Shown: positions 1-64,000 of the stretch, in pieces | Layout: every line of letters begins with the position of its first letter | How positions within the stretch are numbered: the first letter of the stretch is position 1 | NCBI RefSeq assembly: GCF_001267405.1 | Contig: NZ_CP012369.1 | Span: 1,700,001 to 1,764,000, forward strand | Source of the DNA: Moorella thermoacetica | Lineage (GTDB): Bacteria > Bacillota > DSM-521 > Neomoorellales > Neomoorellaceae | Direction of reading: 5' to 3' | DNA: 64,000 nucleotides | The notes under the pieces: model-generated | Database searches by the model: none | Told to the model about the DNA's origin: nothing | Seen by the model: the letters and a program-made list of their open reading frames with translations, nothing else | Program-made: the position numbers and the translations under genes

Positions 1-371
1 TCCTGGGCCGAACAAAGCATTCCTTCGGAGACCACGCCGCGGAAGGTAGCCCGGTGAATCTCCCTTCCTCCCGGCAACCTGGCGCCTTCCAGGGCGACGG
101 CTACCATCTGGCCCTCATGGACGTTGGGAGCCCCCGTTACCAGCTGGAGTTCCCGGCCGGCGTCGACGTTGCAGATGACCAGGTGGTCGGCATCGGGATG
201 GGGGGTGATGGTTTTTATTTTCCCGGCCACTACCTTCTGAAAGCCGGGGGTGAGGTCTTCGACACCCTCAACCGCCAGGCCGGCCATGGTGAGCTTGTCG
301 GCCAGCTCTGCAGGCGGCAGGGTGACGTCGACGTATTGTTGTAGCCATTTATACGGGACTCGCAAAGGCAT
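1..371 (-). CDS. pheT: Phenylalanyl-tRNA synthetase beta subunit, N-terminal part
   Basis: This is the first 123 codons of PheT; the rest lies beyond the window start. The ATG at 371 follows an AAGGAGTGA ribosome site and the N-terminus reads MPLRVPYKWLQQYVD. It continues into the tRNA-binding EMAP-like (B2) domain, with residues such as HPDADHL and VTGAPNV that are typical of PheT. PheT pairs with PheS in the alpha2-beta2 enzyme that charges tRNA-Phe; it carries the editing and tRNA-binding domains. It begins 8 nt after pheS, so the two are co-transcribed. Confidence 0.95.
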   Translation of the reverse strand, partial: MPLRVPYKWLQQYVDVTLPPAELADKLTMAGLAVEGVEDLTPGFQKVVAGKIKTITPHPDADHLVICNVDAGRELQLVTGAPNVHEGQMVAVALEGARLPGGREIHRATFRGVVSEGMLCSAQ

Positions 372-379
372 TCACTCCT

Positions 380-1402
380 TTAAAACTGCCGCAGGAAGCG
401 CAGGTCGTTTTCATAGAAGAGGCGCAGGTCGTCGATGCCGTACTTCAGCATGGCCACCCGCTCCACGCCCAGGCCAAAGGCAAAGCCGCTGACCTCCTCC
501 GGGTCGTAGCCGGACATGCTTAAAACCTTAGGGTGAACCATACCGCAGCCAAGGATCTCCAGCCAGCCGGTGTGGGAACAGACACGACAGCCGCTGCCGC
601 CGCACATGACGCAGGACATATCTACTTCCGCGCTGGGCTCGGTGAAGGGGAAATAGCTGGGCCGGAAACGCACCCGGACCTGTTCGCCGAACATCTGCTT
701 TAAAAAAGCCATCAAGGTGCCTTTAAGGTCGCCGAAGGTCACCCGCCGGTCCACCAGCAGGCCCTCCACCTGGTGGAACAAGGGGGAGTGGGTGGCGTCA
801 TCGTCGCGCCGGTAGACTTTACCCGGCGCAATAATACGGATTGGCAGTTGGGGATGCCGCGCTTCCATCACCCTCACTTGTACCGGGGAGGTATGGGTAC
901 GCAGGAGTACGTCTTCGGTAATGTAAAAGGAATCCTGCATATCCCGCGCCGGGTGCTCCTTGGGTAAGTTCAGGGCCTCAAAGTTATAGTAGTCGCTCTC
1001 CACCTCCGGCCCCTCGGCGACGTCAAACCCCAGGCCGATAAAAACGGCCTTGATTTCGTTCAATATCTGATAAAGGGGGTGACGGTTGCCCCTGGTAACC
1101 GGACGTCCCGGCAGGGTCACATCAAGGGCTTCCGCCCGCAAGCGCTCCGCCTGTTCGCGGCGGGAGAGATTCTCCCGGTGTTCTTTCAGAGCCCCTTCCA
1201 GCTCTTCCCGTACCTTGTTGGCCATCTGTCCTACCCGGGGCCGCTCTTCAGGTGGAAGTTTACCCATCCCCCGTAAAACCCGGGTCAGTTCACCCTTTTT
1301 TCCCAGGTACCGGACCCGTAAGGCCTCCAGTTCCTCGCTGCTGGTGGCCGCTGCCACCCGGGCCAGGGCTTCCTCCCGAATTTTGGCGATAACTTCTAAC
1401 AT
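380..1402 (-). CDS. pheS: Phenylalanyl-tRNA synthetase alpha subunit
   Basis: Catalytic subunit of the cytosolic class II synthetase that joins phenylalanine to tRNA-Phe. It is 340 aa, the normal length. Residues 1-90 form the N-terminal coiled coil. The catalytic core shows motif 2 ([19 protein letters not shown]) and motif 3 ([17 protein letters not shown]), and a cysteine pair region [12 protein letters not shown] chose the ATG at 1402: an in-frame GTG nine bases upstream lies inside the ribosome site GAGGTGA, which sits 5 nt before this ATG. Expression should be controlled by the T-box leader upstream. pheT follows directly. Confidence 0.96.
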
Positions 1403-1421
1403 TGAGGTCACCTCGTTCTGA

Positions 1422-1660
1422 CAAAATAAAAAGCCTTCGCCCCTTCGGGACGAAAGCTAATAACATCCTCAAACCACCCCAAGTTACCCGGCACCATCAT
1501 GCCGTTCCCCTCTAACGGCGGGAAAACCGGCCCGGCCTACTCTTCTTTTCAGCCTGCTGCTCCCGGGGGAACTTCGACCGGCCTTTCCCCGGCAGCGCTT
1601 CCAGTCAGCGACGCCGCCTCCCTGTGGGTTCCGCACCGGCTACTTTACCCGTTCATAGCA
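1422..1660 (-). ncRNA. T-box leader of pheST (tRNA-Phe sensing)
   Basis: Read on the minus strand, the leader shows a T-box stem I with AG-rich bulge and distal loop (AGGGAGG and ACTGGAAGC around 1590-1620), and the specifier loop GAAGTTCCCCC with codon TTC (Phe) at 1569-1571. Further on is a GGGGTGGTTTGAGG element whose TGGT would pair with the ACCA end of tRNA-Phe. A terminator stem at 1433-1457 is followed by a T run. The T-box sequence is weaker than consensus. Stem I closely parallels that of the thrS leader in this window. Uncharged tRNA-Phe should favour readthrough into pheS. Confidence 0.85.
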
Positions 1661-1665
1661 TTTCC

Positions 1666-1692
1666 ACTATAACAATTTTCAGCCTACTGCAA
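1666..1692 (-). promoter_or_regulatory. pheST promoter: Possible promoter of pheST
   Basis: TTGCAG (1687-1692) and TATAGT (1666-1671) with 15-nt spacing lie just upstream of the T-box leader. The short spacer makes it a weak sigma-A match. I see nothing else definite between here and 1912. Confidence 0.4.
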
Positions 1693-1912
1693 AACCATCC
1701 GTCGATAAAGAATGTAAGCAGCTATGGAACCTGTTTTTTCAAAAAGCCTCCAAAAGAACTCCGCCGACAGGATCACCCTATCACAACCTTTCCTGGAGCT
1801 TTTGGGGGTAACCTCACAAGTGTAATTATAGCATAGCTTCACGGCCCATGACAAGGTGTAGAACAGATTCCGCCCGGCATACCTTTTAAAACAACTGCAG
1901 GAAGAAAGAGTT

Positions 1913-2476
1913 CTATTTATACAGCAATGTGGCTATCGTGCCGATGAAGCCGACGGATATGGTAATGACGGCGCCGATAGCCCAGAATTTAAGGCTATTA
2001 AGCTTGTCATCCTGTTTGTCGATTCGCAAGCCCAGCTTTTCTTCCAGCGCATCCATACGCCGGGTCAGCTTTTGATCCACCGCATCAATACCTTGGGTCA
2101 GCGTTTTTTCCACCGCATCAATGCGCTGGGTCAGCTTTTGCTCCACTTCCTCAATATGCTCGGTCAGCTTTTGCTCCACTGCATCAATACGCTGGGTCAG
2201 CTTTTGCTCTACTTCTTCAATATGTCGGGTCAGCTTTTGCTCCACCACATCAATGCGCTGGGTCAGTTTTTGCTCCACCGCATCAATGCGCTGGGTCAGT
2301 TTTTGCTCCACCGCGGTGATGAGTTCTTCTGATTTTTGGTCCCCGTCCCGGATTTCCCTGGTTAATTTCTCATCAAGCCGGTCGATACGCTGTAAGAGAA
2401 AGAAAAATTCCGGTGATGCCAGGGTATGGGGCGGCTCATTAGTGGCGGCTATTTCCCGCAAGCTCTCCTCCGGCAT
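1913..2476 (-). CDS. Repeat coiled-coil protein with C-terminal membrane anchor
   Basis: A 187-aa protein of unknown function. Residues about 40-145 are made of 11-residue repeats alternating VEQKLTQRIDA and VEQKLTQHIEE, predicting a long parallel coiled coil. The last ~25 residues (WAIGAVITISVGFIGTIATLLYK) form one membrane segment, so the coil probably projects into the cytoplasm from a tail anchor. The architecture recalls Bdr-like or DUF1640-type anchored coiled coils, but this is by analogy only. The ATG at 2476 is preferred because the upstream GTG falls within the ribosome site AGGTGAG. Confidence 0.75.
   Translation of the reverse strand: MPEESLREIAATNEPPHTLASPEFFFLLQRIDRLDEKLTREIRDGDQKSEELITAVEQKLTQRIDAVEQKLTQRIDVVEQKLTRHIEEVEQKLTQRIDAVEQKLTEHIEEVEQKLTQRIDAVEKTLTQGIDAVDQKLTRRMDALEEKLGLRIDKQDDKLNSLKFWAIGAVITISVGFIGTIATLLYK
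2064..2320. repeat. 33-bp tandem repeat inside the coiled-coil gene
   Basis: About eight units with a core close to TGGGTCAGCTTTTGCTCCAC repeat every 33 bp, encoding 11-residue units. Single-base differences separate the units. Copy number could vary between strains by slippage. Confidence 0.85.
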
Positions 2477-2557
2477 GGCGCTCACCTGCCTTTACCTCCA
2501 TTCTAGCCCAAAGTTTTCCTGAAAGCAACGGCCTTTTCCTGGATTTACCCCAGGAGG

Positions 2558-3376
2558 TTATACCCCCTGCCGCTGGCGTAGGGCTTCATAGAGAAGGAGG
2601 GCCGCGGCCACGGCGGCGTTTAGGGAATCAACTGGTCCCACCAAGGGGATGCCCACCCGCTCGGTAGCCGCAGCCAGCAATTCCGGTCCGGGCCCGTGGT
2701 TCTCGCTGCCCACTATCAAAGCCAGGGGCGGGCGCAGGTCTACCTGCCAGAGGGTTAAGGGCGCACCCACGTCGGCTACTACCAGTTTCAGCCCGGCATC
2801 CTGAAGTTTCCGGGCCAGCAGGGCGGGCTCTACGCCGCCGGCCACCGGCAGCCGGAAGGTCGCCCCCATGGCCGACCGGACCACCTTGGGGTTATAGGGG
2901 TCTACGCAGCCACGAGTTAGAATTAAGCCCGTCGCCCCAGCTCCCAAGGCCGTGCGCCAGATGGTCCCCAGATTGCCCGGGTCCTGAATGCCGGCAGCGA
3001 TTATAAATAAAGGAGGAGAATGGAGCGGTGACGTCACCGCCAGAAGCTCAGCAAGGTTTTTTGCCTGCATTGGCGCCACGGCCACAATTCCCGGCGGCGT
3101 CATGGTGGTGCTGATGCCGGCCATGAGCTCCTCCGTTACCGCCAGGCACTGGTAGCCGGCCCTTTGCAGGCCGGCTACCAGTTTTTCGCCCCGGGATGTA
3201 GTAAAAATGCGGGGACTATGTAAAACCACTTCCAGGGACGTGCCGGCCTGCAGGGCTTCTTCCAGCAGGTGGATACCCTCGATGAGATAAAGGCCCTTCT
3301 TTTCCCGCCAGGAGCGGTCCTGAAGGGATCGGGCCAGCTTTACGTAGCGGTTGTTTGGAGATGTAATTAAGGCCAT
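2558..3376 (-). CDS. TrmH/SpoU-family RNA 2'-O-methyltransferase
   Basis: A 272-aa SPOUT-class enzyme that transfers methyl from S-adenosylmethionine to a ribose 2'-OH of RNA, probably rRNA. An N-terminal substrate-binding domain (residues 1-95, with LIEGIHLLEEAL) precedes the knotted catalytic domain. Motif 1 is DPGNLGTIWRTALGAGA, motif 2 is VGSENHGPG (usually GNEG), and motif 3 is IPLVGPVDSLNAAVA. The Glu and Asn of motif 2 and the Ser-Leu-Asn of motif 3 are present. It lies between ktrA and the pheST block, a common Firmicute location. The exact target nucleotide cannot be read from sequence. Confidence 0.9.
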   Translation of the reverse strand: MALITSPNNRYVKLARSLQDRSWREKKGLYLIEGIHLLEEALQAGTSLEVVLHSPRIFTTSRGEKLVAGLQRAGYQCLAVTEELMAGISTTMTPPGIVAVAPMQAKNLAELLAVTSPLHSPPLFIIAAGIQDPGNLGTIWRTALGAGATGLILTRGCVDPYNPKVVRSAMGATFRLPVAGGVEPALLARKLQDAGLKLVVADVGAPLTLWQVDLRPPLALIVGSENHGPGPELLAAATERVGIPLVGPVDSLNAAVAAALLLYEALRQRQGV

Positions 3377-3489
3377 CTGCTTTCTCTCCGCAGATTAGTT
3401 GCCATTTTCATTCGGATCGGTAATCTTTGAAATCCCCCTTAAAGAATAGCTCTAACGTGAACCATGACCGGCAGCCCCTATAACCTGCC

Positions 3490-4161
3490 TTAGCTTTCCT
3501 GCAGCCTCTCCAGGGCTTTATTCCGGCCCACCAGGACCAAGATATCCCCTTCTTCCACCACATCATCGGCGCCGGGCGCGGCTAAGATCTTGTCGTTTCG
3601 CTTGATGGCCATGACGCTGACCCCGTGCTGGGCCCGTAAATTGAGCTGGCCCAAGGTCTTGCCGGCGACCCTGGCAGGGGCCACAATTTCAACAATGCTA
3701 TATTCCGGCGAGAGGTCTATATGTTCCAAGACGTTGCCGGAAGCCAGGGTGTGGGCCACCCTCACCCCCATATCCCGCTCCGGGTAAACAATCCTGTCAG
3801 CGCCGATCTTGGCCAGAACTTTACCGTGCTGGTCATTTATAGCCTTGGCCACCACACACTTGATGCCTAGTTCCTTGACGATAAGGGTGACCAGAATATT
3901 GGCCTCGACATTTTCCCCGATGGCAACAATGGCTACATCCACATTGCGGATGCCGGCCGCCTTCAGGGCCTCCTCATCCCGGGCATCAGCCTGGACTGCC
4001 GTGGTTACTTCATCCATCAGGGCTTCTACCTTGGCCTCGTCGCTGTCGATAGCTATCACCTGGTGCCCCATACGGCTCAAAGTCCGGGCCACGCTGGTTC
4101 CAAAACGGCCCAGGCCGATTACGGCGAACTGTTTCAGAGCTTTACCGCCTTTAGCCAACAA
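3490..4161 (-). CDS. ktrA: Potassium uptake regulator KtrA/TrkA (RCK protein)
   Basis: Cytoplasmic 223-aa gating ring subunit for the KtrB channel encoded just upstream. The RCK_N Rossmann fold starts with IGLGRFGTSVARTL and a conserved acidic IDSDE that binds nucleotide; the RCK_C domain occupies roughly residues 145-220 (VAGKTLGQLNLR, EEGDILVLVG). Its ATG at 4161 overlaps the end of ktrB by 11 bp, indicating translational coupling. ATP/ADP, and possibly c-di-AMP, control this family. Confidence 0.93.
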   Translation of the reverse strand: MLAKGGKALKQFAVIGLGRFGTSVARTLSRMGHQVIAIDSDEAKVEALMDEVTTAVQADARDEEALKAAGIRNVDVAIVAIGENVEANILVTLIVKELGIKCVVAKAINDQHGKVLAKIGADRIVYPERDMGVRVAHTLASGNVLEHIDLSPEYSIVEIVAPARVAGKTLGQLNLRAQHGVSVMAIKRNDKILAAPGADDVVEEGDILVLVGRNKALERLQES

Positions 4162-5482
4162 TAATCCTCTCCTCAGGATAATGTTTTACTCCCTGACGAC
4201 CCAGGCGTTGGGCAATGGCAAAGGCCAGGGTCAGGGGACCGACGCGACCCGTAAACATGGTAGCAGAAATCAACAATTTGCCAATAACCGTCAGGCGAGG
4301 TGTCAAGCCCATGGAAAGACCGACAGTACCAAAGGCCGAAGTTACTTCAAAAAGTACCGTCTCCAGCTCAGCCCCTTCGGTAATCAACAAGATACCCGTA
4401 ACCGTAACTACCAGGAGCATGGAAACAGCCACTATCGCCAGGGCCTTCAATACCGTGTCCCGTGGTAACCGCCGGCCGAAGACTTCAATATCCACGTTAC
4501 CCCGGATAATGGTCCAGACGGCCGCGGCGATGGCCGCAAAGGTACTTGTTTTAATACCACCGCCCGTCGACCCCGGCGAAGCGCCGATAAACATCAGAAT
4601 TATGATGAATAACAGGGTTACCGGTCTTAAATCGGCGATACTGAGGGTATTAAATCCGGCCGTCCTGGGGGTAACTGCCTGGAAATAGGCGGCCAGCACC
4701 TTCTCGCTCAAGGGCAAAGGAGCCAGGCTCTTGGCATTAGTATACTCCAGCGCCAGTATAATTAGCGTACCTGCGAGGATTAACCATAATGTAGTCCGAA
4801 TAACAATTTTGCTGTGCAGGGAAAGGCGCTGCCAGGAGCGTTTGGTATAAATATCTGCCACGACGCTGAAACCAATGCCCCCGGTGATAATCAGACCGGT
4901 AATAACCAGGTTGACCACCCAGTCGCCACGGTAATCCACCAGGCTCTTGGAGAAAAGATCAAAACCGGCATTACAAAAGGCGGAAACAGAGTGGAAAATG
5001 CCAAAATAGATGGCCTGTCCCAGGGGCATTTGCCGGCTAAAACGCATACTTAAGATAACGGCCCCCAGGCCTTCGGCCAGCAGGGTAAATACCAAAACGT
5101 ACTTGCTCAGGCGCACTACCCCTTCTACCGTCAGCTGGTTCATGGCTTCCTGCATGACCAGCCTCTCCCGCAGGGTAATGCGCTTACCAATAAGTAAAGC
5201 GACCAGGGTTGACAGGGTCATGAAGCCCAGGCCGCCGGTCTGTATTAAAGCGAGGATTACCAGTTCTCCAAAAAGGGAATAGGTAGTTTGGGTATCGACA
5301 GTATTCAACCCCGTTACAGCGGTAGCCGACGTGGCTGTAAACAGGGCGTCAATGACCGCCACCGGGTGCCCGGTCTGGCTGGCCACCGGCAGGCTGAGTA
5401 ACAGCGTACCGGTGGCGATTACCAGTCCGAAACCCAGGACCATTATCTGGGGCGGCCGTAAACGGAAGGGCCATTCCCGCAA
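4151..5482 (-). CDS. ktrB: Potassium channel subunit KtrB/TrkH
   Basis: Integral membrane K+ translocating subunit, 443 aa, with four M1-P-M2 repeats. Selectivity-filter loops are visible (TATSATAVTGLNTVD, SVSAFCNAGFDLF, AVTPRTAGFNTL, SAFGTVGLSMG), as is the family signature GASPGSTGGGIKTST. The TTG at 5482 is chosen because the next residues (RPPQIMVLGFGL) match the usual family start; its ribosome site is weak. It forms a two-gene operon with ktrA. Confidence 0.93.
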   Translation of the reverse strand: MREWPFRLRPPQIMVLGFGLVIATGTLLLSLPVASQTGHPVAVIDALFTATSATAVTGLNTVDTQTTYSLFGELVILALIQTGGLGFMTLSTLVALLIGKRITLRERLVMQEAMNQLTVEGVVRLSKYVLVFTLLAEGLGAVILSMRFSRQMPLGQAIYFGIFHSVSAFCNAGFDLFSKSLVDYRGDWVVNLVITGLIITGGIGFSVVADIYTKRSWQRLSLHSKIVIRTTLWLILAGTLIILALEYTNAKSLAPLPLSEKVLAAYFQAVTPRTAGFNTLSIADLRPVTLLFIIILMFIGASPGSTGGGIKTSTFAAIAAAVWTIIRGNVDIEVFGRRLPRDTVLKALAIVAVSMLLVVTVTGILLITEGAELETVLFEVTSAFGTVGLSMGLTPRLTVIGKLLISATMFTGRVGPLTLAFAIAQRLGRQGVKHYPEERIIVG

Positions 5483-5537
5483 GTTAATCGTCTGCCTTCA
5501 CCTGCCAGGCAAAGGGTTGTTATAGCCCCGTATACTT

Positions 5538-5903
5538 TTAGGCACCCAGGCCTAACTTTTCTTTGGCTATATCCACCAGGCGGTTAAAGCCGGCCTGGTC
5601 GTTAACGGCCATGTCGGCCAGCATCTTGCGATTGATCTCTACCCCCGCCTTTTTCAACCCGTTGACCAGGCGGCTGTAGTTAATCCCGTTCATCCTGGCG
5701 GCGGCATTGATGCGGGCGATCCAGAGTTTGCGGAAGTCACCTTTACGCTGGCGCCGGTGGGCATAGGCGTAGGCCAGGGACTTGATCACCTGCTCGTTGG
5801 CCGGCCGGAAGAGTTTGGACTTGGCACCAAAATACCCCTTCGCCAGCTTCAGGATCTTTTTATGACGCTGGTGTTTGGTTACACCCCGTTTAACGCGTGC
5901 CAT
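5538..5903 (-). CDS. rplT: 50S ribosomal protein L20
   Basis: 121 aa, basic N-terminus ([19 protein letters not shown]) and the conserved [21 protein letters not shown] region. It binds 23S rRNA early in 50S assembly. In Firmicutes L20 also represses its own infC-rpmI-rplT operon by binding the leader RNA present upstream here. Confidence 0.98.
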
Positions 5904-5921
5904 GTTTATATTTACCTCCCT

Positions 5922-6122
5922 TTAGGCCTCATAAGGCAATAACCTGGCTACCCGCCGCCGGTCGGTACTGTCTACCAGAGCCGGGTGGCGCAGGCGCCTT
6001 TTCTGCTTTGGTGTCTTGCTGGCCAGCAAGTGGCTTTTATAGGCCCGGAATCTCTTAACCTTCCCCGAGGCAGTTACCCGCAGCCTTTTGGCCGCGCCCC
6101 GGTGGGTCTTCATTTTTGGCAT
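5922..6122 (-). CDS. rpmI: 50S ribosomal protein L35
   Basis: 66 aa starting [14 protein letters not shown], the classic L35 N-terminus. The start at 6122 is placed 6 nt after GAGGTG; an upstream in-frame GTG lies within that ribosome site and is rejected. Middle gene of infC-rpmI-rplT. Confidence 0.97.
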
Positions 6123-6150
6123 GGTTATCACCTCAAGAATAAGTATTCTT

Positions 6151-6663
6151 TTACGACTTGGGAGCCAGAATCATGGTCATATTACGTCCCTCTACTTTGG
6201 GCGGTTTTTCAATGGAGGCAAGGTCCGCCACCTGGTCGGCCACCCGCTGGCACAACTTCAGGCCGAGATCGGCGTGGGCAATCTCGCGGCCACGAAACAT
6301 AATCGTCACCTTCACCTTGTCGCCATCCTGCAAAAAGCGAATGGCGTTGCGCGTTTTGACCTGGAAGTCATGTTCCTCGATGTTCAGGCGCAGTTTGACC
6401 TCTTTGATGTTTATTATACGCTGTTTCTTCCTGGCCTCGCGCTCCCGCTTGCTCTGCTCGTATTTATACTTGCCGAAATCCATAATACGGCAAACTGGCG
6501 GTCGCGCCGTTGGGGCCACTTCTACCAGGTCCATACCCTGTTCCTGAGCTATTCGCAGGGCTTCCCGCGTCGGCATGATACCAAGTTGCTGGCCGTCGGC
6601 ACCAACCAGGCGCACATCACGGGTCCGGATTTCTCCATTGACCCTTAAATCCTTGCTGATAAT
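6151..6663 (-). CDS. infC: Translation initiation factor IF-3 (ATT start codon)
   Basis: IF-3 prevents premature subunit joining and proofreads the start codon on the 30S subunit. Reading back from the first ATG (6615) the frame continues through [16 protein letters not shown], the conserved IF-3 N-terminus. It ends at an ATT codon (6661-6663) preceded at proper distance by GGAGGTGA. This gives 170 aa, the normal length. An ATT start is the known conserved device by which IF-3 represses its own mRNA. The C-domain shows [14 protein letters not shown] and FRGREIAH. It is the first gene of infC-rpmI-rplT. Confidence 0.95.
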
Positions 6664-6823
6664 GCGTCACCTCCAGCTAGATTTACCGCCCAGCAAAAGA
6701 CCTCGCAACCGCTTCCCAAAAATCAAGCGGGTGGAATCTTCCACCCGCTAAAAGCAGACCTTTTCCTGGGCAAACCTTACCAGCCTGGGGCCGTAAGGTG
6801 AGAAGCGGATGGCTTCTACTTCC
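6664..6823 (-). ncRNA. L20-type leader RNA with terminator upstream of infC
   Basis: Between the promoter and infC, the minus-strand RNA contains CCGCTTCTCACCTTACGG, later GGTAAGGTTTGCC and AAAAGGTCTGC, followed by a perfect terminator hairpin at 6726-6749 (AGCGGGTGGAA paired with TTCCACCCGCT, then TGATTTTT). This arrangement matches the Firmicute ribosomal L20 leader, where L20 binding promotes termination. Assigned from remembered motif layout, not a covariance search. Confidence 0.8.
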
Positions 6824-6829
6824 TGGGAA

Positions 6830-6858
6830 AGTATATCACAGGGCATATCAGGCGTCAA
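6830..6858 (-). promoter_or_regulatory. infC promoter: Sigma-A promoter of infC operon
   Basis: TTGACG (6853-6858), 17-nt spacer, TATACT (6830-6835). It sits immediately after the thrS stop codon, so infC-rpmI-rplT can be expressed apart from thrS. Confidence 0.8.
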
Positions 6859-6874
6859 TATCCATAGAAGAAAA

Positions 6875-8776
6875 TTATTCCCGCCTGCTTATCTCCCTGG
6901 TGACCCTGGCAATAAACTCTGCCAGGGGTACCCTGCCGGTATCCCCGGCCTGCCGTTCCCGCACGGCCACGGTGCCTTCGGCCGCTTCCTTATCCCCCAC
7001 TACCAGCATATAGGGTATATGCTCCATCTGGGCGGCCCGGATCTTGTAGCCGATTTTGTCGTTGCGGTCGTTCACCTCCGCCCGGATGCCGGCCCGGATC
7101 AGTTCCGCCCTGACTTTAAAGGCGTAATCGTTGTGGCGGTCGGTAATGGGTAGCACCCGCACCTGTACCGGCGCCAGCCAGACCGGGAAGGAACCGCCGT
7201 AGTGTTCAATGAGGATGCCGATAAAGCGCTCAATGCTACCGAAGACCACCCGGTGGATCATAACCGGCCGATGCTTTTGGCCGTCTTCACCGATGTAGGT
7301 CAGATCGAACTTTTCGGGCATGAGGAAGTCCAGCTGGATGGTGCCGCACTGCCAGGTACGGCCCAGGGAATCCTCCAGATGGAAATCAATCTTGGGGCCG
7401 TAGAAGGCGCCATCGCCTTCATTGACGGCGTAAGGCATGCCCTTGGCCTCCAGGGCCTGGCGCAGGGCGCTGGTAGCCGTTTCCCATATTTCCTCCGAGC
7501 CCATGGCATTGTCCGGCCGGGTGGAAAGCTCTACGTGGTACTTGAAGCCGAAAAGATTGTAGAAACGGTCCACCAGGTCGATAACTCCCTGGATCTCGCT
7601 GGCAATCTGGGAGGGCAGCATAAAGATGTGGGAATCGTCCTGGGTGAAGGCCCGTACCCGCATCAGGCCGTGAAGGACACCCGATTTCTCGTGGCGATGG
7701 ACCAGCCCCAGCTCTGCCAGGCGCAGGGGCAGGTCGCGGTAGCTGTGCTGCTCGGTTTTATAAACCAGGATGGCGCCGGGACAGTTCATGGGCTTGATGG
7801 CATAGTCAGCCCCGTCAATTTTGGTGAAGTACATATTCTCCCGGTAGTGGTCCCAGTGACCCGACTGCTCCCAGAGGGTACGGCTTAAAATAACCGGGGT
7901 GCGAATCTCCAGGTAGCCGGCACGGCGGTGCTCCTCCCGCCAGAACTGTTCCAGTTCGTTACGGATAATCATACCCTTGTGATGGAAGAAAGGAAAGCCT
8001 GGACCTTCCTCATGGAGGCTGAAGATCCCCAGCTGGGCTCCCAGGCGGCGGTGGTCCCTCTTGCGGGCCTCTTCCAGACGGTGCAGGTACTCCTCCAGGT
8101 CTTTTGCTTTAGGGAAGGCGGTACCGTAAATGCGTTGGAGCATGGGATTTCTTTCGCTGCCACGCCAGTAGGCCCCGGCCAGGCTGGTAAGCTTTACAGC
8201 CTTCAGGTAACCGGTGCTGGGGAGGTGGGGGCCGGCGCAAAGGTCGATGAAGTCACCCTGGCGGTAGGTGCTGATGGGCACCCCCTCCGGCAGGTCGTTA
8301 ATAAGCTCAACCTTATAAGGCTCGCCCAGCCGCCGGAATAGCTCCAGGGCTTCCTCCCGGCTCACCTCCCGCCGTTCCAGGGGCAGGTCGGCCTTGATAA
8401 TCCTCTGCATCTCAGCCTCAAGGGCCGTCAGGTCTTCAGGGGTGAATTTATGCTCACTGTCAAAGTCGTAATAAAACCCGTCGGTTATAGCCGGCCCGAT
8501 GCCCAGTTCAGTACCCGGGAAAAGGTGCTTGACAGCCTGGGCCAGAACGTGGGCCGCCGTGTGGCGGTAGGCGAGACGCCCGCCTTCGTCGGCAAAGGTC
8601 AGGAGTTCCAGCTGGCACTCCTCCGGCAGGGGACGGGTCAGATCCCAGACCTCTCCATTGACCCGCGCCGCCAGGGCCTCCCGGGCCAACCTGGGGGAAA
8701 TATCCCTGGCAACCTGCAGGGCTGTGGTGCCGGGGGCATACTCCTTTACTGTACCGTCAGGTAGAGTTATGCGCAT
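6875..8776 (-). CDS. thrS: Threonyl-tRNA synthetase
   Basis: Class II synthetase, 633 aa, full length. Residues 1-60 form the TGS domain; the editing domain carries HTAAHVLAQAVKHLF and the zinc-type motif CAGPHLPSTG; the catalytic domain contains KPMNCPGAILVYK with the Zn-binding Cys, RVRAFTQDDSHIF, and motif 3 MIHRVVFGSIERFIGILIEH. The C-terminal anticodon-binding domain has WLAPVQVRVLPITD. The ATG at 8776 follows AGGAGG. Controlled by its own T-box leader. Confidence 0.98.
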   Translation of the reverse strand: MRITLPDGTVKEYAPGTTALQVARDISPRLAREALAARVNGEVWDLTRPLPEECQLELLTFADEGGRLAYRHTAAHVLAQAVKHLFPGTELGIGPAITDGFYYDFDSEHKFTPEDLTALEAEMQRIIKADLPLERREVSREEALELFRRLGEPYKVELINDLPEGVPISTYRQGDFIDLCAGPHLPSTGYLKAVKLTSLAGAYWRGSERNPMLQRIYGTAFPKAKDLEEYLHRLEEARKRDHRRLGAQLGIFSLHEEGPGFPFFHHKGMIIRNELEQFWREEHRRAGYLEIRTPVILSRTLWEQSGHWDHYRENMYFTKIDGADYAIKPMNCPGAILVYKTEQHSYRDLPLRLAELGLVHRHEKSGVLHGLMRVRAFTQDDSHIFMLPSQIASEIQGVIDLVDRFYNLFGFKYHVELSTRPDNAMGSEEIWETATSALRQALEAKGMPYAVNEGDGAFYGPKIDFHLEDSLGRTWQCGTIQLDFLMPEKFDLTYIGEDGQKHRPVMIHRVVFGSIERFIGILIEHYGGSFPVWLAPVQVRVLPITDRHNDYAFKVRAELIRAGIRAEVNDRNDKIGYKIRAAQMEHIPYMLVVGDKEAAEGTVAVRERQAGDTGRVPLAEFIARVTREISRRE

Positions 8777-8794
8777 ATAAAAACCTCCTGTGGA

Positions 8795-9034
8795 AAAAAA
8801 TAACCCCCGCCCCGTAAAGGGACGGGAGTTGTGCCCGTGGTTCCACCCTTCTTCAGGGGATATGCTCCCCCCTCTGAAAACCTTTTAACGGTAGGCACCG
8901 GCCAGGCTTACTTTTCTTTTCGGCCCGGCAGCTCCGGAGTGGTCCGGCTCCCCGCTGACGTCCGGGATGCTTCCAGCCGGGGCATCCCTCTCTGGAGGAC
9001 CGTTACAGGGGCCTCTTCTCCTTCCTCGCTGTTA
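8795..9034 (-). ncRNA. T-box leader of thrS (tRNA-Thr sensing)
   Basis: Minus-strand leader with canonical T-box sequence AAGGGTGGAACCACG (8833-8850 area), whose TGGA pairs with the UCCA end of tRNA-Thr. Stem I has CAGAGAGGGATG and GGCTGGAAGCATCCC, and the candidate specifier ACC (Thr) is at 8941-8943. A terminator stem (CCCGTCCCTTTACGGGGCGGG then T run) ends the leader before the thrS ribosome site. Confidence 0.93.
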
Positions 9035-9039
9035 GGTAC

Positions 9040-9069
9040 ATTATAGCGATTGCAGCCAGAAGCTGTCAA
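9040..9069 (-). promoter_or_regulatory. thrS promoter: Sigma-A promoter of thrS
   Basis: Perfect TTGACA (9064-9069) and TATAAT (9040-9045) separated by 18 nt, directly upstream of the T-box leader. Confidence 0.9.
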
Positions 9070-9089
9070 GATTTAGCCATTACCTGCCA

Positions 9090-9683
9090 CTACCGCCCGG
9101 CCACGAAGGCCTGGACCAGGCCGATAAAGAAGCCCAGGACACCACCCAGGAGTTCTATGTACCGCAGCTCCCGGCCGGCTACCTCCACAATTAGATTCTC
9201 GACCTGGTGCAGATCCAGCTTGTTGATCTTTTCGGCCACCAGATCTCCCAGGGAGAAGGAGGAAATAGACGAGGTCAATTCCCCTTCCAGTTCCTCCAGG
9301 GCCGGGGGGATTTCCCGGCGCAGGGTTTCTTCGATTGTCTTGCTGGCCGCTTCCTTTAAACCAGCTGGAATAAAAGAAGGCAGGCGTTCCGTCAACCGCC
9401 GCCGGGCCACCTCTACCACCAGTTCGGTTATCTTCTCTTCCAGGGCTGGGGTGCGCAAGTGCTCCAGTACTTCTCCCAGGGGGAGCAGGTCTTTGTCGAC
9501 CACCCGGGCGACATTGGCGGCAATCTCGGCCCGCCTTTTAGGGATCAATCCCTGGAAGGTCCAGAAGAGAAACTGGAACGGGCGGTGGGGACGAAATAAA
9601 AGGCGAATAGCCAGGACATTTGTTACCCACCCTATAAAGGCCCCAATTAGGGGAATTACAATCCAGCGTCCATAAATATACAT
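9090..9683 (-). CDS. DUF445 family membrane protein
   Basis: 197 aa. The N-terminal membrane segment [21 protein letters not shown] and the following RPHRPFQ and [11 protein letters not shown] motifs are hallmarks of DUF445 (YheB/YjiN group). A helical middle region is followed by a C-terminal hydrophobic segment ([16 protein letters not shown]). Shorter than the Bacillus members (about 370 aa) and so a compact version. Function unknown; membrane-bound. Confidence 0.85.
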
Positions 9684-9713
9684 CCTCTCACCCCACCGAA
9701 GCTGATAATAACA

Positions 9714-9747
9714 AAAGCCCGGCTAAAAAACAAGATAGCCCGGCTTT
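9714..9747 (-). terminator. Terminator after ytxC
   Basis: Minus-strand hairpin AAAGCC-G-GGCTA ... TAGCC-G-GGCTTT with one internal mismatch, followed by TTGTTATT. Confidence 0.6.
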
Positions 9748-9792
9748 GGAAAAATTAACAAGGTGACGAGGGGCCAGTCCGGAGCACGGTCG

Positions 9793-10659
9793 CTAACGCT
9801 TTTGCAGTGGCTGCAGGCAACGGCTGCAGCCGTTACACTGGATAACCCTGTCCCCAAAGACACTCATGATAGTGCTGATGGTATTTTGGTAGCGGCCTTT
9901 ATCCACCCCATGCAGGATCACCTGGCGTGGTGAAATGGTTATCAGGGAACTGATTAACAGGTCTTCATAATTCAACTCACTGTCAGCCATATCAACCATA
10001 AAGCCTTCCAGATATTCGCCGTTGAGGTTGCGGTTCTCACCGTCATAGAGCTGGAAACCACCGGGGCTTAAGATAACATGTACCTTTTCCACCCTGGGTT
10101 CCTGGGCTTCGACAAAATAACGCAGAAGGCGGACAAACTCGTCGTACTCCTTTTCCATCAGGTACTCGTCGACGGCCTCTTCCAGAGCCTGGTCCAGCTC
10201 CATCAGGTAATCGGGCAGTCGGAAGCGCACAAAACCGTCGATGTTCAACCAGCTGTTTTCCTGGAAATACTCCAGTACCCGGCCGTAGATGGACTCCCCC
10301 CGCCCTTGCTGAACCTGAAGGCAGCTGCTCTCACCCTGATCCAGGATAGCCCGGGCACGCCGGCAGATCTCTTCTGTAGCTTCTTCATCCAGGCCCTCGT
10401 ATTCACTGGTTAGCAGGCTTTCCAGGAGGGTCTTTTCCCATCTTTCGACAATAAAAGTGGCCACAATCTCGGCCACCTGTTCCTGAAAGCGCCTGATATC
10501 CCTATTTGACGGGCGACCTCTCCCGGTTTCCAGGAAACAGCGGAAGAAATTTAACCCCCCTGCCTGCCACAGGTGGAGGCCAACGGTATAACCAAATCTA
10601 TGATTAAATTCAGCCTGTAAAAAATCTATAGGCCTGGCGGTAATTAGCGTGATGTTCAT
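9793..10659 (-). CDS. ytxC: Sporulation protein YtxC homologue
   Basis: 288 aa, matching the YtxC family in length and in its place upstream of thrS, as in Bacillus. Mostly alpha-helical and acidic, with the conserved stretch ENRNLNGEYLEGFMVDMADSELNYEDLLIS... near residues 225-245 and IHGVDKG-like LHGVDKGRY. The C-terminus ends CNGCSRCLQPL, a cysteine cluster that might bind metal. The ATG at 10659 follows GGGGGTG; a GTG two codons upstream is also possible. Molecular role unknown. Confidence 0.8.
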   Translation of the reverse strand: MNITLITARPIDFLQAEFNHRFGYTVGLHLWQAGGLNFFRCFLETGRGRPSNRDIRRFQEQVAEIVATFIVERWEKTLLESLLTSEYEGLDEEATEEICRRARAILDQGESSCLQVQQGRGESIYGRVLEYFQENSWLNIDGFVRFRLPDYLMELDQALEEAVDEYLMEKEYDEFVRLLRYFVEAQEPRVEKVHVILSPGGFQLYDGENRNLNGEYLEGFMVDMADSELNYEDLLISSLITISPRQVILHGVDKGRYQNTISTIMSVFGDRVIQCNGCSRCLQPLQKR

Positions 10660-10801
10660 GGGCACTGCACCCCCTTGTGCTGCTATTATATGTGCCGCCT
10701 ATAGTTTGTATACAGAGCTGTTCCCACCGGGGTGCTGAAAAACGTGGATTTTCAAGGCCTTGCTCCACGGCTGAAATTGGCATCAAGTTAATTTTTGACA
10801 A

Positions 10802-10833
10802 TAAAAAGACCTTTGCATTCAAGCAAAGGTCTT
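10802..10833 (-). terminator. Terminator after tRNA-Val
   Basis: AAGACCTTTGC paired with GCAAAGGTCTT around a 6-nt loop, followed by TTTTATT on the minus strand. Confidence 0.85.
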
Positions 10834-10842
10834 CTTCTCAGA

Positions 10843-10917
10843 TGGTGGGCCCGGCAAGGATTGAACTTGCGACCCCCTCCGCGTCAAGGAGGTGCTCTCC
10901 CACTGAGCTACGAGCCC
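10843..10917 (-). tRNA. tRNA-Val (anticodon GAC)
   Basis: 75 nt including encoded CCA. Acceptor GGGCTCG pairs with CGGGCCC; anticodon stem CCTCC/GGAGG encloses loop TTGACGC with anticodon GAC; the T arm has GTTCAATC. Stands alone with its own terminator. Confidence 0.96.
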
Positions 10918-11009
10918 TTTCTGCTAGACACCATATATTATGCCCGAAAAGGGCGGTCTTGTCAAGGGGATGCCCTGTTTTTAGGTATGGTATGCGCTGT
11001 GGCCGCCCT

Positions 11010-11900
11010 TTACTTTACCCCGGCTATCTTCACGCTAAACTCAGCGGCGTGATAAGAGCTGCGGACATAGGGTCCCGCAGCCACATAGAGAAAGCCCATC
11101 TCCCGGCCTTTTTGGGCATACCAGGTAAAGGTCTCTGGAGGGACATACTCTTTGATTTCCAAGTGCCGGGGGGATGGCCGCAGGTACTGGCCGATGGTCA
11201 GGATGTCACAGTTGACAGCCCGCAGGTCGGCCATTACTGCCAGGACCTCTTCCCTGCTTTCCCCCACGCCGACCATCAGGCCGGACTTTGTATAGATCGT
11301 CGCGTCCAGTTCCTTCATTTGTTTTAGAACGTCAAGGCTGCGGCGGTAATCGGCCTGGGGCCGGACATCCGGGTAAAGACGGGGCACCGTCTCAACGTTA
11401 TGGTTAAAGATATCCGGCCTGGCCCGGGCGACGGCGGCCAGGGCAGCACGACTACCACGGAAATCCGGGGTGAGGACCTCGATATAGGCCCCCGGCAGGG
11501 CCTGGCGCAGGGCAGTAATGGTGGCGGCAAAGTGGCCGGCGCCACCGTCGGGCAGGTCGTCCCGGGTGACGGAGGTAACGACGACGTGCTTGAGCCCCAG
11601 GCGCCGGGCTGCTTCGGCCACCCGCCGGGGTTCGTCCTCATCAATGGCCTCCGGCTGGCCGTGTTCCACGGCGCAGAAGCGGCAGTTGCGGGTACAGGTG
11701 TTGCCCAAGATCATAAAGGTGGCCGTCCTGCTGGCGAAACACTCCCCCTGGTTGGGGCAGCGAGCGCTCTGGCAGACGGTGTTAAGGTGCAGGTCGGCCA
11801 GAAGCCGCCGGGTGGCCTCTATATCCCCGGAAGCCGGCAGGCGTTTATGGAGCCAGGGCGGCATCCGCCGCGTCCCTGTTCCTGAAGGTGAAGTAACCAT
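11010..11900 (-). CDS. lipA: Lipoyl synthase
   Basis: Radical-SAM enzyme (296 aa) that inserts two sulfurs into octanoyl groups on lipoyl domains. It has both LipA clusters: the auxiliary-cluster motif [12 protein letters not shown] (cysteines near residues 40-50) and the SAM-cluster motif CTRNCRFC, preceded by MILGNTCTR. The C-terminal FxxGPxVRSSYHAxE end is present ([14 protein letters not shown]). ATG at 11900 follows GGAGG. The next gene upstream is a lipoamide dehydrogenase, so the two probably serve glycine cleavage or 2-oxoacid complexes. Confidence 0.96.
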
Positions 11901-12105
11901 GGTTTTCCTCCGAAAAAGGGTCCTACCAAATCAGGCGATTATTTGTTGGCTTCTGAGGGGTTAAGATGCAGTCTCTGGGCTCAGGGTGCTTAAGCTAGCA
12001 AACTTGGCGCTTAAGTTGCTTAAGCCACCGCCGCGAAGCTATCGGCTGCGCGCAAAGTTTATTTACGTCGCGAAACGAGTCGCCCTCGCCTGTACCCTCC
12101 AGCCC

Positions 12106-13485
12106 CTATGAATGGATACTAAGCCCGTGTACGGCCTCCGCGGCCTCCATAACGGCCTCGGACAGGGTGGGATGGGCGTGAATGGTCGCCGCCAGTTCGC
12201 CGGCCGTTATTCCTTTATTGACTGCCAGGGCACCCTCGGCAATGAGTTCCGTGGCGTGGGGACCCATGATGAAGACCCCAACCACCCGGTCGCTCTCTGC
12301 CTCGGCGATTATCTTGACCATGCCGTCAGTCTCGCCGCTGCAGAGGGCCTTGCCGCTGGCCTGGAAGGGGAATTTGCCGACCCTAACCTTCATGCCCCGC
12401 CCTTCGGCCGCCTCTTTAGTCAGGCCGACGCCGGCTATCTCCGGCAGGGTGTAGATGCAGCTAGGTACGGCGTCGTAGTTCACCTTCGTCGGCCGGCCCA
12501 TGATGGTTGTCACCGCCGCCAGGCCCTGGGCCGAAGCTACGTGGGCCAGCTGGATCTTGTTGGTCACGTCGCCGATGGCGTAGATGCCGGGGACGCTGGT
12601 CCGCAGGTATTCGTCAACTACGATTTCACCCTTGGGACCCAGGGTTATGCCGGCATCTTCCAGGCCTAAGCCCCGGGTATTGAACTGGCGGCCGATGGAG
12701 ATAAGAACCTTATCGGCGTTTATAGTCTGGCCGTCGGCAAGGGTGGCCTGGACCCGGCCGCCGGCTTCCTTGACTTCTGTTATCTGGGCCTTTGTCTTTA
12801 TTTCCACCCCGGTCTTTTTGAGGAGCATACTGAAGCGCCTGGAGATCTCACTGTCGATCATGGGTAAGATGGCGGGCATCATTTCGACGATGGTGACCTT
12901 GCTCCCCAGAGTGGCAAAGAGGGTGGCAAACTCGCAGCCGATGACCCCGCCGCCGATAATCAGGAGCTCGGCCGGCACCTCCGTCCAGGCCAGGGCCTCG
13001 GTGCTGGTGACCACGGTGCGGCCGTTATATCCCAGGGCCTTAATCAGGGCCGGCTCCGACCCGGTGGCCAGGATGATGTTTTCGGCCTGGAGGTTTTCTA
13101 TCGTGCCATCGGCCGTAGCCACTTCGATCTGGCCAGGACCTTTAAGAAAGCCCCGCCCTTTTATGAGGTCGACCTTGTTTTTCTTAAATAAGTAGGCGAT
13201 GCCCCCGGTAAGCTGCTTGACCACGGCGTCCTTACGCGCCGCCAGGCGGGCATAATCTACCCGGTAATCCTCTACATCTATGCCAAAAGCAGCCGCCCCT
13301 TTGATGCCCCTGACCATGGCCGCCCCGGCCAGCAGGGCTTTGGTGGGGATGCAGCCGCGGTTGAGGCAGGTGCCGCCCAGGGCGTCCTGTTCGATTACGA
13401 CTACCTTCGCCCCCAGCTGGGCTGCCCGGATGGCCGCCACGTAACCGCCGGGGCCACCGCCGATGATGGCTATCTGGTAACTCAT
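12106..13485 (-). CDS. lpdA: Dihydrolipoamide dehydrogenase
   Basis: FAD-dependent disulfide oxidoreductase (459 aa) that reoxidises dihydrolipoyl groups with NAD+. Order: FAD Rossmann GGGPGGYVAAIRAAQLGA, redox disulfide GGTCLNRGCIPTK, NAD-binding GGGVIGCEFATLFATLG, second FAD motif YAIGDVTNKIQLAHVA, and the C-terminal interface HAHPTLSEAVMEA with the active-site His. The start at 13485 follows GGAGGGG; the open frame runs 51 codons further upstream but that part lacks similarity to the family. I see no clear signal in 11901-12105. Confidence 0.95.
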   Translation of the reverse strand: MSYQIAIIGGGPGGYVAAIRAAQLGAKVVVIEQDALGGTCLNRGCIPTKALLAGAAMVRGIKGAAAFGIDVEDYRVDYARLAARKDAVVKQLTGGIAYLFKKNKVDLIKGRGFLKGPGQIEVATADGTIENLQAENIILATGSEPALIKALGYNGRTVVTSTEALAWTEVPAELLIIGGGVIGCEFATLFATLGSKVTIVEMMPAILPMIDSEISRRFSMLLKKTGVEIKTKAQITEVKEAGGRVQATLADGQTINADKVLISIGRQFNTRGLGLEDAGITLGPKGEIVVDEYLRTSVPGIYAIGDVTNKIQLAHVASAQGLAAVTTIMGRPTKVNYDAVPSCIYTLPEIAGVGLTKEAAEGRGMKVRVGKFPFQASGKALCSGETDGMVKIIAEAESDRVVGVFIMGPHATELIAEGALAVNKGITAGELAATIHAHPTLSEAVMEAAEAVHGLSIHS

Positions 13486-13700
13486 GGAAAACCCCTCCAA
13501 ACCAATTACTTTAGCCGATCCCAGCCTGTAAAAACACCCACCGGAGCCGTGCAAGGTAACAATGGCTCCACCTAACCCGGTCCATGACCTCTCACCCTTC
13601 GCTCCCATCATGAAGGACTTTTGAGCCCGAATGACCACCTTTGTGCTAACCTGCGTATCCCTGCACGATCACCGTCCCGTAGGGAAAAGGACCATGTGGG

Positions 13701-15029
13701 TTAGAACTTAGTCAGGTAATGTTCGATTTCCCACTGGTGCACCCGGGTGCGGTACTCCTCGCATTCGATGCGTTTCGCCTCCATGAACCGCTGGTAGATA
13801 TGGGGCCCCAGGGCCTCGCGGATAACGGGGTCTTTTTCTAATGCATCCAGGGCTTCATCCAGGGTGCCCGGCAGGAGGTCGATACCTTCGGCCCGTAGTC
13901 TAGTCGCTTCCATGTCAAAAATATTGGCATTGATGGGCGCCGGCGGTTGGATACGGTTCTTAATGCCGTCCAGGCCGGCCTTCAACATGACGGCAATGGC
14001 CAGGTAGGGGTTGGTCGAGGGGTCGGGATGGCGTACCTCCAGCCGCGTTGACAGGCCCCGCTTGGCGGGGATACGGATCAGGGGGCTACGGTTTTGAGGT
14101 GACCAGGCTATATACACCGGGGCTTCGTAACCAGGTACCAGACGCTTGTATGAGTTAACAGTGGGATTGGTAATTGCCGTCATGCCCCGGGCGTGGGCTA
14201 TCAGGCCGCCGATAAAGTAGTAGGCAACCTGGCTCAGCTGGAGATCGTCGTCAGGGTCGTAAAAGGCATTTTGGCCGGCGCGGAAAAGAGAGATATTGCA
14301 GTGCATGCCCGAACCGGCAATGCCGTAAATGGGCTTGGGCATAAAGGTGGCATGGAGGCCGTGGCGCTGGGCGATGGTCCGCACCACAAACTTGAAAGTA
14401 GCGATATTGTCGGCCGTCCTTAAGGCGTCGGCGTATTTAAAATCTATCTCATGCTGGCCGGGAGCCACCTCATGGTGGGAGGCCTCGATTTCAAACCCCA
14501 TCTGCTGCAGGGTCAGGACCATATCCCTCCGGGCGTCTTCCCCCAGGTCTACCGGGGTCAGGTCAAAATAACCGGCCCGATCGTGGGTTTCCAGGGTCGG
14601 CCGGCCGGTGGCGTCGGTATGGAAGAGGAAAAACTCCGCCTCCGGGCCGACATTCATGGTATAACCCAGGGCCTCGGCTTCAGCGATAACCCGCTTTAAG
14701 GTCCCGCGTGGGCACCCGATAAAAGGCGTGCCGTCGGCATTATAAACGTCGCAGATCAACCGCGCCACGGCGTCGCCATTGGGCTTCCAGGGAAAGATGG
14801 TAAAGGTGGATGGGTCCGGGCGCAGGTACATATCAGATTCTTCAATCCGGACGAAACCCTCAATAGAGGACCCGTCGAACATCAACTCGTTATTGAGGGC
14901 TTTGGGAAGCTGGTCCAGGGTGATGGCGACATTTTTCAGCACCCCAAAGATATCGGTAAACTGGAGGCGAATAAACTTGACTCCCAGGTCGGTAGCTTTC
15001 TGTAAAATCGCTTCCCGGCTATCCACCAT
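13701..15029 (-). CDS. glnA: Glutamine synthetase, type I
   Basis: ATP-dependent ligation of ammonia to glutamate. 442 aa, the size of the GSI-alpha class in low-GC Gram-positives; I see no adenylylation-loop segment. Motifs: [19 protein letters not shown] (N-domain), GPEAEFFLF (metal-binding Glu), [38 protein letters not shown], and the [10 protein letters not shown] loop with catalytic Arg. ATG at 15029 follows GGGAGGG. Single-gene unit with a clear promoter. Confidence 0.97.
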
Positions 15030-15105
15030 GTGCTAATTTTTCCCTCCCAGTAATGATGAAAGCGCCCCCTTGACATAGGACGCCTTTTTTAACTCATTCG
15101 GCTTG

Positions 15106-15134
15106 ATTATAGCATCGTTCCCGGCAGGTTTCAA
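15106..15134 (-). promoter_or_regulatory. glnA promoter: Sigma-A promoter of glnA
   Basis: TTGAAA (15129-15134), 17-nt spacer, TATAAT (15106-15111). The ~75-nt leader contains a GC-rich inverted repeat (GCGTCC and GGGGGCGC near 15056-15083) of unknown role. Confidence 0.85.
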
Positions 15135-15163
15135 TAATTTTTTAACCCTTCAAGCGATGCTTG

Positions 15164-16576
15164 CTAACGCCTCGCCGGTCTTAAAAAAACCGGTGAGGTT
15201 AGGACCTGATCCGGCCCGGACACATAGAGCCAGTAATAGGATGTTTCTCCCGGTGCCGCCAGTTCAACTTTCCAAGCAGGCCTGCGCCCCCCTCCAGCGC
15301 CTCTGGTTTCCGCCTGCCAGATGGCTTTTCCCATATTTTTATAGCCCTGGAAAAGCAAAAACTGGTAATCGCCCTCTACTACCCCCTGCCAGTAGATTTT
15401 GATCTCCAAAATAGCACCCGGCGGCAGGGTGACTGAAGTCCCCGGCGGCTGGCCGTTAATTAAAAAATAAGCCAGACCCCCGCGGCGGCTGGCCACAGTA
15501 TACCCCCGCCGCAGGGCCAGGTCCAGGAAGTATTTCTGTTCCTGCCAGGGTAGGCCCGCCCAGCTGTCGGGTAGGTAGACGTAAGTTACATAGCCCTGAT
15601 AGGGGAGTACTTGATGCCAGTCGCTACCGGCTCGGGCCGAAGGCAAATAGCCAGTTAAGAAAACCCTGCCGGACAGGCGCGCCACCTCCCTGCGCCACAG
15701 TTGCAGGGGTCGCGACTCCAGGTCGAAGTACCACTGCAGGCCGGAAAAGACCTCCAGACCACTGTAATCCACCACCGGCTCGTCCTCCCAGGGCCAGGGA
15801 GGCCGACCGAAGGGGTAGGATACGGTTACCGAGGCGGTATGGCCAGGTAAGCGGTTAACCCGGTCAATAATCACCTGGCCGGGGTTCCTGGCATTCTGCC
15901 AGCCTTCTAGGGCCGTCAAGCCATAAATAAGGAGGTGCCCGGCGCTATTCCTGGTAGCTAGTTCCAGGCCCGGGAAGACGGCAATGGTGCCTGATAAATC
16001 CCGGCAGAGGCCGGCGAACTCTTCCCAGAAACCGGCGATCAAATCAGCGTGGGGAGTGAAATACAGGGCCCGGTAGCCTCGCCCAACAAGTTCCTTTACT
16101 ACTGCTGCCGGCGACCAGTGGCCGTCGTCGTGGCTGGAGTTATGCATTTGCAGCTCCACCGGTTGCCAGTGGGGATGGGCTGGCAGGGGTGCCAGCAGGA
16201 TGGTGGTGGCGGCGCGGCAGGTCATACCTGCAAAGGTGATAAACTCCAGTTCCAGGGAGTGTTCACCGCCGGTAACCTGCAGAGCGGACAGACCAGCCGT
16301 CTTCAGGATCAACCACGAACAGGCGTAGCGCTTATCTTCTCTTCCCAGGGTGGCTAAGTAAGCCGCCGGGTCGGAGGTCCGGGCCCCGGCAGGCAGGAGG
16401 TAAACCGGCATTACCCCAGGAAAGATAATATTACGCCCGGCGACCGGGCGGCCGTCCAGCAATACCCGCCGCAACCTCAGGTAGCTGGTGGGGCCGGTAT
16501 CCCAGGCGCTGACCGGGACGGCCCACTGCTCCGCCCCCGGCTGCCAGCGTAAAAATTCCGGCAGGATGATCTTCAT
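15164..16576 (-). CDS. PHP/CehA-type metal-dependent hydrolase-like protein
   Basis: 470 aa. An N-terminal beta-rich domain (1-150) is followed by a PHP-like domain from residue ~160: ELQMHNSSHDDGHWSP corresponds to the usual HxHTxxSDG motif, then GYRALYFTPHAD and FPGLELATRNSAGHLLIYG. The first His pair is reduced to MHNS, so metal binding may be altered. A C-terminal beta domain follows. CehA/McbA relatives hydrolyse phosphate or carbamate esters; the substrate here is unknown. No signal peptide is seen. Confidence 0.7.
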   Translation of the reverse strand: MKIILPEFLRWQPGAEQWAVPVSAWDTGPTSYLRLRRVLLDGRPVAGRNIIFPGVMPVYLLPAGARTSDPAAYLATLGREDKRYACSWLILKTAGLSALQVTGGEHSLELEFITFAGMTCRAATTILLAPLPAHPHWQPVELQMHNSSHDDGHWSPAAVVKELVGRGYRALYFTPHADLIAGFWEEFAGLCRDLSGTIAVFPGLELATRNSAGHLLIYGLTALEGWQNARNPGQVIIDRVNRLPGHTASVTVSYPFGRPPWPWEDEPVVDYSGLEVFSGLQWYFDLESRPLQLWRREVARLSGRVFLTGYLPSARAGSDWHQVLPYQGYVTYVYLPDSWAGLPWQEQKYFLDLALRRGYTVASRRGGLAYFLINGQPPGTSVTLPPGAILEIKIYWQGVVEGDYQFLLFQGYKNMGKAIWQAETRGAGGGRRPAWKVELAAPGETSYYWLYVSGPDQVLTSPVFLRPARR

Positions 16577-16648
16577 ACCCGAAACACTCCAGGGCAGAGA
16601 TTAGTCTGTTTATTTAAGGTTGCCCCAGGGCGATACATGGCTCTTCAT

Positions 16649-17782
16649 TTACGCCTGGCCCAGGACCTCGGCTGCGTAACCCAGGATGCGCTGCAGGATT
16701 TCTTCCCGCTTAATGTTAATGGCTTCAAAATCCATGGCCGGGATATAATAACTCTCCATGTGGTCATGGGTGATCTTTGCCTCGCGGATATGGGCGATGG
16801 CCCGGTCCAGGGCGGCTTGATAGCGGACGATGGCGCTGGCGATCTCATTTCCATAGAGTTTTAAGTGCTCCCGGTCGATAAACTTATTCAAATCCAGGGC
16901 CATGGCCACCTGGAGGCCCGGGATATCCTGCAGGTCGATGGCGTGGGGTGGCTGCCAGTTCATGACCGCCACCTGGATCTCCGGGATAATGACCATGTCA
17001 ATATTGTTGGGGTCAAAGGGACAGTGGTAGACCTCGGTATAAAGGCCCTTTTCGTTGGCCACCCGGGCTACCGTCGCCAGGATCCCCGGTACGCCGCTGC
17101 CCGGGTCCCCTGCTACCGTATACAGCCGTCGCACGTCCTGGAGCAGGGTTTCCAGGTTGCCGGTTACCAGGCCCCTGGGGGTCAGGGCGGTGGCAAAAAG
17201 ATGGCGTTCCCTGGCCGGCTGGTTATAGCGGGACCTTACGCCGGCAAAAATAGCTTCGAGGAGTTCGGCCTTGGCCTGGTAGACCCGTGGCCAGAGCATG
17301 CTCTCAGCGACGTAGCTTTCCCATTCGTCCCGGATAACCTTGGCTTCCTTCAAAGCACTGTAGGCAATACGGTACAGGCGGCTGATGCGCTGGTTGTCCT
17401 GGAGGACCTGTTCCTTGCTGGCCCGCATCTTATCCTCGTCCCAGTAGTCACCCAGGTGGATGATTTCATCAACAGCGCCCGGATTCTTGGGATCTACGAT
17501 GTGGGGGGCGGTGCCGTCGATAATGGCTACCCGGATCTTGGGTATAACCACGCCGTCCAGGGAGTCGTTATCAGAAGAACAGCAGTGGAATTCCACGTCA
17601 AAGCCACGTTCCAGCATGGCTTCCCCGATTTTGCGCATAAAGGTTGACTTGCCTACGCCAGGACCGCCCTTAACGACAAAGATACGGGTGGCATCGGGTT
17701 CGATAATGAAATCGTAAAAGGAATAAAACCCCATGTAGGTATTACCGCCGGGAAATACTTTTTTTAATTTGCCCCTTGGCAT
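16649..17782 (-). CDS. Double P-loop ATPase-like protein (PRK06851 type)
   Basis: 377 aa, made of two related halves. The first has an intact Walker A, KGGPGVGKSTFMRKIG (residues ~35-50), and FHCCSSDNDSLDGVVIP. The second repeats the layout (YHCPFDPNNIDMVIIP), but its P-loop reads VAGDPGSGVPGI and lacks the Lys-Ser/Thr pair, so only the first site should bind nucleotide. ATG at 17782 follows AGGAGGG. Conserved in spore-forming Firmicutes; biochemical role unknown. Confidence 0.75.
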   Translation of the reverse strand: MPRGKLKKVFPGGNTYMGFYSFYDFIIEPDATRIFVVKGGPGVGKSTFMRKIGEAMLERGFDVEFHCCSSDNDSLDGVVIPKIRVAIIDGTAPHIVDPKNPGAVDEIIHLGDYWDEDKMRASKEQVLQDNQRISRLYRIAYSALKEAKVIRDEWESYVAESMLWPRVYQAKAELLEAIFAGVRSRYNQPARERHLFATALTPRGLVTGNLETLLQDVRRLYTVAGDPGSGVPGILATVARVANEKGLYTEVYHCPFDPNNIDMVIIPEIQVAVMNWQPPHAIDLQDIPGLQVAMALDLNKFIDREHLKLYGNEIASAIVRYQAALDRAIAHIREAKITHDHMESYYIPAMDFEAINIKREEILQRILGYAAEVLGQA

Positions 17783-18016
17783 GGCTGTCCCTCCTGTGCC
17801 AGCCTGATGTACCTGCATAGCCGGCTATTATACATGTTATGCGGCCGGGAGCGGGACTTTCGGGGGCTGTGAGAGGAAATAAATGGAATTCATAGGAGCA
17901 CCTCAGGGGGGGACTGACGCCCGCTCCATAAAGACAGCCACCACCGCCGCTAAAACATCCGGAGCCCGGAAGCCGTACCTTCAGCCTCGGGGCAACTAAC
18001 AAATGGAGGGTACCCT

Positions 18017-18505
18017 TTGGACATCGGTGAAAGCCTGGTCGGCTCTTATTTTAAATACGTCTTGGGTTGCAAAATCGTGGTCTACAACTGCCACCTGGAC
18101 GGTGGCGGCGAGCTCGACGTCGTCGCCCTGGACCCGGACGGCAAAAAAATCTACCTCTGCGAGGTGGCCACCCACCTGCGCGGCCTCCTCTATGGCGACA
18201 GCAACGCTGCCACCGTAGAGCGGGTCAGCCACAAAATCAAAAGGGCGGCTGCCTTTGCTGCCGCCAACTTCCCCGACCGGGAACCGGTCTTCATGCTCTG
18301 GGCGCCGGCCGTTTCCCGGCGTCTGGTTCAAGACCTGCTCCGCCTCCAGCCAGATCCCGGCACTCAGAAAATTACCCTCAAATTTATTTTCAATCATGAT
18401 TATACCGCCTGCATCCGCCGCCTGCGGGATATCGCCCGGCAAAACATTAAAACCACCGACGAACCGGCCTTCCGGCTGCTGCAGATCCTGGAGCATCTGC
18501 GGTAA
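18017..18505 (+). CDS. Small nuclease-fold-like hypothetical protein
   Basis: 162 aa, TTG start 6 nt after GGAGGG. The segment GGGELDVVALD...KIYLCEVATH resembles the core of PD-(D/E)XK nucleases (Asp, then a strand with Glu), but the usual Lys of ExK is replaced by Ala, so activity is doubtful. The rest is helical and basic. It stands alone between two minus-strand units. Function unassigned. Confidence 0.6.
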   Translation: MDIGESLVGSYFKYVLGCKIVVYNCHLDGGGELDVVALDPDGKKIYLCEVATHLRGLLYGDSNAATVERVSHKIKRAAAFAAANFPDREPVFMLWAPAVSRRLVQDLLRLQPDPGTQKITLKFIFNHDYTACIRRLRDIARQNIKTTDEPAFRLLQILEHLR

Positions 18506-18529
18506 AGATCTAAGGTAAAGCAACCGGTT

Positions 18530-18937
18530 TCATGGCAACATTGTAAAACCGGCTACTTTAAAATGAACATCAAAGGCAAAAGCTTCTTCAATCCCCCCTC
18601 GTTCCATAACTTTAAACGATACAGCATCGGTCAAGGAGAAGGTTTGATCGTCGAATTTGCGCAATAGTTTAACAGCTTCTGTTGTAATATCTGAATCTAT
18701 ATAGACAACCTGGATTTTCAGTGAGGCACTTATTTTCTCCCACCAGCCCAACGCTACATCCAGACCGCTATCGAGGCGTAATAAAACATAGGTTTCAGCA
18801 GCCACCAGATTAGTCGTTAGAAGCTGTCCATATTCTTTCAGTGCTTTTTTATAAAAGGGGGCCGCAATGGTATGGTACTGATCCCGGCGGTTGACTACTG
18901 CTACCCAGGCCGAAGTATCTACAAACAACTTCTTCAC
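18530..18937 (-). CDS. PIN-domain toxin (VapC-like)
   Basis: 135 aa PIN ribonuclease. Acidic residues expected for Mg2+ are visible: Asp in LFVDTSAWVAV, Glu in LVAAETYVLL, Asp in FSLTDAVSFKVM and Asp in AFAFDVHF. Its ATG overlaps the antitoxin stop by 4 nt (ATGA). Such toxins cleave RNA when the partner is degraded. Confidence 0.88.
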   Translation of the reverse strand: MKKLFVDTSAWVAVVNRRDQYHTIAAPFYKKALKEYGQLLTTNLVAAETYVLLRLDSGLDVALGWWEKISASLKIQVVYIDSDITTEAVKLLRKFDDQTFSLTDAVSFKVMERGGIEEAFAFDVHFKVAGFTMLP

Positions 18938-19185
18938 TCTTTCCAGGTCTCCCTTTCCCGTAGAACCAGGTAGTGATCATGCCTTTGTGCTATATCGGAA
19001 GTTTTTCCTGTTCCTATCCCGATAATATCCAGAGCTGGATCCTCCCTACCCAAATCTTCCTCGAGTCCACGATAAACATATTTTCTAACAAGGTCAGACT
19101 TGGATACCTTTTTTTTCTTCGCGACCTGCCTCAATCGTTCATGAACTCTTTGGTCAAGATATACCTGCAAAGGAACTTTATTCAT
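18934..19185 (-). CDS. Ribbon-helix-helix antitoxin
   Basis: 83 aa. The N-terminal strand VPLQVYLDQRVHERL and helices KKKKVSKSDLVRKYVYRGLEED form a CopG-type RHH DNA-binding domain; the C-terminus (RHDHYLVLRERETWKE) should wrap the PIN toxin. The ATG at 19185 follows GAGGTGG and matches the family start. Expected to autoregulate the pair. Confidence 0.85.
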   Translation of the reverse strand: MNKVPLQVYLDQRVHERLRQVAKKKKVSKSDLVRKYVYRGLEEDLGREDPALDIIGIGTGKTSDIAQRHDHYLVLRERETWKE

Positions 19186-19298
19186 GAGATAAACCACCTC
19201 CAATTTATCTTCATGTTAATATTATACATGAATATATCTCTCTATTCCAGCATACCTTATCTCTGATATCCCTGTATACTCTGCTCATTATGTGCTAG

Positions 19299-19544
19299 AA
19301 TGGAGATGGGGAGGCTCTCCCGGAAGATGATGGTTCCATTACTCTTGCCCTGGATGACCTGGAACTGGCTGTTAACGCTTCTACTAAAGATGAGGTCCTT
19401 CGGGAACTGGTGGCCGATTTTAAATTAGCGCTCTTGCGACAAAAATGGTTGGGTCTGCCTTTAGGTCAAGATTACGGAAGAAGAGTTCTGGCAAAGCTTA
19501 CAAAAGCGCCCCGGGCGTCGACCGACCGGGGCGGCAGAATTTAA
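19299..19544 (+). pseudogene. Remnant coding segment without a start
   Basis: An open frame after a TAG at 19296 reads EDDGSITLALDDLELAV and KDEVLRELVADFKLALL, protein-like in composition, and ends at 19544 inside the 3' end of the flavoprotein gene. No start codon or ribosome site is present. It may be the tail of a decayed antitoxin-like gene; I cannot name the family. Confidence 0.35.
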
Positions 19545-20113
19545 GCCATCTTTTTCAGCAGCCAAGCCATATTTTCGCCCAGGGTTGCAAAGGTCCTTTT
19601 TCCTTCTTCGTCTTTTTCCAGATCGCCAATATCCCTGGAAAGGGTCATATTCCAGTAGCTTGAATTGGGTACGATCATTTGATTTATACCAAAAAAGAAG
19701 TTAATGGCGGCATAAGTAAAGTTAGCCCCCGCCCGCCTCGCAGCTACGACAGCGGCACCGACCTTTCTCTTAAACAAACCCCCGTTGGCGCTGGAAACAA
19801 AGCCGGAGCGGTCGATCAGGGCTTTAACCTCCGGCGTAACGTTGCCGAAATAAACCGGGGAGCCGATAATAATACCATCGGCTTCAATCATCTTGGCAAT
19901 AAAAGTGTTCATGTCGTCGTCAGTTATGGTGCAGCGCTTATCCTTATTCCTGATACAACCGCCGCAAGCCTTACAGCCTGAAAGCCTTTTACCGCCAAGC
20001 TGAATAAGTTCTGTTTCGATTCCCTCCTGTTCAAGCTTACTCAATACGATTTTTAAGCTTGCAAAGGTGTTGCCGTTTTTCCTGGGGCTACCGTTAAAAG
20101 CCACTACTTTCAC
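19541..20113 (-). CDS. Iron-sulfur flavoprotein / NADPH-dependent FMN reductase family
   Basis: 190 aa flavodoxin-like fold. FMN-binding loop NGSPRKNGNT at the N-terminus, then a compact cysteine cluster CKACGGCIRNKDKRC (CxxCxxCx7C) that matches the [4Fe-4S] site of Isf proteins, then IIGSPVYFGNVTPEVKALIDRSG. Isf proteins carry electrons between ferredoxin and acceptors in anaerobes, and help with O2/H2O2 removal. GTG start at 20113 follows GGAGGG. Confidence 0.85.
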   Translation of the reverse strand: MKVVAFNGSPRKNGNTFASLKIVLSKLEQEGIETELIQLGGKRLSGCKACGGCIRNKDKRCTITDDDMNTFIAKMIEADGIIIGSPVYFGNVTPEVKALIDRSGFVSSANGGLFKRKVGAAVVAARRAGANFTYAAINFFFGINQMIVPNSSYWNMTLSRDIGDLEKDEEGKRTFATLGENMAWLLKKMA

Positions 20114-20335
20114 CTTGGTACCCTCCGCTTATAAATTAAACTGACAAAGTTATTATATAACATCAGGCGGGAAATGGAAGGACTTGTGAAGTGTTATAAC
20201 CAAACATATAGAAGCACCCCGGTTGCGGGGTCCTTCGCCACCACACCCCGGGGTGATATGGGGCCGCCTCTTTTTCGGGATACACCGGGATGGGCAAGGT
20301 ACCCAGGTCTACTTCCCGGGTAACTACCTGCCCGG

Positions 20336-21448
20336 CTACACCCGTACCAGTTCCCGCGGGTAATCCGTCAGGATCTCGTTCTTTTCCCGGCCGACATAGA
20401 TAACATCCGTCACCCTGGGCCCGCCAATGCCGGGACGGTAGATGGTCGGCAGGAGCAGGTCTACTACCATGCCGGCCTCGATAACCTCCTCCCGCCCTCT
20501 ACCGACAATGGGGTAGAACTCCGACTGGCGCAGGCCCACGCCGTAACCCACCACCTCCAGGTAACTATCGCCATAGCCGGCGACTTCTACAACCTGCCTG
20601 GCGGCGGCATCCACCGTCCCTGCCGTGACCCCGGGCCTTAAAGCGGCTATGGCCCGGCCCTGGGCCTCCAGCAGGAGATAGTAGATATTTTCTTGCTCCG
20701 GAGGGATCCGGCCTACAGCCACGGTCCGGCACATCTTGGCACAGTAACCCTCGTAAGTCGCGCCCAGGTGGATGACCACCGCCTCCCCCGGCGCAATCTT
20801 TTTATTGCTCGCACAGGGGTGGGTCAGGAGGACCCGTTCCCCAGAGACCACCTGAGGCCGGAAGGAAGACCCACCTGAGCCTGCTTTCAACATGGCGTAT
20901 TCCGCTTCGGCCAGGATGTCCAGCTCCGTGACCCCCGGCCGGACGCTTTTGATGGCCGCTTCCATGCCGCGGCAGGCGGCCGCCGCCGCCCGCCGCAGGA
21001 GTTCTACTTCCGTTGGTTCTTTAATGGAGCGAAGGCGATAAAAGAGATCGCTTGCCCCGGTAAAGCTGGCCTCCGGAAAGGCCCGGCGCAGGCCGTCGTA
21101 GACGGCAAAATCGACAAAGTAGCGTTCAAAACCTATACGCGGTACCTTGAAACCATAGGCCTTGATGCGTTCCACAACTTTGCTGGCCAGGCTCTCCCGT
21201 GGAAAGTAATAGCCATAGGTGGTGAGCCCTGACTCCCGTTCTACATAATCAGCATCCAGCCAGAGGGTCACAGCACATGGTTCTCCCTCCCTGGGGATAA
21301 GCACGGCCAGGCACTCGATCTGGGTCAGGCCGGTAAAGTAAATCAGGTTCTCCCGGTTGACCACAAAGAGCAGATCCAGGTCTTTTTCTATCATCAGTTC
21401 CCGGGCCTTCTCAATACGGTTGGCATAACGTGCTGTCAAGGCTATCAA
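20336..21448 (-). CDS. M24 pita-bread protein lacking the metal ligands
   Basis: 370 aa with an N-terminal creatinase/prolidase domain (1-140) and a C-terminal pita-bread domain (145-370). The dinuclear metal ligands expected in M24 peptidases are gone: the two Asp positions read VIHLG and AKMCRT, the His of GHG is Tyr (GYGVG), and both Glu positions read LLLPT and RVTD. It is thus unlikely to be a metallopeptidase and may be a non-metal C-N hydrolase (creatinase-like) or a pseudoenzyme. It is the last gene of the catabolic cluster. TTG start at 21448; a TTG nine bases later is also possible. Confidence 0.75.
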   Translation of the reverse strand: MIALTARYANRIEKARELMIEKDLDLLFVVNRENLIYFTGLTQIECLAVLIPREGEPCAVTLWLDADYVERESGLTTYGYYFPRESLASKVVERIKAYGFKVPRIGFERYFVDFAVYDGLRRAFPEASFTGASDLFYRLRSIKEPTEVELLRRAAAAACRGMEAAIKSVRPGVTELDILAEAEYAMLKAGSGGSSFRPQVVSGERVLLTHPCASNKKIAPGEAVVIHLGATYEGYCAKMCRTVAVGRIPPEQENIYYLLLEAQGRAIAALRPGVTAGTVDAAARQVVEVAGYGDSYLEVVGYGVGLRQSEFYPIVGRGREEVIEAGMVVDLLLPTIYRPGIGGPRVTDVIYVGREKNEILTDYPRELVRV

Positions 21449-21465
21449 CCCCTATCAACTAATCA

Positions 21466-22713
21466 TTACTCAAAGTCTTTGGGTTCAACCAGCAGGGAAA
21501 CAACCACTCCGCCAACCAGGGCCCAGAAGGGAGCACTAATCTTCAAGACGGTGATCCCCGACATGGCGATGACCAAGGCAAAGAACGCTCCGACTTTAAA
21601 CTTTTTAGACGCAAAGGCCATTTCAAAGGAGCTAACCAGTACGCCGATCATAGCCAGGCCAGCCAGGAGAGATACCAGGTCCGCCGGCAAAGCCTTGACA
21701 AAGGGTACGGCTACGCTGGCAACAAGGCCAAAAGCTCCAAAAGTAACACCATTAACGATACTGGCTGCATAGCGGCCGTTTTTATCTTCTCCTGCTTCAC
21801 TGGAAGCGCAGATAGCCGTCATGGGACCGGCGATATTGGCATTATGCCCTCCGAAGAAGGAAGTCACTATACCGCCAATGCCGCTGACAATGGTCATCAT
21901 ATTAATGGGGGGTTTATACCCCTCGGCCATGAGGACGCCGATGGCCTGGGCGTTTTCAGCCCCGACCACCAGTGCCGCGAGGGGAATACCAATGGATAAG
22001 AAGGAGCCCAGGCTGAACTCTGGCCAAAATACCTGAGGAGCAATCCACTGAACGTTGACAGCCGAAAATTTAAAACCGCCAAAAAAGAGGGCCGCGATTA
22101 CCCCGGCTACTAGAGCACCCAGGACAGGCGACACCTTTTTCGTTAACCGGGACATAAGGAGGTAGACCAGCAGGCCGATACCGGCAATCAGGGGTGCCTT
22201 TTGGACCGAGGTGATAATCCCGGTACCAAAGCGAATCATTGCCCCGGCAATCATAGCCATGACAATTGGTCCTGGTAGCCAGCGCATAACTTTACCGATG
22301 AGGCCGGAAATACCCAATAAGAGTACCAGAACGCCAGCAATAAAATAAGCACCTACTACCTGGTTAAAGGGGAATAAAGGTATGGCTGATGCGAGCATCA
22401 CCGCTCCCGGGATCGAGTAGGCGCCGTTGATGGGCTGTTTGTAGTAACCAGCCAGCAACACGCCCAGCAGGCCGCCAAAGAAATAGATGGAAAAGAGCCA
22501 GGAGATGGTCTGGGCCTGGGTCAATTTACCATTGGCTGCGGCATTCATCACAATCAAAGCCGGACCGGTACAACCAAAGACAGTGGCAATGATGCCTGCC
22601 GTGACGGTATTAACATTCAAGTGGCGCGGTAGGTCGCCGAAACCAGAAGCATACCCTGGGCCGGGTTCAATCAGGCCACTCTTTCGAGGTGTGGTGGCTT
22701 TAGCAATTGCCAC
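21466..22713 (-). CDS. BenE-family (benzoate/H+ symporter type) membrane transporter
   Basis: 415 aa with about 12 hydrophobic helices. Segments such as FGCTGPALIVMNAAANG, YKQPINGAYSIPGAVM and FFGGHNANIAGPMTAIC are typical of the BenE/NCS2-like family that imports aromatic acids. The GTG at 22713 follows GGAGGG. Within the cluster it probably imports the substrate, but the ligand is not shown by sequence. Confidence 0.85.
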   Translation of the reverse strand: MAIAKATTPRKSGLIEPGPGYASGFGDLPRHLNVNTVTAGIIATVFGCTGPALIVMNAAANGKLTQAQTISWLFSIYFFGGLLGVLLAGYYKQPINGAYSIPGAVMLASAIPLFPFNQVVGAYFIAGVLVLLLGISGLIGKVMRWLPGPIVMAMIAGAMIRFGTGIITSVQKAPLIAGIGLLVYLLMSRLTKKVSPVLGALVAGVIAALFFGGFKFSAVNVQWIAPQVFWPEFSLGSFLSIGIPLAALVVGAENAQAIGVLMAEGYKPPINMMTIVSGIGGIVTSFFGGHNANIAGPMTAICASSEAGEDKNGRYAASIVNGVTFGAFGLVASVAVPFVKALPADLVSLLAGLAMIGVLVSSFEMAFASKKFKVGAFFALVIAMSGITVLKISAPFWALVGGVVVSLLVEPKDFE

Positions 22714-22865
22714 AAATGGACCCTCCTTCAGAAATTTTCTGGCATGGCATTTATTACCATCTATTGGCAAAACTCGAGGGAAGCGGCATCCTCCGTGGAG
22801 AATGCCGCCTATCCCATCCAGGAAACTCTAGCCGGGCAGTGACATGCCCTTGCACCTCTCAGAAG

Positions 22866-24308
22866 TTATGCGCCCCGCTTTAAGACCGACATATCCACGC
22901 CGCGCTGGCGCAGCCATTTAGGCAGGAGCTCGTTGTCCACCCGTTCGCTCACGGCTGGAGCCTTTCTGGTCAACAGCTCGGCGAGGGGTTCACTGACGTT
23001 GATGCCGCCCATGGCGCCGTCGAAGATAATAACCTTCCGGGTGCCGGTGGCGCGGTAGGCAAAGTTCATGGCCGCCTCGGTACTCTTGATCACCGTGGCG
23101 TAATCCATATAGTTGAGGTTCAAGGGATCGCGGTTAAAGAGCTCGGCCTGTTCCTGGCCCACGACCACCGTCGGAATCTGCTCGGCGAAGAATGCCGACG
23201 GATACCCGGTCCAGGCGTAGTTGTGGACGCACATCTTGATGGCCGGGTTCACGGGCGGGATATCCTTCAGAAGAGGTTTACCCCGCTTGCCGTAAAAGGC
23301 TTCCGTGTACCAGGTATAAGGCGGTAAGGGCGCATCCAGGTCGTAGAGATCCATGTTGGCGCCGGTAAAATTGGCGTAGATAACCCCGGCGGAAAAGACG
23401 TAGGGTACCGGGCAGGGGAAGTCCAGGGCCGCGATACACTCGTCGATCTCGCCGAAGAGGGTCATGATCTTGCCGTAGTACTGGCAACCGGTAAAGGTTA
23501 CCCGGTCGTTCAGGGCATAGAGGTCGTTGTCAACGTCTACGCCGACGACACCGTTGGGGGCGATGTTAAGGAAGGCCGCAAAGGCGAACTTCTTCTGGAC
23601 AAACTCGGAGTCGAAGATGGCCCGGGCGACAAAGTTCGCCCCCCGCGGTCCCAGGTTCTGGTGATAGGTGGACCGGGTTTCAATCCGGGCGTAGGACATA
23701 CCGAAGGGCTTCACGGCCTTGTCCACCTGGCGGTGGAAGTGGACCTCCCGGACGTCGCTGTGGTGAGCGTGGACGATCCAATCGGCGTCGTAGACCTTCT
23801 TGATACCATACAGGGTACCGATTTCTGTCTCAATGGGGATACCCTGATCCACCGGGGCTACCCCGGTAGCTTTACCGTTGTAATAGGTGTCCAGGCCGTA
23901 GCGTTTAATATACTCTTCCGTCTCCCGGAAGCGCATGCCAACCCCGGCCCGCAGGCGGATATCCCGGCAACCGGTACGCTTTTCAATAACGTCCTTAATG
24001 GCCTTCAGGAGTTCGGCGTAGGGCTCGCCACCTAAAAGGGTGAAACCATGATGGGAGGCCAGGACGTTCACCGAGTGCTCCGGCTTGATCATGCTCATGT
24101 CGACTTTCATGAGGGCTTCTTCCGCCGCCTGCCGGACTTTAGCCAGGCCGTTTTCCCCGGGGTAGATGACCTCCGGCAGGTCCGGAAAGAGCTCCTTCAG
24201 GCTGACGGAAGTCATCCCTGGCAGGTCGGCGATCCTGGTTTTCACCAGGGAGGGGTCAATGCCATATTGCGAGGGTTTCGGGGGAATGGGTTTAATGGGT
24301 GCCCGCAT
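22866..24308 (-). CDS. Possible LarA/DUF2088-like protein
   Basis: 480 aa soluble protein I recognise only weakly. The order of motifs (LRAGVGMRFRETEEYIKRYG, then an acidic IGTLYGIKKVYDADWIVHAHHSD, then VHFHRQVDKAVKPFG) parallels the nickel-dependent lactate racemase LarA: the G..R..T.eE...yG segment, then a His-rich segment ending in a Lys. This could mean a racemase-like enzyme acting on a hydroxy acid, but other folds are possible. It overlaps the ferredoxin gene by one base (TGATG), so they are translated together. Confidence 0.4.
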   Translation of the reverse strand: MRAPIKPIPPKPSQYGIDPSLVKTRIADLPGMTSVSLKELFPDLPEVIYPGENGLAKVRQAAEEALMKVDMSMIKPEHSVNVLASHHGFTLLGGEPYAELLKAIKDVIEKRTGCRDIRLRAGVGMRFRETEEYIKRYGLDTYYNGKATGVAPVDQGIPIETEIGTLYGIKKVYDADWIVHAHHSDVREVHFHRQVDKAVKPFGMSYARIETRSTYHQNLGPRGANFVARAIFDSEFVQKKFAFAAFLNIAPNGVVGVDVDNDLYALNDRVTFTGCQYYGKIMTLFGEIDECIAALDFPCPVPYVFSAGVIYANFTGANMDLYDLDAPLPPYTWYTEAFYGKRGKPLLKDIPPVNPAIKMCVHNYAWTGYPSAFFAEQIPTVVVGQEQAELFNRDPLNLNYMDYATVIKSTEAAMNFAYRATGTRKVIIFDGAMGGINVSEPLAELLTRKAPAVSERVDNELLPKWLRQRGVDMSVLKRGA

Positions 24309-24925
24309 CAGGCGTCACCTCCTTTTATGCCTTCTTCAACCAACTTATCCAGGACGGCCCGGTCTTCTTCAAAGTAGAAGCCCCGGGAAGCGTATTTCTG
24401 TTTGACTGCTTCCGGAAGGTCCCAGGCCGTAGCCGTCCTGCCGTACCACTGCCAGCCGCCCTCGGGAGGTTTGAGTTCGCATCCTGCTGCCTCCAGCAGG
24501 CGCAGGATAGGCTGGATGCATTCAATGGTACAGCCGGTCCGGGCGCCGGTAACCAGGGAGATCTCCTCCGGGGTCCGGGCGCCCTTGATAATGGCTGCCG
24601 CCACCTCGTCAGCCCGGGTGCCGACGCAGTAGCAGATGCGCTGCTCCGGGTGGAGTTTAGCTTTGGCGCAAAGGGCCACTACCTCGTCGTAGTTTACTTC
24701 ATTCACATCGACGCCCACCTGCAGGGGCTTGTCCCGTTTAACCATGGTCACGGCATAGTCCGGACAGCGTTGCTCACAGTTGGCGCAGCCCCGACAGCGT
24801 TCCGGGTCGACAACAGCTTTGCGGTTCACGACCTTGATGGCCAGGACCGGGCAAACCCGTTCGCAGGTACGGCAACCTTTACACTTGTCAGTATCTACCT
24901 GCGCTAACAGAGTAACTAGTTTCAC
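24308..24925 (-). CDS. Ferredoxin with BFD-like [2Fe-2S] domain
   Basis: 205 aa. Two [4Fe-4S] motifs at the N-terminus (CKGCRTCERVCP, CRGCANCEQRCP), then a BFD-like segment with ICYC...TGARTGCTIEC (residues ~100-150) expected to bind a [2Fe-2S] cluster, then a helical tail. A cytoplasmic electron carrier or redox subunit for the LarA-like protein that follows in TGATG coupling. A reductive step in the cluster is thus likely. Confidence 0.8.
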   Translation of the reverse strand: MKLVTLLAQVDTDKCKGCRTCERVCPVLAIKVVNRKAVVDPERCRGCANCEQRCPDYAVTMVKRDKPLQVGVDVNEVNYDEVVALCAKAKLHPEQRICYCVGTRADEVAAAIIKGARTPEEISLVTGARTGCTIECIQPILRLLEAAGCELKPPEGGWQWYGRTATAWDLPEAVKQKYASRGFYFEEDRAVLDKLVEEGIKGGDA

Positions 24926-24928
24926 TGT

Positions 24929-25945
24929 TTAGTTTCCTCCTCTCTTTTGTGCTAACTGGTAAGCCACATCGACAATCATGTCTTCCTGCCCGCCGACCAT
25001 GCGCCTCCTTCCCAGTTCCACCAGGATGTCCCGGGGGTCGAGGTTGAATTTCTCGGCCGCCCGGTAGGTGTGGAGTAAGAAACTGGAGTAAACACCGGCG
25101 TAGCCCAGCATTAAGGGTGCGTTACGCACCACCTGGGGCCGGTGCATGATAGGCTCGACGATGTCTTCGGCTACGTCCATGACTTTGTAAAAATCGACAC
25201 CCGTCCGGTAGCCCAGCTTGTCAAGCACACCGACTAAAGCTTCTGTTTGGGCATTGCCGGCTCCGGCCCCCAGGCCACGACAGGCACCGTCCAGGAAAGT
25301 CGCGCCAGCCTCTACCGCCGCCAGGGCATTGGCCGTAGCCATGGTCAGGTTGTTGTGGGCGTGGAACCCAACAGGTACTTTTACTGCTTCGACCACGGCA
25401 CCTACCCGGGCTTTGACATCTTCCGGTAACATAGCCCCCGCGGAGTCGGCGATGTTGATATAGTCGGCGCCGTAGGACTCAAAGAGTTTGGCCTGTTCCA
25501 CTACCTTTTCCGGCGGCGCCATGTGGCACATCATAAGGAAACCAACAGCCATCATACCCAGCTTCTTGGCCATGCCGATATGCTGCTCGCCGATATCGGC
25601 CTCGGTGACGTGGGTGGCCACCCGGACCACTTTGGCGCCGCAGTCGGCCGCCATCTTCAGGTCCTCGACGGTGCCAATGCCGGGGAGTAAGAGGACAGTT
25701 AGTTTGCCTTTTTTTATCGCCGCGCTAGCGGCTTTTAGCATTTCCTCATCCCCCAGGGCTGCCCAGCCGTAGTTGTAAGAGGAACCGGCCAGGCCGTCAC
25801 CGTGGGAAACCTCGATATACTCCACTCCGGCCGCGTCCAGGCCGCCGGCAATGGCGGCTATTTGCTCGGCCGTAAACTGGTGGCTGACGGCGTGACTACC
25901 GTCACGCAGGGTTGTATCGACAATGTGGATTGACCTAGCGCTCAT
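24929..25945 (-). CDS. mhpE: 4-hydroxy-2-oxovalerate aldolase
   Basis: 338 aa class II (metal) aldolase splitting 4-hydroxy-2-oxovalerate into pyruvate and acetaldehyde. It begins with [15 protein letters not shown] (metal Asp and catalytic Arg). Further on are NIADSAGAM, the metal motif [11 protein letters not shown], and [17 protein letters not shown]. Its ATG overlaps the acetaldehyde dehydrogenase stop by 4 nt. In this family aldolase and dehydrogenase form a complex that channels acetaldehyde, consistent with the overlap. Confidence 0.95.
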
Positions 25946-26817
25946 GCTACCCCTTCCTTTACCTGCAGTTCCTGGGCCAGCTTTTCAGCTACCGCCACGG
26001 CTGCTGAAGTGATAATATCCAGATTACCGGAGTATTTGGGCAGGAAGTCACCAGCACCCTCCACTTCAACAGCTGCCGTTACTTTGTTGCCGTCAAGAAT
26101 GGGCGGCACGACGAGCCGGTACCCGGGAACATAGCTCTGGATTTCCTTGACCATGGCTTCAACCGAAGCGCGAATGGCTTCGATGTCGGGCTTTTCGACC
26201 TCTACATAAATGGTGTTATGCATCATAATGGGTGGCTCGGCAGGATTCAGAATAATGATGGCTTTGCCCTTCTTCGCCCCGCCGACAACCTCCAGGGCCT
26301 TGGCCGTAGTCTGGGTGAACTCGTCAATGTTCTGGCGGGTCCCCGGCCCGGCGCTCTTGGAAGCGATGCAGGCTACAATCTCAGCGTATCTGGCCCCGGC
26401 CACCCGGTTGATGGCATAGACGATGGGTACTGTAGCCTGGCCACCGCAGGTGACCATGTTAAGGTTTGGTTCGGCCTTAACCTGGTCCAGGTTGACACAG
26501 GGTACCACGTAGGGACCTACTGCCGCCGGTGTCAAGTCGATGGCGATCTTGCCCGCTTCTTTTAAAAGCGGCGCATGCTGTAAGTGGGGTTTGGCCCCGG
26601 TGGCGTCAAAGACAATCTTGATATCGTCTTCCGCCAGGACGGCCTTGACACCTTCGATGGATGTCTTGATACCCAGCTTCCTGGCCCGCTTGATGCCCTC
26701 GGATTCGATAATACCGGTCATCAGGGCCATCTCTAGATGCCGGCTGCGCAGGATCTTGTACATCAGGTCGGACCCGATATTGCCCGGGCCGATAACAGCC
26801 ACTTTTACCTTGTCCAC
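25942..26817 (-). CDS. mhpF: Acetaldehyde dehydrogenase (CoA-acylating)
   Basis: 291 aa. Converts acetaldehyde, CoA and NAD+ to acetyl-CoA. NAD-binding [13 protein letters not shown] at the N-terminus, catalytic Cys in [13 protein letters not shown], and dimerisation region [15 protein letters not shown]. Partner of the aldolase encoded next. In an acetogen the acetyl-CoA enters central metabolism directly. Confidence 0.95.
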
Positions 26818-26832
26818 ACTAACATCCCCTTG

Positions 26833-27606
26833 CTATATAAATTTCAGGCTCAGACTCCCCAGGCCGTAGAAGGATACGGTGAAGACATCGCCGGCACTGG
26901 CGTTCTCGGCTGCCGTCACGGCGCCGGATAGGATGATCTCCCCGGCCTCCAGGGCGATGTCAAAGGCGGCCAGCTTGTTGGCCAGCCAGGCTACGGCTGC
27001 GGCCGGGTGGCCCCAGACGGCGGCGCCGGCGCCGCTGCTGACCATTTCGCCGTTCTTCTCCAGCACCATGCCGATGAGGCGCAGGTCCAGGTCTTTTATG
27101 GGCACCATACGGCTGCCCAGGACCAGGCGAGCACTGGAGGCGTTGTCGGCGATGGTGTCCGGGAGTTTGATCTTCCAGTCGCGGATGCGACTGTCAACAA
27201 TCTCAAAGGCCGGCATGATGCCTTCCGTGGCCCGGTAGACATCGGCAATGGTCACCCCAGGGCCCTTGAGGGGGTCCTTTAGGATGAAGGCCAGTTCGCC
27301 CTCCACCCGCGGCCAGAGGAGTTCCTCCCGCCGGCAGGGCTCACCCTCCAGCAGGAGCATGCTGTCCAGGAGGTGGCCGTAGTCAGGCTCATTGACTCCC
27401 AGCAACTGCTGCATCCCCTTGCTGGTCAGGCCGATCTTTTTACCGATGACCTTGCTGCCGCGGGCGAGTTTGGTCTCGATACCGGCCAGCTGGATGCGGT
27501 AGGCGTCTTCTACCGTCAGGTCCGGATAGGTCCCGGTCAAGGGTTCTATGGGCCTGCAGTTTGCTTCGGCTGCCAGGAGTTCAGCAGCAATGGCTCGATA
27601 ATCCAT
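26833..27606 (-). CDS. mhpD: 2-oxopent-4-enoate hydratase / 4-oxalocrotonate decarboxylase family
   Basis: 257 aa FAH-fold-related hydratase. Expected motifs: GKKIGLTSKGMQQLLGVNEPDYGHLLDSM, EGELAFILKDPL (metal-binding Glu), and GAAVWGHPAAAVAWLANKL near the C-terminus. It would add water to 2-hydroxypenta-2,4-dienoate to give 4-hydroxy-2-oxovalerate, feeding the aldolase. Hydratase and decarboxylase members are hard to tell apart; no second paralogue is present here. ATG at 27606 follows GGAGG and overlaps the upstream gene by 26 bp. Confidence 0.88.
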   Translation of the reverse strand: MDYRAIAAELLAAEANCRPIEPLTGTYPDLTVEDAYRIQLAGIETKLARGSKVIGKKIGLTSKGMQQLLGVNEPDYGHLLDSMLLLEGEPCRREELLWPRVEGELAFILKDPLKGPGVTIADVYRATEGIMPAFEIVDSRIRDWKIKLPDTIADNASSARLVLGSRMVPIKDLDLRLIGMVLEKNGEMVSSGAGAAVWGHPAAAVAWLANKLAAFDIALEAGEIILSGAVTAAENASAGDVFTVSFYGLGSLSLKFI

Positions 27607-28501
27607 GTTCGTGGCCTCCTTCTTTCATTACGCTGCGCCAGCGTTCCCGCAGGGCGCTGGCAATATATTCCGCCAGGGGCCCGCCTGCCAGGCCCTGCTC
27701 CAGGCCGGCCAGCAGCCGGTCGCAGCCCAGGCGCGCCTCCTGATGGGGGCCGGGCAGAGCCACCATTATGGTCATGCCCACCTGCCCCACGGCAATGCGG
27801 ACTCCTTCTTTGTGGTGGCGCTGATAGTCGGGCTTAAACTTCAAGATCCAGGGGGTGTGGGCCTCCGGGTCCAGGCGTAAGATGGCTTCGACGCTGAAGT
27901 CTTTATCCTCAGCCCCGACGCCCCCGGTGGTGATAACCAGGCCGTAACCTTCTTCCAGGGCCCCTTCCAGGCGGTTGGCTGCCGCTACCAAATCGTCCTC
28001 GAGGACGCCGCCGAAGCGTGCCTGGTAGCCGTTCCTTTCCAGGGCGGCCAGGATATAGGGGGAATTGGTGTCCTTGATCTTACCGGCGATGACCTCGGCT
28101 CCAGAGGCAAAGACAATGGCCCGCCGGGTCACCGCCTGCTTGATGTCCCTGGCCAGGGTTGCCGACTCTGCCAGAACGCTGGCGGCCTCTTCTGGCTCCA
28201 GGGCGATGAGGCCCAGGACGCCTTCGGAATGGACGGCGGCCCCCGGTCCCAGGGTTACCCCGGGCAACTCCGCCAGCCGTTGCAGGATTACCCTCTCTTT
28301 GCCGGCTACGGCTTCGGCCCGGACCCGGCGCCTCAGGATGTCAAAGGCTACCAGGCCCGGCCGCACGTCGACCACCATTACTTCTTTCACCGGCAGCTCC
28401 AGGGCCGCGGCAGCAACGGCAGCCACCTGGCCCAGATCGGCCTTGCTCAAGTCGATATCGTCAATCCAGAAGGTCGTTTTCTCCAGCAGATCCCACTCCA
28501 T
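27581..28501 (-). CDS. MoaB/Mog-type molybdopterin-binding domain protein
   Basis: 306 aa. Residues 1-125 form a domain I do not recognise. Residues ~130-290 hold a MoCF_biosynth fold with FASGAEVIAGKIKDTNSPYI and VITTGGVGAEDKDF, as in MoaB/Mog/CinA proteins that bind molybdopterin or related nucleotides. With a ModD-like neighbour it hints that a molybdenum enzyme takes part in the pathway, but no Mo enzyme gene is in the window. Confidence 0.7.
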   Translation of the reverse strand: MEWDLLEKTTFWIDDIDLSKADLGQVAAVAAAALELPVKEVMVVDVRPGLVAFDILRRRVRAEAVAGKERVILQRLAELPGVTLGPGAAVHSEGVLGLIALEPEEAASVLAESATLARDIKQAVTRRAIVFASGAEVIAGKIKDTNSPYILAALERNGYQARFGGVLEDDLVAAANRLEGALEEGYGLVITTGGVGAEDKDFSVEAILRLDPEAHTPWILKFKPDYQRHHKEGVRIAVGQVGMTIMVALPGPHQEARLGCDRLLAGLEQGLAGGPLAEYIASALRERWRSVMKEGGHEHGLSSHCC

Positions 28502-28593
28502 AGTTTTCCCTCCTTTCCTGCGTCACGGATACCGAGATATAATTTGCTTTAGTTGGAATCTATAGGGAATTAATTAGGTTTCATCTAGTTAAA

Positions 28594-29400
28594 CTACTCT
28601 GCTACATCCATGCTCAGATCTAACAGGGGGGCATCGATGATGGCCCGGCCTACGTCCACAATGTCGGCGCCGGCGGCGATAACGGCCTCCAATCCGGCCG
28701 GGGTGACACCACCGGCAAAGGCTATCTGGACCTGTTCCCGCCAGCCTCCGGTTCTGGCCGCCGTCACTGCCGCCTTCAGGTCCCGGAGGTTCCCGGTATC
28801 CACCATCAGGATGCCGGCCCCGGCCTCTGCGGCTACTGCGGCTTCGACTGCCACAGGCTGGAGTTCGCCACGCAGCTGCACGGCAATTACCCGTTCCGGA
28901 TCATAGGCCCGGGCCCGGGCAACAGCCGGGCCGACACCGCCCAGGAGGCGGACATAGTTTTTATCCAGGTAGATAAAGGGCCGGTCGGTAATGCGTACCC
29001 CCGCCCCGCCAGTGGCGATGGCCCGGCGCAGGTCGGACCTTACCTCCGGGGCTACCTTCTTCCAGGCGCCGCAGACGACTTTGATGCGACCCCCGGCCCG
29101 GCGGACAAAATCGGCCGCCGCCGTAGCCACCCCCGAGGGTTTACCAATGGCACCCAGGAGCATTTCTTCGGCCCGGATGACCTCCTCCGCCCCGCCTTGG
29201 CCCCGAAGGATACAGCTTCCGGGTTCCAGGGGCGCTCCTTCGGAGGCCAGGATCGTAAACTCAAGGCCCAGCTCCCTGGCCTGTTGCTCCAACCGGGCAG
29301 CCCCGGAAAAGATCCCTTTTTCCCGGGACGTTATCTTAAAGATGAATTTTTTCCCCTCCAGGGGGGCAAAGAGGAAATCCCTAAGCTCCACTGGCATCAC
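28594..29400 (-). CDS. NadC/ModD-like phosphoribosyltransferase-family protein
   Basis: 268 aa. Resembles nicotinate-nucleotide pyrophosphorylase and the related ModD proteins: AEEMLLGAIGKPSGVATAAADFV corresponds to the NadC helix before LQ..SGIAT, then GGAGVRITDRPFIYLDKNYVRLLGG, and the barrel end FAGGVTPAGLEAVIAAGADIVDVG. The usual TRKTxPG is replaced by CGAWKKVAPEVR, so it may act on another ring substrate. It overlaps the end of the IclR gene by 20 bp. Confidence 0.7.
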   Translation of the reverse strand: MMPVELRDFLFAPLEGKKFIFKITSREKGIFSGAARLEQQARELGLEFTILASEGAPLEPGSCILRGQGGAEEVIRAEEMLLGAIGKPSGVATAAADFVRRAGGRIKVVCGAWKKVAPEVRSDLRRAIATGGAGVRITDRPFIYLDKNYVRLLGGVGPAVARARAYDPERVIAVQLRGELQPVAVEAAVAAEAGAGILMVDTGNLRDLKAAVTAARTGGWREQVQIAFAGGVTPAGLEAVIAAGADIVDVGRAIIDAPLLDLSMDVAE

Positions 29401-30214
29401 TCTCCACGACGGGCCGGTAACCCAACCCGGCCGAAATCTCGGCCGCCGTCCGGGTAATACGATCTATCGCCAGCTGCAGCCTCTCTCCGTCCATCCGGGC
29501 TGCCGGCCCGGAGACGCTGATGGCCGCGCAAACCTTGCCGTTGTGTTCCCGCAGGGGCGCCGCCACGCAACGAAGACCGTCCATGATCTCTTCATTATCA
29601 ATGGCGTACCCCTGAGAACGGATTTTCTCTAATTCCGCTTCCAGCCGGCGCGGGTCGGTAATGGTATTCCTGGTGTAGCGGGGCAATCCCTTAAGAGCAA
29701 TGATGCGCTTTACTTCGCTGGGGTGAAGGTAAGCCAGGAGCACCTTCCCCACCCCTGTGCAATGAGCCGGCAGGCGCATGCCCACCTGGGAAACAATACG
29801 CAGGGATTGGCGGCTCTCCCGCTTATCGATATATAAGACCTCGCCCTTATCCAGGATAACCAGGTGCACCGTCTCCTCCAACTCTTCTACCAGGTGCTGG
29901 ATATAGGGGGCGGCCACCCGGCGGACGTCCCAGTTGTTGGCGACGGCGTTGCCGATCTCAAACAGGCGAATCCCCAGCCGGTAACGGCCGTCGAAGGCCG
30001 ACTGCTCGATATAGCCATAGTCCCGCAGGGTAGATAGCAGGCCGTGCAGGGTACTTTTAGGTAGTTCCATCTCCCGGGCCAGCTCCGCCAGGGACATCTC
30101 CCGCTGGCTGGCCGCCAGGAGATCAAGGATCATCAGGGCCTTGGCCACCGAGCGTATCTGGGGTGGATGGTCTTTCCTACTGGTCTTTTTTGCCTCCACG
30201 GGAACGGCCTCCAT
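29381..30214 (-). CDS. IclR-family transcriptional regulator
   Basis: 277 aa. An N-terminal winged helix (residues 20-85: SVAKALMILDLLA, LAELAREMELPKSTLHGLLSTLRDYGYIEQ) is followed by the IclR effector domain (VGMRLPAHCTGVGKVLLAYL, VAAPLREHNGKVCAAISVSGP). IclR members often control aromatic-acid catabolism. It heads the cluster, so it probably regulates its own transcript and the pathway genes in response to a pathway acid. Confidence 0.93.
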   Translation of the reverse strand: MEAVPVEAKKTSRKDHPPQIRSVAKALMILDLLAASQREMSLAELAREMELPKSTLHGLLSTLRDYGYIEQSAFDGRYRLGIRLFEIGNAVANNWDVRRVAAPYIQHLVEELEETVHLVILDKGEVLYIDKRESRQSLRIVSQVGMRLPAHCTGVGKVLLAYLHPSEVKRIIALKGLPRYTRNTITDPRRLEAELEKIRSQGYAIDNEEIMDGLRCVAAPLREHNGKVCAAISVSGPAARMDGERLQLAIDRITRTAAEISAGLGYRPVVESDASGA

Positions 30215-30393
30215 TCGGTTATGTCAAACGATGTTCGTTATTTTAAGTATACAATATTCATTCCTAAAAAACCACCCTTACAGGCCTGGTAATATTCGAC
30301 ATAACCGAACGCCGTTTCGCTTTAATGCATGTTAAGAATTCGTTATTTTATTTGGTATTCCTGCTATACCAAAGCCCTTTTTGTTCGACATAG
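30214..30393. promoter_or_regulatory. Repeat-rich control region upstream of iclR
   Basis: The 340-bp gap between the divergent iclR and protease genes contains inverted copies TTCGGTTATGTCAAA (30214-30228) and TTCGACATAACCGAA (30295-30309), a third partial TTCGACATAG (30384-30393), and two direct copies of TTCGTTATTTTA (30234-30245, 30339-30350). These are candidate operators, perhaps for IclR. A TATACT on the minus strand near 30245-30250 could be the iclR -10. I see no gene in 30394-30555. Confidence 0.5.
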
Positions 30394-30555
30394 TCGCAAA
30401 TTTAGCGGTTACCATGAACTAAGTGACCCCAGGTACCCGCGTGGATAACCTGGCATATCCTGTTGTCAGGAGAGGAATAATAGACTGCAACCAGCGCCTG
30501 GAGGAAACTTGTAGTGCCCGGTCTCTTAAGCATTTTGTGGAGGAGGTACTAGCAC

Positions 30556-31386
30556 TTGGACTTTCTATCCATCATCTGGATTATCTTTATTATCTCGGCC
30601 TTCTTACCTATGATCCACCAGCGGCGGATTGAAGCAGCCCGCCTGCACCTCATCAAAACCTTTGAAAAAAGGCGGAACTCCCGCCTGGTCACCCTCATCC
30701 ATCGCCAGGAGGCCCTGAGCTTTCTGGGCATTCCCCTGAGCCGCTATATCAATATTGAGGATTCCGAACAAATCCTCCGGGCCATCCGCCTGACCCCCGA
30801 TGATATGCCCATCGACCTGGTTCTCCATACCCCGGGGGGCCTGGTCCTGGCGGCCGAACAGATTGCCCACGCCATCTTAAAGCACCCGGCCAAAGTTACC
30901 GTATATGTCCCCCACTACGCCATGTCCGGGGGCACCCTCATCGCCCTGGCGGCCGATGAGATCGTCATGGACGAAAACGCCGTCCTGGGGCCTGTAGACC
31001 CCCAGCTGGGCGAGTACCCGGCGGCCTCGATTATCAAGGTTATCGAGGAAAAGGATAAAAATAAGATCGACGACCGTATCCTCATCCTGGGCGACATTGC
31101 CCGCAAGGCCATGAATCAGGTCCGGGAGAGCCTGGTGGAACTCCTGGCTGAGAAAATGGAACGCCAGCGGGCCGAGGAACTGGCTACAGTTTTTAGTGAG
31201 GGCCGCTGGACCCACGACTACCCCATCGGTGTGGACCAGTTGATTAAAATGGGCCTCCCGGTGAAAACCGGCCTGCCCCGGGAGATATACCAGCTCATGG
31301 AACTTTATCCCCAGCCGGCCAGCCGCCGGCCTTCGGTGCAGTATGTACCCCTCCCCTACAGCCGTCGCGATGGTCAGCGGGATTAA
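30556..31386 (+). CDS. SDH-family (SppA/ClpP-like) membrane serine protease
   Basis: 276 aa. One N-terminal membrane segment (FLSIIWIIFIISAFLPMI), then a crotonase-like protease domain: DLVLHTPGGLVLAAEQIA, catalytic Ser in PHYAMSGGTLIALAADEIVMD, and VLGPVDPQLGEYPA. This matches PF01972 (serine dehydrogenase proteinase), related to signal-peptide peptidase. A membrane-anchored, cytoplasm-facing protease is expected. TTG start at 30556 follows GGAGGT. Confidence 0.87.
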   Translation: MDFLSIIWIIFIISAFLPMIHQRRIEAARLHLIKTFEKRRNSRLVTLIHRQEALSFLGIPLSRYINIEDSEQILRAIRLTPDDMPIDLVLHTPGGLVLAAEQIAHAILKHPAKVTVYVPHYAMSGGTLIALAADEIVMDENAVLGPVDPQLGEYPAASIIKVIEEKDKNKIDDRILILGDIARKAMNQVRESLVELLAEKMERQRAEELATVFSEGRWTHDYPIGVDQLIKMGLPVKTGLPREIYQLMELYPQPASRRPSVQYVPLPYSRRDGQRD

Positions 31387-31407
31387 GACCGCGGCCATGG
31401 GACTAAA

Positions 31408-31437
31408 AAGATACCCCCGGCCTGCCGGGGGTATCTT
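31408..31437. terminator. Bidirectional terminator
   Basis: AGATACCCCCGGC pairs with GCCGGGGGTATCT around a 2-nt loop, A run on the left and TTAT on the right; serves the protease gene and the facing coat-protein genes. Confidence 0.8.
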
Positions 31438-31492
31438 ATCGCCATGCTGTGCTCTCCCGTGACAGCCGTAAAGGGAGAACTAACCTACCCTT

Positions 31493-31837
31493 TTAAATGC
31501 GGTACTGAGGTATACCACCCATCTGGGGCTGGCCCATGAAGGCACCGCCAGCCATACCGACCTGCTGCAGGCGCTGGTGCTCCTGTTGCATACGCTGCTG
31601 CAGCTGGCTGATCTCCTGCTGGCTGGCCAGATTCAACTGGTACCAGCCCCTGGCGTGCATGACATCCCATACTGCCTTCAGGCAATTTTGTTCATCCTGG
31701 TAAACAGCCATGAAATCCCGCCGCAACTGATCATTGGCGCATTCAGTAATGGCCGTGTTGTAGCAACTGGTTAAGAGCTTTTCGCTGGCCAGGCAATCGC
31801 TAAAAATACTCTTATCATCGAATCCCTGGATGGGCAT
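31493..31837 (-). CDS. CotF-family spore coat protein
   Basis: 114 aa. Coat F domain (PF07875 type): DDKSIFSDCLASEKLLTSCYNTAITECANDQLRRDFMAVYQDEQ, a two-helix ferritin-like segment, then Gln-rich helix and Gly/Met/Gln tail. Expected in the mother-cell spore coat. Directly follows a smaller relative. Confidence 0.88.
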   Translation of the reverse strand: MPIQGFDDKSIFSDCLASEKLLTSCYNTAITECANDQLRRDFMAVYQDEQNCLKAVWDVMHARGWYQLNLASQQEISQLQQRMQQEHQRLQQVGMAGGAFMGQPQMGGIPQYRI

Positions 31838-31849
31838 TTACTTCCCCTC

Positions 31850-32047
31850 CTACATCAGTTGTTGTCCGCCCAGGTGGCGGATCAGGGTATTATAGTGGCG
31901 CTGGTGGGCCTGCTGCACCGAGGTGAGGACGTTCTTCAATTGCGGGTCGGTGCACTGGGCGGCAAAAGCCCCGAACTTTTGGATCATGAGCATTTCGTTG
32001 CTCAAGTTTTCCCGGAGCTGCATTAATTCCGCCTGGGTTAAACTCAT
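31850..32047 (-). CDS. Small CotF-like spore coat protein
   Basis: 65 aa starting MSLTQAELMQLRENLSNEM; the ATG at 32047 lies 7 nt after GGAGG, and upstream codons lack support. Helical with the family pattern KFGAFAAQCTDPQLKNVL and HQRHYNTLIRHL. Probably partners the larger coat protein 12 nt downstream. Confidence 0.8.
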   Translation of the reverse strand: MSLTQAELMQLRENLSNEMLMIQKFGAFAAQCTDPQLKNVLTSVQQAHQRHYNTLIRHLGGQQLM

Positions 32048-32140
32048 CAGGTGGCCTCCTTTGTAAAAATATATCAATCGTCCATCATTTTTCCCTGCCG
32101 CCAGTAATCTATGCATACCTATACACCACCTGGGGTGGCC

Positions 32141-32172
32141 AAAAATAACCAGGCCGGGGCGGGTCCCCGGCC
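32141..32172 (-). terminator. Terminator after the selenoglutaredoxin gene
   Basis: GGCCGGGG paired with CCCCGGCC, followed on the minus strand by TGGTTATTTTT. Confidence 0.8.
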
Positions 32173-32181
32173 AGTGCAGGC

Positions 32182-32418
32182 TTAGTGCAAGATTTTTTGC
32201 AAGCGGGTCTCATCGAAGCCGACCATTACCTGGCCGTTGACCACCAGGGTGGGCACCGCTGTCTGGCCTGTGCGCCGGTACATCTCTTCCCGGGCCTGCT
32301 CATCGGTGGTGATGTCCTTTTCCTCGTAGTCAACGCCATGACGGGAAAGATACTCTTTCACCGTAGCGCAACTGGGTCAGGTCGGGGTGGTATAAACGAT
32401 GACGTTGTCTTCAGGCAT
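32182..32418 (-). CDS. Selenocysteine-containing glutaredoxin (in-frame TGA)
   Basis: 78 aa read from ATG 32418 to TAA 32182 with one in-frame TGA at 32377-32379. The protein is glutaredoxin/NrdH-like: strand NVIVYTTP, active site TPT-U-PSC where TGA replaces the first Cys of CxxC, then VPTLVVNGQVMVGFDE with the cis-Pro and the C-terminal glutathione/thiol-groove motif. The reading frame stays open and family-like on both sides of the TGA, and a SECIS-like hairpin follows it. A redox-active selenol should speed disulfide reduction. GGAGGTG lies 17 nt from the ATG, unusually far. The gene is easily missed because the TGA splits it. Confidence 0.85.
32333..32379 (-). promoter_or_regulatory. Candidate bacterial SECIS element after the TGA
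   Basis: The mRNA after UGA can fold as GCGC-U-ACGG-(U)-G-AAAG-AGUAU-CUUU-C-CCGU-(C)-A-(UG)-GCGU. It has a single bulged U five pairs below an apical loop containing GU, the two features SelB recognises in bacterial SECIS hairpins. The fold was drawn by hand. Confidence 0.65.
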
Positions 32419-32489
32419 AGTTTAAAAAGCACTCGCACCTCCCGGCTGATTTTTTATTTAGTCTGCCGGGAATAGCAAGTATTTATGCC

Positions 32490-33890
32490 CTATTTACGTT
32501 TAAAGAGGGAACCCAGGGCGGTCCGGGTGCTGCTTAAGGTTACCCCCAGGAAACCATGGCCACGAAGCACGGCTTCGAGGGCATTCACTACATGGTCAAT
32601 CTCTTCCTCACCGACGATCAGGGGCGGCTCCAGGCGGATGACGTTGGGGTTGTTCAGGGTGTAAGCTGTTATCACCTGGTACTTGTTCATGAGTTCGCCG
32701 GCTACCAGGGAACCGAAGTACTCTCCTGCCAGTTCGTTAACCTTGCCCCGGGTCAGTTTATCTAACAGCCCTCCCACCGGCTGGTTAAATTCCAGGCCGA
32801 TGATCAGGCCGCGGCCGCGGACGTCTTTAATTAGATCGTACTTTTCCTTTAGCTGCCGTAACCTCTCCAGGAAATAACGCCCCATAGCAGCCGCCCGGCC
32901 GGCCAGGTCCTGATCCAGGATGCTCTGCAGGGCTGCCAGGCCGGCGGCTGTGGCCAGGCTGTTGCCGCCGAAGGTGGAGGTGTGGAGCAGGGCTTTGTCC
33001 ATACCGCCGTAAGCCCGATCCCATACTGCCGGCCGGGCAATATAGGCGCCGATTGGCATGACGCCGCCGCCCAGGGACTTGGCCAGGCACATAATATCCG
33101 GGACCACGCCCTCATGCTCGCAGGCAAATAGATAACCAGTCCGGCCAAAGCCCGTCTGGATCTCATCGATAATCAGCAGGCTGCCGTAGCGGTCGCAGAG
33201 TTCCCGCGCCCCTTTAAGGTAACCGTCATGGGGAACGATAACCCCGCCTTCGCCCTGGATGGGTTCGACGATAAAGGCGGCCGCGTCCCGGCGGGAGAGT
33301 TTGGCCTCCAGGGCTTCCAGGTCGTCATAGGGGACGGCCTCACAGCCAGGTAACAGGGGACCGAAGGGACGCTGATATTTCTGGCGCCCGGTGACCGATA
33401 AAGAACCGAAACTCTTGCCATGAAAGGAGTTCTGGCAGTAAATAATCTTCTCCCTACCTGTAGACGCCCGGGCGAGTTTCAGGGCGCCCTCCACCGTTTC
33501 AGTCCCGCTGTTGCTAAAAAAAACCCGCTCCAGGTCGCCCGGAGTAACCTGGGCCAGGTTATGGGCCAGGGCTGCCGCCAGGGGATTGAGGGAAGCCTGG
33601 AGGAGGTTGGGGCGGCCCATGGCCTCTTTGACTGCCGCCAGCACCTCCGGCGGGTTATGGCCCAGGTTCAGGGCGCCGTAGCCGCCCAGGAAATCAAGGT
33701 AGCGTTTACCGTCCTTATCCCAGACCGCCATTCCCTCGGCCCGGACAAAGGCCTTGTCGAAGTCCAGCAGGGCCAGCATCGTGGCCAGGCCAGGATTGAT
33801 ATAACGACGGTAGAGATCCCTGGTTTCCTGGCGGCCGGCCTGCAGGGCCGTCTCCAGGCTGATTATTTTCTCTCCTGTCAATCCTCCCAC
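32490..33890 (-). CDS. patA: Class III aminotransferase (putrescine aminotransferase-like)
   Basis: 466 aa PLP enzyme. Long N-terminus typical of putrescine aminotransferases, FFSNSGTETVEGALKLAR, FHGKSFGSLSVTG, EPIQGEGGV, IIDEIQTGFGRTG, and the PLP-binding Lys in CLAKSLGGGVMP. It would move an amino group from putrescine (or another omega-amine) to 2-oxoglutarate. GTG start at 33890 after GGAAAGG. Substrate inferred from family resemblance only. Confidence 0.82.
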   Translation of the reverse strand: MGGLTGEKIISLETALQAGRQETRDLYRRYINPGLATMLALLDFDKAFVRAEGMAVWDKDGKRYLDFLGGYGALNLGHNPPEVLAAVKEAMGRPNLLQASLNPLAAALAHNLAQVTPGDLERVFFSNSGTETVEGALKLARASTGREKIIYCQNSFHGKSFGSLSVTGRQKYQRPFGPLLPGCEAVPYDDLEALEAKLSRRDAAAFIVEPIQGEGGVIVPHDGYLKGARELCDRYGSLLIIDEIQTGFGRTGYLFACEHEGVVPDIMCLAKSLGGGVMPIGAYIARPAVWDRAYGGMDKALLHTSTFGGNSLATAAGLAALQSILDQDLAGRAAAMGRYFLERLRQLKEKYDLIKDVRGRGLIIGLEFNQPVGGLLDKLTRGKVNELAGEYFGSLVAGELMNKYQVITAYTLNNPNVIRLEPPLIVGEEEIDHVVNALEAVLRGHGFLGVTLSSTRTALGSLFKRK

Positions 33891-33942
33891 TTACCTTTCC
33901 GCAAAAATATTTAACCAAACAGGGGTCGGCCCTTTTAAGGGT

Positions 33943-33983
33943 GCAAAAAATAATTGACCCTAAAGGGCTCTCCCTTTAAGGTC
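33943..33983 (-). terminator. Terminator after the radical-SAM gene
   Basis: Minus strand GACCTTAAAGGG pairs with CCCTTTAGGGTC around AGAG, followed by AATTATTTTTT. Confidence 0.85.
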
Positions 33984-34009
33984 ATTTTACCATTTCTACC
34001 CTTGATTGT

Positions 34010-35395
34010 TCAATGGGCCTGGCAGCACCTGTCTCCCGCAGCTGTCTTACCCGCCTTCCCGGCCTCATTCCAGATGCGGTCGGCGATGGCCCCCCAATCC
34101 CGGGCGTAGGGGGCCAGTTTGGCCGCGAACTCCTCCGCTGTCTCGTCAGCGTGGAGCTGGGTCGAGCGGGCGCCCGCCTCGGCCACCATCTCCCGCAGCA
34201 TCTCCGGGTTGTCGATAAGGGGGCAGGGCCGGCGCAGGTTGGTATTAAAAGGCTGGCGTTTCTGATAGGCCCAGAAAAGGGGGTTCTGCAGGGCCTCCAC
34301 CAGGCTGATATGGTTAATATTACAGGTACTGTAGTGGACAAAGGCGCAGGGCTCTACTTCCCCGGCGGCGTTGATGTGGAAGTAGCGCCGGCCGCCGGCG
34401 ATACAGCCGTTGCTCGCCTCGCCGTCGTTCCAGAAGTCCACTAGAAAGATGGGTTTCGTCTGGCGGAAATACTGGATGCGGTCGAACATCCAGGCCCGCT
34501 GCTCCGGCGTGGCCATCATCTCCAAGTCCACGTCCTTGCCGATGGGGATATAGGTGAAATACCAGCCAAAGGCCACGCCCTTTTCCACCAGCATATCTAC
34601 AAATTCCTCGCTGCCCAGTTCCTCGGTATTGTTACGGCTGTAGGTGACCGAGACCCCGTATACGGCCCCGGCCTCGCGCATGAGATCCATGGCCTGCATC
34701 ACCCTGGCGAAAACGCTTTTACCCCGGCGGGCGTCGGTCTTTTCCTCAAAACCTTCCAGGCTCAGGGCTACGGTAATATTACCCAGGCGAACCATGTCGT
34801 CCACAAAGGCCCGGTCAATCAGGGTACCGTTGGTAAAGAGATGGAAGACCTGGTCGGGATGTTTCTCTGCCAGGCGAACAATATCTCCCCGCCGCATCAT
34901 GGGTTCCCCCCCGGAGAGGACAATAAAGTTGATCCCTAGCTTCTCCCCCTCAGTAACTACCCTGTCCATAGTGGCGAAATCCAGCTCCCGGGCCCGCTGG
35001 TAGTCGCCGGCCCAGCAGCCCCGGCAGTGGAGGTTACATTTCTCCGTCGGGTCCATGAGAATGGCCCAGGGCACTGCCACTCCCAGTTTCGCCGCCCATT
35101 CCTTTTGCCGCGGTACGCCAATAAAGGTAGAATTAACAAAAAAATCCATGGCCAGGCGCTGGCGAATATTGGGATGGGTTGTGGTCAGCAACCGTCGGGC
35201 AAACTGGTACCAGTTGCCTTCTTTATTTTCCAGTACTTTCTTAACGTTGGCTACCATCTCCCGGTGGTAGGGGTCCCGCGCCAGTTTTTCGGCCAGGGTG
35301 ATCAGGCGCGGGATATTTTTTTCGGGATTATTGAGAATCAATTTTACCCCCTGCTCCAGTACCTTTTCACCGACATAGGTTGCCGCCAGGTTCAA
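34010..35395 (-). CDS. Radical-SAM protein with C-terminal cysteines
   Basis: 461 aa. An N-terminal ~110-aa helical domain precedes the radical-SAM core: CNLHCRGCW (cluster), LSGGEPMM, HLFTNGTLID, VALSLEGF. A C-terminal region with CIAGGRRYFHINAAGEVEPC...C is SPASM-like and may hold an auxiliary cluster. The last residues end in CCQAH. The TTG at 35395 is chosen because GGAGG lies 8 nt upstream. Substrate unknown; no obvious peptide precursor gene lies next to it. Confidence 0.8.
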   Translation of the reverse strand: MNLAATYVGEKVLEQGVKLILNNPEKNIPRLITLAEKLARDPYHREMVANVKKVLENKEGNWYQFARRLLTTTHPNIRQRLAMDFFVNSTFIGVPRQKEWAAKLGVAVPWAILMDPTEKCNLHCRGCWAGDYQRARELDFATMDRVVTEGEKLGINFIVLSGGEPMMRRGDIVRLAEKHPDQVFHLFTNGTLIDRAFVDDMVRLGNITVALSLEGFEEKTDARRGKSVFARVMQAMDLMREAGAVYGVSVTYSRNNTEELGSEEFVDMLVEKGVAFGWYFTYIPIGKDVDLEMMATPEQRAWMFDRIQYFRQTKPIFLVDFWNDGEASNGCIAGGRRYFHINAAGEVEPCAFVHYSTCNINHISLVEALQNPLFWAYQKRQPFNTNLRRPCPLIDNPEMLREMVAEAGARSTQLHADETAEEFAAKLAPYARDWGAIADRIWNEAGKAGKTAAGDRCCQAH

Positions 35396-35435
35396 AGTCA
35401 AAACCTCCTTACCCTTAAGTTTATTAAAACGCAAA

Positions 35436-35471
35436 AGGTGGCACTAACGTTTTCAACGTTAACTACCACCT
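35436..35471 (-). promoter_or_regulatory. Leader hairpin before the radical-SAM gene
   Basis: AGGTGGTAGTTAACGTT and AACGTTAGTGCCACCT form a long stem with loop GAA, followed by TTTTGCGTTTTAA, 40 nt before the start codon. It could be an attenuator or protein-binding site. Confidence 0.5.
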
Positions 35472-35632
35472 CCCGAAATACCCAAAAGACCAATTTTTAT
35501 TTTAATTATATGCTTCTGTCCATATTTGGTCAAGGGCTCCCTTAAGGGTAGAAATTGTCCCTTATATTATCCCCGGCCAAGGTAAAACTATAAAACGAAC
35601 AGGGACCAAAACTGCAAAGGAGGCTGCATCTT

Positions 35633-35866
35633 ATGACCATTGGTACTCAGATGCACCAGACCCTCACCAGCCTGGAAGGCGCGGTAGCTGACCTGAAAAC
35701 CTACGCCCTGCAAACTGAGGACAAAAACGCCAAGAAACAGTTCACCGACTACGCCAACCAGCTCGATAGTATTGCTCAGGGCTTAAAGGGCCGGGTCAAT
35801 TACCTGGAAAGCCAGGAACCCCAGTACAAGGTCTTCCAGAAGGCGCAGCAACCCCAGCAGCAGTAG
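35633..35866 (+). CDS. DUF1657 family small protein
   Basis: 77 aa. MTIGTQMHQTLTSLEGAVADL and FALQTED-like YALQTEDKNAKKQF match DUF1657, a two-helix protein common in spore formers and often found near spoVA or DUF421 genes. Ends with a Gln-rich tail. ATG follows GGAGG. Probably expressed in sporulation. Confidence 0.88.
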   Translation: MTIGTQMHQTLTSLEGAVADLKTYALQTEDKNAKKQFTDYANQLDSIAQGLKGRVNYLESQEPQYKVFQKAQQPQQQ

Positions 35867-35881
35867 TGTCCCTTTTAGTAT

Positions 35882-35907
35882 AGCCCCCGCCAGTGCGGGG
35901 GCTTTTT
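35882..35907. terminator. Terminator after the DUF1657 gene
   Basis: AGCCCCCGC pairs with GCGGGGGCT around CAGT, then TTTT. Confidence 0.88.
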
Positions 35908-35945
35908 AAGAAACGGAGGCTATTGTCTGGCCGCCGGGGAAGCCT

Positions 35946-38651
35946 CTACCCGAGCTCTTCTACGTTAAACAGCCTTCCCTTTAGTCCGCTGTAGTTCTCT
36001 GGGTGACAGGTAAGGATTATTATCTGCAGTTTCTCTGCTGCGGCGGCCAACAAATCCAGAATGCGGCTACGGCGGCCGGCGTCTGTATTTACCAGGGCGT
36101 CGTCCAGGACCACCAGCTGTCGTTCGCCGGCGCCCAAAAAACGCCCAAGGGCCAGGCGGATGGCGACCATAAGCTGTTCCTGGGTGCCTACCGAGAAGAC
36201 ATCCAGGGGTTGCGGGTCTGCCACTCCCACCTTTAGGCCGGCCAGGGAAAGATCGGCATTCAGTTCGACGCTACGTTCCCGGCGGCCGGTAATCTGCTGA
36301 AAGAGGTCGCTGACTTCCTGCCTCACCGGCCCGGTGAGGCTGTTCAGCATCTGGTCCCGGCGGTTGTGCATGATCAGGTGTAATAACCAGATAGCCCAGG
36401 CGTACCGGGCCGCGTGCTGGTATTCAGCACCTGCCAGTTCATATTCCTCTTCCAGGCCGGCCAACCGGGAATAGAGACCCTGGCCACTGCTAAGATCCAG
36501 CTGTGTTTTCAGGCTGGTAAGCTTGTCACGGACCACCAGGATTTCCCGTTCGAGTTCTTCCCTCTTTTTTTCCACCCGGTTTGCTTCTTGTTCAATTTCA
36601 GCAGCATTGGTGGGGAGGCGATGCTTAAGCTCTTCCAAGGTCAGGGTTTTGTTGCTCCTGGCCGTCTCCGCAGCCACCAGTTCGGCCTGCAATTTGGCGG
36701 CGGAGCCGCCCCAGGCCTCCAGGCGCCGGGCACGTTCTTCCCTGGCGGCCCTGATCCGGGCTTGCAGGGTCTCCAGCTTCTTCTGCTCTTCTGCTAGCCT
36801 TCGTTCCAGGTCCTGAAACTGCTGCCTCAGCTGGGTTACCACCTGTTTCTGTTTTTCCTCCTCTTCCTGGAGGTTTTTCACCTGCACCTTCAGGGGAGTG
36901 ATATCCGGTCCCGGTAGGGCCAGAAGTTCCTCCCCGGTAATCCCCAGGGCGGCACATTGCTCCGCCAGGGCAGTCTGTTCCGTTAAGACCTGCTTTTCCA
37001 TGGCCTCCAGGGTATTACCCGGGCCGAGGACCTGCCCCAGGTTGTCCCCCAGAGCCTTCAACTCCGTCCTTTGGCGGACGCTCCAGTTATACCTTTCCTG
37101 CAATTCGTCCACACTGGCAACGCCAAAAGCGGCCAGGGTATGCTCCAGATCTTGCCGCAGGCCGGCAATCTCCTGTAAAAGCTTATGCAGGTCCCTGGAA
37201 CCCGAACGTACCTCCAGGAGGCCGGCGCCGGGTATCTCCAGGGCGAGGCGGTCGGTGGCATCCAGGAGAAGGGGTTGATCCGGGCCCACCCGGCGCTTCT
37301 CCCGGCCGGCTGCAGTGGTAACGCTAAGCTCCAGGTCGCGATAGGCCCGGAAATTGATGCTCAGGCCCATGGCCCGGGCCTCGGCCTCCAGGGAATTAAT
37401 ACGGTTCCAGGTTTCTGTGACGGTCTTGACCTCTTCCGGGCCGGGCAGGGGTTGCCGGGCCAGCTCGCCCTCCAGGGCGGCAATCCGGGCGGTAACCTGG
37501 CGGGCTTTCTTAAGGCGCCGGGACAGCTCGCCGATTCGCACTAGGCGCTCCCGGGCCTGCTGCCGGTCATAGGATTGCTGCAGGGCTTTGCGGGCCCGAC
37601 CCAGTTCATTTTCCAGGGTTGCCAGGCGTTCTTCAGCGGCACCCAGCTTTTGACCCGCCTCCTGCCAGGCGTTACCCAGGGACGCCAGGGAATCTTTCTC
37701 CTGATTTATTTCGGCGTTAGCCAGGTTAATGCTTTCTTCCAGCTCGTTAACCCGGCACCATTCTGTTTTTAATTTTTCCCAGATGGTAGTGGCCGTTTTT
37801 ACTTCGGCTTCCGCCTGCCGGTAGCCGGCCTGCAAGGTTTTAATGGCCTCGACCTGTTCCTTTAATCCCTTCTCCCTTGCCCGGAGGCCGGCCAGTTCCT
37901 GTTGCAGCGCCTCATGGCGTGCCTGCTGCGTTTCTAGTTCTGCCACCACCTGGTTAACCTGCTCCAGGGCTTGCCGGAGGGTAGCCAGCTGCTCCTTGAT
38001 CTCCTCCAATCTCTGCCGGGCTTGATGCACGGGGGAGCGGGCCTGGAGGACGCCCCGCTTCTGGGTATAAATCTCACTGTATTTCCTGTCGATTACCGCC
38101 AGCAGGCGGTCATCAGCAGGGGTAAAAATGGTGGAGCCCAGAGACTCACGGAAGTAGTCCTGGACATTGCCCGTTAGGGCCGGGGCCGTCAGGCGTTCCC
38201 TGTCCTGGGGCATCCAGAGGAGATGGGCCAGGCCCCACTGGGAGCTTTTGGTCAAGCCACGGCCCGCCATCTGAGCCTGCATCATCTGGAAGACCATCTC
38301 GTCGGCGGCTTTACCCCGGGCCAAATCCTGGTAGCCCCCTCCTGTCCATTCGGACAAGGTGCACCGGGCTTCGTCCAAAAAGCCCTTGTCCAGCCGGTAG
38401 CGCTTGCCGCCGGCGGTGAACTCCACCTTAATGATGGGATTCAGCGCCGTACCCCAGGGACGGAACCTGGCAATCTCCTCGCCGCTCACGTTATGGCGGT
38501 TCAAAAAGGCCAGGATCAACCCCCAGATAAGGGTTGACTTACCGCATTCATTGGGGCCGTAAATGATATTGATCCCCGGGTCGAAACCTGTCAGGGCCAC
38601 GGGGTTGCGGAAACGACGCAAACCGGCAACAGTCAGGGAGTGCAGGAACAC
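35946..38651 (-). CDS. SbcC/YhaN-like SMC-family ATPase
   Basis: 901 aa. Walker A GPNECGKSTL near residue 37, long coiled coils (about 170-420 and 560-720), then the ABC signature VFSVGTQEQLMVAIRLALG and Walker B RQLVVLDDALVNTD at the C-terminal end. I find no CxxC zinc hook at the middle, so it is more YhaN-like than Rad50/SbcC. It follows the nuclease gene by 4 nt and should form a DNA-end processing complex with it. Confidence 0.87.
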   Translation of the reverse strand: MFLHSLTVAGLRRFRNPVALTGFDPGINIIYGPNECGKSTLIWGLILAFLNRHNVSGEEIARFRPWGTALNPIIKVEFTAGGKRYRLDKGFLDEARCTLSEWTGGGYQDLARGKAADEMVFQMMQAQMAGRGLTKSSQWGLAHLLWMPQDRERLTAPALTGNVQDYFRESLGSTIFTPADDRLLAVIDRKYSEIYTQKRGVLQARSPVHQARQRLEEIKEQLATLRQALEQVNQVVAELETQQARHEALQQELAGLRAREKGLKEQVEAIKTLQAGYRQAEAEVKTATTIWEKLKTEWCRVNELEESINLANAEINQEKDSLASLGNAWQEAGQKLGAAEERLATLENELGRARKALQQSYDRQQARERLVRIGELSRRLKKARQVTARIAALEGELARQPLPGPEEVKTVTETWNRINSLEAEARAMGLSINFRAYRDLELSVTTAAGREKRRVGPDQPLLLDATDRLALEIPGAGLLEVRSGSRDLHKLLQEIAGLRQDLEHTLAAFGVASVDELQERYNWSVRQRTELKALGDNLGQVLGPGNTLEAMEKQVLTEQTALAEQCAALGITGEELLALPGPDITPLKVQVKNLQEEEEKQKQVVTQLRQQFQDLERRLAEEQKKLETLQARIRAAREERARRLEAWGGSAAKLQAELVAAETARSNKTLTLEELKHRLPTNAAEIEQEANRVEKKREELEREILVVRDKLTSLKTQLDLSSGQGLYSRLAGLEEEYELAGAEYQHAARYAWAIWLLHLIMHNRRDQMLNSLTGPVRQEVSDLFQQITGRRERSVELNADLSLAGLKVGVADPQPLDVFSVGTQEQLMVAIRLALGRFLGAGERQLVVLDDALVNTDAGRRSRILDLLAAAAEKLQIIILTCHPENYSGLKGRLFNVEELG

Positions 38652-38655
38652 TGCT

Positions 38656-39852
38656 TTAGACCTCCTCTACTACTTCGGCCAGCACTCCCAGGGCCTCCCG
38701 GACGTCCCCGGGTTTGATGCCGGCCCGGAGTATCCTGTCGATCAGGTCGGCATCCAGACTGGTTCCCGGGTCTGCTACATTTTCCACGTCTTCCAGGGGT
38801 TGCCCCAGGCTCCTGGCCAACGCGGCCAGGTCGGCGATGGCAGCCCGCAGGAAGGGCTGGGAGCGAGCCCTGTTCTGGAGCTTTGGCGTCAGGGGTTGCG
38901 TAGCCAGGCGGGTGGTATCCAGATCGAGGTATAGCAACCGGGCCTCCAGCCAGTCCCGGAGTTCCTTCAGCCAGGATTGATCCCCGCTGGTATCCCGCCC
39001 GTAAAGGGCGAGGCGCAGGAGGGTCTGGCCGGGGCTGGCCAGGCCTTCCACCCGGAGTTTAAGAGCCCGGACGGTTTCCCGGGGGTCGCCGTGGACCTCC
39101 TGCCGCCAGGTTTCCCAGCCCAGGGTGCCGGTCTTTATCTTTTCCACCCGGGGCGGCGCGCCGTACCCTTCAATAGTTACCAGGGCTGCTGTGCCGCTGT
39201 CTCGTTCCTCAAAGCCGGTGGGTTCCGGAGTGCCGGGATAAAAAGTCCGGTCTCCGTACTGGAAAAAGGAATGCCAGTGGCCCAGGGCCAGGTAATCCAG
39301 GCCCCGGCGTTCCGCCGCCTCCGGCGGAATGGGAAAGTCATCGGACTGGTAACGCCCCTCGATGCGCAAGGAGCCATGGGCAACGCCGATGTTGATGACT
39401 CCTCCCGGTACCGGTGCCATCTTTTCTGTGGGGTCTTCCGGGGAATTTTTAGCCCGGTTGGGCGCAGGCAGCAGGACCACACCGGGCAGAACAGTAACGG
39501 GCTGGTTAGTACGCAACAGATGAATATTGGGGGCCAGACCCTCCCTGAAGACGCGGCGCTCATAAACGGCATCAGGAGTCAGGGGGTCATGGTTACCGGG
39601 GAGGATATAGACTGGAACCGGTGCGGCCAGGGAGAGAATCTGGACTACCTGGTGGGCGAGTTTATTATCTACCTGGTTGTCTTCAAAGACATCGCCGGCA
39701 ATGATGATAAAGTCCAGCCGGCGCTCCCGGGCGATTTCCATTAAACGCCGGGCCGTCTCCAGGCGCGCCTCCCGCACCCGGGCGGCTACCGGCGCCACGT
39801 GCCGGGCCTTCATACCCACCTGCCAGTCGGCTGTATGGAGAAAACGGATCAT
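38656..39852 (-). CDS. SbcD/YhaO-like Mre11 nuclease
   Basis: 398 aa metallophosphoesterase. All Mre11 motifs are visible: LHTADWQVG, IIAGDVFEDNQV, LPGNHDP, GVAHGSL and LGHWHSF. A C-terminal capping domain follows. The start MIRFLHTADW at 39852 fits the family; an in-frame TTG at 39942 has a stronger ribosome site (GGAGGTGA) and would add 30 residues, so the start is open. Cuts DNA ends or hairpins together with the ATPase encoded next. Confidence 0.88.
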   Translation of the reverse strand: MIRFLHTADWQVGMKARHVAPVAARVREARLETARRLMEIARERRLDFIIIAGDVFEDNQVDNKLAHQVVQILSLAAPVPVYILPGNHDPLTPDAVYERRVFREGLAPNIHLLRTNQPVTVLPGVVLLPAPNRAKNSPEDPTEKMAPVPGGVINIGVAHGSLRIEGRYQSDDFPIPPEAAERRGLDYLALGHWHSFFQYGDRTFYPGTPEPTGFEERDSGTAALVTIEGYGAPPRVEKIKTGTLGWETWRQEVHGDPRETVRALKLRVEGLASPGQTLLRLALYGRDTSGDQSWLKELRDWLEARLLYLDLDTTRLATQPLTPKLQNRARSQPFLRAAIADLAALARSLGQPLEDVENVADPGTSLDADLIDRILRAGIKPGDVREALGVLAEVVEEV

Positions 39853-40027
39853 ATTATCACCGCCAGAAAATAGGACCTGGTGCATTATTAAAACCTGCAC
39901 CAGGGGGAATAATTCGCCGCGCGGTATCCAAATCCTGCTCAAACTTCACCTCCTATCCAGGGACCATTTAGGAAGACATCTTGACCAGCTAATTTACCAG
40001 CGTAGCTGGCCTGGTTTAAACAAATTA

Positions 40028-40064
40028 CAAAGGGGCGAACGATTGTCGGACCGTTCACCCCTTT
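40028..40064 (-). terminator. Terminator after the cell-wall hydrolase gene
   Basis: Minus strand AAAGGGG-T-GAACG pairs with CGTTC-G-CCCCTTT, then TGTAATTTGTTT. Confidence 0.7.
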
Positions 40065-40067
40065 ACT

Positions 40068-41354
40068 TTATTTCGCCGCCAGGGCTTTCAGCCAGTAATC
40101 CTCAATAATGCTCTGGCCGTAAGTAATGCCCGGAACCGCCCAACGGGCGTTGAGTCCCTGCCAGGTGGTGGCGGAGCCGCGCTGTACCAAATTGAAGCGC
40201 GGGTCATAGAGCACCTTACCCGGGGGCAAGGGTTTTTTAGTGGCGTAGGCATAAAGGTGTTGAATATGGGCTTCGACCCCGATTTCCGGGGAAGCGAAGA
40301 TGGCCCCGTAGACGCCGGGCGCGAACCGGACTTTAGTGGGATCGGCGCCATTAAGGGGCTCATTCCCCGTATTGGGACTGCTAAGGGCCCCCAGGCCGCA
40401 GTAATTATTCTGGTCGGGCTTGACGCTCCCGGTAAACTGCCAGAAGTTGGTCTCCTTGGCCGCCTGGGCAAAGGCCAGGTCCCCGCGGATGCCGTACTCG
40501 GCGCCGAGCCGCAGGTACAGTTCGGCCAGATCCGGGATGGGAAGCAGGTCGCGGTGGTACTGTTCCTGCATCTTGACCCGCAGGCGGGGGATTTCACTGG
40601 CGATCCAGGCCCGGAGCTGGGCGGCGCTGGCTACCGGTTGCCCCTCGATGGTGATATCGGCGACGTTTAACACCGTGCCGTCGGGCAACTTGACCTGCTG
40701 GTCATACTTCTTGAGGTACCCCAGGAATTCCCGGAACTGCTGCAGTTGTTCCCGGCCGAAAGATGAGGGATCCATCTTTAAGAGTTCGGCGGAGTTGATT
40801 ACTGTCCCGTCCAGCAACCGCAGGTTGCTTCGGTAACCGGCTAACTCTAGCAGCAGTTTATAAGTAGCGGATCTAATTTCTACTGTACTGGTGGAGGCCA
40901 CCCAGTTAACTTCGCAACCGAGGGCTTCGCCCACCGCCCGCAGGGGAACTACTGTCCGCCCTGCAGGGGTTATGTAAGGGCGCCCCAGAGAAGGAGGGAG
41001 TTGTAAAATCTTACCATCAATGATAATCTGTACCTCTCCCTGATTCTTTCGATCATCCGCCGGGGGTGGAACCGATGGCGTTTCTCTGGTAGTGATAATA
41101 ACCCGATTGGCATCCTGTTGCCAGTCCACCCTGGCTCCCAGTTTTTCACTGATGATCCTTAAAGGAACGTAGGTCCTGTTCCCCATTATAAAAGCTCCCT
41201 GGTCCCCTGCCGGTACTGTCAGTGGTTTGTTGTCAATCACCAGTTTAACGCTTTCGCTGGCAGCAGCGGCAGGCACCGGCACTACTGCCAGAGAACTGGC
41301 ACACAAGAGCAACGTAGCAGCCTTCTTAATAATGCAGCGATTAATGACAGGCAC
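40068..41354 (-). CDS. Secreted glucosaminidase with stalk domains
   Basis: 428 aa. A signal peptide (KKAATLLLCASSLAVVPVPAAAA) is followed by two copper-amine-oxidase-N type repeats (NRTYVPLRIISEKLGARVDW; GRTVVPLRAVGEALGCEVNW), then a helical linker. Next is a glucosaminidase/lysozyme-like domain with GIRGDLAFAQAAKETNFWQF, NYCGLGALSS and EIGVEAHIQHLYAYA. It would cleave peptidoglycan outside the membrane. Its promoter carries a LexA box, so DNA damage is expected to induce it. Confidence 0.87.
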   Translation of the reverse strand: MPVINRCIIKKAATLLLCASSLAVVPVPAAAASESVKLVIDNKPLTVPAGDQGAFIMGNRTYVPLRIISEKLGARVDWQQDANRVIITTRETPSVPPPADDRKNQGEVQIIIDGKILQLPPSLGRPYITPAGRTVVPLRAVGEALGCEVNWVASTSTVEIRSATYKLLLELAGYRSNLRLLDGTVINSAELLKMDPSSFGREQLQQFREFLGYLKKYDQQVKLPDGTVLNVADITIEGQPVASAAQLRAWIASEIPRLRVKMQEQYHRDLLPIPDLAELYLRLGAEYGIRGDLAFAQAAKETNFWQFTGSVKPDQNNYCGLGALSSPNTGNEPLNGADPTKVRFAPGVYGAIFASPEIGVEAHIQHLYAYATKKPLPPGKVLYDPRFNLVQRGSATTWQGLNARWAVPGITYGQSIIEDYWLKALAAK

Positions 41355-41429
41355 ACCCTTTCCTGAATAGCTGGTTGTTGATAGCTATTCGTCACTTATA
41401 CGGGATTTTCCTGCCAGAGGAGTGCATAG

Positions 41430-41548
41430 AAAAAAGCAGCCCCCTTACAGCCAGGGACTGCTTTTATTATTCCGGCAGACGATGATCAGGTCGCCCAGGC
41501 GGTTGACCTACCCGGCCAGGAAGGGCGTTGCCCCCGGACCTGCTTTTT
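41430..41548 (-). promoter_or_regulatory. Structured leader with terminator before the hydrolase
   Basis: Between the promoter and the gene the RNA can form a stem on CCGGGGGCAACGCCC...GGCCGGG, a second on AGGTC...GACCT, and a closing GCAG/CTGC stem. These are followed by a strong terminator-like hairpin (AAAAGCAG paired with CTGCTTTT, 41432-41465, then T run). The layout suggests attenuation. I cannot match it to a known riboswitch. Confidence 0.4.
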
Positions 41549-41554
41549 GCTTTT

Positions 41555-41583
41555 ATTATATCCGAACAAACGTTCTGGACCAA
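41555..41583 (-). promoter_or_regulatory. Promoter with internal LexA (SOS) box
   Basis: TTGGTC (41578-41583), 17-nt spacer, TATAAT (41555-41560). The spacer contains CGAAC-AAAC-GTTCT (41563-41576), close to the Gram-positive SOS box CGAACRNRYGTTYC. LexA bound here would block the polymerase. Confidence 0.8.
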
Positions 41584-41593
41584 GGGGCCTAGC

Positions 41594-41737
41594 TCACCCC
41601 CTGTTTCCCAGGGTCCGCGCCAGGTCATTGATGGCCACTGTCAGGTCGTCGAGCTTTTTCTCGATTCGAACTAATAGATAAAAAGCAATAACCATCGGGA
41701 AGCCATAGTTGCCAATCTGAACCCAGAGGTTTTCCAT
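41594..41737 (-). CDS. YvrJ family micro-protein
   Basis: 47 aa: MENLWVQIGNYGFPMVIAFY then LLVRIEKKLDDLTVAIN. This is the YvrJ pattern, one membrane helix followed by an amphipathic helix. ATG at 41737 follows GGAGG by 8 nt. Family members occur with DUF1659 and DUF2922 genes, as here; function unknown. Confidence 0.85.
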   Translation of the reverse strand: MENLWVQIGNYGFPMVIAFYLLVRIEKKLDDLTVAINDLARTLGNRG

Positions 41738-41767
41738 AATTACTTCCTCCCTATTTATTTACCAGGG

Positions 41768-42004
41768 CTATCCCCTGACCTGGACGGCCCGCCGGCAAAT
41801 ATCCCCTGCCCGGGTTACCGTTTCCCGGGCCCTGCCCAGGAGTGCTTCCAGGGCTGCAGCGCACTCGCCGCAGAGAATGAAGTCCCCGATTAAGTCGTCA
41901 TCTTCCAGGAGTAGAATTTTACGCTCCACGACCTGCTGGCGGTCGCAGCAGTCACAACGTCCCCGGCGTTGCCGGGCGAAAAAGGCAAACCGTACCTGGT
42001 ACAT
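41768..42004 (-). CDS. Small CxxC zinc-ribbon-like protein
   Basis: 78 aa. CDCCDRQQ and ILCGECAAALEALLGRAR form a four-cysteine pattern typical of a small zinc ribbon. ATG at 42004 follows GAGGTGAT; the in-frame GTG inside that site is rejected. No family recognised. It lies between yvrJ and the DUF2922 gene on the same strand. Confidence 0.65.
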   Translation of the reverse strand: MYQVRFAFFARQRRGRCDCCDRQQVVERKILLLEDDDLIGDFILCGECAAALEALLGRARETVTRAGDICRRAVQVRG

Positions 42005-42122
42005 GCTTATCACCTCGTAATTGATAGGTTTATCCCGGTGGCATTTTTTGAAGCGAACAACTTGGTCTGAGGGGTGAAACAGCCCAGGCGAAGCCGAAAA
42101 GCAAAGACATAACCATTAAGAA

Positions 42123-42146
42123 GGGCCGGGAACACCGTCCCGGCCC
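42123..42146 (-). terminator. Terminator after the DUF2922 gene
   Basis: GGGCCGGGA pairs with TCCCGGCCC, followed on the minus strand by TTCTTAATGG. Confidence 0.6.
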
Positions 42147-42265
42147 GGAGTTGTGTCAGCACTCAACGCAATGTTGTGGGCGAACTGATTTCTGGCCGCT
42201 CCACGAGGACTACAAAGCGAGCGCCAACAATATCAGCCGGTAGTGAAGTTATTTCCGGTGTAGTT

Positions 42266-42487
42266 TTAAGAAGCGATGATATCAGTCACATCCCGGGTGA
42301 CGATGCGGGCACCGGTAATAGCCGTCAGGTCGCCGCCGGGCGAAGTGAAAATGTTCCTGGCCAGGATAAGATCCATGGCGGCACGGACGTCGGCCTCGGT
42401 CAAATTCTCCCTGGGTTCCTGGATGACCAGGGTGGTACGACGCCCGGCGGCGTTCTGGAAGATTAGCTCCAGCCGTTTTGTCGGCAT
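42266..42487 (-). CDS. DUF2922 family protein
   Basis: 73 aa: RLELIFQNAAGRRTTLVIQEPRENL, then a helix and ITGARIVTRDVTDI. Matches DUF2922. ATG at 42487 follows GGAGGTG. Second gene of a DUF1659-DUF2922 unit; small cytoplasmic protein of unknown role. Confidence 0.85.
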   Translation of the reverse strand: MPTKRLELIFQNAAGRRTTLVIQEPRENLTEADVRAAMDLILARNIFTSPGGDLTAITGARIVTRDVTDIIAS

Positions 42488-42646
42488 GATTGTCCACCTC
42501 CTTTCAGTAAGATGGAAAGTAGCGGGGAAGTTGGGGAGGGCGGCCCAGCCCGGCCCTCCCTGGGTTCCTCCTTCACCTGGCCATGTCACTTTACCTGACG
42601 TGGCGGCTATCGTCCCCCTACTTCCCTGCCGACCGGCGCCCCGTCC

Positions 42647-42874
42647 CTAGGCGCCGGCGCTGAGGTCGCCTTCGTTGATCCGGCTGATGGCGCTGACCGG
42701 ATAAACCTGCAACCCGCCTAGAGCTTGAGCTACGTCATAAACGTCCTGGTCAGTAGCCTCCGGTTTTACGCGGTTGTAGGTACGTACCCGGTAAATAGGT
42801 TGACCGTTAGCGTTGGTACCGGTCTGGACCCGGATTCGCAGGCTGGAAGCCAGCGGGGTGTTGGTAACAGGCAT
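42647..42874 (-). CDS. DUF1659 family protein
   Basis: 75 aa: SLRIRVQTGTNANGQPIYRVRTYNRVK, then ATDQDVYDVAQAL and SRINEGDL. Matches DUF1659. ATG at 42874 follows GGGAGGTG. First gene after a LexA-box promoter region. Confidence 0.85.
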   Translation of the reverse strand: MPVTNTPLASSLRIRVQTGTNANGQPIYRVRTYNRVKPEATDQDVYDVAQALGGLQVYPVSAISRINEGDLSAGA

Positions 42875-42901
42875 TTTTTTCACCTCCCTTCGGACAGCTT
42901 T

Positions 42902-42942
42902 AGCATAGCACGGCTACCCGCAAAAGGCGAACACACGTTCGC
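42902..42942 (-). promoter_or_regulatory. LexA (SOS) box and -10 upstream of DUF1659
   Basis: A perfect palindrome GCGAAC-ACAC-GTTCGC (42927-42942) fits the SOS-box consensus. A TATGCT (42902-42907) lies 17 nt from a poor -35 that overlaps the box, and the DUF1659 ribosome site follows. Confidence 0.75.
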
Positions 42943-43167
42943 GGGAATTACGAAAGAAATCCCTTCGTCCCCCACTTCTTCCGCCTATTGATCGGCCGAT
43001 CCTCCCCCGGAACGAAAGGCAGCAGGGCGTAATACCGGCATAACCTTGAAATCACCGGGACAAAAATTCTGGCTGGCCAGGGGCGTCCGTACCGAGGTAA
43101 ATAAAATTTATCAAGGAAGGAAGTGGGGCTATTGGAGCGAATAGATATAAAAGAAAGGGGTTGGGTC

Positions 43168-43836
43168 ATGAGGATCATAATTGTAGGTGGCGGCAAAGTG
43201 GGTTACCAGGTGGCCAGGCAGTGCGCCGCCTGGGGCTGCGACGTGGTCCTGGTGGAAAACGACCGGCAAAAGGGAGAAAAAATAAAGGGGGAACTCGGCC
43301 TGCAAGTAGTCATCGGCGATGGCACCAAGGCCCACTTTCTAAAAAAAGCGGGAGCCGAAGAAGCCGATATCGTGGTAGCAGTAACCGACGACGACCAGGA
43401 CAACCTGGTTATTTGCCAGCTGGCAGAGCGCCAGTTTAAGGCCAAGCGTACCCTGGCCCTGGTTAATAATCCGGGCAATGAGAAACTCTTCCGCTGGTTG
43501 GGGGTCAACCAGGTAATCGGCCCGGCCTCCCTCATCCTGGGGCTCATCCAGGAAAGGGTGGACATGGATTCCACGGCCGCCATGTGGATGCAGGGCATCA
43601 AAGACCTAAAGATGATCCAGTTCAAGCTCGGTCCCGAAGCACCCGTTCTGGGGCGGAAGATCAAGACCATACCATTTCCGAATGAGTGTATCCTGGTGAC
43701 CGTTGTGCGGGAAAATACGGCAATTGTCCCCTGTGGAAATACTGTGCTGGAAGAAGGGGATCTGGTCTTTGCCCTGGCCAACCCGGCCGTCCAGGCGGAA
43801 TTAGAGCGTGTTCTGACGGGAAAAAACGATAATTGA
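43168..43836 (+). CDS. TrkA/KtrA-family RCK protein, unlinked to a channel gene
   Basis: 222 aa. Rossmann motif IIIVGGGKVGYQVARQCAAWG, acidic VENDR, and an RCK_C-like end (PVLGRKIKTIPFPNE, LEEGDLVFALA). Start at 43168 with AGGGG upstream. A second KtrA-type regulator in the window, but here without an adjacent membrane subunit. It may gate another channel or partner the KtrB at 4-5 kb. Confidence 0.85.
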   Translation: MRIIIVGGGKVGYQVARQCAAWGCDVVLVENDRQKGEKIKGELGLQVVIGDGTKAHFLKKAGAEEADIVVAVTDDDQDNLVICQLAERQFKAKRTLALVNNPGNEKLFRWLGVNQVIGPASLILGLIQERVDMDSTAAMWMQGIKDLKMIQFKLGPEAPVLGRKIKTIPFPNECILVTVVRENTAIVPCGNTVLEEGDLVFALANPAVQAELERVLTGKNDN

Positions 43837-43966
43837 ACCCCTGCGGTCCTGGACGGGCCTACCCGGTGAAAAGGAAGCGGACTTGTAAGTAATGGCGTGG
43901 TAAGTTCGGGCTTCAGGCGTGCGCTCTCCTTCAGGTTTATTTTAACCTGAGGGATCGCGGGGGGCC

Positions 43967-43996
43967 TTGACAGGACCTGCAGTCACGTGCTATAAT
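43967..43996 (+). promoter_or_regulatory. tRNA operon promoter
   Basis: Perfect TTGACA (43967-43972) and TATAAT (43991-43996), 18-nt spacer, ahead of tRNA-Gly and tRNA-Cys. Confidence 0.92.
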
Positions 43997-44014
43997 CAGC
44001 TATGCAATGAGCGA

Positions 44015-44089
44015 GCGGAAATAGCTCAGCGGTAGAGCATCGCCTTGCCAAGGCGGGGGTCGCGGGTTCAAATCCCGTTTTCCGCTCCA
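44015..44089 (+). tRNA. tRNA-Gly (anticodon GCC)
   Basis: 75 nt with encoded CCA. Acceptor GCGGAAA/TTTCCGC, anticodon loop TTGCCAA, T loop TTCAAAT. Confidence 0.97.
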
Positions 44090-44101
44090 TTTTTATATCC
44101 T

Positions 44102-44177
44102 GGCGCGGTGGCGAAGAGGCTAACGCCGCGGTCTGCAAAACCGCTATTCGCCGGTTCAAATCCGGCCCGCGCCTCCA
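44102..44177 (+). tRNA. tRNA-Cys (anticodon GCA)
   Basis: 76 nt with encoded CCA. Acceptor GGCGCGG/CCGCGCC, anticodon loop TCTGCAA within GCGGT/ACCGC, 12 nt after tRNA-Gly. Confidence 0.96.
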
Positions 44178-44194
44178 GGTTGGTAAAATTGTAG

Positions 44195-44225
44195 AGCCAT
44201 CCTACTATCGGCAGGATGGCTTTCT
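44195..44225 (+). terminator. Terminator of the tRNA-Gly/Cys operon
   Basis: AGCCATCCT pairs with AGGATGGCT around a 9-nt loop, then TTCTT. Confidence 0.8.
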
Positions 44226-44386
44226 TGTTACATGTAATAGATTAGCTGTTAGGATTTAATTGCGCCTCCCTTTGCTGGTTGAGCAGCTCTTCCAGCTCCT
44301 CCTCCAGGTCTTCTAATTGCTAAACTAGATATAGAAACCCCTCCTTGCCTGCTTTGGAAGTCAATTATAACAAAAGGAGTGGCGCC

Positions 44387-44872
44387 ATGAAAGGGGATTT
44401 TTACCGGCCTGCTGGTGATATGGAGCTGCAAAAATGTCTTTCTCTGGTCCTACCTGAAAATCCCCTCGCCAATCTCCTGGGCCTCAAAGTTGTCGAGATC
44501 GGCCCTGGCCGTAGCGTGGTGCAGTTAAAGGTGTTACCTAAGCATCTAAACCCATGGAAGACCCTGCATGGCGGTGTCTATGCCGCCATGGCCGACCTGG
44601 CCATGGGCACGGCCGTACGGACTACAGGTAAGCAAGCAGTGACCCTCAACCTGCAGGTAGGATATTTACGCCCGGTGCAGCCAGGTCAGGTGGTTGTTTG
44701 CCAGGGGATGGTAATCCATGACGGTGACCAGATGGTGGTTACGGAAGCGAAGATGGTGGTAGATGAACGGCCGGTAGCTACAGCCGGGGGGATATTCTAC
44801 GTAAAGCAGGAAACTGGTACTTCCATTACCGGAGCATTCAGAGGCGGGGAATTTAAAGTTAGTATTGAATAG
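44387..44872 (+). CDS. PaaI-family hotdog thioesterase
   Basis: 161 aa hotdog fold. The signature HGGVYAAMADLAMGTAV (N...HGG with catalytic Asp) and TLNLQVGYLRPV define PaaI/YigI-like acyl-CoA thioesterases. ATG at 44387 follows AAAGGAG. Hydrolyses an acyl-CoA, acyl type unknown. The tRNA-Leu promoter lies inside its 3' end. Confidence 0.87.
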   Translation: MKGDFYRPAGDMELQKCLSLVLPENPLANLLGLKVVEIGPGRSVVQLKVLPKHLNPWKTLHGGVYAAMADLAMGTAVRTTGKQAVTLNLQVGYLRPVQPGQVVVCQGMVIHDGDQMVVTEAKMVVDERPVATAGGIFYVKQETGTSITGAFRGGEFKVSIE

Positions 44873-44894
44873 CCCGGCGTTTATATGATATAAT
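44865..44894 (+). promoter_or_regulatory. Promoter of tRNA-Leu
   Basis: TTGAAT (44865-44870), 18-nt spacer, TATAAT (44889-44894), 11 nt before the tRNA. Confidence 0.75.
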
Positions 44895-44905
44895 TTTTCT
44901 TGCCT

Positions 44906-44994
44906 GCGAGAGTGGCGGAATCGGCAGACGCCCGAGACTTAAAATCTCGTGGACCTTTTGGTCCGTGCGGGTTCAAGTCCCGCCTCTCGCACCA
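44906..44994 (+). tRNA. tRNA-Leu (anticodon TAA), integration target
   Basis: 89 nt class II tRNA with long variable arm (GTGGACCTTTTGGTCCGT) and encoded CCA. Acceptor GCGAGAG/CTCTCGC; anticodon loop CTTAAAA. Its last 58 bases are repeated exactly at 58259-58316, marking it as the attachment site of the element that follows. Confidence 0.97.
44937..44994 (+). repeat. attL: 58-bp tRNA-Leu 3' repeat
   Basis: Runs from the anticodon loop to CCA and is identical to 58259-58316. Identity stops abruptly on both sides (G/A before, A/G after), as expected for a site-specific crossover. Confidence 0.95.
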
Positions 44995-45051
44995 AGAAAA
45001 TCAAGGCCTGAAAGGCCTTTTAAAGATAAAGCGGTTTTACAATTTATGGTT

Positions 45052-45074
45052 GTTTGACTGCTATCTTACTGCTA
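45052..45074 (+). repeat. Candidate integrase arm site, left
   Basis: GTTTGACTGCTAT followed by CTTACTGCTA matches 58121-58143 at 21 of 23 positions in the same orientation. Each copy holds two ACTGCTA repeats 10 bp apart, as arm-type sites of lambda-like integrases do. Confidence 0.55.
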
Positions 45075-45127
45075 TTTGCTTCAGTGGGTATGAAAAACCG
45101 GGGTGGCGGCCCCGGTAATATTGGATG

Positions 45128-46300
45128 TTACTTTATGGTCCCTTCCTTTGGGGAAGAGTTTTCTTTTGGTTGCAGCAGACCGTCAATCCTTTCAGCCGCC
45201 TTCTCCTGTAGCCCCGGCAGGATATGGGAATAAATGTCCAGGGTTATGCTAACCGTGGAGTGGCCCAATCTTTCTTGAACGACTTTGGGATGAACACCCT
45301 CAAGAAGGAGTAAAGTAGCGTGGGTGTGCCGCAGGTCATGCAGCCGGATATGCGGCAGGCCAGCCTTATCCAGCAAGCGGTTGAAGTACTCGGCAAACCC
45401 TTTAGGATCACGAGGCCTGCCGTTTTCCACTGGGAAAACCAAGTCGTGGTCTTCGTAGTCAGGACCTAAAATGAGTTTATTCTGGTTAACCCAGGCTTTA
45501 TGTCGTTTCAATGCAGCGACTACACTCGGCGGCAGGGGTATTTGCCTCCGGCTCTTTTCAGTTTTCGGCTCCTCGAATTTAAGCCCTTCCCTTGTGCGTA
45601 TCAAGGATTGGCGTACCTGAAGGATGCCTTTCTGCAAATCGAGGTCTTGCCAGCGCAAACCTAATATTTCACCCCGCCGCAGGCCCGTCCCCAGGGCCAG
45701 CAAAAACGCCGGGTAAAGGGGGTCCTGTTTAGCTGTTTCCAGGAATCGTTTTACCTGCTCCGGGTTTAACGGTTGGACCTTCTTCTTCGGGTGCCGTGGC
45801 GGTTTAGCGGCCTCGGTCGGGTTCTGCAAAAGCAGCCCACTCTCCCTTGCCTGGCTCATGGCCTCATGGAGAACAACGTGGATATAGCGTACCCTGGTCG
45901 GCGATAAGCCGCTTTCGAGTTTAGACGCATAAAGCCGTTGTATATCAGCCGGTTGGAGTTTCTTCAGCGGAATACTGCCCAGAGTAGGAATAACGTGGAG
46001 CCTTAAAACCGTTTCGTAGCTTTCCCATGTGCTCTGCCGCAAATGAGGCTTTGCATAATCAGTAAGCCAGCGATTTAGCCATTGCTCGACGGTAATCTTC
46101 GACGGCTCAATAAAGCCGCCGTTTTGCTGCTGGTAAAGGGCCTGGGTCAGTTTTTCCAGGACCTCCTTCTTGCTCTTACCGTAAAGGGTTAACCTTCTCT
46201 GCTTCCCCTCATGGTCAATGCCTACAGTTATTTGCGCCGTCCATCGCCCGTCAGGCCGCTGGTAAACCGTACCCTCCCCGTGGCCTCTCCTTTTTGGCAT
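45128..46300 (-). CDS. int: Tyrosine recombinase / integrase
   Basis: 390 aa. N-terminal AP2-like arm-binding domain (GEGTVYQRPDGRWTAQI), SAM-like core-binding domain (EQWLNRWLTDYAKPHL), then the catalytic domain with Arg in GTGLRRGEILGLRW, HDLRHTHATLLL, LGHSTVSITLDIYSHI (His, Arg, His, Tyr all present). ATG at 46300 follows GGAGGG. It is the last gene of the minus-strand operon and lies beside attL, so it should catalyse integration and excision. Confidence 0.95.
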   Translation of the reverse strand: MPKRRGHGEGTVYQRPDGRWTAQITVGIDHEGKQRRLTLYGKSKKEVLEKLTQALYQQQNGGFIEPSKITVEQWLNRWLTDYAKPHLRQSTWESYETVLRLHVIPTLGSIPLKKLQPADIQRLYASKLESGLSPTRVRYIHVVLHEAMSQARESGLLLQNPTEAAKPPRHPKKKVQPLNPEQVKRFLETAKQDPLYPAFLLALGTGLRRGEILGLRWQDLDLQKGILQVRQSLIRTREGLKFEEPKTEKSRRQIPLPPSVVAALKRHKAWVNQNKLILGPDYEDHDLVFPVENGRPRDPKGFAEYFNRLLDKAGLPHIRLHDLRHTHATLLLLEGVHPKVVQERLGHSTVSITLDIYSHILPGLQEKAAERIDGLLQPKENSSPKEGTIK

Positions 46301-46422
46301 CACTATTCCCTCCTTTTACCATATTTACCATTTATACCGTTTGGTGCAAGGCCTCTTAAAATCGCTGGTAATAGAAAACTATTACCGGCTCGACAAAGAG
46401 GCCTTGCAGGGAATCAATTCCA

Positions 46423-46647
46423 TTAAAGAGCTTGCAGGTTTACGCCGATGTAATCGGCTTTGGCTGTAGGGACGGTAATTGGCCGGCCGTCCTCCTTCAG
46501 TCCCTGGAGGTGCATCTTTATGGCTTCTGCCATGTTCTCCCTGGTTTCCTGTGGCGTTTTCCCGGTCGCTACGCAGCCGGGAAGGTCGGGTGAATAGGCG
46601 GAATAGTTACCGTCCGCCTTCTCGATAACGACTAAAAACTTATCCAT
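46423..46647 (-). CDS. HicB-like antitoxin-type protein
   Basis: 74 aa: KFLVVIEKADGNYSAYSPDLPGCVATG then ETRENMAEAIKMHL. This is the HicB partial RNase-H fold. No HicA toxin gene lies next to it, and no C-terminal DNA-binding domain is present, so it is an orphan or a regulator of unknown partner. Confidence 0.85.
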   Translation of the reverse strand: MDKFLVVIEKADGNYSAYSPDLPGCVATGKTPQETRENMAEAIKMHLQGLKEDGRPITVPTAKADYIGVNLQAL

Positions 46648-46673
46648 AGCTATTTACTCTCCCCTTCTATGGG

Positions 46674-46922
46674 TTAAATGTTCCCGGCAGCCTCCCTGAA
46701 GCCGTAGACTGGGACGCGGATGGTTCGCTTTTCCACAGGTGGAGTTTCCCGCATGGCGTCCAGCACCTGGCAAACATCAGCATCGAAATATTTTTCGCCG
46801 CAGTCCTCGCATACCCAGGCCGGGACATCTTCGACAAGGGTCAATTTATCGCCCCACCAGTTTTCAGCCGTCACCAGCTTTTTGATAGTTTTTCCTCCGC
46901 ATAAATAACACTTGCTAACCAT
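46674..46922 (-). CDS. YgiT/MqsA-type zinc-finger protein
   Basis: 82 aa. CYLCGG and VCEDCGEKYFDADVCQ form the two CxxC pairs of a YgiT-type zinc finger. It begins 1 nt after the DUF4258 gene ends. Such zinc-finger proteins usually serve as antitoxins to MqsR- or DUF4258-type partners. Confidence 0.85.
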   Translation of the reverse strand: MVSKCYLCGGKTIKKLVTAENWWGDKLTLVEDVPAWVCEDCGEKYFDADVCQVLDAMRETPPVEKRTIRVPVYGFREAAGNI

Positions 46923-46923
46923 C

Positions 46924-47235
46924 TTATTGCTGCCTCCTTGTTCTTTCGTTTTCCCATTTTGGTGGTTCAGGTTCGTAAACCGTTATTATGAGAAGTGTGC
47001 CGGAAGGGTCAAAAGCGCAGACTGCGTGGAGCGGTCGCCCATTTTCAGTATACCCCAGGATAAGGGCACTTGGACCACGCGGATCATTGGGGTAATCTTC
47101 CAGTATCTCTCCATGAGCAAGGATTTTAGCGACATCCCCATCCTTAATTTTACGCCTTCCTGCCCTTTCCCTGGCATGGGCAGTCATGGCCCACCGGCCT
47201 TCAAATACAGCTTTCCTTATAGCGGTTATATCCAC
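46924..47235 (-). CDS. DUF4258 family protein (likely toxin partner)
   Basis: 103 aa. MTAHARERAGRRKIKDGDV and GEILEDYPNDPRGPSALILGY, HAVCAFDPSGTLLIITVYEP match DUF4258, a RelE/BrnT-like small fold. Paired with the zinc-finger gene, it looks like a toxin-antitoxin module; toxicity is inferred. Confidence 0.8.
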   Translation of the reverse strand: MDITAIRKAVFEGRWAMTAHARERAGRRKIKDGDVAKILAHGEILEDYPNDPRGPSALILGYTENGRPLHAVCAFDPSGTLLIITVYEPEPPKWENERTRRQQ

Positions 47236-47250
47236 ATTGCCGTTCCCCCA

Positions 47251-47478
47251 TTAATCCTTGTGGCTATCTTTTTCTTCCGGCACATATACCAGCAAATCCC
47301 CCGGCTGGCAATTGAGGAATGAGCAGAGCTTATCCAGGACGGCGTAATCGACTTTTTTAACCTTGTCATGGTAGAGGCCGAATACTGTACTACGGGCTAG
47401 GCCAGCACCATCAGCGACTTCAGTCATCTTCAATCGTTTAGCTCCCATAATTGTTGACAGCAAACATTTTATAGCCAT
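47251..47478 (-). CDS. Xre/Cro-type HTH regulator
   Basis: 75 aa compact HTH: KMTEVADGAGLARSTVFGLYHDK forms helices 2-3; the C-terminal helices read VLDKLCSFLNCQPGDLLVYVPEE, typical of the YozG-like group. ATG at 47478 follows GGGAGTGAT. First gene of the integrase operon and probable element repressor. Confidence 0.88.
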   Translation of the reverse strand: MAIKCLLSTIMGAKRLKMTEVADGAGLARSTVFGLYHDKVKKVDYAVLDKLCSFLNCQPGDLLVYVPEEKDSHKD

Positions 47479-47584
47479 TACCATCACTCCCATGTTTATT
47501 GTTTGCTCATACATATTGTATCACAACAGCTATGTATAGAGCAAGGAGCCGGAAAAATTTTTTGTCTGTACAGGCAGAAAGTAC

Positions 47585-47645
47585 TTGACTACTGTCTGCT
47601 TCCATGCTAATATTGTATTAGCAAGCAGCCAGAATAACTGCTTGC
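47585..47645. promoter_or_regulatory. Operators and plus-strand promoter of the element switch
   Basis: Plus-strand TTGACT (47585-47590), 17-nt spacer, TAATAT (47608-47613). A 19-bp palindrome TGCTAATA-TTG-TATTAGCA (47605-47623) covers the -10, and a second inverted repeat GCAAGCAG...CTGCTTGC (47621-47645) follows. On the minus strand TTGCTC-N18-TACAAT upstream of the HTH gene completes a divergent, repressor-type switch. Confidence 0.65.
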
Positions 47646-47649
47646 AAAC

Positions 47650-49330
47650 AAACTATAAGCATTCCTGTAATGATTTAAGGTAGGTGTTGCCAATAAAAAA
47701 GCCTCCTGGTAAAAAGAAAATAGACTCAAAACAAACAAACCCACCAGGAGGCGAGAAACCGAATGAATGAGGTGCAAAAGAAATTACTGGTCCATGGCGA
47801 TGTGATAATTGTCGGTATCGATGTAGCCAAACACAACCACTGGGCACGGATCTATAACCAAATCGAACTGGATGTGGTCAAACCCTTCAAGTTTCATAAT
47901 AGCAAAGAAGGCTATTATCGTCTTAGTGGCAAAAATGGAAGAAGCCAAAGAAAAAGCCCGGGCAACAAGGGTAGTAATCGGCATGGAACCCACCGGCCAC
48001 TACTGGAAACCCTTAGCATGGTTTCTCCAGGAGCAGGGTTATACGGTAGTGATAGTCAATCCCTATCACGTCAAAAGGCGGAAAGAGGAAGTAGGCAACT
48101 CCCCCACCAAGAACGACCGCAAAGACGCCGGGATAATAGCCAAAGTAGTCAAGGACGGGAATTTCCTCCACTGCCTTTTGCCCAAAGGAAAATATGCCGA
48201 ACTAAGGAACCTGACCGTAACCCGGCGGCAGCAACGCCGGAAACTAAACAGCGCCTTAAACCAACTCCAGGCCATCCTGGACGAATACTTCCCCGAGCTG
48301 GGGCAAGTATTCAAAAACCTGTTAGGCAAAGCTGCCCAATGGGTCTTAAGGAACTGTCCCTTCCCCAAGTTAATATTAGCCTATAAACTCGAAGAAATAG
48401 CCGCGAAGCTAAAAGAAGCGAGTAACCACCGGGTAGGGATGAAAAGGGCCCAGGCCCTCTACCAGACGGCCCAGGAATCGATAGGAGTAACCGAAGGATT
48501 AACCGGAGCCCAACACAAGCTAAACGCCTGCCTGGACGAAATAGCCTTTTACCAAAAGCAGATCGAGCAAACAGAAGCAGCCATGGCCGACATACTAGCA
48601 GGAATAGATATCGCAGGCAATTTATTAAGCATCCCCGGTATAGGCCTGGTAACAGTAGCCGGCTTTTTAGGTGAAATAGGCGATCCCCAGAATTACGAAC
48701 ACTGGAAGCAAATCCAAAAACTCGCCGGCCTGAACTTAAGCGAACAAAGTTCCGGGAAGAAGAACGGGCAAAGCAAGATATCCAAACGCGGGCGAGCCGA
48801 ATTAAGGAACCTGTTATACCAGGCCAGCCTTACTCTGGTAGCCAAAAACCGTGAATTTAAAGCGTTGTACCACTACTTCCTGACCAGGCGGGAAAACCCG
48901 TTGAAGAAAAAGCAGGCCTTAATAGCCATAGCCGTAAAATTACTGCGGGTGATGTACGGCCTGGCCAGGAAGAAAGAAAACTACGACCCTGACAAAGTAT
49001 TAGGCGACTATCGCCGCGCCCAATTACAGCAAGCAGCTTAAAAATAAAAACCCAAACACAAGGTAAAAAGTCTTGGGTGGGGGAAGCCTTAATTCCCACC
49101 ATAAGGGCATAGACCCTGCTCACAAGTACCAGGCATAACCCACCCGCCCTCAAAAGGCCGAACGAAGGAATGACACAGGGCATAGACCCCGGGAGACATG
49201 ATAGGGTAGCCGAGGGCAAGAAGTGGTGAGGTTACTACCCAAGACTTAAGATTAAGCCATCGTCTTGTTGTTGTGGACGATGATGGAGGCTTAGTCTGCC
49301 CTCTTGGACTTTATCATAAAAAATGAAAAT
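47650..49330 (+). mobile_element. IS110-family insertion sequence (approximate ends)
   Basis: Transposase with 5' and 3' noncoding flanks. The left flank has a long-range inverted repeat GCCTCCTGG/CCAGGAGGC just before the gene. The right flank (49042-49330) is rich in inverted repeats such as GGGTGGGGGAAGCC and GCATAGACCC repeats. IS110 elements lack terminal inverted repeats, so the ends are estimates. It sits just downstream of the plus-strand promoter. Confidence 0.6.
47763..49041 (+). pseudogene. IS110 transposase with a frameshift
   Basis: The N-terminus in one frame (IIVGIDVAKHNHWARIY, FKFHNSKEGYYR) continues in the +1 frame near 47925 as LVAKMEEAKEKA, VIGMEPTGHYWKPLAW, NDRKDA (DEDD-type catalytic acids). 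It ends in the Tnp_20 domain IPGIGLVTVAGFLGEIGD and SSGKKNGQSKISKRGRAELR with the catalytic Ser. One extra base explains the break. Total about 425 aa if repaired; probably inactive unless frameshifted. Confidence 0.85.
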
Positions 49331-49391
49331 CTAAGAGAGCAGGCGATTTAACGAGCTAGAAGCAAATTATTGAGATAGGAGGTATCCTTCA

Positions 49392-49619
49392 ATGGCAGTC
49401 GAACTGCAGGACGTAAAGCAAAAACTGTGGGAACGGAAGTGTGAACTAGCGGGAATCTTGCTTGACGAACTGTGGAGGGACGATGAAGTAAGGGACCTCA
49501 TTAACGAGAAAGCCACAGGAGAACTGGAAAACATACTCGACCGATGGGTAGACGTGGATGAATACATTAGATTATGTGATACTGGAAAACTTGATGGTTG
49601 CTTAGTAGTAATGTCTTAA
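49392..49619 (+). CDS. Small helical hypothetical protein
   Basis: 75 aa, start 8 nt after GGAGG. All helical and acidic (LAGILLDELWRDDEVRDLI, ENILDRWVDVDEYIRL). Not recognised. It may be the gene originally driven by the plus-strand promoter at 47585, now separated by the IS. Confidence 0.6.
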   Translation: MAVELQDVKQKLWERKCELAGILLDELWRDDEVRDLINEKATGELENILDRWVDVDEYIRLCDTGKLDGCLVVMS

Positions 49620-49625
49620 GATACT

Positions 49626-49659
49626 GCGGCCAGGCCGAAAACCTGGCCGCCAATTTTTA
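49626..49659 (+). terminator. Terminator after the 75-aa gene
   Basis: GCGGCCAGG pairs with CCTGGCCGC, then CAATTTTTAT. Confidence 0.85.
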
Positions 49660-49911
49660 TGTGAACACCTGGCCAGGCAGGACCACAGGGATAGGTATTA
49701 GCTTTTGCCGGGAGTAATAGCGGCTTGTGTTATCGGGGCGCGTGGGTATCCCGTTCCTGGAGAACCCTGGCTGGGACGTGCATGTGGAAACCCTATCACT
49801 CCATACACATCCGGGTTGCAAGGGAACCCGGTTGACATAAGAAATTTATTTACACTAAAGGCAGGATTTACTACATCAACGTAGAATACTCCTGGCGGGA
49901 GGTGGTTGATA

Positions 49912-50958
49912 GTGAGTGCAACACCGGAAGTAACCGAAAAAACGCTTCAAGATTTACCAGAAGGTACTATTGAATGGGCAGACGCTTTAATTAATTTATT
50001 GATAAAGATGGATAACGACATTTATGGGAGTATAAAAGAGCTTACAAAAGGTTCTACAGTTAATCTTGAAAACTACAACGGATTTATACCGTTTTTCCTT
50101 TATTTTATAGATCGACGGCTTTATTTTTTGTTGGGGAATAGCCCTTTAAGGCATACATTAATGGATATTATGTTTGTAGTCTTTGAAAATAATAAGGGTA
50201 TTTGGTGGAAGCATTTAACATCATCACCTTCTATTGAGACTAAACTTAACGAATTTCTTAATCAAAAGGTAAAATTTTACCACGATTTAGCTCTTAAGGA
50301 GGTAGAATATTACCATCCAATGCTTTTGGAGTTTAAAAATAGTAAATTTATGGCAGCCGTTGTAGACCATGCGTGTAAGGAGTTAAATATTGTCTCGGTT
50401 ATGGGGGAAAATAGTGAGGACAGTATTATTAATGCACTTATCGATGGTCATAATTTAGATGCTGCTGTAGTGTATCCTCTTAATCAATATTTAAGCAAAA
50501 CATTAGATGAATCTCTTCATGTGATTGGGAAATCGATAGATGATTTTTTCAAAAATGATGGCAATAGCACTAAACGATTTATTCCGAAGCCGGTAGCCAT
50601 ATTACTATCCCTATGGAATGGTCTTTTTGTAATCCTCAATGGAACATGGTATTTAAGAAATACTTTAACCCTATTTTCAATGAAGTGGTGGCTCATTGCT
50701 GCATGGTTTCTTAGCCCTGCTTTTTGGTTGTGGTTTACTTTAGTCCCTTCAGCATGGTATGCGCCACTAGGTTTAATAAGGTGGCTTTGGTTTGACGGGC
50801 GTGATTATGGTCTTAGTCTTAAAAGGTGGCAAGTGGTTCTTATATGTCTTTTACTCCCTATAGCTGCAACAATAATATTCGGATTGCCTGGGTGGTTCCC
50901 ATTGGTGGTTGACCCAAACACCAAGCACATCTATTTACGAATATTGCCGTTCCTATAA
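49912..50958 (+). CDS. AT-rich hypothetical membrane protein
   Basis: 348 aa, GTG start 7 nt after GGGAGGTG. Residues 1-225 look soluble and helical; the last third has several hydrophobic segments (ILLSLWNGLFVILNGTWY, WWLIAAWFLSPAFWLWF, WQVVLICLLLPIAATIIF). Base use is clearly AT-richer than the surrounding genes, pointing to separate acquisition. No family recognised. It could be a membrane-acting accessory such as a defence effector, but nothing proves that. Confidence 0.65.
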   Translation: MSATPEVTEKTLQDLPEGTIEWADALINLLIKMDNDIYGSIKELTKGSTVNLENYNGFIPFFLYFIDRRLYFLLGNSPLRHTLMDIMFVVFENNKGIWWKHLTSSPSIETKLNEFLNQKVKFYHDLALKEVEYYHPMLLEFKNSKFMAAVVDHACKELNIVSVMGENSEDSIINALIDGHNLDAAVVYPLNQYLSKTLDESLHVIGKSIDDFFKNDGNSTKRFIPKPVAILLSLWNGLFVILNGTWYLRNTLTLFSMKWWLIAAWFLSPAFWLWFTLVPSAWYAPLGLIRWLWFDGRDYGLSLKRWQVVLICLLLPIAATIIFGLPGWFPLVVDPNTKHIYLRILPFL

Positions 50959-51002
50959 GACATATCAATGATGGCCACCCCCTGTGGAAGGTGGCCCCTT
51001 CT

Positions 51003-51998
51003 TTACCCTGCCTGCTGTACCCTCTCCTGTAAGGCGTTCAACCTGGCCCGGTTATTAGGTTTCAGGTATCCCAACCTCATTAAGTACAACCGCCAAATTG
51101 GGTCGGCGCTCATCCACATAGGCACCCTGCCGCCGAGGACGCTCTGGAACTGGGGCGAGGCCAGGTACTGCCGCACGGCCTCATTCTCTTTACCGCCGGT
51201 AACCTCTTTGTAGATGCGGTAAAGCTCATCCACACTCGGGACCGCAGCCATCGGCGGGGCTAACCGCTCCACGAACCCGCCAGGACCTTTTTCCTGCACG
51301 TCCTGCGTCGGGCCGGGTGTCTCAGGCTGCGGCTGCCCGGCAGGAACTTCTATCTTCGGCGGTTGTTCAATCTTCACCGGAGTGGGTGGAGGCGTCACCT
51401 CCAACTTAGGCAAGGGTGGCAACTGCGGCGGGGTCCACTGTATGGGCGGGTAATAGTAGCCCGGCGTAGGTTGCCACCGGTAAAGCAGGTCCCGCGCAGG
51501 GTTATGCTGACTCTCTCCGCGTCCTAACTGCTGGTTTAACTGTTCCATCGCTAGATCGTAAGGAATATCGTTCAAGTTGTCTTGACTGGGTAAACTGTTA
51601 GATGAAGACTGCGGGCTAGAACTACCACTACTTTCTGTAGACGTAGTGCCACTACCAGAGGGAGTGGAATTGCTACTACCACTACCACCGCCTAAATACC
51701 CCATCCGTTGGTCGTGGGACATGCTGCTCCAAGTCCCTAGGTCAATTCCAGCCCGGTTTAAGGCCGCTACCCGTTCATCATGGGACATGCCAGCCCAGGT
51801 ATTGTAATCAGGAAGGCTGCTACGACTGCTACTACCACCGCTACTTGATAGGCGATTAGCTATGGCCTGGTTACGGGCATTACTGCTTGAACTACTAGAA
51901 CTACCAGAGCTACGCGAACTACTCGATTTGTTCCGATTAGAATAAGTCGATGCCAAGCCAAGTCCAGCGCTTACCAAACTCCCTAATTCAGCCCACAT
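51003..51998 (-). CDS. Ser/Pro-rich repeat protein
   Basis: 331 aa, start after GGAGTGA. A short hydrophobic N-terminus (LGSLVSAGLGLASTY) leads to a long Ser/Gly-rich linker. Within it are two copies of a W-x-x-MSHD-x-R unit (TWAGMSHDERVAAL, TWSSMSHDQRMGYL). Then come a Pro-rich segment (150-230) and a helical C-terminal domain with PSVDELYRIYKEVTGGKE. The plan resembles a virion-associated or surface protein, but I recognise no family. Confidence 0.6.
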   Translation of the reverse strand: MWAELGSLVSAGLGLASTYSNRNKSSSSRSSGSSSSSSSNARNQAIANRLSSSGGSSSRSSLPDYNTWAGMSHDERVAALNRAGIDLGTWSSMSHDQRMGYLGGGSGSSNSTPSGSGTTSTESSGSSSPQSSSNSLPSQDNLNDIPYDLAMEQLNQQLGRGESQHNPARDLLYRWQPTPGYYYPPIQWTPPQLPPLPKLEVTPPPTPVKIEQPPKIEVPAGQPQPETPGPTQDVQEKGPGGFVERLAPPMAAVPSVDELYRIYKEVTGGKENEAVRQYLASPQFQSVLGGRVPMWMSADPIWRLYLMRLGYLKPNNRARLNALQERVQQAG

Positions 51999-52294
51999 AA
52001 GCCATCACTCCTTAAAAATTGATGATATATGTCAACGCGCCCCCACTGTGGAAAGCGCGATTACCACAGGGGGAGACAGTAGCATTTTATACTTTGACGT
52101 ACCCCCTTCCTGTGGATAGATTATTTTCCAGCGTTACGCATCCAATTTACGGCTTTTTTTAGCTAATCCTAGAATATCCGAGGCCATGCTAATCGACCTC
52201 CTAAAAATTATTTCCTTGAACGTAACGTATGGCCTTATCAGACATCGGGGAAGTCCCTCTCTAGTTGCGCTTGCTCCTCAGCCGTGATGTTGAT

Positions 52295-52537
52295 CTAAAT
52301 AGCATTTTGGACGTTCGCCCGGCTACCTCCGCTCAAATCCAGCCCGGCCACCTTTAACACCAGTTTGGCCGCCTCCAGGTCGCCACCCAGGGCCATATCC
52401 ACCACAACCCGCATCACTCGTGGAGATGCGTCAACGGCTTCGGCAACGATTAGCTGCCGCCGCTGCTCCAGGACCTCACTTGACGGCAGCTTCTGATTGT
52501 TTTTGGGAACCGTTGCGAGGCTGTTTTTCTTCGCCAT
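52295..52537 (-). CDS. Small helical protein, paralogue A
   Basis: 80 aa starting MAKKNSLATVPKN after GGGGGTGAC. The C-terminal half reads VVVDMALGGDLEAAKLVLKVAGLDL, similar to the neighbour's KAKQGDAAAARLMLELAGVLP. It overlaps that gene by 62 bp in another frame. Function unknown; region 51999-52294 shows no clear gene. Confidence 0.6.
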   Translation of the reverse strand: MAKKNSLATVPKNNQKLPSSEVLEQRRQLIVAEAVDASPRVMRVVVDMALGGDLEAAKLVLKVAGLDLSGGSRANVQNAI

Positions 52538-52694
52538 CGCCGTCACCCCCTTCCCCACCAGGTAGCACCCCGGCAAGCTCCAGCATAAGCCTGGCCGCCG
52601 CTGCATCGCCTTGTTTCGCTTTGGCCGCCAAGGTGTCGATTATTCCGGGAACTTCCTTAACGGCACGCCAGCGGGCGTAATCCAAAACCGTCAT
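52476..52694 (-). CDS. Small helical protein, paralogue B
   Basis: 72 aa starting MTVLDYARWRAVKEVPG after AAGGAGGGAG. Shares the G-D-x-x-A-A-x-L-x-L-x-x-A-G helical pattern with the following gene, so they arose by duplication. Could be adaptor or small-terminase-like; unproven. Confidence 0.6.
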   Translation of the reverse strand: MTVLDYARWRAVKEVPGIIDTLAAKAKQGDAAAARLMLELAGVLPGGEGGDGDGEEKQPRNGSQKQSEAAVK

Positions 52695-53119
52695 TCGCTT
52701 CTCCCTCCTTTCGCCAGGATTTTTGTGGCCTGTCTCGAAAACCACTTGAGCCAGTTGTCAGCCTTTTTCGGTTGCCGCACCTTGCCGCTTTCTTTCCAGG
52801 CCCGGTAGCGGGTGGCCCTGGCGCAGTCCCGACAGACAAACTTACCAGGGCAAGGAGCGAGGAATAATACGGTCGTCACTTTTCCACAGGTGGGGCACTC
52901 AAACCGGGTAGCAAAGCCACCTCCCCGATAAGGCAACCGCACTCGCTTGATGGCCTGGGCGTAGCGTTTACCGTTTATGCACCATACCGCGTTAACAAAG
53001 TTCGGCCATATCCGCAGGCCCACCCTAACACCTCCCGTGGTAAGGCTTTCCGTCCCGTTACGCCTGGACTGGAGCGGCCCGGCACGCAGTTGCGGGAAGT
53101 CTTCTACATATCGAACCAT
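52691..53119 (-). CDS. Zinc-ribbon hypothetical protein
   Basis: 142 aa. The central FECPTCGKVTTVLFLAPCPGKFVCRDCARATRY holds two CxxC pairs; flanks are basic, suggesting nucleic-acid binding. It overlaps the next gene's start by 4 nt. Similar zinc-ribbon proteins occur in phages and plasmids, but no function is known to me. Confidence 0.65.
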   Translation of the reverse strand: MVRYVEDFPQLRAGPLQSRRNGTESLTTGGVRVGLRIWPNFVNAVWCINGKRYAQAIKRVRLPYRGGGFATRFECPTCGKVTTVLFLAPCPGKFVCRDCARATRYRAWKESGKVRQPKKADNWLKWFSRQATKILAKGGRSE

Positions 53120-53214
53120 TGTTCATAACCACCTTTTTGGGTTTATTATACTAATCAATATTTACACTATGATTATAGCTAGCGTAAAAGGCCAGGAGTG
53201 ACCTGGCCCATACG

Positions 53215-53304
53215 CTAATACCACAGGAATTGAACGATGGCCAGGGCTATAAGCGCGACGGCGGTGTAGGAGAGGAAACGAATTAGCCTGAACTGCGTAG
53301 GCAT
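53215..53304 (-). CDS. 29-aa single-span membrane micro-protein
   Basis: MPTQFRLIRFLSYTAVALIA then LAIVQFLWY. One hydrophobic helix with basic N-terminus. Its ATG overlaps the upstream stop (TGATG) and GGGGGTG lies 8 nt before it, so it is probably translated by coupling. Too short to classify. Confidence 0.45.
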   Translation of the reverse strand: MPTQFRLIRFLSYTAVALIALAIVQFLWY

Positions 53305-53816
53305 CAGGCAGCACCCCCTTTGACCAGGCGGCCATCAGCTACCCGCCAGCCGAGGTCAATTAACGGCGTTTTGGTACGGCAGGCGACTTGCCATTCCCGC
53401 TTGTCGAGGGTATGGCGTATATCTTCTATGAAAGAACGTACCAGACTGCCGGTATACTCATTGTCTAAAGTCTTCCGGTTTGCTGGGTTAGATAGGATTG
53501 CGACCAACTTCGCGGCGTACTCATCAGCGTATTTGAGCGGTACTTCGGCTTGGGTCAGTATGGTGCCGAAATAATCGTCCTTACCAACACCATAGAGGTA
53601 ATACAGCCTGGCAACTTCGAGATACCCGGTTTCGTTCAGGCAGCCGTCCGGCTCCACTGTTATCAGGTCGGAAGTGACCTTAGCGTATTTCTTCTTCCTC
53701 CATACCACGATGTAGGGCATGGAATTCCGGGCGCAGTAATCGAACCAGTCATGCAGGGCACGGGAGTTCGTACTGTCGGCGTAACCTTGTTTTACCCATT
53801 CAGAATTTACTCGCAT
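53304..53816 (-). CDS. Hypothetical element protein
   Basis: 170 aa, ATG 8 nt after GGGGAGG. Segments MPYIVVWRKKKYAKVTSD and RHTLDKREWQVACRTKTPLIDLGWRV suggest a compact alpha/beta fold. No family recognised. Coupled to the micro-protein gene downstream. Confidence 0.6.
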   Translation of the reverse strand: MRVNSEWVKQGYADSTNSRALHDWFDYCARNSMPYIVVWRKKKYAKVTSDLITVEPDGCLNETGYLEVARLYYLYGVGKDDYFGTILTQAEVPLKYADEYAAKLVAILSNPANRKTLDNEYTGSLVRSFIEDIRHTLDKREWQVACRTKTPLIDLGWRVADGRLVKGGAA

Positions 53817-53837
53817 AATTTTACCTCCCCAAAATTT

Positions 53838-54128
53838 TTAGAAGCAGTAAATGTTTTCTTCTTCGTGCTGGCAGTCGGGCAAGGCGTTGTAAATTGTGTG
53901 ATATGCCAGGTCGTAGGCTTCCGAAGTCCGCAGGGCGGGGTTAGAGGCCAGCCAGCCCACAAGGGGCAGCAACCGCTCCTTCAGCCCTCCCCGGCAGTAC
54001 CACACCCAGTTAGCGCAGAAATCAGGCGTAGGCTTATAGGATTTCGCCTCCTGGTAGAGTTCCCACAATTCAGGCTCGATTTTGCAAAGCTCCTTAAACC
54101 GTTTGAACATGGCCATCATTCCTTTCAT
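53838..54128 (-). CDS. Hypothetical helical protein next to the iteron region
   Basis: 96 aa if started at 54128; an ATG at 54110 has a better-spaced AAAGGA. Helical and aromatic-rich (CANWVWYCRGGLKERL). Nothing recognised. First gene downstream of the iteron region on this strand. Confidence 0.5.
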   Translation of the reverse strand: MKGMMAMFKRFKELCKIEPELWELYQEAKSYKPTPDFCANWVWYCRGGLKERLLPLVGWLASNPALRTSEAYDLAYHTIYNALPDCQHEEENIYCF

Positions 54129-54577
54129 AAAATTTTCTACCCTTTATATCCTACTGCAACGGGGTCAACACTGCAACGGAAACCCGGAAAGCCTTGGTAT
54201 ATAAGGCTTTAGCCTGTTGCAGTCAGTGTTGCAGAAAAGGAGGGTGTTGCAACAGTAGCTGCAACACCCAATTCCTGGGGAGGGCATTATAAAAAATTTT
54301 TCTACCCTCTTATACCCCCATGCACACCCCGCACACATGCACTCTGTGCCCTGAAACCGTTGCGGCGCAAGGCCTGAGCAGTGTGCATACCCCCATGCAC
54401 ACTACCTGCACACTGGTTGCACTCTACTTCGAGAAAAAGGGAGTGTGCATGGAGTGTGCAGGTAGTGTGCAACCCCACCTGCACACTAAAAAACCCTTGC
54501 GGCAGAAGGGTTTCTGGTTAAAATTCAAGCCAGTGTGCATGTGTGCAGTCGGGGGGTATAGGGGAAAAATTTTTAGC
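54129..54577. repeat. Iteron array / candidate replication origin
   Basis: No gene fits here. The right half holds TGCACACT/AGTGTGCA repeats: three at 11-bp spacing leftward (54396, 54407, 54418) facing three at exactly 11-bp spacing (54442, 54453, 54464), with more copies around. The left half holds TGCAAC/GTTGCA repeats. AT-rich modules of form AAAATTTTCTACCC then TATACCCC flank both sets (54129, 54291, and inverted at 54551-54577), and a fourth lies at 57286-57322. Iterons with helical-turn spacing beside an AT-rich stretch and a primase gene suggest an origin or its control region. Confidence 0.65.
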
Positions 54578-56645
54578 TGGACATCCTGGCTACCATCTCT
54601 GGCTCTGGTAAAGAGTTGTCTTCCTCAGCCGCCATATCGCCTGGCACTAACATCGCTGGTCTGTGGGGTTTATCTTCCAGATTTACCAGGAAACCTTTCT
54701 TGATAGCCGCAGCTACCCGGCGTTGAGTGGAAGTCCTATCGATCCCCAGTAATTTACTTAAAGCCTTGACAGTGACCGACGTATGGTACTGCTCGTAATA
54801 CCGGCGAACGGCTTCTACCGCCTCACGTTGCTGCGGCGTTAGGGTGGCTTCGCCAGTGCTGGCGAACAGAGCAACCGCCAGGGGGTAAATGGCCGCGTAA
54901 TCGTCGATGGAGGCGATTATCGCTCCACTGCTAGAAGTTTGGCGGCTCGCCCGGTGTAGCACGGCGTTAGCCATTATCAACGTCAACAACTGCCGGAAAT
55001 CACGGCGCAACCGTACGCTGCTTGGCTTCAATAGCCTGGCTAGGGTTTCAGCGTAGGGTACGATTACATTCGCTGGCCCATTTAGCTCCAACCACTTCTG
55101 TAGGGCCGCGAAATGGCTTAAATCTGGCATGGTAGCCTGTCCAGCAGCTTCCCGTGCTTCCGCTTCCAGAATTAGCCTGGTTTGCTCCGGGGTGTCTTTC
55201 AGTTCCACGACCAGTAGGCGTGTGGCTAGCTCGCCTTCAACATTTTTAACAGTCGTGGTAATTAGGCCGACTGGGCCATCTTTGATAATTTTACGTGGCC
55301 GCAGGCCGTCAGGGGTTTTCTCTACAACTTCATAAGCCAACTGGCTACTCCAAACTAACTCACGTATAATTGTTCCCGCGACACCATCCGAATGCAAGCC
55401 TGCTGCTTCGGCTACGACAACTGTCCGGTGAGCGAAATTTTCATCCGAATAAATAAAAGCCCGCTCACTGGAAGCGGTCAATTTATAATATGCACTTTCT
55501 GGAAACATCTGTAAAACACAGTCTACCAAATAACTTTTGCCTGCCCCCGGTGGGGCCTGAAGCAGGAGGTTAATGGGTCGAGGTAATAACCGTGAGGTCA
55601 ACGCTAAGTAAAGGATGGCCAAGGCCTCGCGTTCGCCAGCAACGACTTGACTAAGGGTATTTAAAACAGGTGTTAAGATATCAGGCTCCATTGCTAAGTC
55701 TTTACATTTCTGCCAGACCGCTTCCCGCTCTGTCCTCCTGGCGGCTTCCTGCAGGTCATCTGCCGTGGTTGCTGTTTGTAATAACTCGTTAATAAGCTGC
55801 ACGAAATCTGCCTTATCCCTGGAGTTCAACCATACCTGCCGGGGGTCTTTTTCCTCCACAGTGGTTTTAATAATTTTCGCGTCCGGGAAGGCACGTAAAA
55901 CCTTTTCCACAAGGACGTGACCCTCATCCGGTTCCTGCCAGATGTAAATTTGCACTCCTTCAGGGATTAAAGCTGACCATTCCTTCTGCCACGCAGCAAC
56001 TCCGGGACTTCCTAGAGCGGGAATACCAGCATACAACAGAGTTTGCACATCAGATTCTCCCTCGACCAGGAGTAAATAACCTGCCTTCTTAGCCAAATGC
56101 AAGTTCTCCAAACCGTATGGCAGGATACCCTTGCCGCTACCCCAAGCGAACCGGCTGCCCTGTTTATTCAAACTCAGGCGGTAACGGTAGCGGAAAACCT
56201 GGCCGTCCACGGTGCAGTAGGGTATTTTGACGCCTTTAGCACATTCCGCCAGTCCCAACTTCTGAAGGAAGGATACCGGTAGGTTACAGTAGACAGCGTA
56301 GGCCGTCAAGGTAAGCGGGCCGGGGATTATCTCCGGCGGCAAGGACCCACACAATTCCCGGATTTCCTCTAGTGCATCGTCACCGTCGAGGCCAGCGACC
56401 GCCTCCAAAAAGTCCAGCGGCCAACCCGCGCCGCACCCTGCCCGGCAGAGCCAGTACCCGGACCAGCGGTTAAAAGAGAAGCTCGGTCTGGTGTCGTCAT
56501 GTAGAGGACAGCACCCATCCATCCAACCATCATCGCGTTCGTTTAGCGGGTCGCCGTTCGCGCCGCTGACGTAAGCCTCGTACAACGGAGCCCAGTCGAA
56601 TTTGCCAGCGTTATCTTTTTTCACCAGCGTAACTATATTACCCAT
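54573..56645 (-). CDS. DnaG-type primase fused to AAA+ helicase
   Basis: 690 aa. Residues ~35-80 form a CHC2-type zinc finger (CCPLHDDTRPSFSFNRWSGYWLCRAGC), ~140-260 a TOPRIM-like domain (LLLVEGESDVQTLLYAGIPA, and IWQEPDEGH). The helicase domain from ~320 has Walker A QAPPGAGKSYLVDCVL and VVAEAAGL, and the C-terminal ~110 residues carry a winged-helix-like segment (VKALSKLLGIDRTSTQRRV). It should prime and unwind the element's DNA. Strong ribosome site GGGGAGGT. Confidence 0.88.
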   Translation of the reverse strand: MGNIVTLVKKDNAGKFDWAPLYEAYVSGANGDPLNERDDGWMDGCCPLHDDTRPSFSFNRWSGYWLCRAGCGAGWPLDFLEAVAGLDGDDALEEIRELCGSLPPEIIPGPLTLTAYAVYCNLPVSFLQKLGLAECAKGVKIPYCTVDGQVFRYRYRLSLNKQGSRFAWGSGKGILPYGLENLHLAKKAGYLLLVEGESDVQTLLYAGIPALGSPGVAAWQKEWSALIPEGVQIYIWQEPDEGHVLVEKVLRAFPDAKIIKTTVEEKDPRQVWLNSRDKADFVQLINELLQTATTADDLQEAARRTEREAVWQKCKDLAMEPDILTPVLNTLSQVVAGEREALAILYLALTSRLLPRPINLLLQAPPGAGKSYLVDCVLQMFPESAYYKLTASSERAFIYSDENFAHRTVVVAEAAGLHSDGVAGTIIRELVWSSQLAYEVVEKTPDGLRPRKIIKDGPVGLITTTVKNVEGELATRLLVVELKDTPEQTRLILEAEAREAAGQATMPDLSHFAALQKWLELNGPANVIVPYAETLARLLKPSSVRLRRDFRQLLTLIMANAVLHRASRQTSSSGAIIASIDDYAAIYPLAVALFASTGEATLTPQQREAVEAVRRYYEQYHTSVTVKALSKLLGIDRTSTQRRVAAAIKKGFLVNLEDKPHRPAMLVPGDMAAEEDNSLPEPEMVARMSS

Positions 56646-56676
56646 ATTCCATACCTCCCCAGGTTTATTTTGGCAA

Positions 56677-56895
56677 CTACCTGTTCAACGTCCTTCGCCA
56701 GGCCTCATATTGATTTTCAAGTTTATCAACGTCAAACCCAAGTCTCCCTAATGCTTCCCGCAAGCTCCGTGGAATTCTGGAGGGGAAACCACGCAAGGTC
56801 GCCCCAAGCAAATAGTAGTTAACGCCCCACTCCACTGCCAGCCGCCTACGACTTTTACCCGCGCCCTGGATAATTGCCTCAATCGGGTTGCTCAT
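56677..56895 (-). CDS. Small HTH-like protein before the primase
   Basis: 72 aa starting MSNPIEAIIQGAGKSRRRLA after AAGGAGTG. RRRLAVEWGVNYYLLGATLRGF resembles a Cro-like helix-turn-helix. It precedes the primase gene by 31 nt and may control it or replication. Confidence 0.6.
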   Translation of the reverse strand: MSNPIEAIIQGAGKSRRRLAVEWGVNYYLLGATLRGFPSRIPRSLREALGRLGFDVDKLENQYEAWRRTLNR

Positions 56896-57403
56896 AGCGT
56901 TAACACTCCTTCCGTCAGTTATAGGTTTTGGCATTTAACGTATACACCCCCAAAATTAAAGCCCCTGGTTTCAGGGGCTTGAGAGTTTTAATATTATTTT
57001 TTCACCACTACCATAATAACACAGAAAAAGTAAGTAATTGTCTTGGACAGCATCTTAACATTCTCTTAACGTCAACTCCCTCGCCCACGATTTTTAATAA
57101 TTTTTTACCACTACCATAATCACATAGAAAAAACAAGCATTTGTAGCCAACAGCATCTTAACATTCCCTTAATATCCAGCCTACGGGTTGCTGTTGCAAT
57201 ACCCTTCCGAACTGCAACACCTCCTGCAACAGTCTCAAGCCTTACAATCTCTAGGTTTTCTGGCACCTGTTGCACCGTTGACGGTGTTGCAGTAGGGGTT
57301 AGGGGGTAGAAAATTTTTTAGCGATACCAGAGAAAACGGCCCTCTTATCAAGCAGGATTTAGAAGCCGTATGCAGTAAATAAATGGTTAGGGAGGTGGTA
57401 TGA
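56896..57403. other. Noncoding region with a direct-repeat pair
   Basis: Contains a hairpin AAGCCCCTG-GTTT-CAGGGGCTT (56959-56980). It also has two ~75-bp imperfect direct repeats (56991-57069, 57097-57172) sharing ACCACTACCATAAT and ACAGCATCTTAACATTC, TGCAAC/GTTGCA motifs (57190-57292), and the fourth AT-rich module (57286-57322). No gene seen. Confidence 0.6.
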
Positions 57404-57973
57404 GTGCGGAAGGCTCTTGCTATATGGTTGGCGATTACGATAGTAGCCATTGGTTTTGGGGTGGCGGCGGCTGTTGTCGGTAACATGCGGTATAAAGAAG
57501 GGTCAAAAGCATATCAAGCGGCCCTTGATTATCAACAGCGTGTTGAAGCGTATCAGAAGGCGTATCAAAAAGCGGTTGATGACTGGCTTAAATCAGACGA
57601 GGCGGCTAAGTTTAAGGAAAGCAATCAGAAATTAATGGCGGAAGCATTAACCTCTTTATTGCGTTCAAATACTCTAACTTACAACGATATAAAAGCAGCG
57701 GCAGAGGATCTTAATAAACGTACTCAAACAACGGCGCAAAAGAAGGCTGTAGAAAAAATAGGGAACGCCCCTACACCACCAGCGATTAGCAAAGATGAAG
57801 CCGAAGAGATGCTCAAAAATGCTGATCGTTTATTGACTTTTAGTGAAGTTATAGGTTACTTTTATTTAATATTGTCAATAGCATATTGGGTTATTATTTG
57901 GGGGTTTCGCAAACGTTCAGTTATGCCAGGAGAAGTTGACACTGATGGAAGCGATAAAAACATATCGGTGTAA
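57404..57973 (+). CDS. Hypothetical two-span membrane protein
   Basis: 189 aa, GTG start after GGGAGGTGG. N-terminal membrane helix (LAIWLAITIVAIGFGVAAAVV), a long charged helical domain rich in Tyr-Gln-Lys repeats (YQAALDYQQRVEAYQKAYQK), and a second membrane helix (VIGYFYLILSIAYWVIIW) near the end. AT-richer than host genes. No family recognised; last gene before attR. Confidence 0.6.
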   Translation: MRKALAIWLAITIVAIGFGVAAAVVGNMRYKEGSKAYQAALDYQQRVEAYQKAYQKAVDDWLKSDEAAKFKESNQKLMAEALTSLLRSNTLTYNDIKAAAEDLNKRTQTTAQKKAVEKIGNAPTPPAISKDEAEEMLKNADRLLTFSEVIGYFYLILSIAYWVIIWGFRKRSVMPGEVDTDGSDKNISV

Positions 57974-58120
57974 GGCGAAGGCGTTGCTGGCACCAGAAAC
58001 CAGCAATGCCTGCACAAAATAGTGTAATTTAACACAGATATCGCCCTTATCAATCTATTCCAGATGCTCACACTACAACTTAGTTACGTCTCCCACCTAC
58101 CGGGGATTTACGGCCAAGGG

Positions 58121-58143
58121 GTTTGACTGCTATTTGACTGCTA
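58121..58143 (+). repeat. Candidate integrase arm site, right
   Basis: GTTTGACTGCTAT then TTGACTGCTA, the counterpart of 45052-45074, 116 bp inside attR. Confidence 0.55.
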
Positions 58144-58258
58144 AACCAGGTAAACACTACGGGCAAAATGGACCTATTAAACATCTCCAAAACCTGCAAA
58201 GCCTTGAAAACTGGACACTCCCGGACTGGCAGGTACTGGCAAAGAAAGACTTCGTGGA

Positions 58259-58316
58259 ACTTAAAATCTCGTGGACCTTTTGGTCCGTGCGGGTTCAAGT
58301 CCCGCCTCTCGCACCA
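58259..58316 (+). repeat. attR: copied tRNA-Leu 3' end
   Basis: Exact 58-bp copy of the tRNA-Leu 3' part, without the 5' half, so it is not a functional tRNA gene. Confidence 0.95.
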
Positions 58317-58321
58317 GGATA

Positions 58322-58356
58322 AGGAAACTTCCCGGATTTACCGGGAAGTTTTTTTT
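58322..58356 (+). terminator. Original terminator of tRNA-Leu
   Basis: AACTTCCCGG-ATTTA-CCGGGAAGTT then TTTTTTATT, now separated from the tRNA by the element. Confidence 0.88.
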
Positions 58357-58610
58357 ATTGCTAGACTGCAGGTTTAAGCGTTTGAAGTAGTAGCTTGCAG
58401 GCTGTACAGCTAACCTGGTTATATCGTGATAGCGGCTGGGCATAATACTTTTATACCGGTGGTAGCAGGCCGATTATATCCCGGTAATCCCAGGTACTCC
58501 GGCCTATACCAGCAGGGCCCTGGCATACTTAAAAATACCCATATTATGCACCCAGTCCGGAAAAAGACCTCATTTACCTGGTCCCCTTTAGTAAAGGCAG
58601 GTGAGGAGCC

Positions 58611-60467
58611 ATGACCTATAGTGTTAGCCTGGGCGCCAATTACCTGGGGGATGGCCGCTGCCGCTTCCACCTCTGGGCACCCCTGGCCGAAAGCGTCGCG
58701 GTACAGATCGTGGCACCTGAAGAAAGACTCGAACCTTTAACCCGAAAAGAACGTGGTTACTTTCAGGGCGAGGTAGCGGGGGTCGTACCAGGTAGTCTCT
58801 ATTACTACCTCCTGGACGGGCAGCAGTTACCCGACCCCGCTTCGCGCTATCAGCCACGGGGGGTCCACGGCCCTTCCCAGGTAGTAGACGCCAAAGCCTT
58901 TTCCTGGTCGGATCGCTGCTGGCCGGGGCCCAAGGGTGAGGATTTAATCTTTTATGAGCTGCATGTAGGGACCTTCACCCCGGAGGGCACTTTTGAAGCC
59001 ATCATCGCCCACCTAGACGATTTGCGCACCCTGGGGGTTACCGCCATTGAATTAATGCCCGTGGCCCAGTTCCCGGGATGCCGCAACTGGGGTTACGACG
59101 GCGTTTTCCCCTTCGCCGTCCAGAACTCTTACGGTGGACCGGAGGGGCTCAGGCGGCTGGTGGATACCTGCCACAGGTACGGCCTGGCCGTATTCCTCGA
59201 TGTGGTCTACAACCACCTGGGCCCGGAAGGAAACTACCTGGCCAAATTCGGGCCTTATTTTACCGATCGTTACCGTACCCCCTGGGGACAGGCCCTCAAC
59301 TTTGATGGACCCGGCAGCGACGAAGTCCGGCGCTTCTTTATCGAAAACGCCCTTTACTGGTTAACCGAGTTTCACCTGGATGGCTTACGGTTGGACGCCA
59401 TTCATGCCATTATGGATAAGTCTGCGTTACCTTTCCTGGAGGAACTGGCCGCTGCCGTGAAGCTTCAGGCCGAACGGCTGGATCGCCGGGTTTATATTGT
59501 TGCCGAGAGTGACTTGAACGACCCCCGGGTAATCCGGCCGCAAGAATTGGGGGGATACGGCCTTGATGCCCAGTGGTGCGACGACTTTCACCACGCCCTG
59601 CATGCGCTGCTGACGGGGGAAAGAAACGGCTACTATCGTGACTTCGGCACCCTCGGCAACCTGGCCCGGGCCTTCCGGGAAGGTTATGTTTACACCGGTC
59701 AGTACTCTGCCTACCGGCAGCGGCGGCACGGCCGGCGGCCGCATCCGTGCAAGGGTAACCAGTTCGTGGTTTTTACCCAGAACCATGATCAAGTAGGTAA
59801 TCGGGCCCGGGGTGAAAGGTTAAGCACCCTGGTTCCCTTCGTCAAACTCAAACTGGCCGCCGCCGTAGTGCTCCTCTCCCCCTTCGTACCACTGCTCTTC
59901 ATGGGCGAGGAATACGGTGAAACAGCACCTTTTCAATACTTTACCAGCCATTCCGATCCCCGTCTGATCGCAGCGGTACGCCGGGGGCGGCGGGAAGAAT
60001 TCGCCGGCCACAACTGGACAGGCGAGGTGCCCGATCCCCAGGATGAGGCCACCTTCCGACGTTCCCGTCTTAACCACGGCCTCAGCCTTCAGGGACAGCA
60101 CCGGGTACTCTGGGAGTTCTACCGGCAGCTAATCCAGTTACGCCGGGAACTACCCTCCCTTACGGAGCTAAACCTGGAAAATATGGAGGTTATCACCTGC
60201 GAGGAGGACCTGGTCCTGTTCGTACGCCGCTGGAGTAGGGATAGTGAGGTGGGCATCATATTTTCCTTTAGCAACACCGCAACGGCCCCTACCCTGCCCC
60301 TGCCGGCAGGTCGCTGGCGCAAACGCCTGGATGCCGCTGAAGAGCGCTGGCTGGGCGATGGTAGTACCATACCTGCCCTGCTCGTATCCCAGGGAAAAAT
60401 GCAGGTGCCTTTAACCCCGGGAGCATGCCTGTTGTTTGAACGAATAAAGGAGGCTCAGGCTGACTAA
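58611..60467 (+). CDS. treZ: Malto-oligosyltrehalose trehalohydrolase
   Basis: 618 aa GH13 enzyme releasing trehalose from maltooligosyl-trehalose. N-terminal beta domain (1-95), barrel with DVVYNHLGPEGNY, nucleophile Asp in DGLRLDAIHAI, acid Glu in YIVAESDLNDPR, and FTQNHDQVGNR; FHHALHALLTGER is typical of TreZ rather than branching enzyme. ATG at 58611 after GGTGAGG. It overlaps the next gene by one base (TAATG). Confidence 0.93.
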   Translation: MTYSVSLGANYLGDGRCRFHLWAPLAESVAVQIVAPEERLEPLTRKERGYFQGEVAGVVPGSLYYYLLDGQQLPDPASRYQPRGVHGPSQVVDAKAFSWSDRCWPGPKGEDLIFYELHVGTFTPEGTFEAIIAHLDDLRTLGVTAIELMPVAQFPGCRNWGYDGVFPFAVQNSYGGPEGLRRLVDTCHRYGLAVFLDVVYNHLGPEGNYLAKFGPYFTDRYRTPWGQALNFDGPGSDEVRRFFIENALYWLTEFHLDGLRLDAIHAIMDKSALPFLEELAAAVKLQAERLDRRVYIVAESDLNDPRVIRPQELGGYGLDAQWCDDFHHALHALLTGERNGYYRDFGTLGNLARAFREGYVYTGQYSAYRQRRHGRRPHPCKGNQFVVFTQNHDQVGNRARGERLSTLVPFVKLKLAAAVVLLSPFVPLLFMGEEYGETAPFQYFTSHSDPRLIAAVRRGRREEFAGHNWTGEVPDPQDEATFRRSRLNHGLSLQGQHRVLWEFYRQLIQLRRELPSLTELNLENMEVITCEEDLVLFVRRWSRDSEVGIIFSFSNTATAPTLPLPAGRWRKRLDAAEERWLGDGSTIPALLVSQGKMQVPLTPGACLLFERIKEAQAD

Positions 60468-62902
60468 TGGAACGGTACATTTGCATCCACGGCCATTTTT
60501 ACCAGCCGCCACGGGAAAACCCCTGGCTGGAGGACATCGAGCTCCAGGACTCGGCTTACCCCTACCACGACTGGGATGAACGGATTACCGCTGAATGCTA
60601 CGAACCTAATACCGCCTCACGCATTCTTGATGGTGACGGGTGGATCAGGAAAATCGTCAACAACTATAGCAAAATCAGTTTCAACTTTGGTCCCACCCTC
60701 CTTTCCTGGATGGAAACCAATGCCCCGGAGGTTTACCGGGCGATCATTGAAGCCGACCGGGAAAGCCAGCGGCGCTTCTCGGGACACGGTTCCGCCCTGG
60801 CCCAGGCCTATAACCACATGATCATGCCCCTGGCCAACACGCGTGATAAATACACCCAGGTAATCTGGGGGATTAAAGATTTTGAGCATCGCTTTGGCCG
60901 GCGGCCGGAAGGAATGTGGTTACCTGAGACCGCCGTTGATCTGGAAACCCTCGCCATCCTGGCCCAGCAGGGCATCCGTTTTACCATCCTGGCCCACTGG
61001 CAGGCCCGCCGCATCCGTCCCCTGGGTAGCGATAACTGGCAGGAGGTCCACGGCGGCCTAGATACCACCATGCCTTATCAGGTCCGCCTGCCCAATACGG
61101 ACCGGACCATCAATGTCTTCTTTTATAATGGCGAAGTCGCCCGCGCCGTAGCCTTCGAGAAACTGCTCGATAACGGCGAACGCTTTGCCAAACGTCTACT
61201 GAGTGTCTTTAACGAGGGACGCAACGCGCCCCAGCTTGTCAATATTGCTACTGACGGGGAGACCTACGGCCACCACCACCGCCACGGGGATATGGCCCTG
61301 GCCTACGCCCTGGATTATATTGAAGCCAATAAACTGGCACGTCTAACCAACTATGGAGAATACCTGGAAAAACACCCGCCCACCCATGAGGTGGAGATAA
61401 ATAATAATAGCTCCTGGAGCTGTGCCCATGGAGTGGAAAGGTGGCGAACTAATTGTGGCTGTAACACGGGTATGCATCCAGGGTGGAGCCAGGCCTGGCG
61501 GGCACCCCTGCGCGATAGCCTCAACTGGCTGCGGAACACCCTGGCACCCAAGTTTGAGGGAAGGGCGCGCCAGTTTCTAAAAGATCCCTGGGCCGCGCGT
61601 AACGACTACATCGCGGTCATCCTCGACCGTTCACCGGAAAACTTCGACCGCTTCCTCGGACAACATGCCACCCGTATACTAAACCAGGAAGAAAAAATTA
61701 CGGTGTTGAAGCTGTTGGAGCTCCAGCGACACGCCATGTTAATGTTCACCAGCTGCGGCTGGTTCTTTGATGAGATCTCAGGCATTGAGACAGTGCAGGT
61801 TATTAAATACGCCGGCCGTGTGATTCAATTAGCTCAGGAACTATTTAACGAGTCGCCAGAGCCCCGTTTTATGGAGATGCTGGCCCAGGCCAAGAGCAAC
61901 ATCCCTGAACACCGTGACGGAGCCCATATCTATGAAAAATTCGTCAAGCCGGCAATGGTCGACTTGCTTAAGGTAGGTGCCCATTATGCCCTGTGTTCCC
62001 TGTACGAAACCTATGACCAGCATTCCCGCATCTTTTGCTACGATGTCTACCGTGAAGACTACCAGAATCGTTTAGCAGGTACAGCCAGGTTAGCTGTAGG
62101 CCGGGCGCAGGTCACCTCCCAGATTACCCAGGAGTCGATCAAGATTAGTTATGGCGCCGTTACTTTAGGTAACCATAATGTTAGTGGCGGTGTCCAGGTT
62201 TACACCAATGACGATTCCTACCAGCGAATGGTACAGGAATTAACCGGTGCCTTCGACCGGGCCGATTTCAATGAGGTCATCAGGCTCCTGGATCAACACT
62301 TTGCAGGGGCCACCTATTCCTTAAGGCAGCTTTTCCGGGACAAACAGCGGATGGTACTGGATATCATCCTGGAGTCCACCCTGGCGGAAGCGGCGGAAGA
62401 TTACCGGCGCATTTACGATCGTCATGCTCCTTTAATGCGGTTCTTAAAGGATTTAAATATCCCCCAGCCCCGGGCCCTGCAAGCCGCTGCCGAGTTCGTC
62501 TTGAACACCAGCCTCCGCCAGGCTTTCGCAGGTGACAATCTGGACCTGGAACACATAAAAGCGCTCTTGGGGGAAGCCGAGATGGCCGGTGTTCCCCTCG
62601 ACGGCGAAGGTCTGGGGTATGTCCTGGAACAGACCCTGAAACAGATGGCTGAGAAACTGCTAGGCCAACCTGACGACCAGGTCTTCATCGGGCGTTTGGA
62701 CGCGGTGATCAGCCTGGTGCGCTCGTTACCCTTTGAAGTAAACCTCTGGAAAGTCCAAAACGCTTATTACCGTCTGTTGCAGACAGTTTACCCCGGATAC
62801 CGGGAGAAAGCCCGGCAGGGGGATGGGGAAGCCCGGGCGTGGCTTGACCTGTTCAACTCCCTGGGTGACAAACTGCAGGTACGGAGAGGCAAAAATGGCT
62901 AG
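60467..62902 (+). CDS. Glycoside hydrolase family 57 protein with DUF3536
   Basis: 811 aa. The GH57 (beta/alpha)7 domain begins ICIHGHFYQPPRENPWLE; the catalytic Glu lies in GMWLPETAVD and the Asp in IATDGETYGHHH. The C-terminal ~400 residues are the DUF3536 helical region. Relatives act on alpha-glucans (amylase/4-alpha-glucanotransferase). Placed between treZ and treY with overlapping frames, it may trim or rearrange the glucan fed to TreY. Confidence 0.87.
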   Translation: MERYICIHGHFYQPPRENPWLEDIELQDSAYPYHDWDERITAECYEPNTASRILDGDGWIRKIVNNYSKISFNFGPTLLSWMETNAPEVYRAIIEADRESQRRFSGHGSALAQAYNHMIMPLANTRDKYTQVIWGIKDFEHRFGRRPEGMWLPETAVDLETLAILAQQGIRFTILAHWQARRIRPLGSDNWQEVHGGLDTTMPYQVRLPNTDRTINVFFYNGEVARAVAFEKLLDNGERFAKRLLSVFNEGRNAPQLVNIATDGETYGHHHRHGDMALAYALDYIEANKLARLTNYGEYLEKHPPTHEVEINNNSSWSCAHGVERWRTNCGCNTGMHPGWSQAWRAPLRDSLNWLRNTLAPKFEGRARQFLKDPWAARNDYIAVILDRSPENFDRFLGQHATRILNQEEKITVLKLLELQRHAMLMFTSCGWFFDEISGIETVQVIKYAGRVIQLAQELFNESPEPRFMEMLAQAKSNIPEHRDGAHIYEKFVKPAMVDLLKVGAHYALCSLYETYDQHSRIFCYDVYREDYQNRLAGTARLAVGRAQVTSQITQESIKISYGAVTLGNHNVSGGVQVYTNDDSYQRMVQELTGAFDRADFNEVIRLLDQHFAGATYSLRQLFRDKQRMVLDIILESTLAEAAEDYRRIYDRHAPLMRFLKDLNIPQPRALQAAAEFVLNTSLRQAFAGDNLDLEHIKALLGEAEMAGVPLDGEGLGYVLEQTLKQMAEKLLGQPDDQVFIGRLDAVISLVRSLPFEVNLWKVQNAYYRLLQTVYPGYREKARQGDGEARAWLDLFNSLGDKLQVRRGKNG

Positions 62903-64000
62903 CCCGCACATTCCCACCGCTACCTACCGGCTGCAGTTTAACCGGCAGTTTGGCTTCATCGAAGCACGCGAGGTGGTACCGTACCTGCAGGCGCTGGGTA
63001 TTACCGATATTTATGCCTCCCCCCTGCTGAAAGCGAGGAAGGATAGCCCCCACGGGTACGACGTGACTGACCCTGGGCAGTTAAACCCGGAACTGGGAAG
63101 CAGGGAGGATTTTACCTCCCTGGCTGACACCCTGAAGCAGCATGGGATGGGGCTGTTGCTGGACGTCGTGCCCAACCACATGGCAGCCAGCGTTGATAAT
63201 CCGTGGTGGCGGGACGTCCTCCGCCATGGGCGCGCTTCTACTTACGCAGCTTACTTTGATATTGACTGGCAACCAGCCAGGCCGGGGCTGGTAAACAAAG
63301 TCCTCCTGCCAGTCCTGGGTGAACCCTTCGGGAAAGTATTGGAAAACCAGCAACTGGCCCTGAAACTGGCAGAAGATGGGTTCCGAGTCTGCTACTATGA
63401 AAAGGAATTCCCTCTTAGTCCCTTTTCTTCCCGCCGGATTCTAGGCGGCTGGGCGCAAACCCTGGCCGAAGACGGGGGTGCTGCCGAACAGGCGCTATCA
63501 CAATTGCGGGACCTGCTTGCTTCCCTCTCGGCGCTCCCTCTCCCCCGGGCTGGCGAGCTGTCGACTCCCTGGCAACAGGCCTGGAAAAGCTTCTGGCATC
63601 TATACAATACCAACCCAGCGGTAAAAGCATTTATTGACAGGAACCTGCGCAAATTAAATGGTAAAAAAGGTGACCCGCAAAGTTTCAATCAACTGGAGGG
63701 TATCCTGGCGGAACAGGCCTACCGGCTCGCCTACTGGCGGGTGGCCAATGAAGAAATCAATTACCGGCGCTTCTTTGACGTTAGCGACCTGGTAGCTATC
63801 CGCATGGAAGACAAAAGGGTTTTTGAGGCGGTGCACGCCCTGATTTTTCAATTGGTCGGGGCTGGGCAAGTTACCGGCCTCAGAATCGACCATATTGATG
63901 GCCTGTATGACCCCCAGGAGTACCTCAACAGGCTGCAGGAACACCTTTCTGCAGCAGGAAGTTCTCCCGGTTTTTACGTGGTAGCAGAGAAAATACTAAG
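62895..64000 (+). CDS. treY: Malto-oligosyltrehalose synthase, N-terminal part
   Basis: 368 codons visible, open at the window end. Starts MASPHIPTATYRLQFNRQFGF; region LLLDVVPNHMA, nucleophile region GLRIDHIDGLYDP and VVAEKIL are TreY motifs. It isomerises the reducing-end alpha-1,4 bond of maltodextrin to alpha-1,1, the step before TreZ. Overlaps the GH57 gene by 8 bp. Confidence 0.93.
   Translation, partial: MASPHIPTATYRLQFNRQFGFIEAREVVPYLQALGITDIYASPLLKARKDSPHGYDVTDPGQLNPELGSREDFTSLADTLKQHGMGLLLDVVPNHMAASVDNPWWRDVLRHGRASTYAAYFDIDWQPARPGLVNKVLLPVLGEPFGKVLENQQLALKLAEDGFRVCYYEKEFPLSPFSSRRILGGWAQTLAEDGGAAEQALSQLRDLLASLSALPLPRAGELSTPWQQAWKSFWHLYNTNPAVKAFIDRNLRKLNGKKGDPQSFNQLEGILAEQAYRLAYWRVANEEINYRRFFDVSDLVAIRMEDKRVFEAVHALIFQLVGAGQVTGLRIDHIDGLYDPQEYLNRLQEHLSAAGSSPGFYVVAEKIL

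Follow-up and report, generated by a model that had tools for sequence, protein, structure and literature searches.

Six selenoproteins have been described from Moorella thermoacetica, namely SelD, two FdhA proteins, HdrA, FrhD and a glutaredoxin (Zhang et al. 2006, PMC1794560), and the selenoprotein glutaredoxin of this organism is already known rather than newly found. The gene analyzed here comes from the same species. As the only PF00462 match with a TGA in the genome, it is almost certainly the gene of the 2006 study, an identity that we infer for a published table listing no coordinates and for a strain that was presumably ATCC 39073; this strain and DSM 521T differ by 992 SNPs (PMC4599090). 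Taken by itself, the gene contributes little to what the 2006 selenoproteome had established.

A characterized member of the UxxC class is the selenoprotein glutaredoxin of Clostridium (Alkaliphilus) oremlandii, which reduces a selenoprotein MsrA (Kim et al. 2011, as cited in PMC13188914 and PMC4333827). The M. thermoacetica gene also encodes a UxxC motif, and the best PDB sequence matches of its product, 7c10 and 7c12/7c13 (named glutaredoxin), have VKE-LS and AVP...VGFD in common with it. We take these entries to be the C. oremlandii protein. The two systems differ in the partner: a genome search returned no match for MsrA in M. thermoacetica, so the substrate must differ from that of the C. 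oremlandii enzyme, and MsrA was rejected as a partner. At the family level, the Moorella protein scores above the curated cut-offs of both NCBIfam TIGR02196 (GlrX_YruB; 93.0 bits against 88.55) and NF041212 (Uxx_star; 68.7 bits against 66), with both alignments running across the TGA, and no feature was found that separates it from either family. The naming of NF041212 varies: it appears as the HUGP/GUXX-star fusion in a 2026 review table (PMC13188914), but as Uxx_star in NCBIfam 20.0, where NF045501 is the fusion.

The window analyzed is a 64,000-nucleotide stretch (positions 1,700,001-1,764,000) of the single 2,527,564-bp contig that constitutes the genome searched. The gene lies on the minus strand at 32182..32418 (start ATG 32418-32416, stop TAA 32184-32182). 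With TGA translated as selenocysteine (Sec), it encodes 78 residues, MPEDNVIVYTTPTUPSCATVKEYLSRHGVDYEEKDITTDEQAREEMYRRTGQTAVPTLVVNGQVMVGFDETRLQKILH; without recoding, the product would be 13 residues long. The TGA, at residue 14 (32377..32379, minus strand), is the sole interruption of the frame and falls on the first active-site Cys of the glutaredoxin-like motif (TPT-U-PSC). The resolving-Cys codon TGC, residue 17 of UxxC, is at 32368..32370 on the same strand, and its column is invariant in an alignment of 24 proteins (A1). The Pfam Glutaredoxin profile (PF00462) aligns straight across the TGA at 76.7 bits (cut-off 22.9). Scanning the entire window for frames joined by a TGA gave 16 candidates, among which, by inspection, this gene alone combines a recognizable family with a SECIS-like hairpin. 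A first-pass annotation, made by reading the raw sequence without tools, had placed a 78-codon glutaredoxin frame broken only by this TGA at the same position; locus and frame proved correct, and the strand, which it left unstated, is the minus strand. Ordinary gene callers tend to truncate recoded UGA genes of this kind, and the tool-less reading correctly identified the recoded residue, its hairpin and the need for Sec machinery.

A candidate bSECIS hairpin within the coding sequence (ACGG-U-GAAAG-AGUAU-CUUUC-CCGU; 24 nt, 32341..32364, minus strand) starts 12 nt after the TGA. RNAfold adds one A-U pair, leaving a GUA triloop. The hairpin fits the published bSECIS model (PMC13188914) in each of its four constraints: the apical loop is AGUAU or GUA, the stem has 5-6 bp plus lower pairs (model: upper stem of 4-16 bp), the distance from the UGA to the apical loop, counted on the sequence, is 22-23 nt (model: 16-37 nt), and the 25-nt core folds at about -9.9 kcal/mol (model: MFE <= -7.5 kcal/mol). 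The interval to which the first-pass annotation had assigned a hand-drawn hairpin, 32333-32379, folds at -16.1 kcal/mol (z = -2.57; 3 of 200 shuffles equal or better). This z-score is modest alone, and it is conservation, that is, the TGA in 23 relatives and the near-invariant hairpin codons, that takes the element beyond chance. Among sequence pairs of 21 TGA-bearing homologues, same-residue codon identity is 0.95 at codons +5 to +10 after the TGA versus 0.45 elsewhere, so that synonymous sites are frozen only in the hairpin. None of the six Cys homologues found in the first survey has the hairpin. The bulged U that had been read as a bacterial SECIS feature is neither defining nor conserved: among 25 distinct hairpins it pairs with an A in seven, a C-G pair takes its place in one, and the published model omits it from its features (PMC13188914). 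In the same 25 hairpins one pair changed on both sides, a count not clearly above controls and uninformative because the stem barely varies. An Rfam scan of the region at permissive thresholds returned no SECIS family at the gene and only chance-level matches elsewhere.

The distribution of the TGA codon bears directly on whether it is a true stop. In the standard code TGA is a stop, and the short unrecoded product would fit a nonsense mutation that killed a Cys glutaredoxin. However, in a survey of 60 relatives the gene with its TGA is present in all 10 same-genus genomes and in five of seven same-family genomes, and the TGA occupies the same codon in 23 relatives across genera and families. 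It aligns with the catalytic Cys of the Cys homologues. In the closest pairs dN is far smaller than dS both before and after the TGA, so that each flank is under purifying selection, and the decay in close relatives that would mark a dying gene is not seen, as the ten congeners keep both the TGA and the frame. Synonymous freezing confined to the hairpin also argues against a pseudogene, and with frame, TGA and hairpin all conserved this explanation was rejected as extremely improbable. A sequencing or assembly error turning TGC or TGT into TGA would take a single base, but the identical TGA recurs in many independent assemblies, and coverage was 382-fold if the genome is that of DSM 521T (PMC4599090). 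This explanation was likewise rejected, its probability being practically nil. In all probability the locus holds a functional selenoprotein gene of the UxxC class rather than a pseudogene or an error. The nearest named relative, M. thermoacetica DSM 21394, carries a 91% identical protein and was the only close relative recovered from a scan of genome contigs; distant blastn against a plasmid collection gave no match.

The Sec machinery of the genome provides further evidence. The first-pass annotation had made activity of the gene depend on selAB and selC elsewhere in the genome and had proposed a search for selA, selB, selC and selD, and all four components were located: SelA (625.8 bits, cut-off 267.9), SelB (394.5 bits, cut-off 242.25), SelD (399.4 bits, cut-off 125) and a tRNA-Sec with anticodon TCA. 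The selA gene adjoins selB, and the tRNA-Sec gene lies ~4.8 kb from selB. The five genes between selA-selB and tRNA-Sec resemble, by eye, a branched-chain amino acid ABC transporter (L042 3577-11918, G000:C1:2498000-2512000). The C-terminal 258 residues of SelB match 1lva/2uwm, named selenocysteine-specific elongation factor (E 7e-167, 560 bits), and the solved chains 2ply, 2v9v and 1wsu also score very highly against this part. All of these structures are presumably of M. thermoacetica SelB, some in complex with SECIS RNA.

The amino acid inserted cannot be shown by sequence alone, and decoding of the UGA by near-cognate readthrough, or its reassignment to another amino acid, would leave the same frame. 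Against this stand the full Sec machinery, the fit of the hairpin to SECIS constraints, and the presence in the same genome of two FdhA (formate dehydrogenase) genes and selD, each with an in-frame TGA (one in selD) followed by a hairpin, with loops around GGUC and CGGG. The TGA also co-occurs with SelB. Among 299 genomes sampled evenly across the phylum, a family member was found in 109, part with and part without the TGA; in a set of 68 of these 109, SelB is present in all 34 that bear the TGA and in 13 of the 34 that have Cys only (Fisher's test, p about 1e-8, genomes being counted as independent). One TGA-bearing congener outside this set (G007) has no SelB above the cut-off in a genome that is only 58% complete. 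Machinery, co-occurrence and hairpin together led to the rejection of non-Sec decoding, to which we assign a very low probability. It is highly likely, judging from sequence, that the locus is a functional bacterial selenoprotein gene of the UxxC type, in which UGA-14 would be read as Sec through SelB and the hairpin and whose product would act as a glutaredoxin-fold selenol-thiol oxidoreductase, both Sec insertion and catalytic cycle being predicted.

The family as a whole is a mixture of Sec and Cys forms. A tree of 39 homologues, seven of them Cys rows, requires no fewer than six changes of the Sec label; support is weak for most of its deep forks. The Moorella group is entirely Sec. The label shows no more clustering on the tree than shuffled labels do (172 of 500 shuffles equally low), and switching therefore looks frequent, subject to the weak deep forks and the seven Cys rows. 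In two Cys homologues, L073 (TGC) and L062 (TGT), the hairpin, or much of it, persists just downstream (GGTGAAAGAGTTTCTTTCC and GGTGAAAGAATTTCTTTCA, respectively), and both genomes encode SelB. These are probable recent Sec-to-Cys switches that retain a relic SECIS. Relic SECIS elements are known from other families (Zhang et al. 2006, PMC1794560), and the present comparative set should be useful for studying Sec/Cys switching.

An AlphaFold2 model (mean pLDDT 89.6) predicts a thioredoxin-type fold of element order E-H-E-H-E-E-H. The U/CxxC motif is placed where helix 1 starts, and residue 14 comes just before this helix (15-26). Sec-14 and Cys-17 most likely form a selenol-thiol pair that reduces disulfides. 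In the proposed mechanism, SelB carrying Sec-tRNA(Sec) would bind the hairpin inside the coding sequence, and because this complex sits on the hairpin the ribosome would insert Sec at UGA-14. Sec-14 of the finished protein would then attack a substrate disulfide or an oxidized thiol, Cys-17 would resolve the mixed selenenylsulfide, and a reductase would regenerate the Sec-14/Cys-17 pair.

Two electron donors can be considered for the last step. The match to Pfam Glutaredoxin, together with matches below cut-off to TIGR02181 and NF007923 (glutaredoxin 3), would suit a classical glutathione-dependent enzyme. However, glutamate-cysteine ligase, the only low-molecular-thiol route searched, has no PF04262 match in the genome, and the sequence after the cis-Pro is VGFD, unlike the GGCDD of E. 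coli Grx3. Some Cys homologues are also encoded next to trxB-like genes: thioredoxin-reductase-like genes occur close to three of them, one above the TIGR01292 cut-off (L029) and two below it (L026, L031). A Sec homologue (L022) lies by a B12-type ribonucleotide reductase gene and a gene that by eye is thioredoxin-like. Lack of glutamate-cysteine ligase and MsrA matches, combined with this gene context, favors a redoxin that receives its electrons from thioredoxin reductase. The donor is thus somewhat more probably a flavoenzyme of the thioredoxin-reductase type than glutathione, and glutathione dependence appears unlikely. A wider reading, possible but on the doubtful side, is that the family SECIS is an RNA motif of 16-18 nt (GGUGAAAGAGUNUCUUUC) that has hardly changed across divergence at the phylum level, and that the family as a whole consists of glutathione-free selenol redoxins fed by thioredoxin reductase. 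If this were true, the constraint on the RNA would help to fix the protein residues VKE(Y/F)LS.

The genomic neighborhood in Moorella contains a class-III aminotransferase and a spore Coat F protein and gives no pointer to the substrate. A probable intrinsic terminator, with eight GC pairs followed by a T-rich tail, was found by a pattern scan just after the stop codon (32152..32172, minus strand); shuffled sequence yields 0.7 such patterns on average against the one observed, so it is weak taken alone. Upstream, in 32418-32443 (minus strand), a single strong Shine-Dalgarno-like match, GGGAGG, lies 19 nt before the ATG. The spacing is similarly long in L004 and L005 and ~7 nt in other Moorella; with GGGAGG further from the ATG than in these, translation may be modest. 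Downstream of the glutaredoxin gene lie the Coat F spore protein gene (window 31493-31837) and a gene for a ClpP-like SDH-type serine protease (30556-31386). In many Moorellaceae loci, too, the gene is followed by a protein that by eye resembles Coat F.
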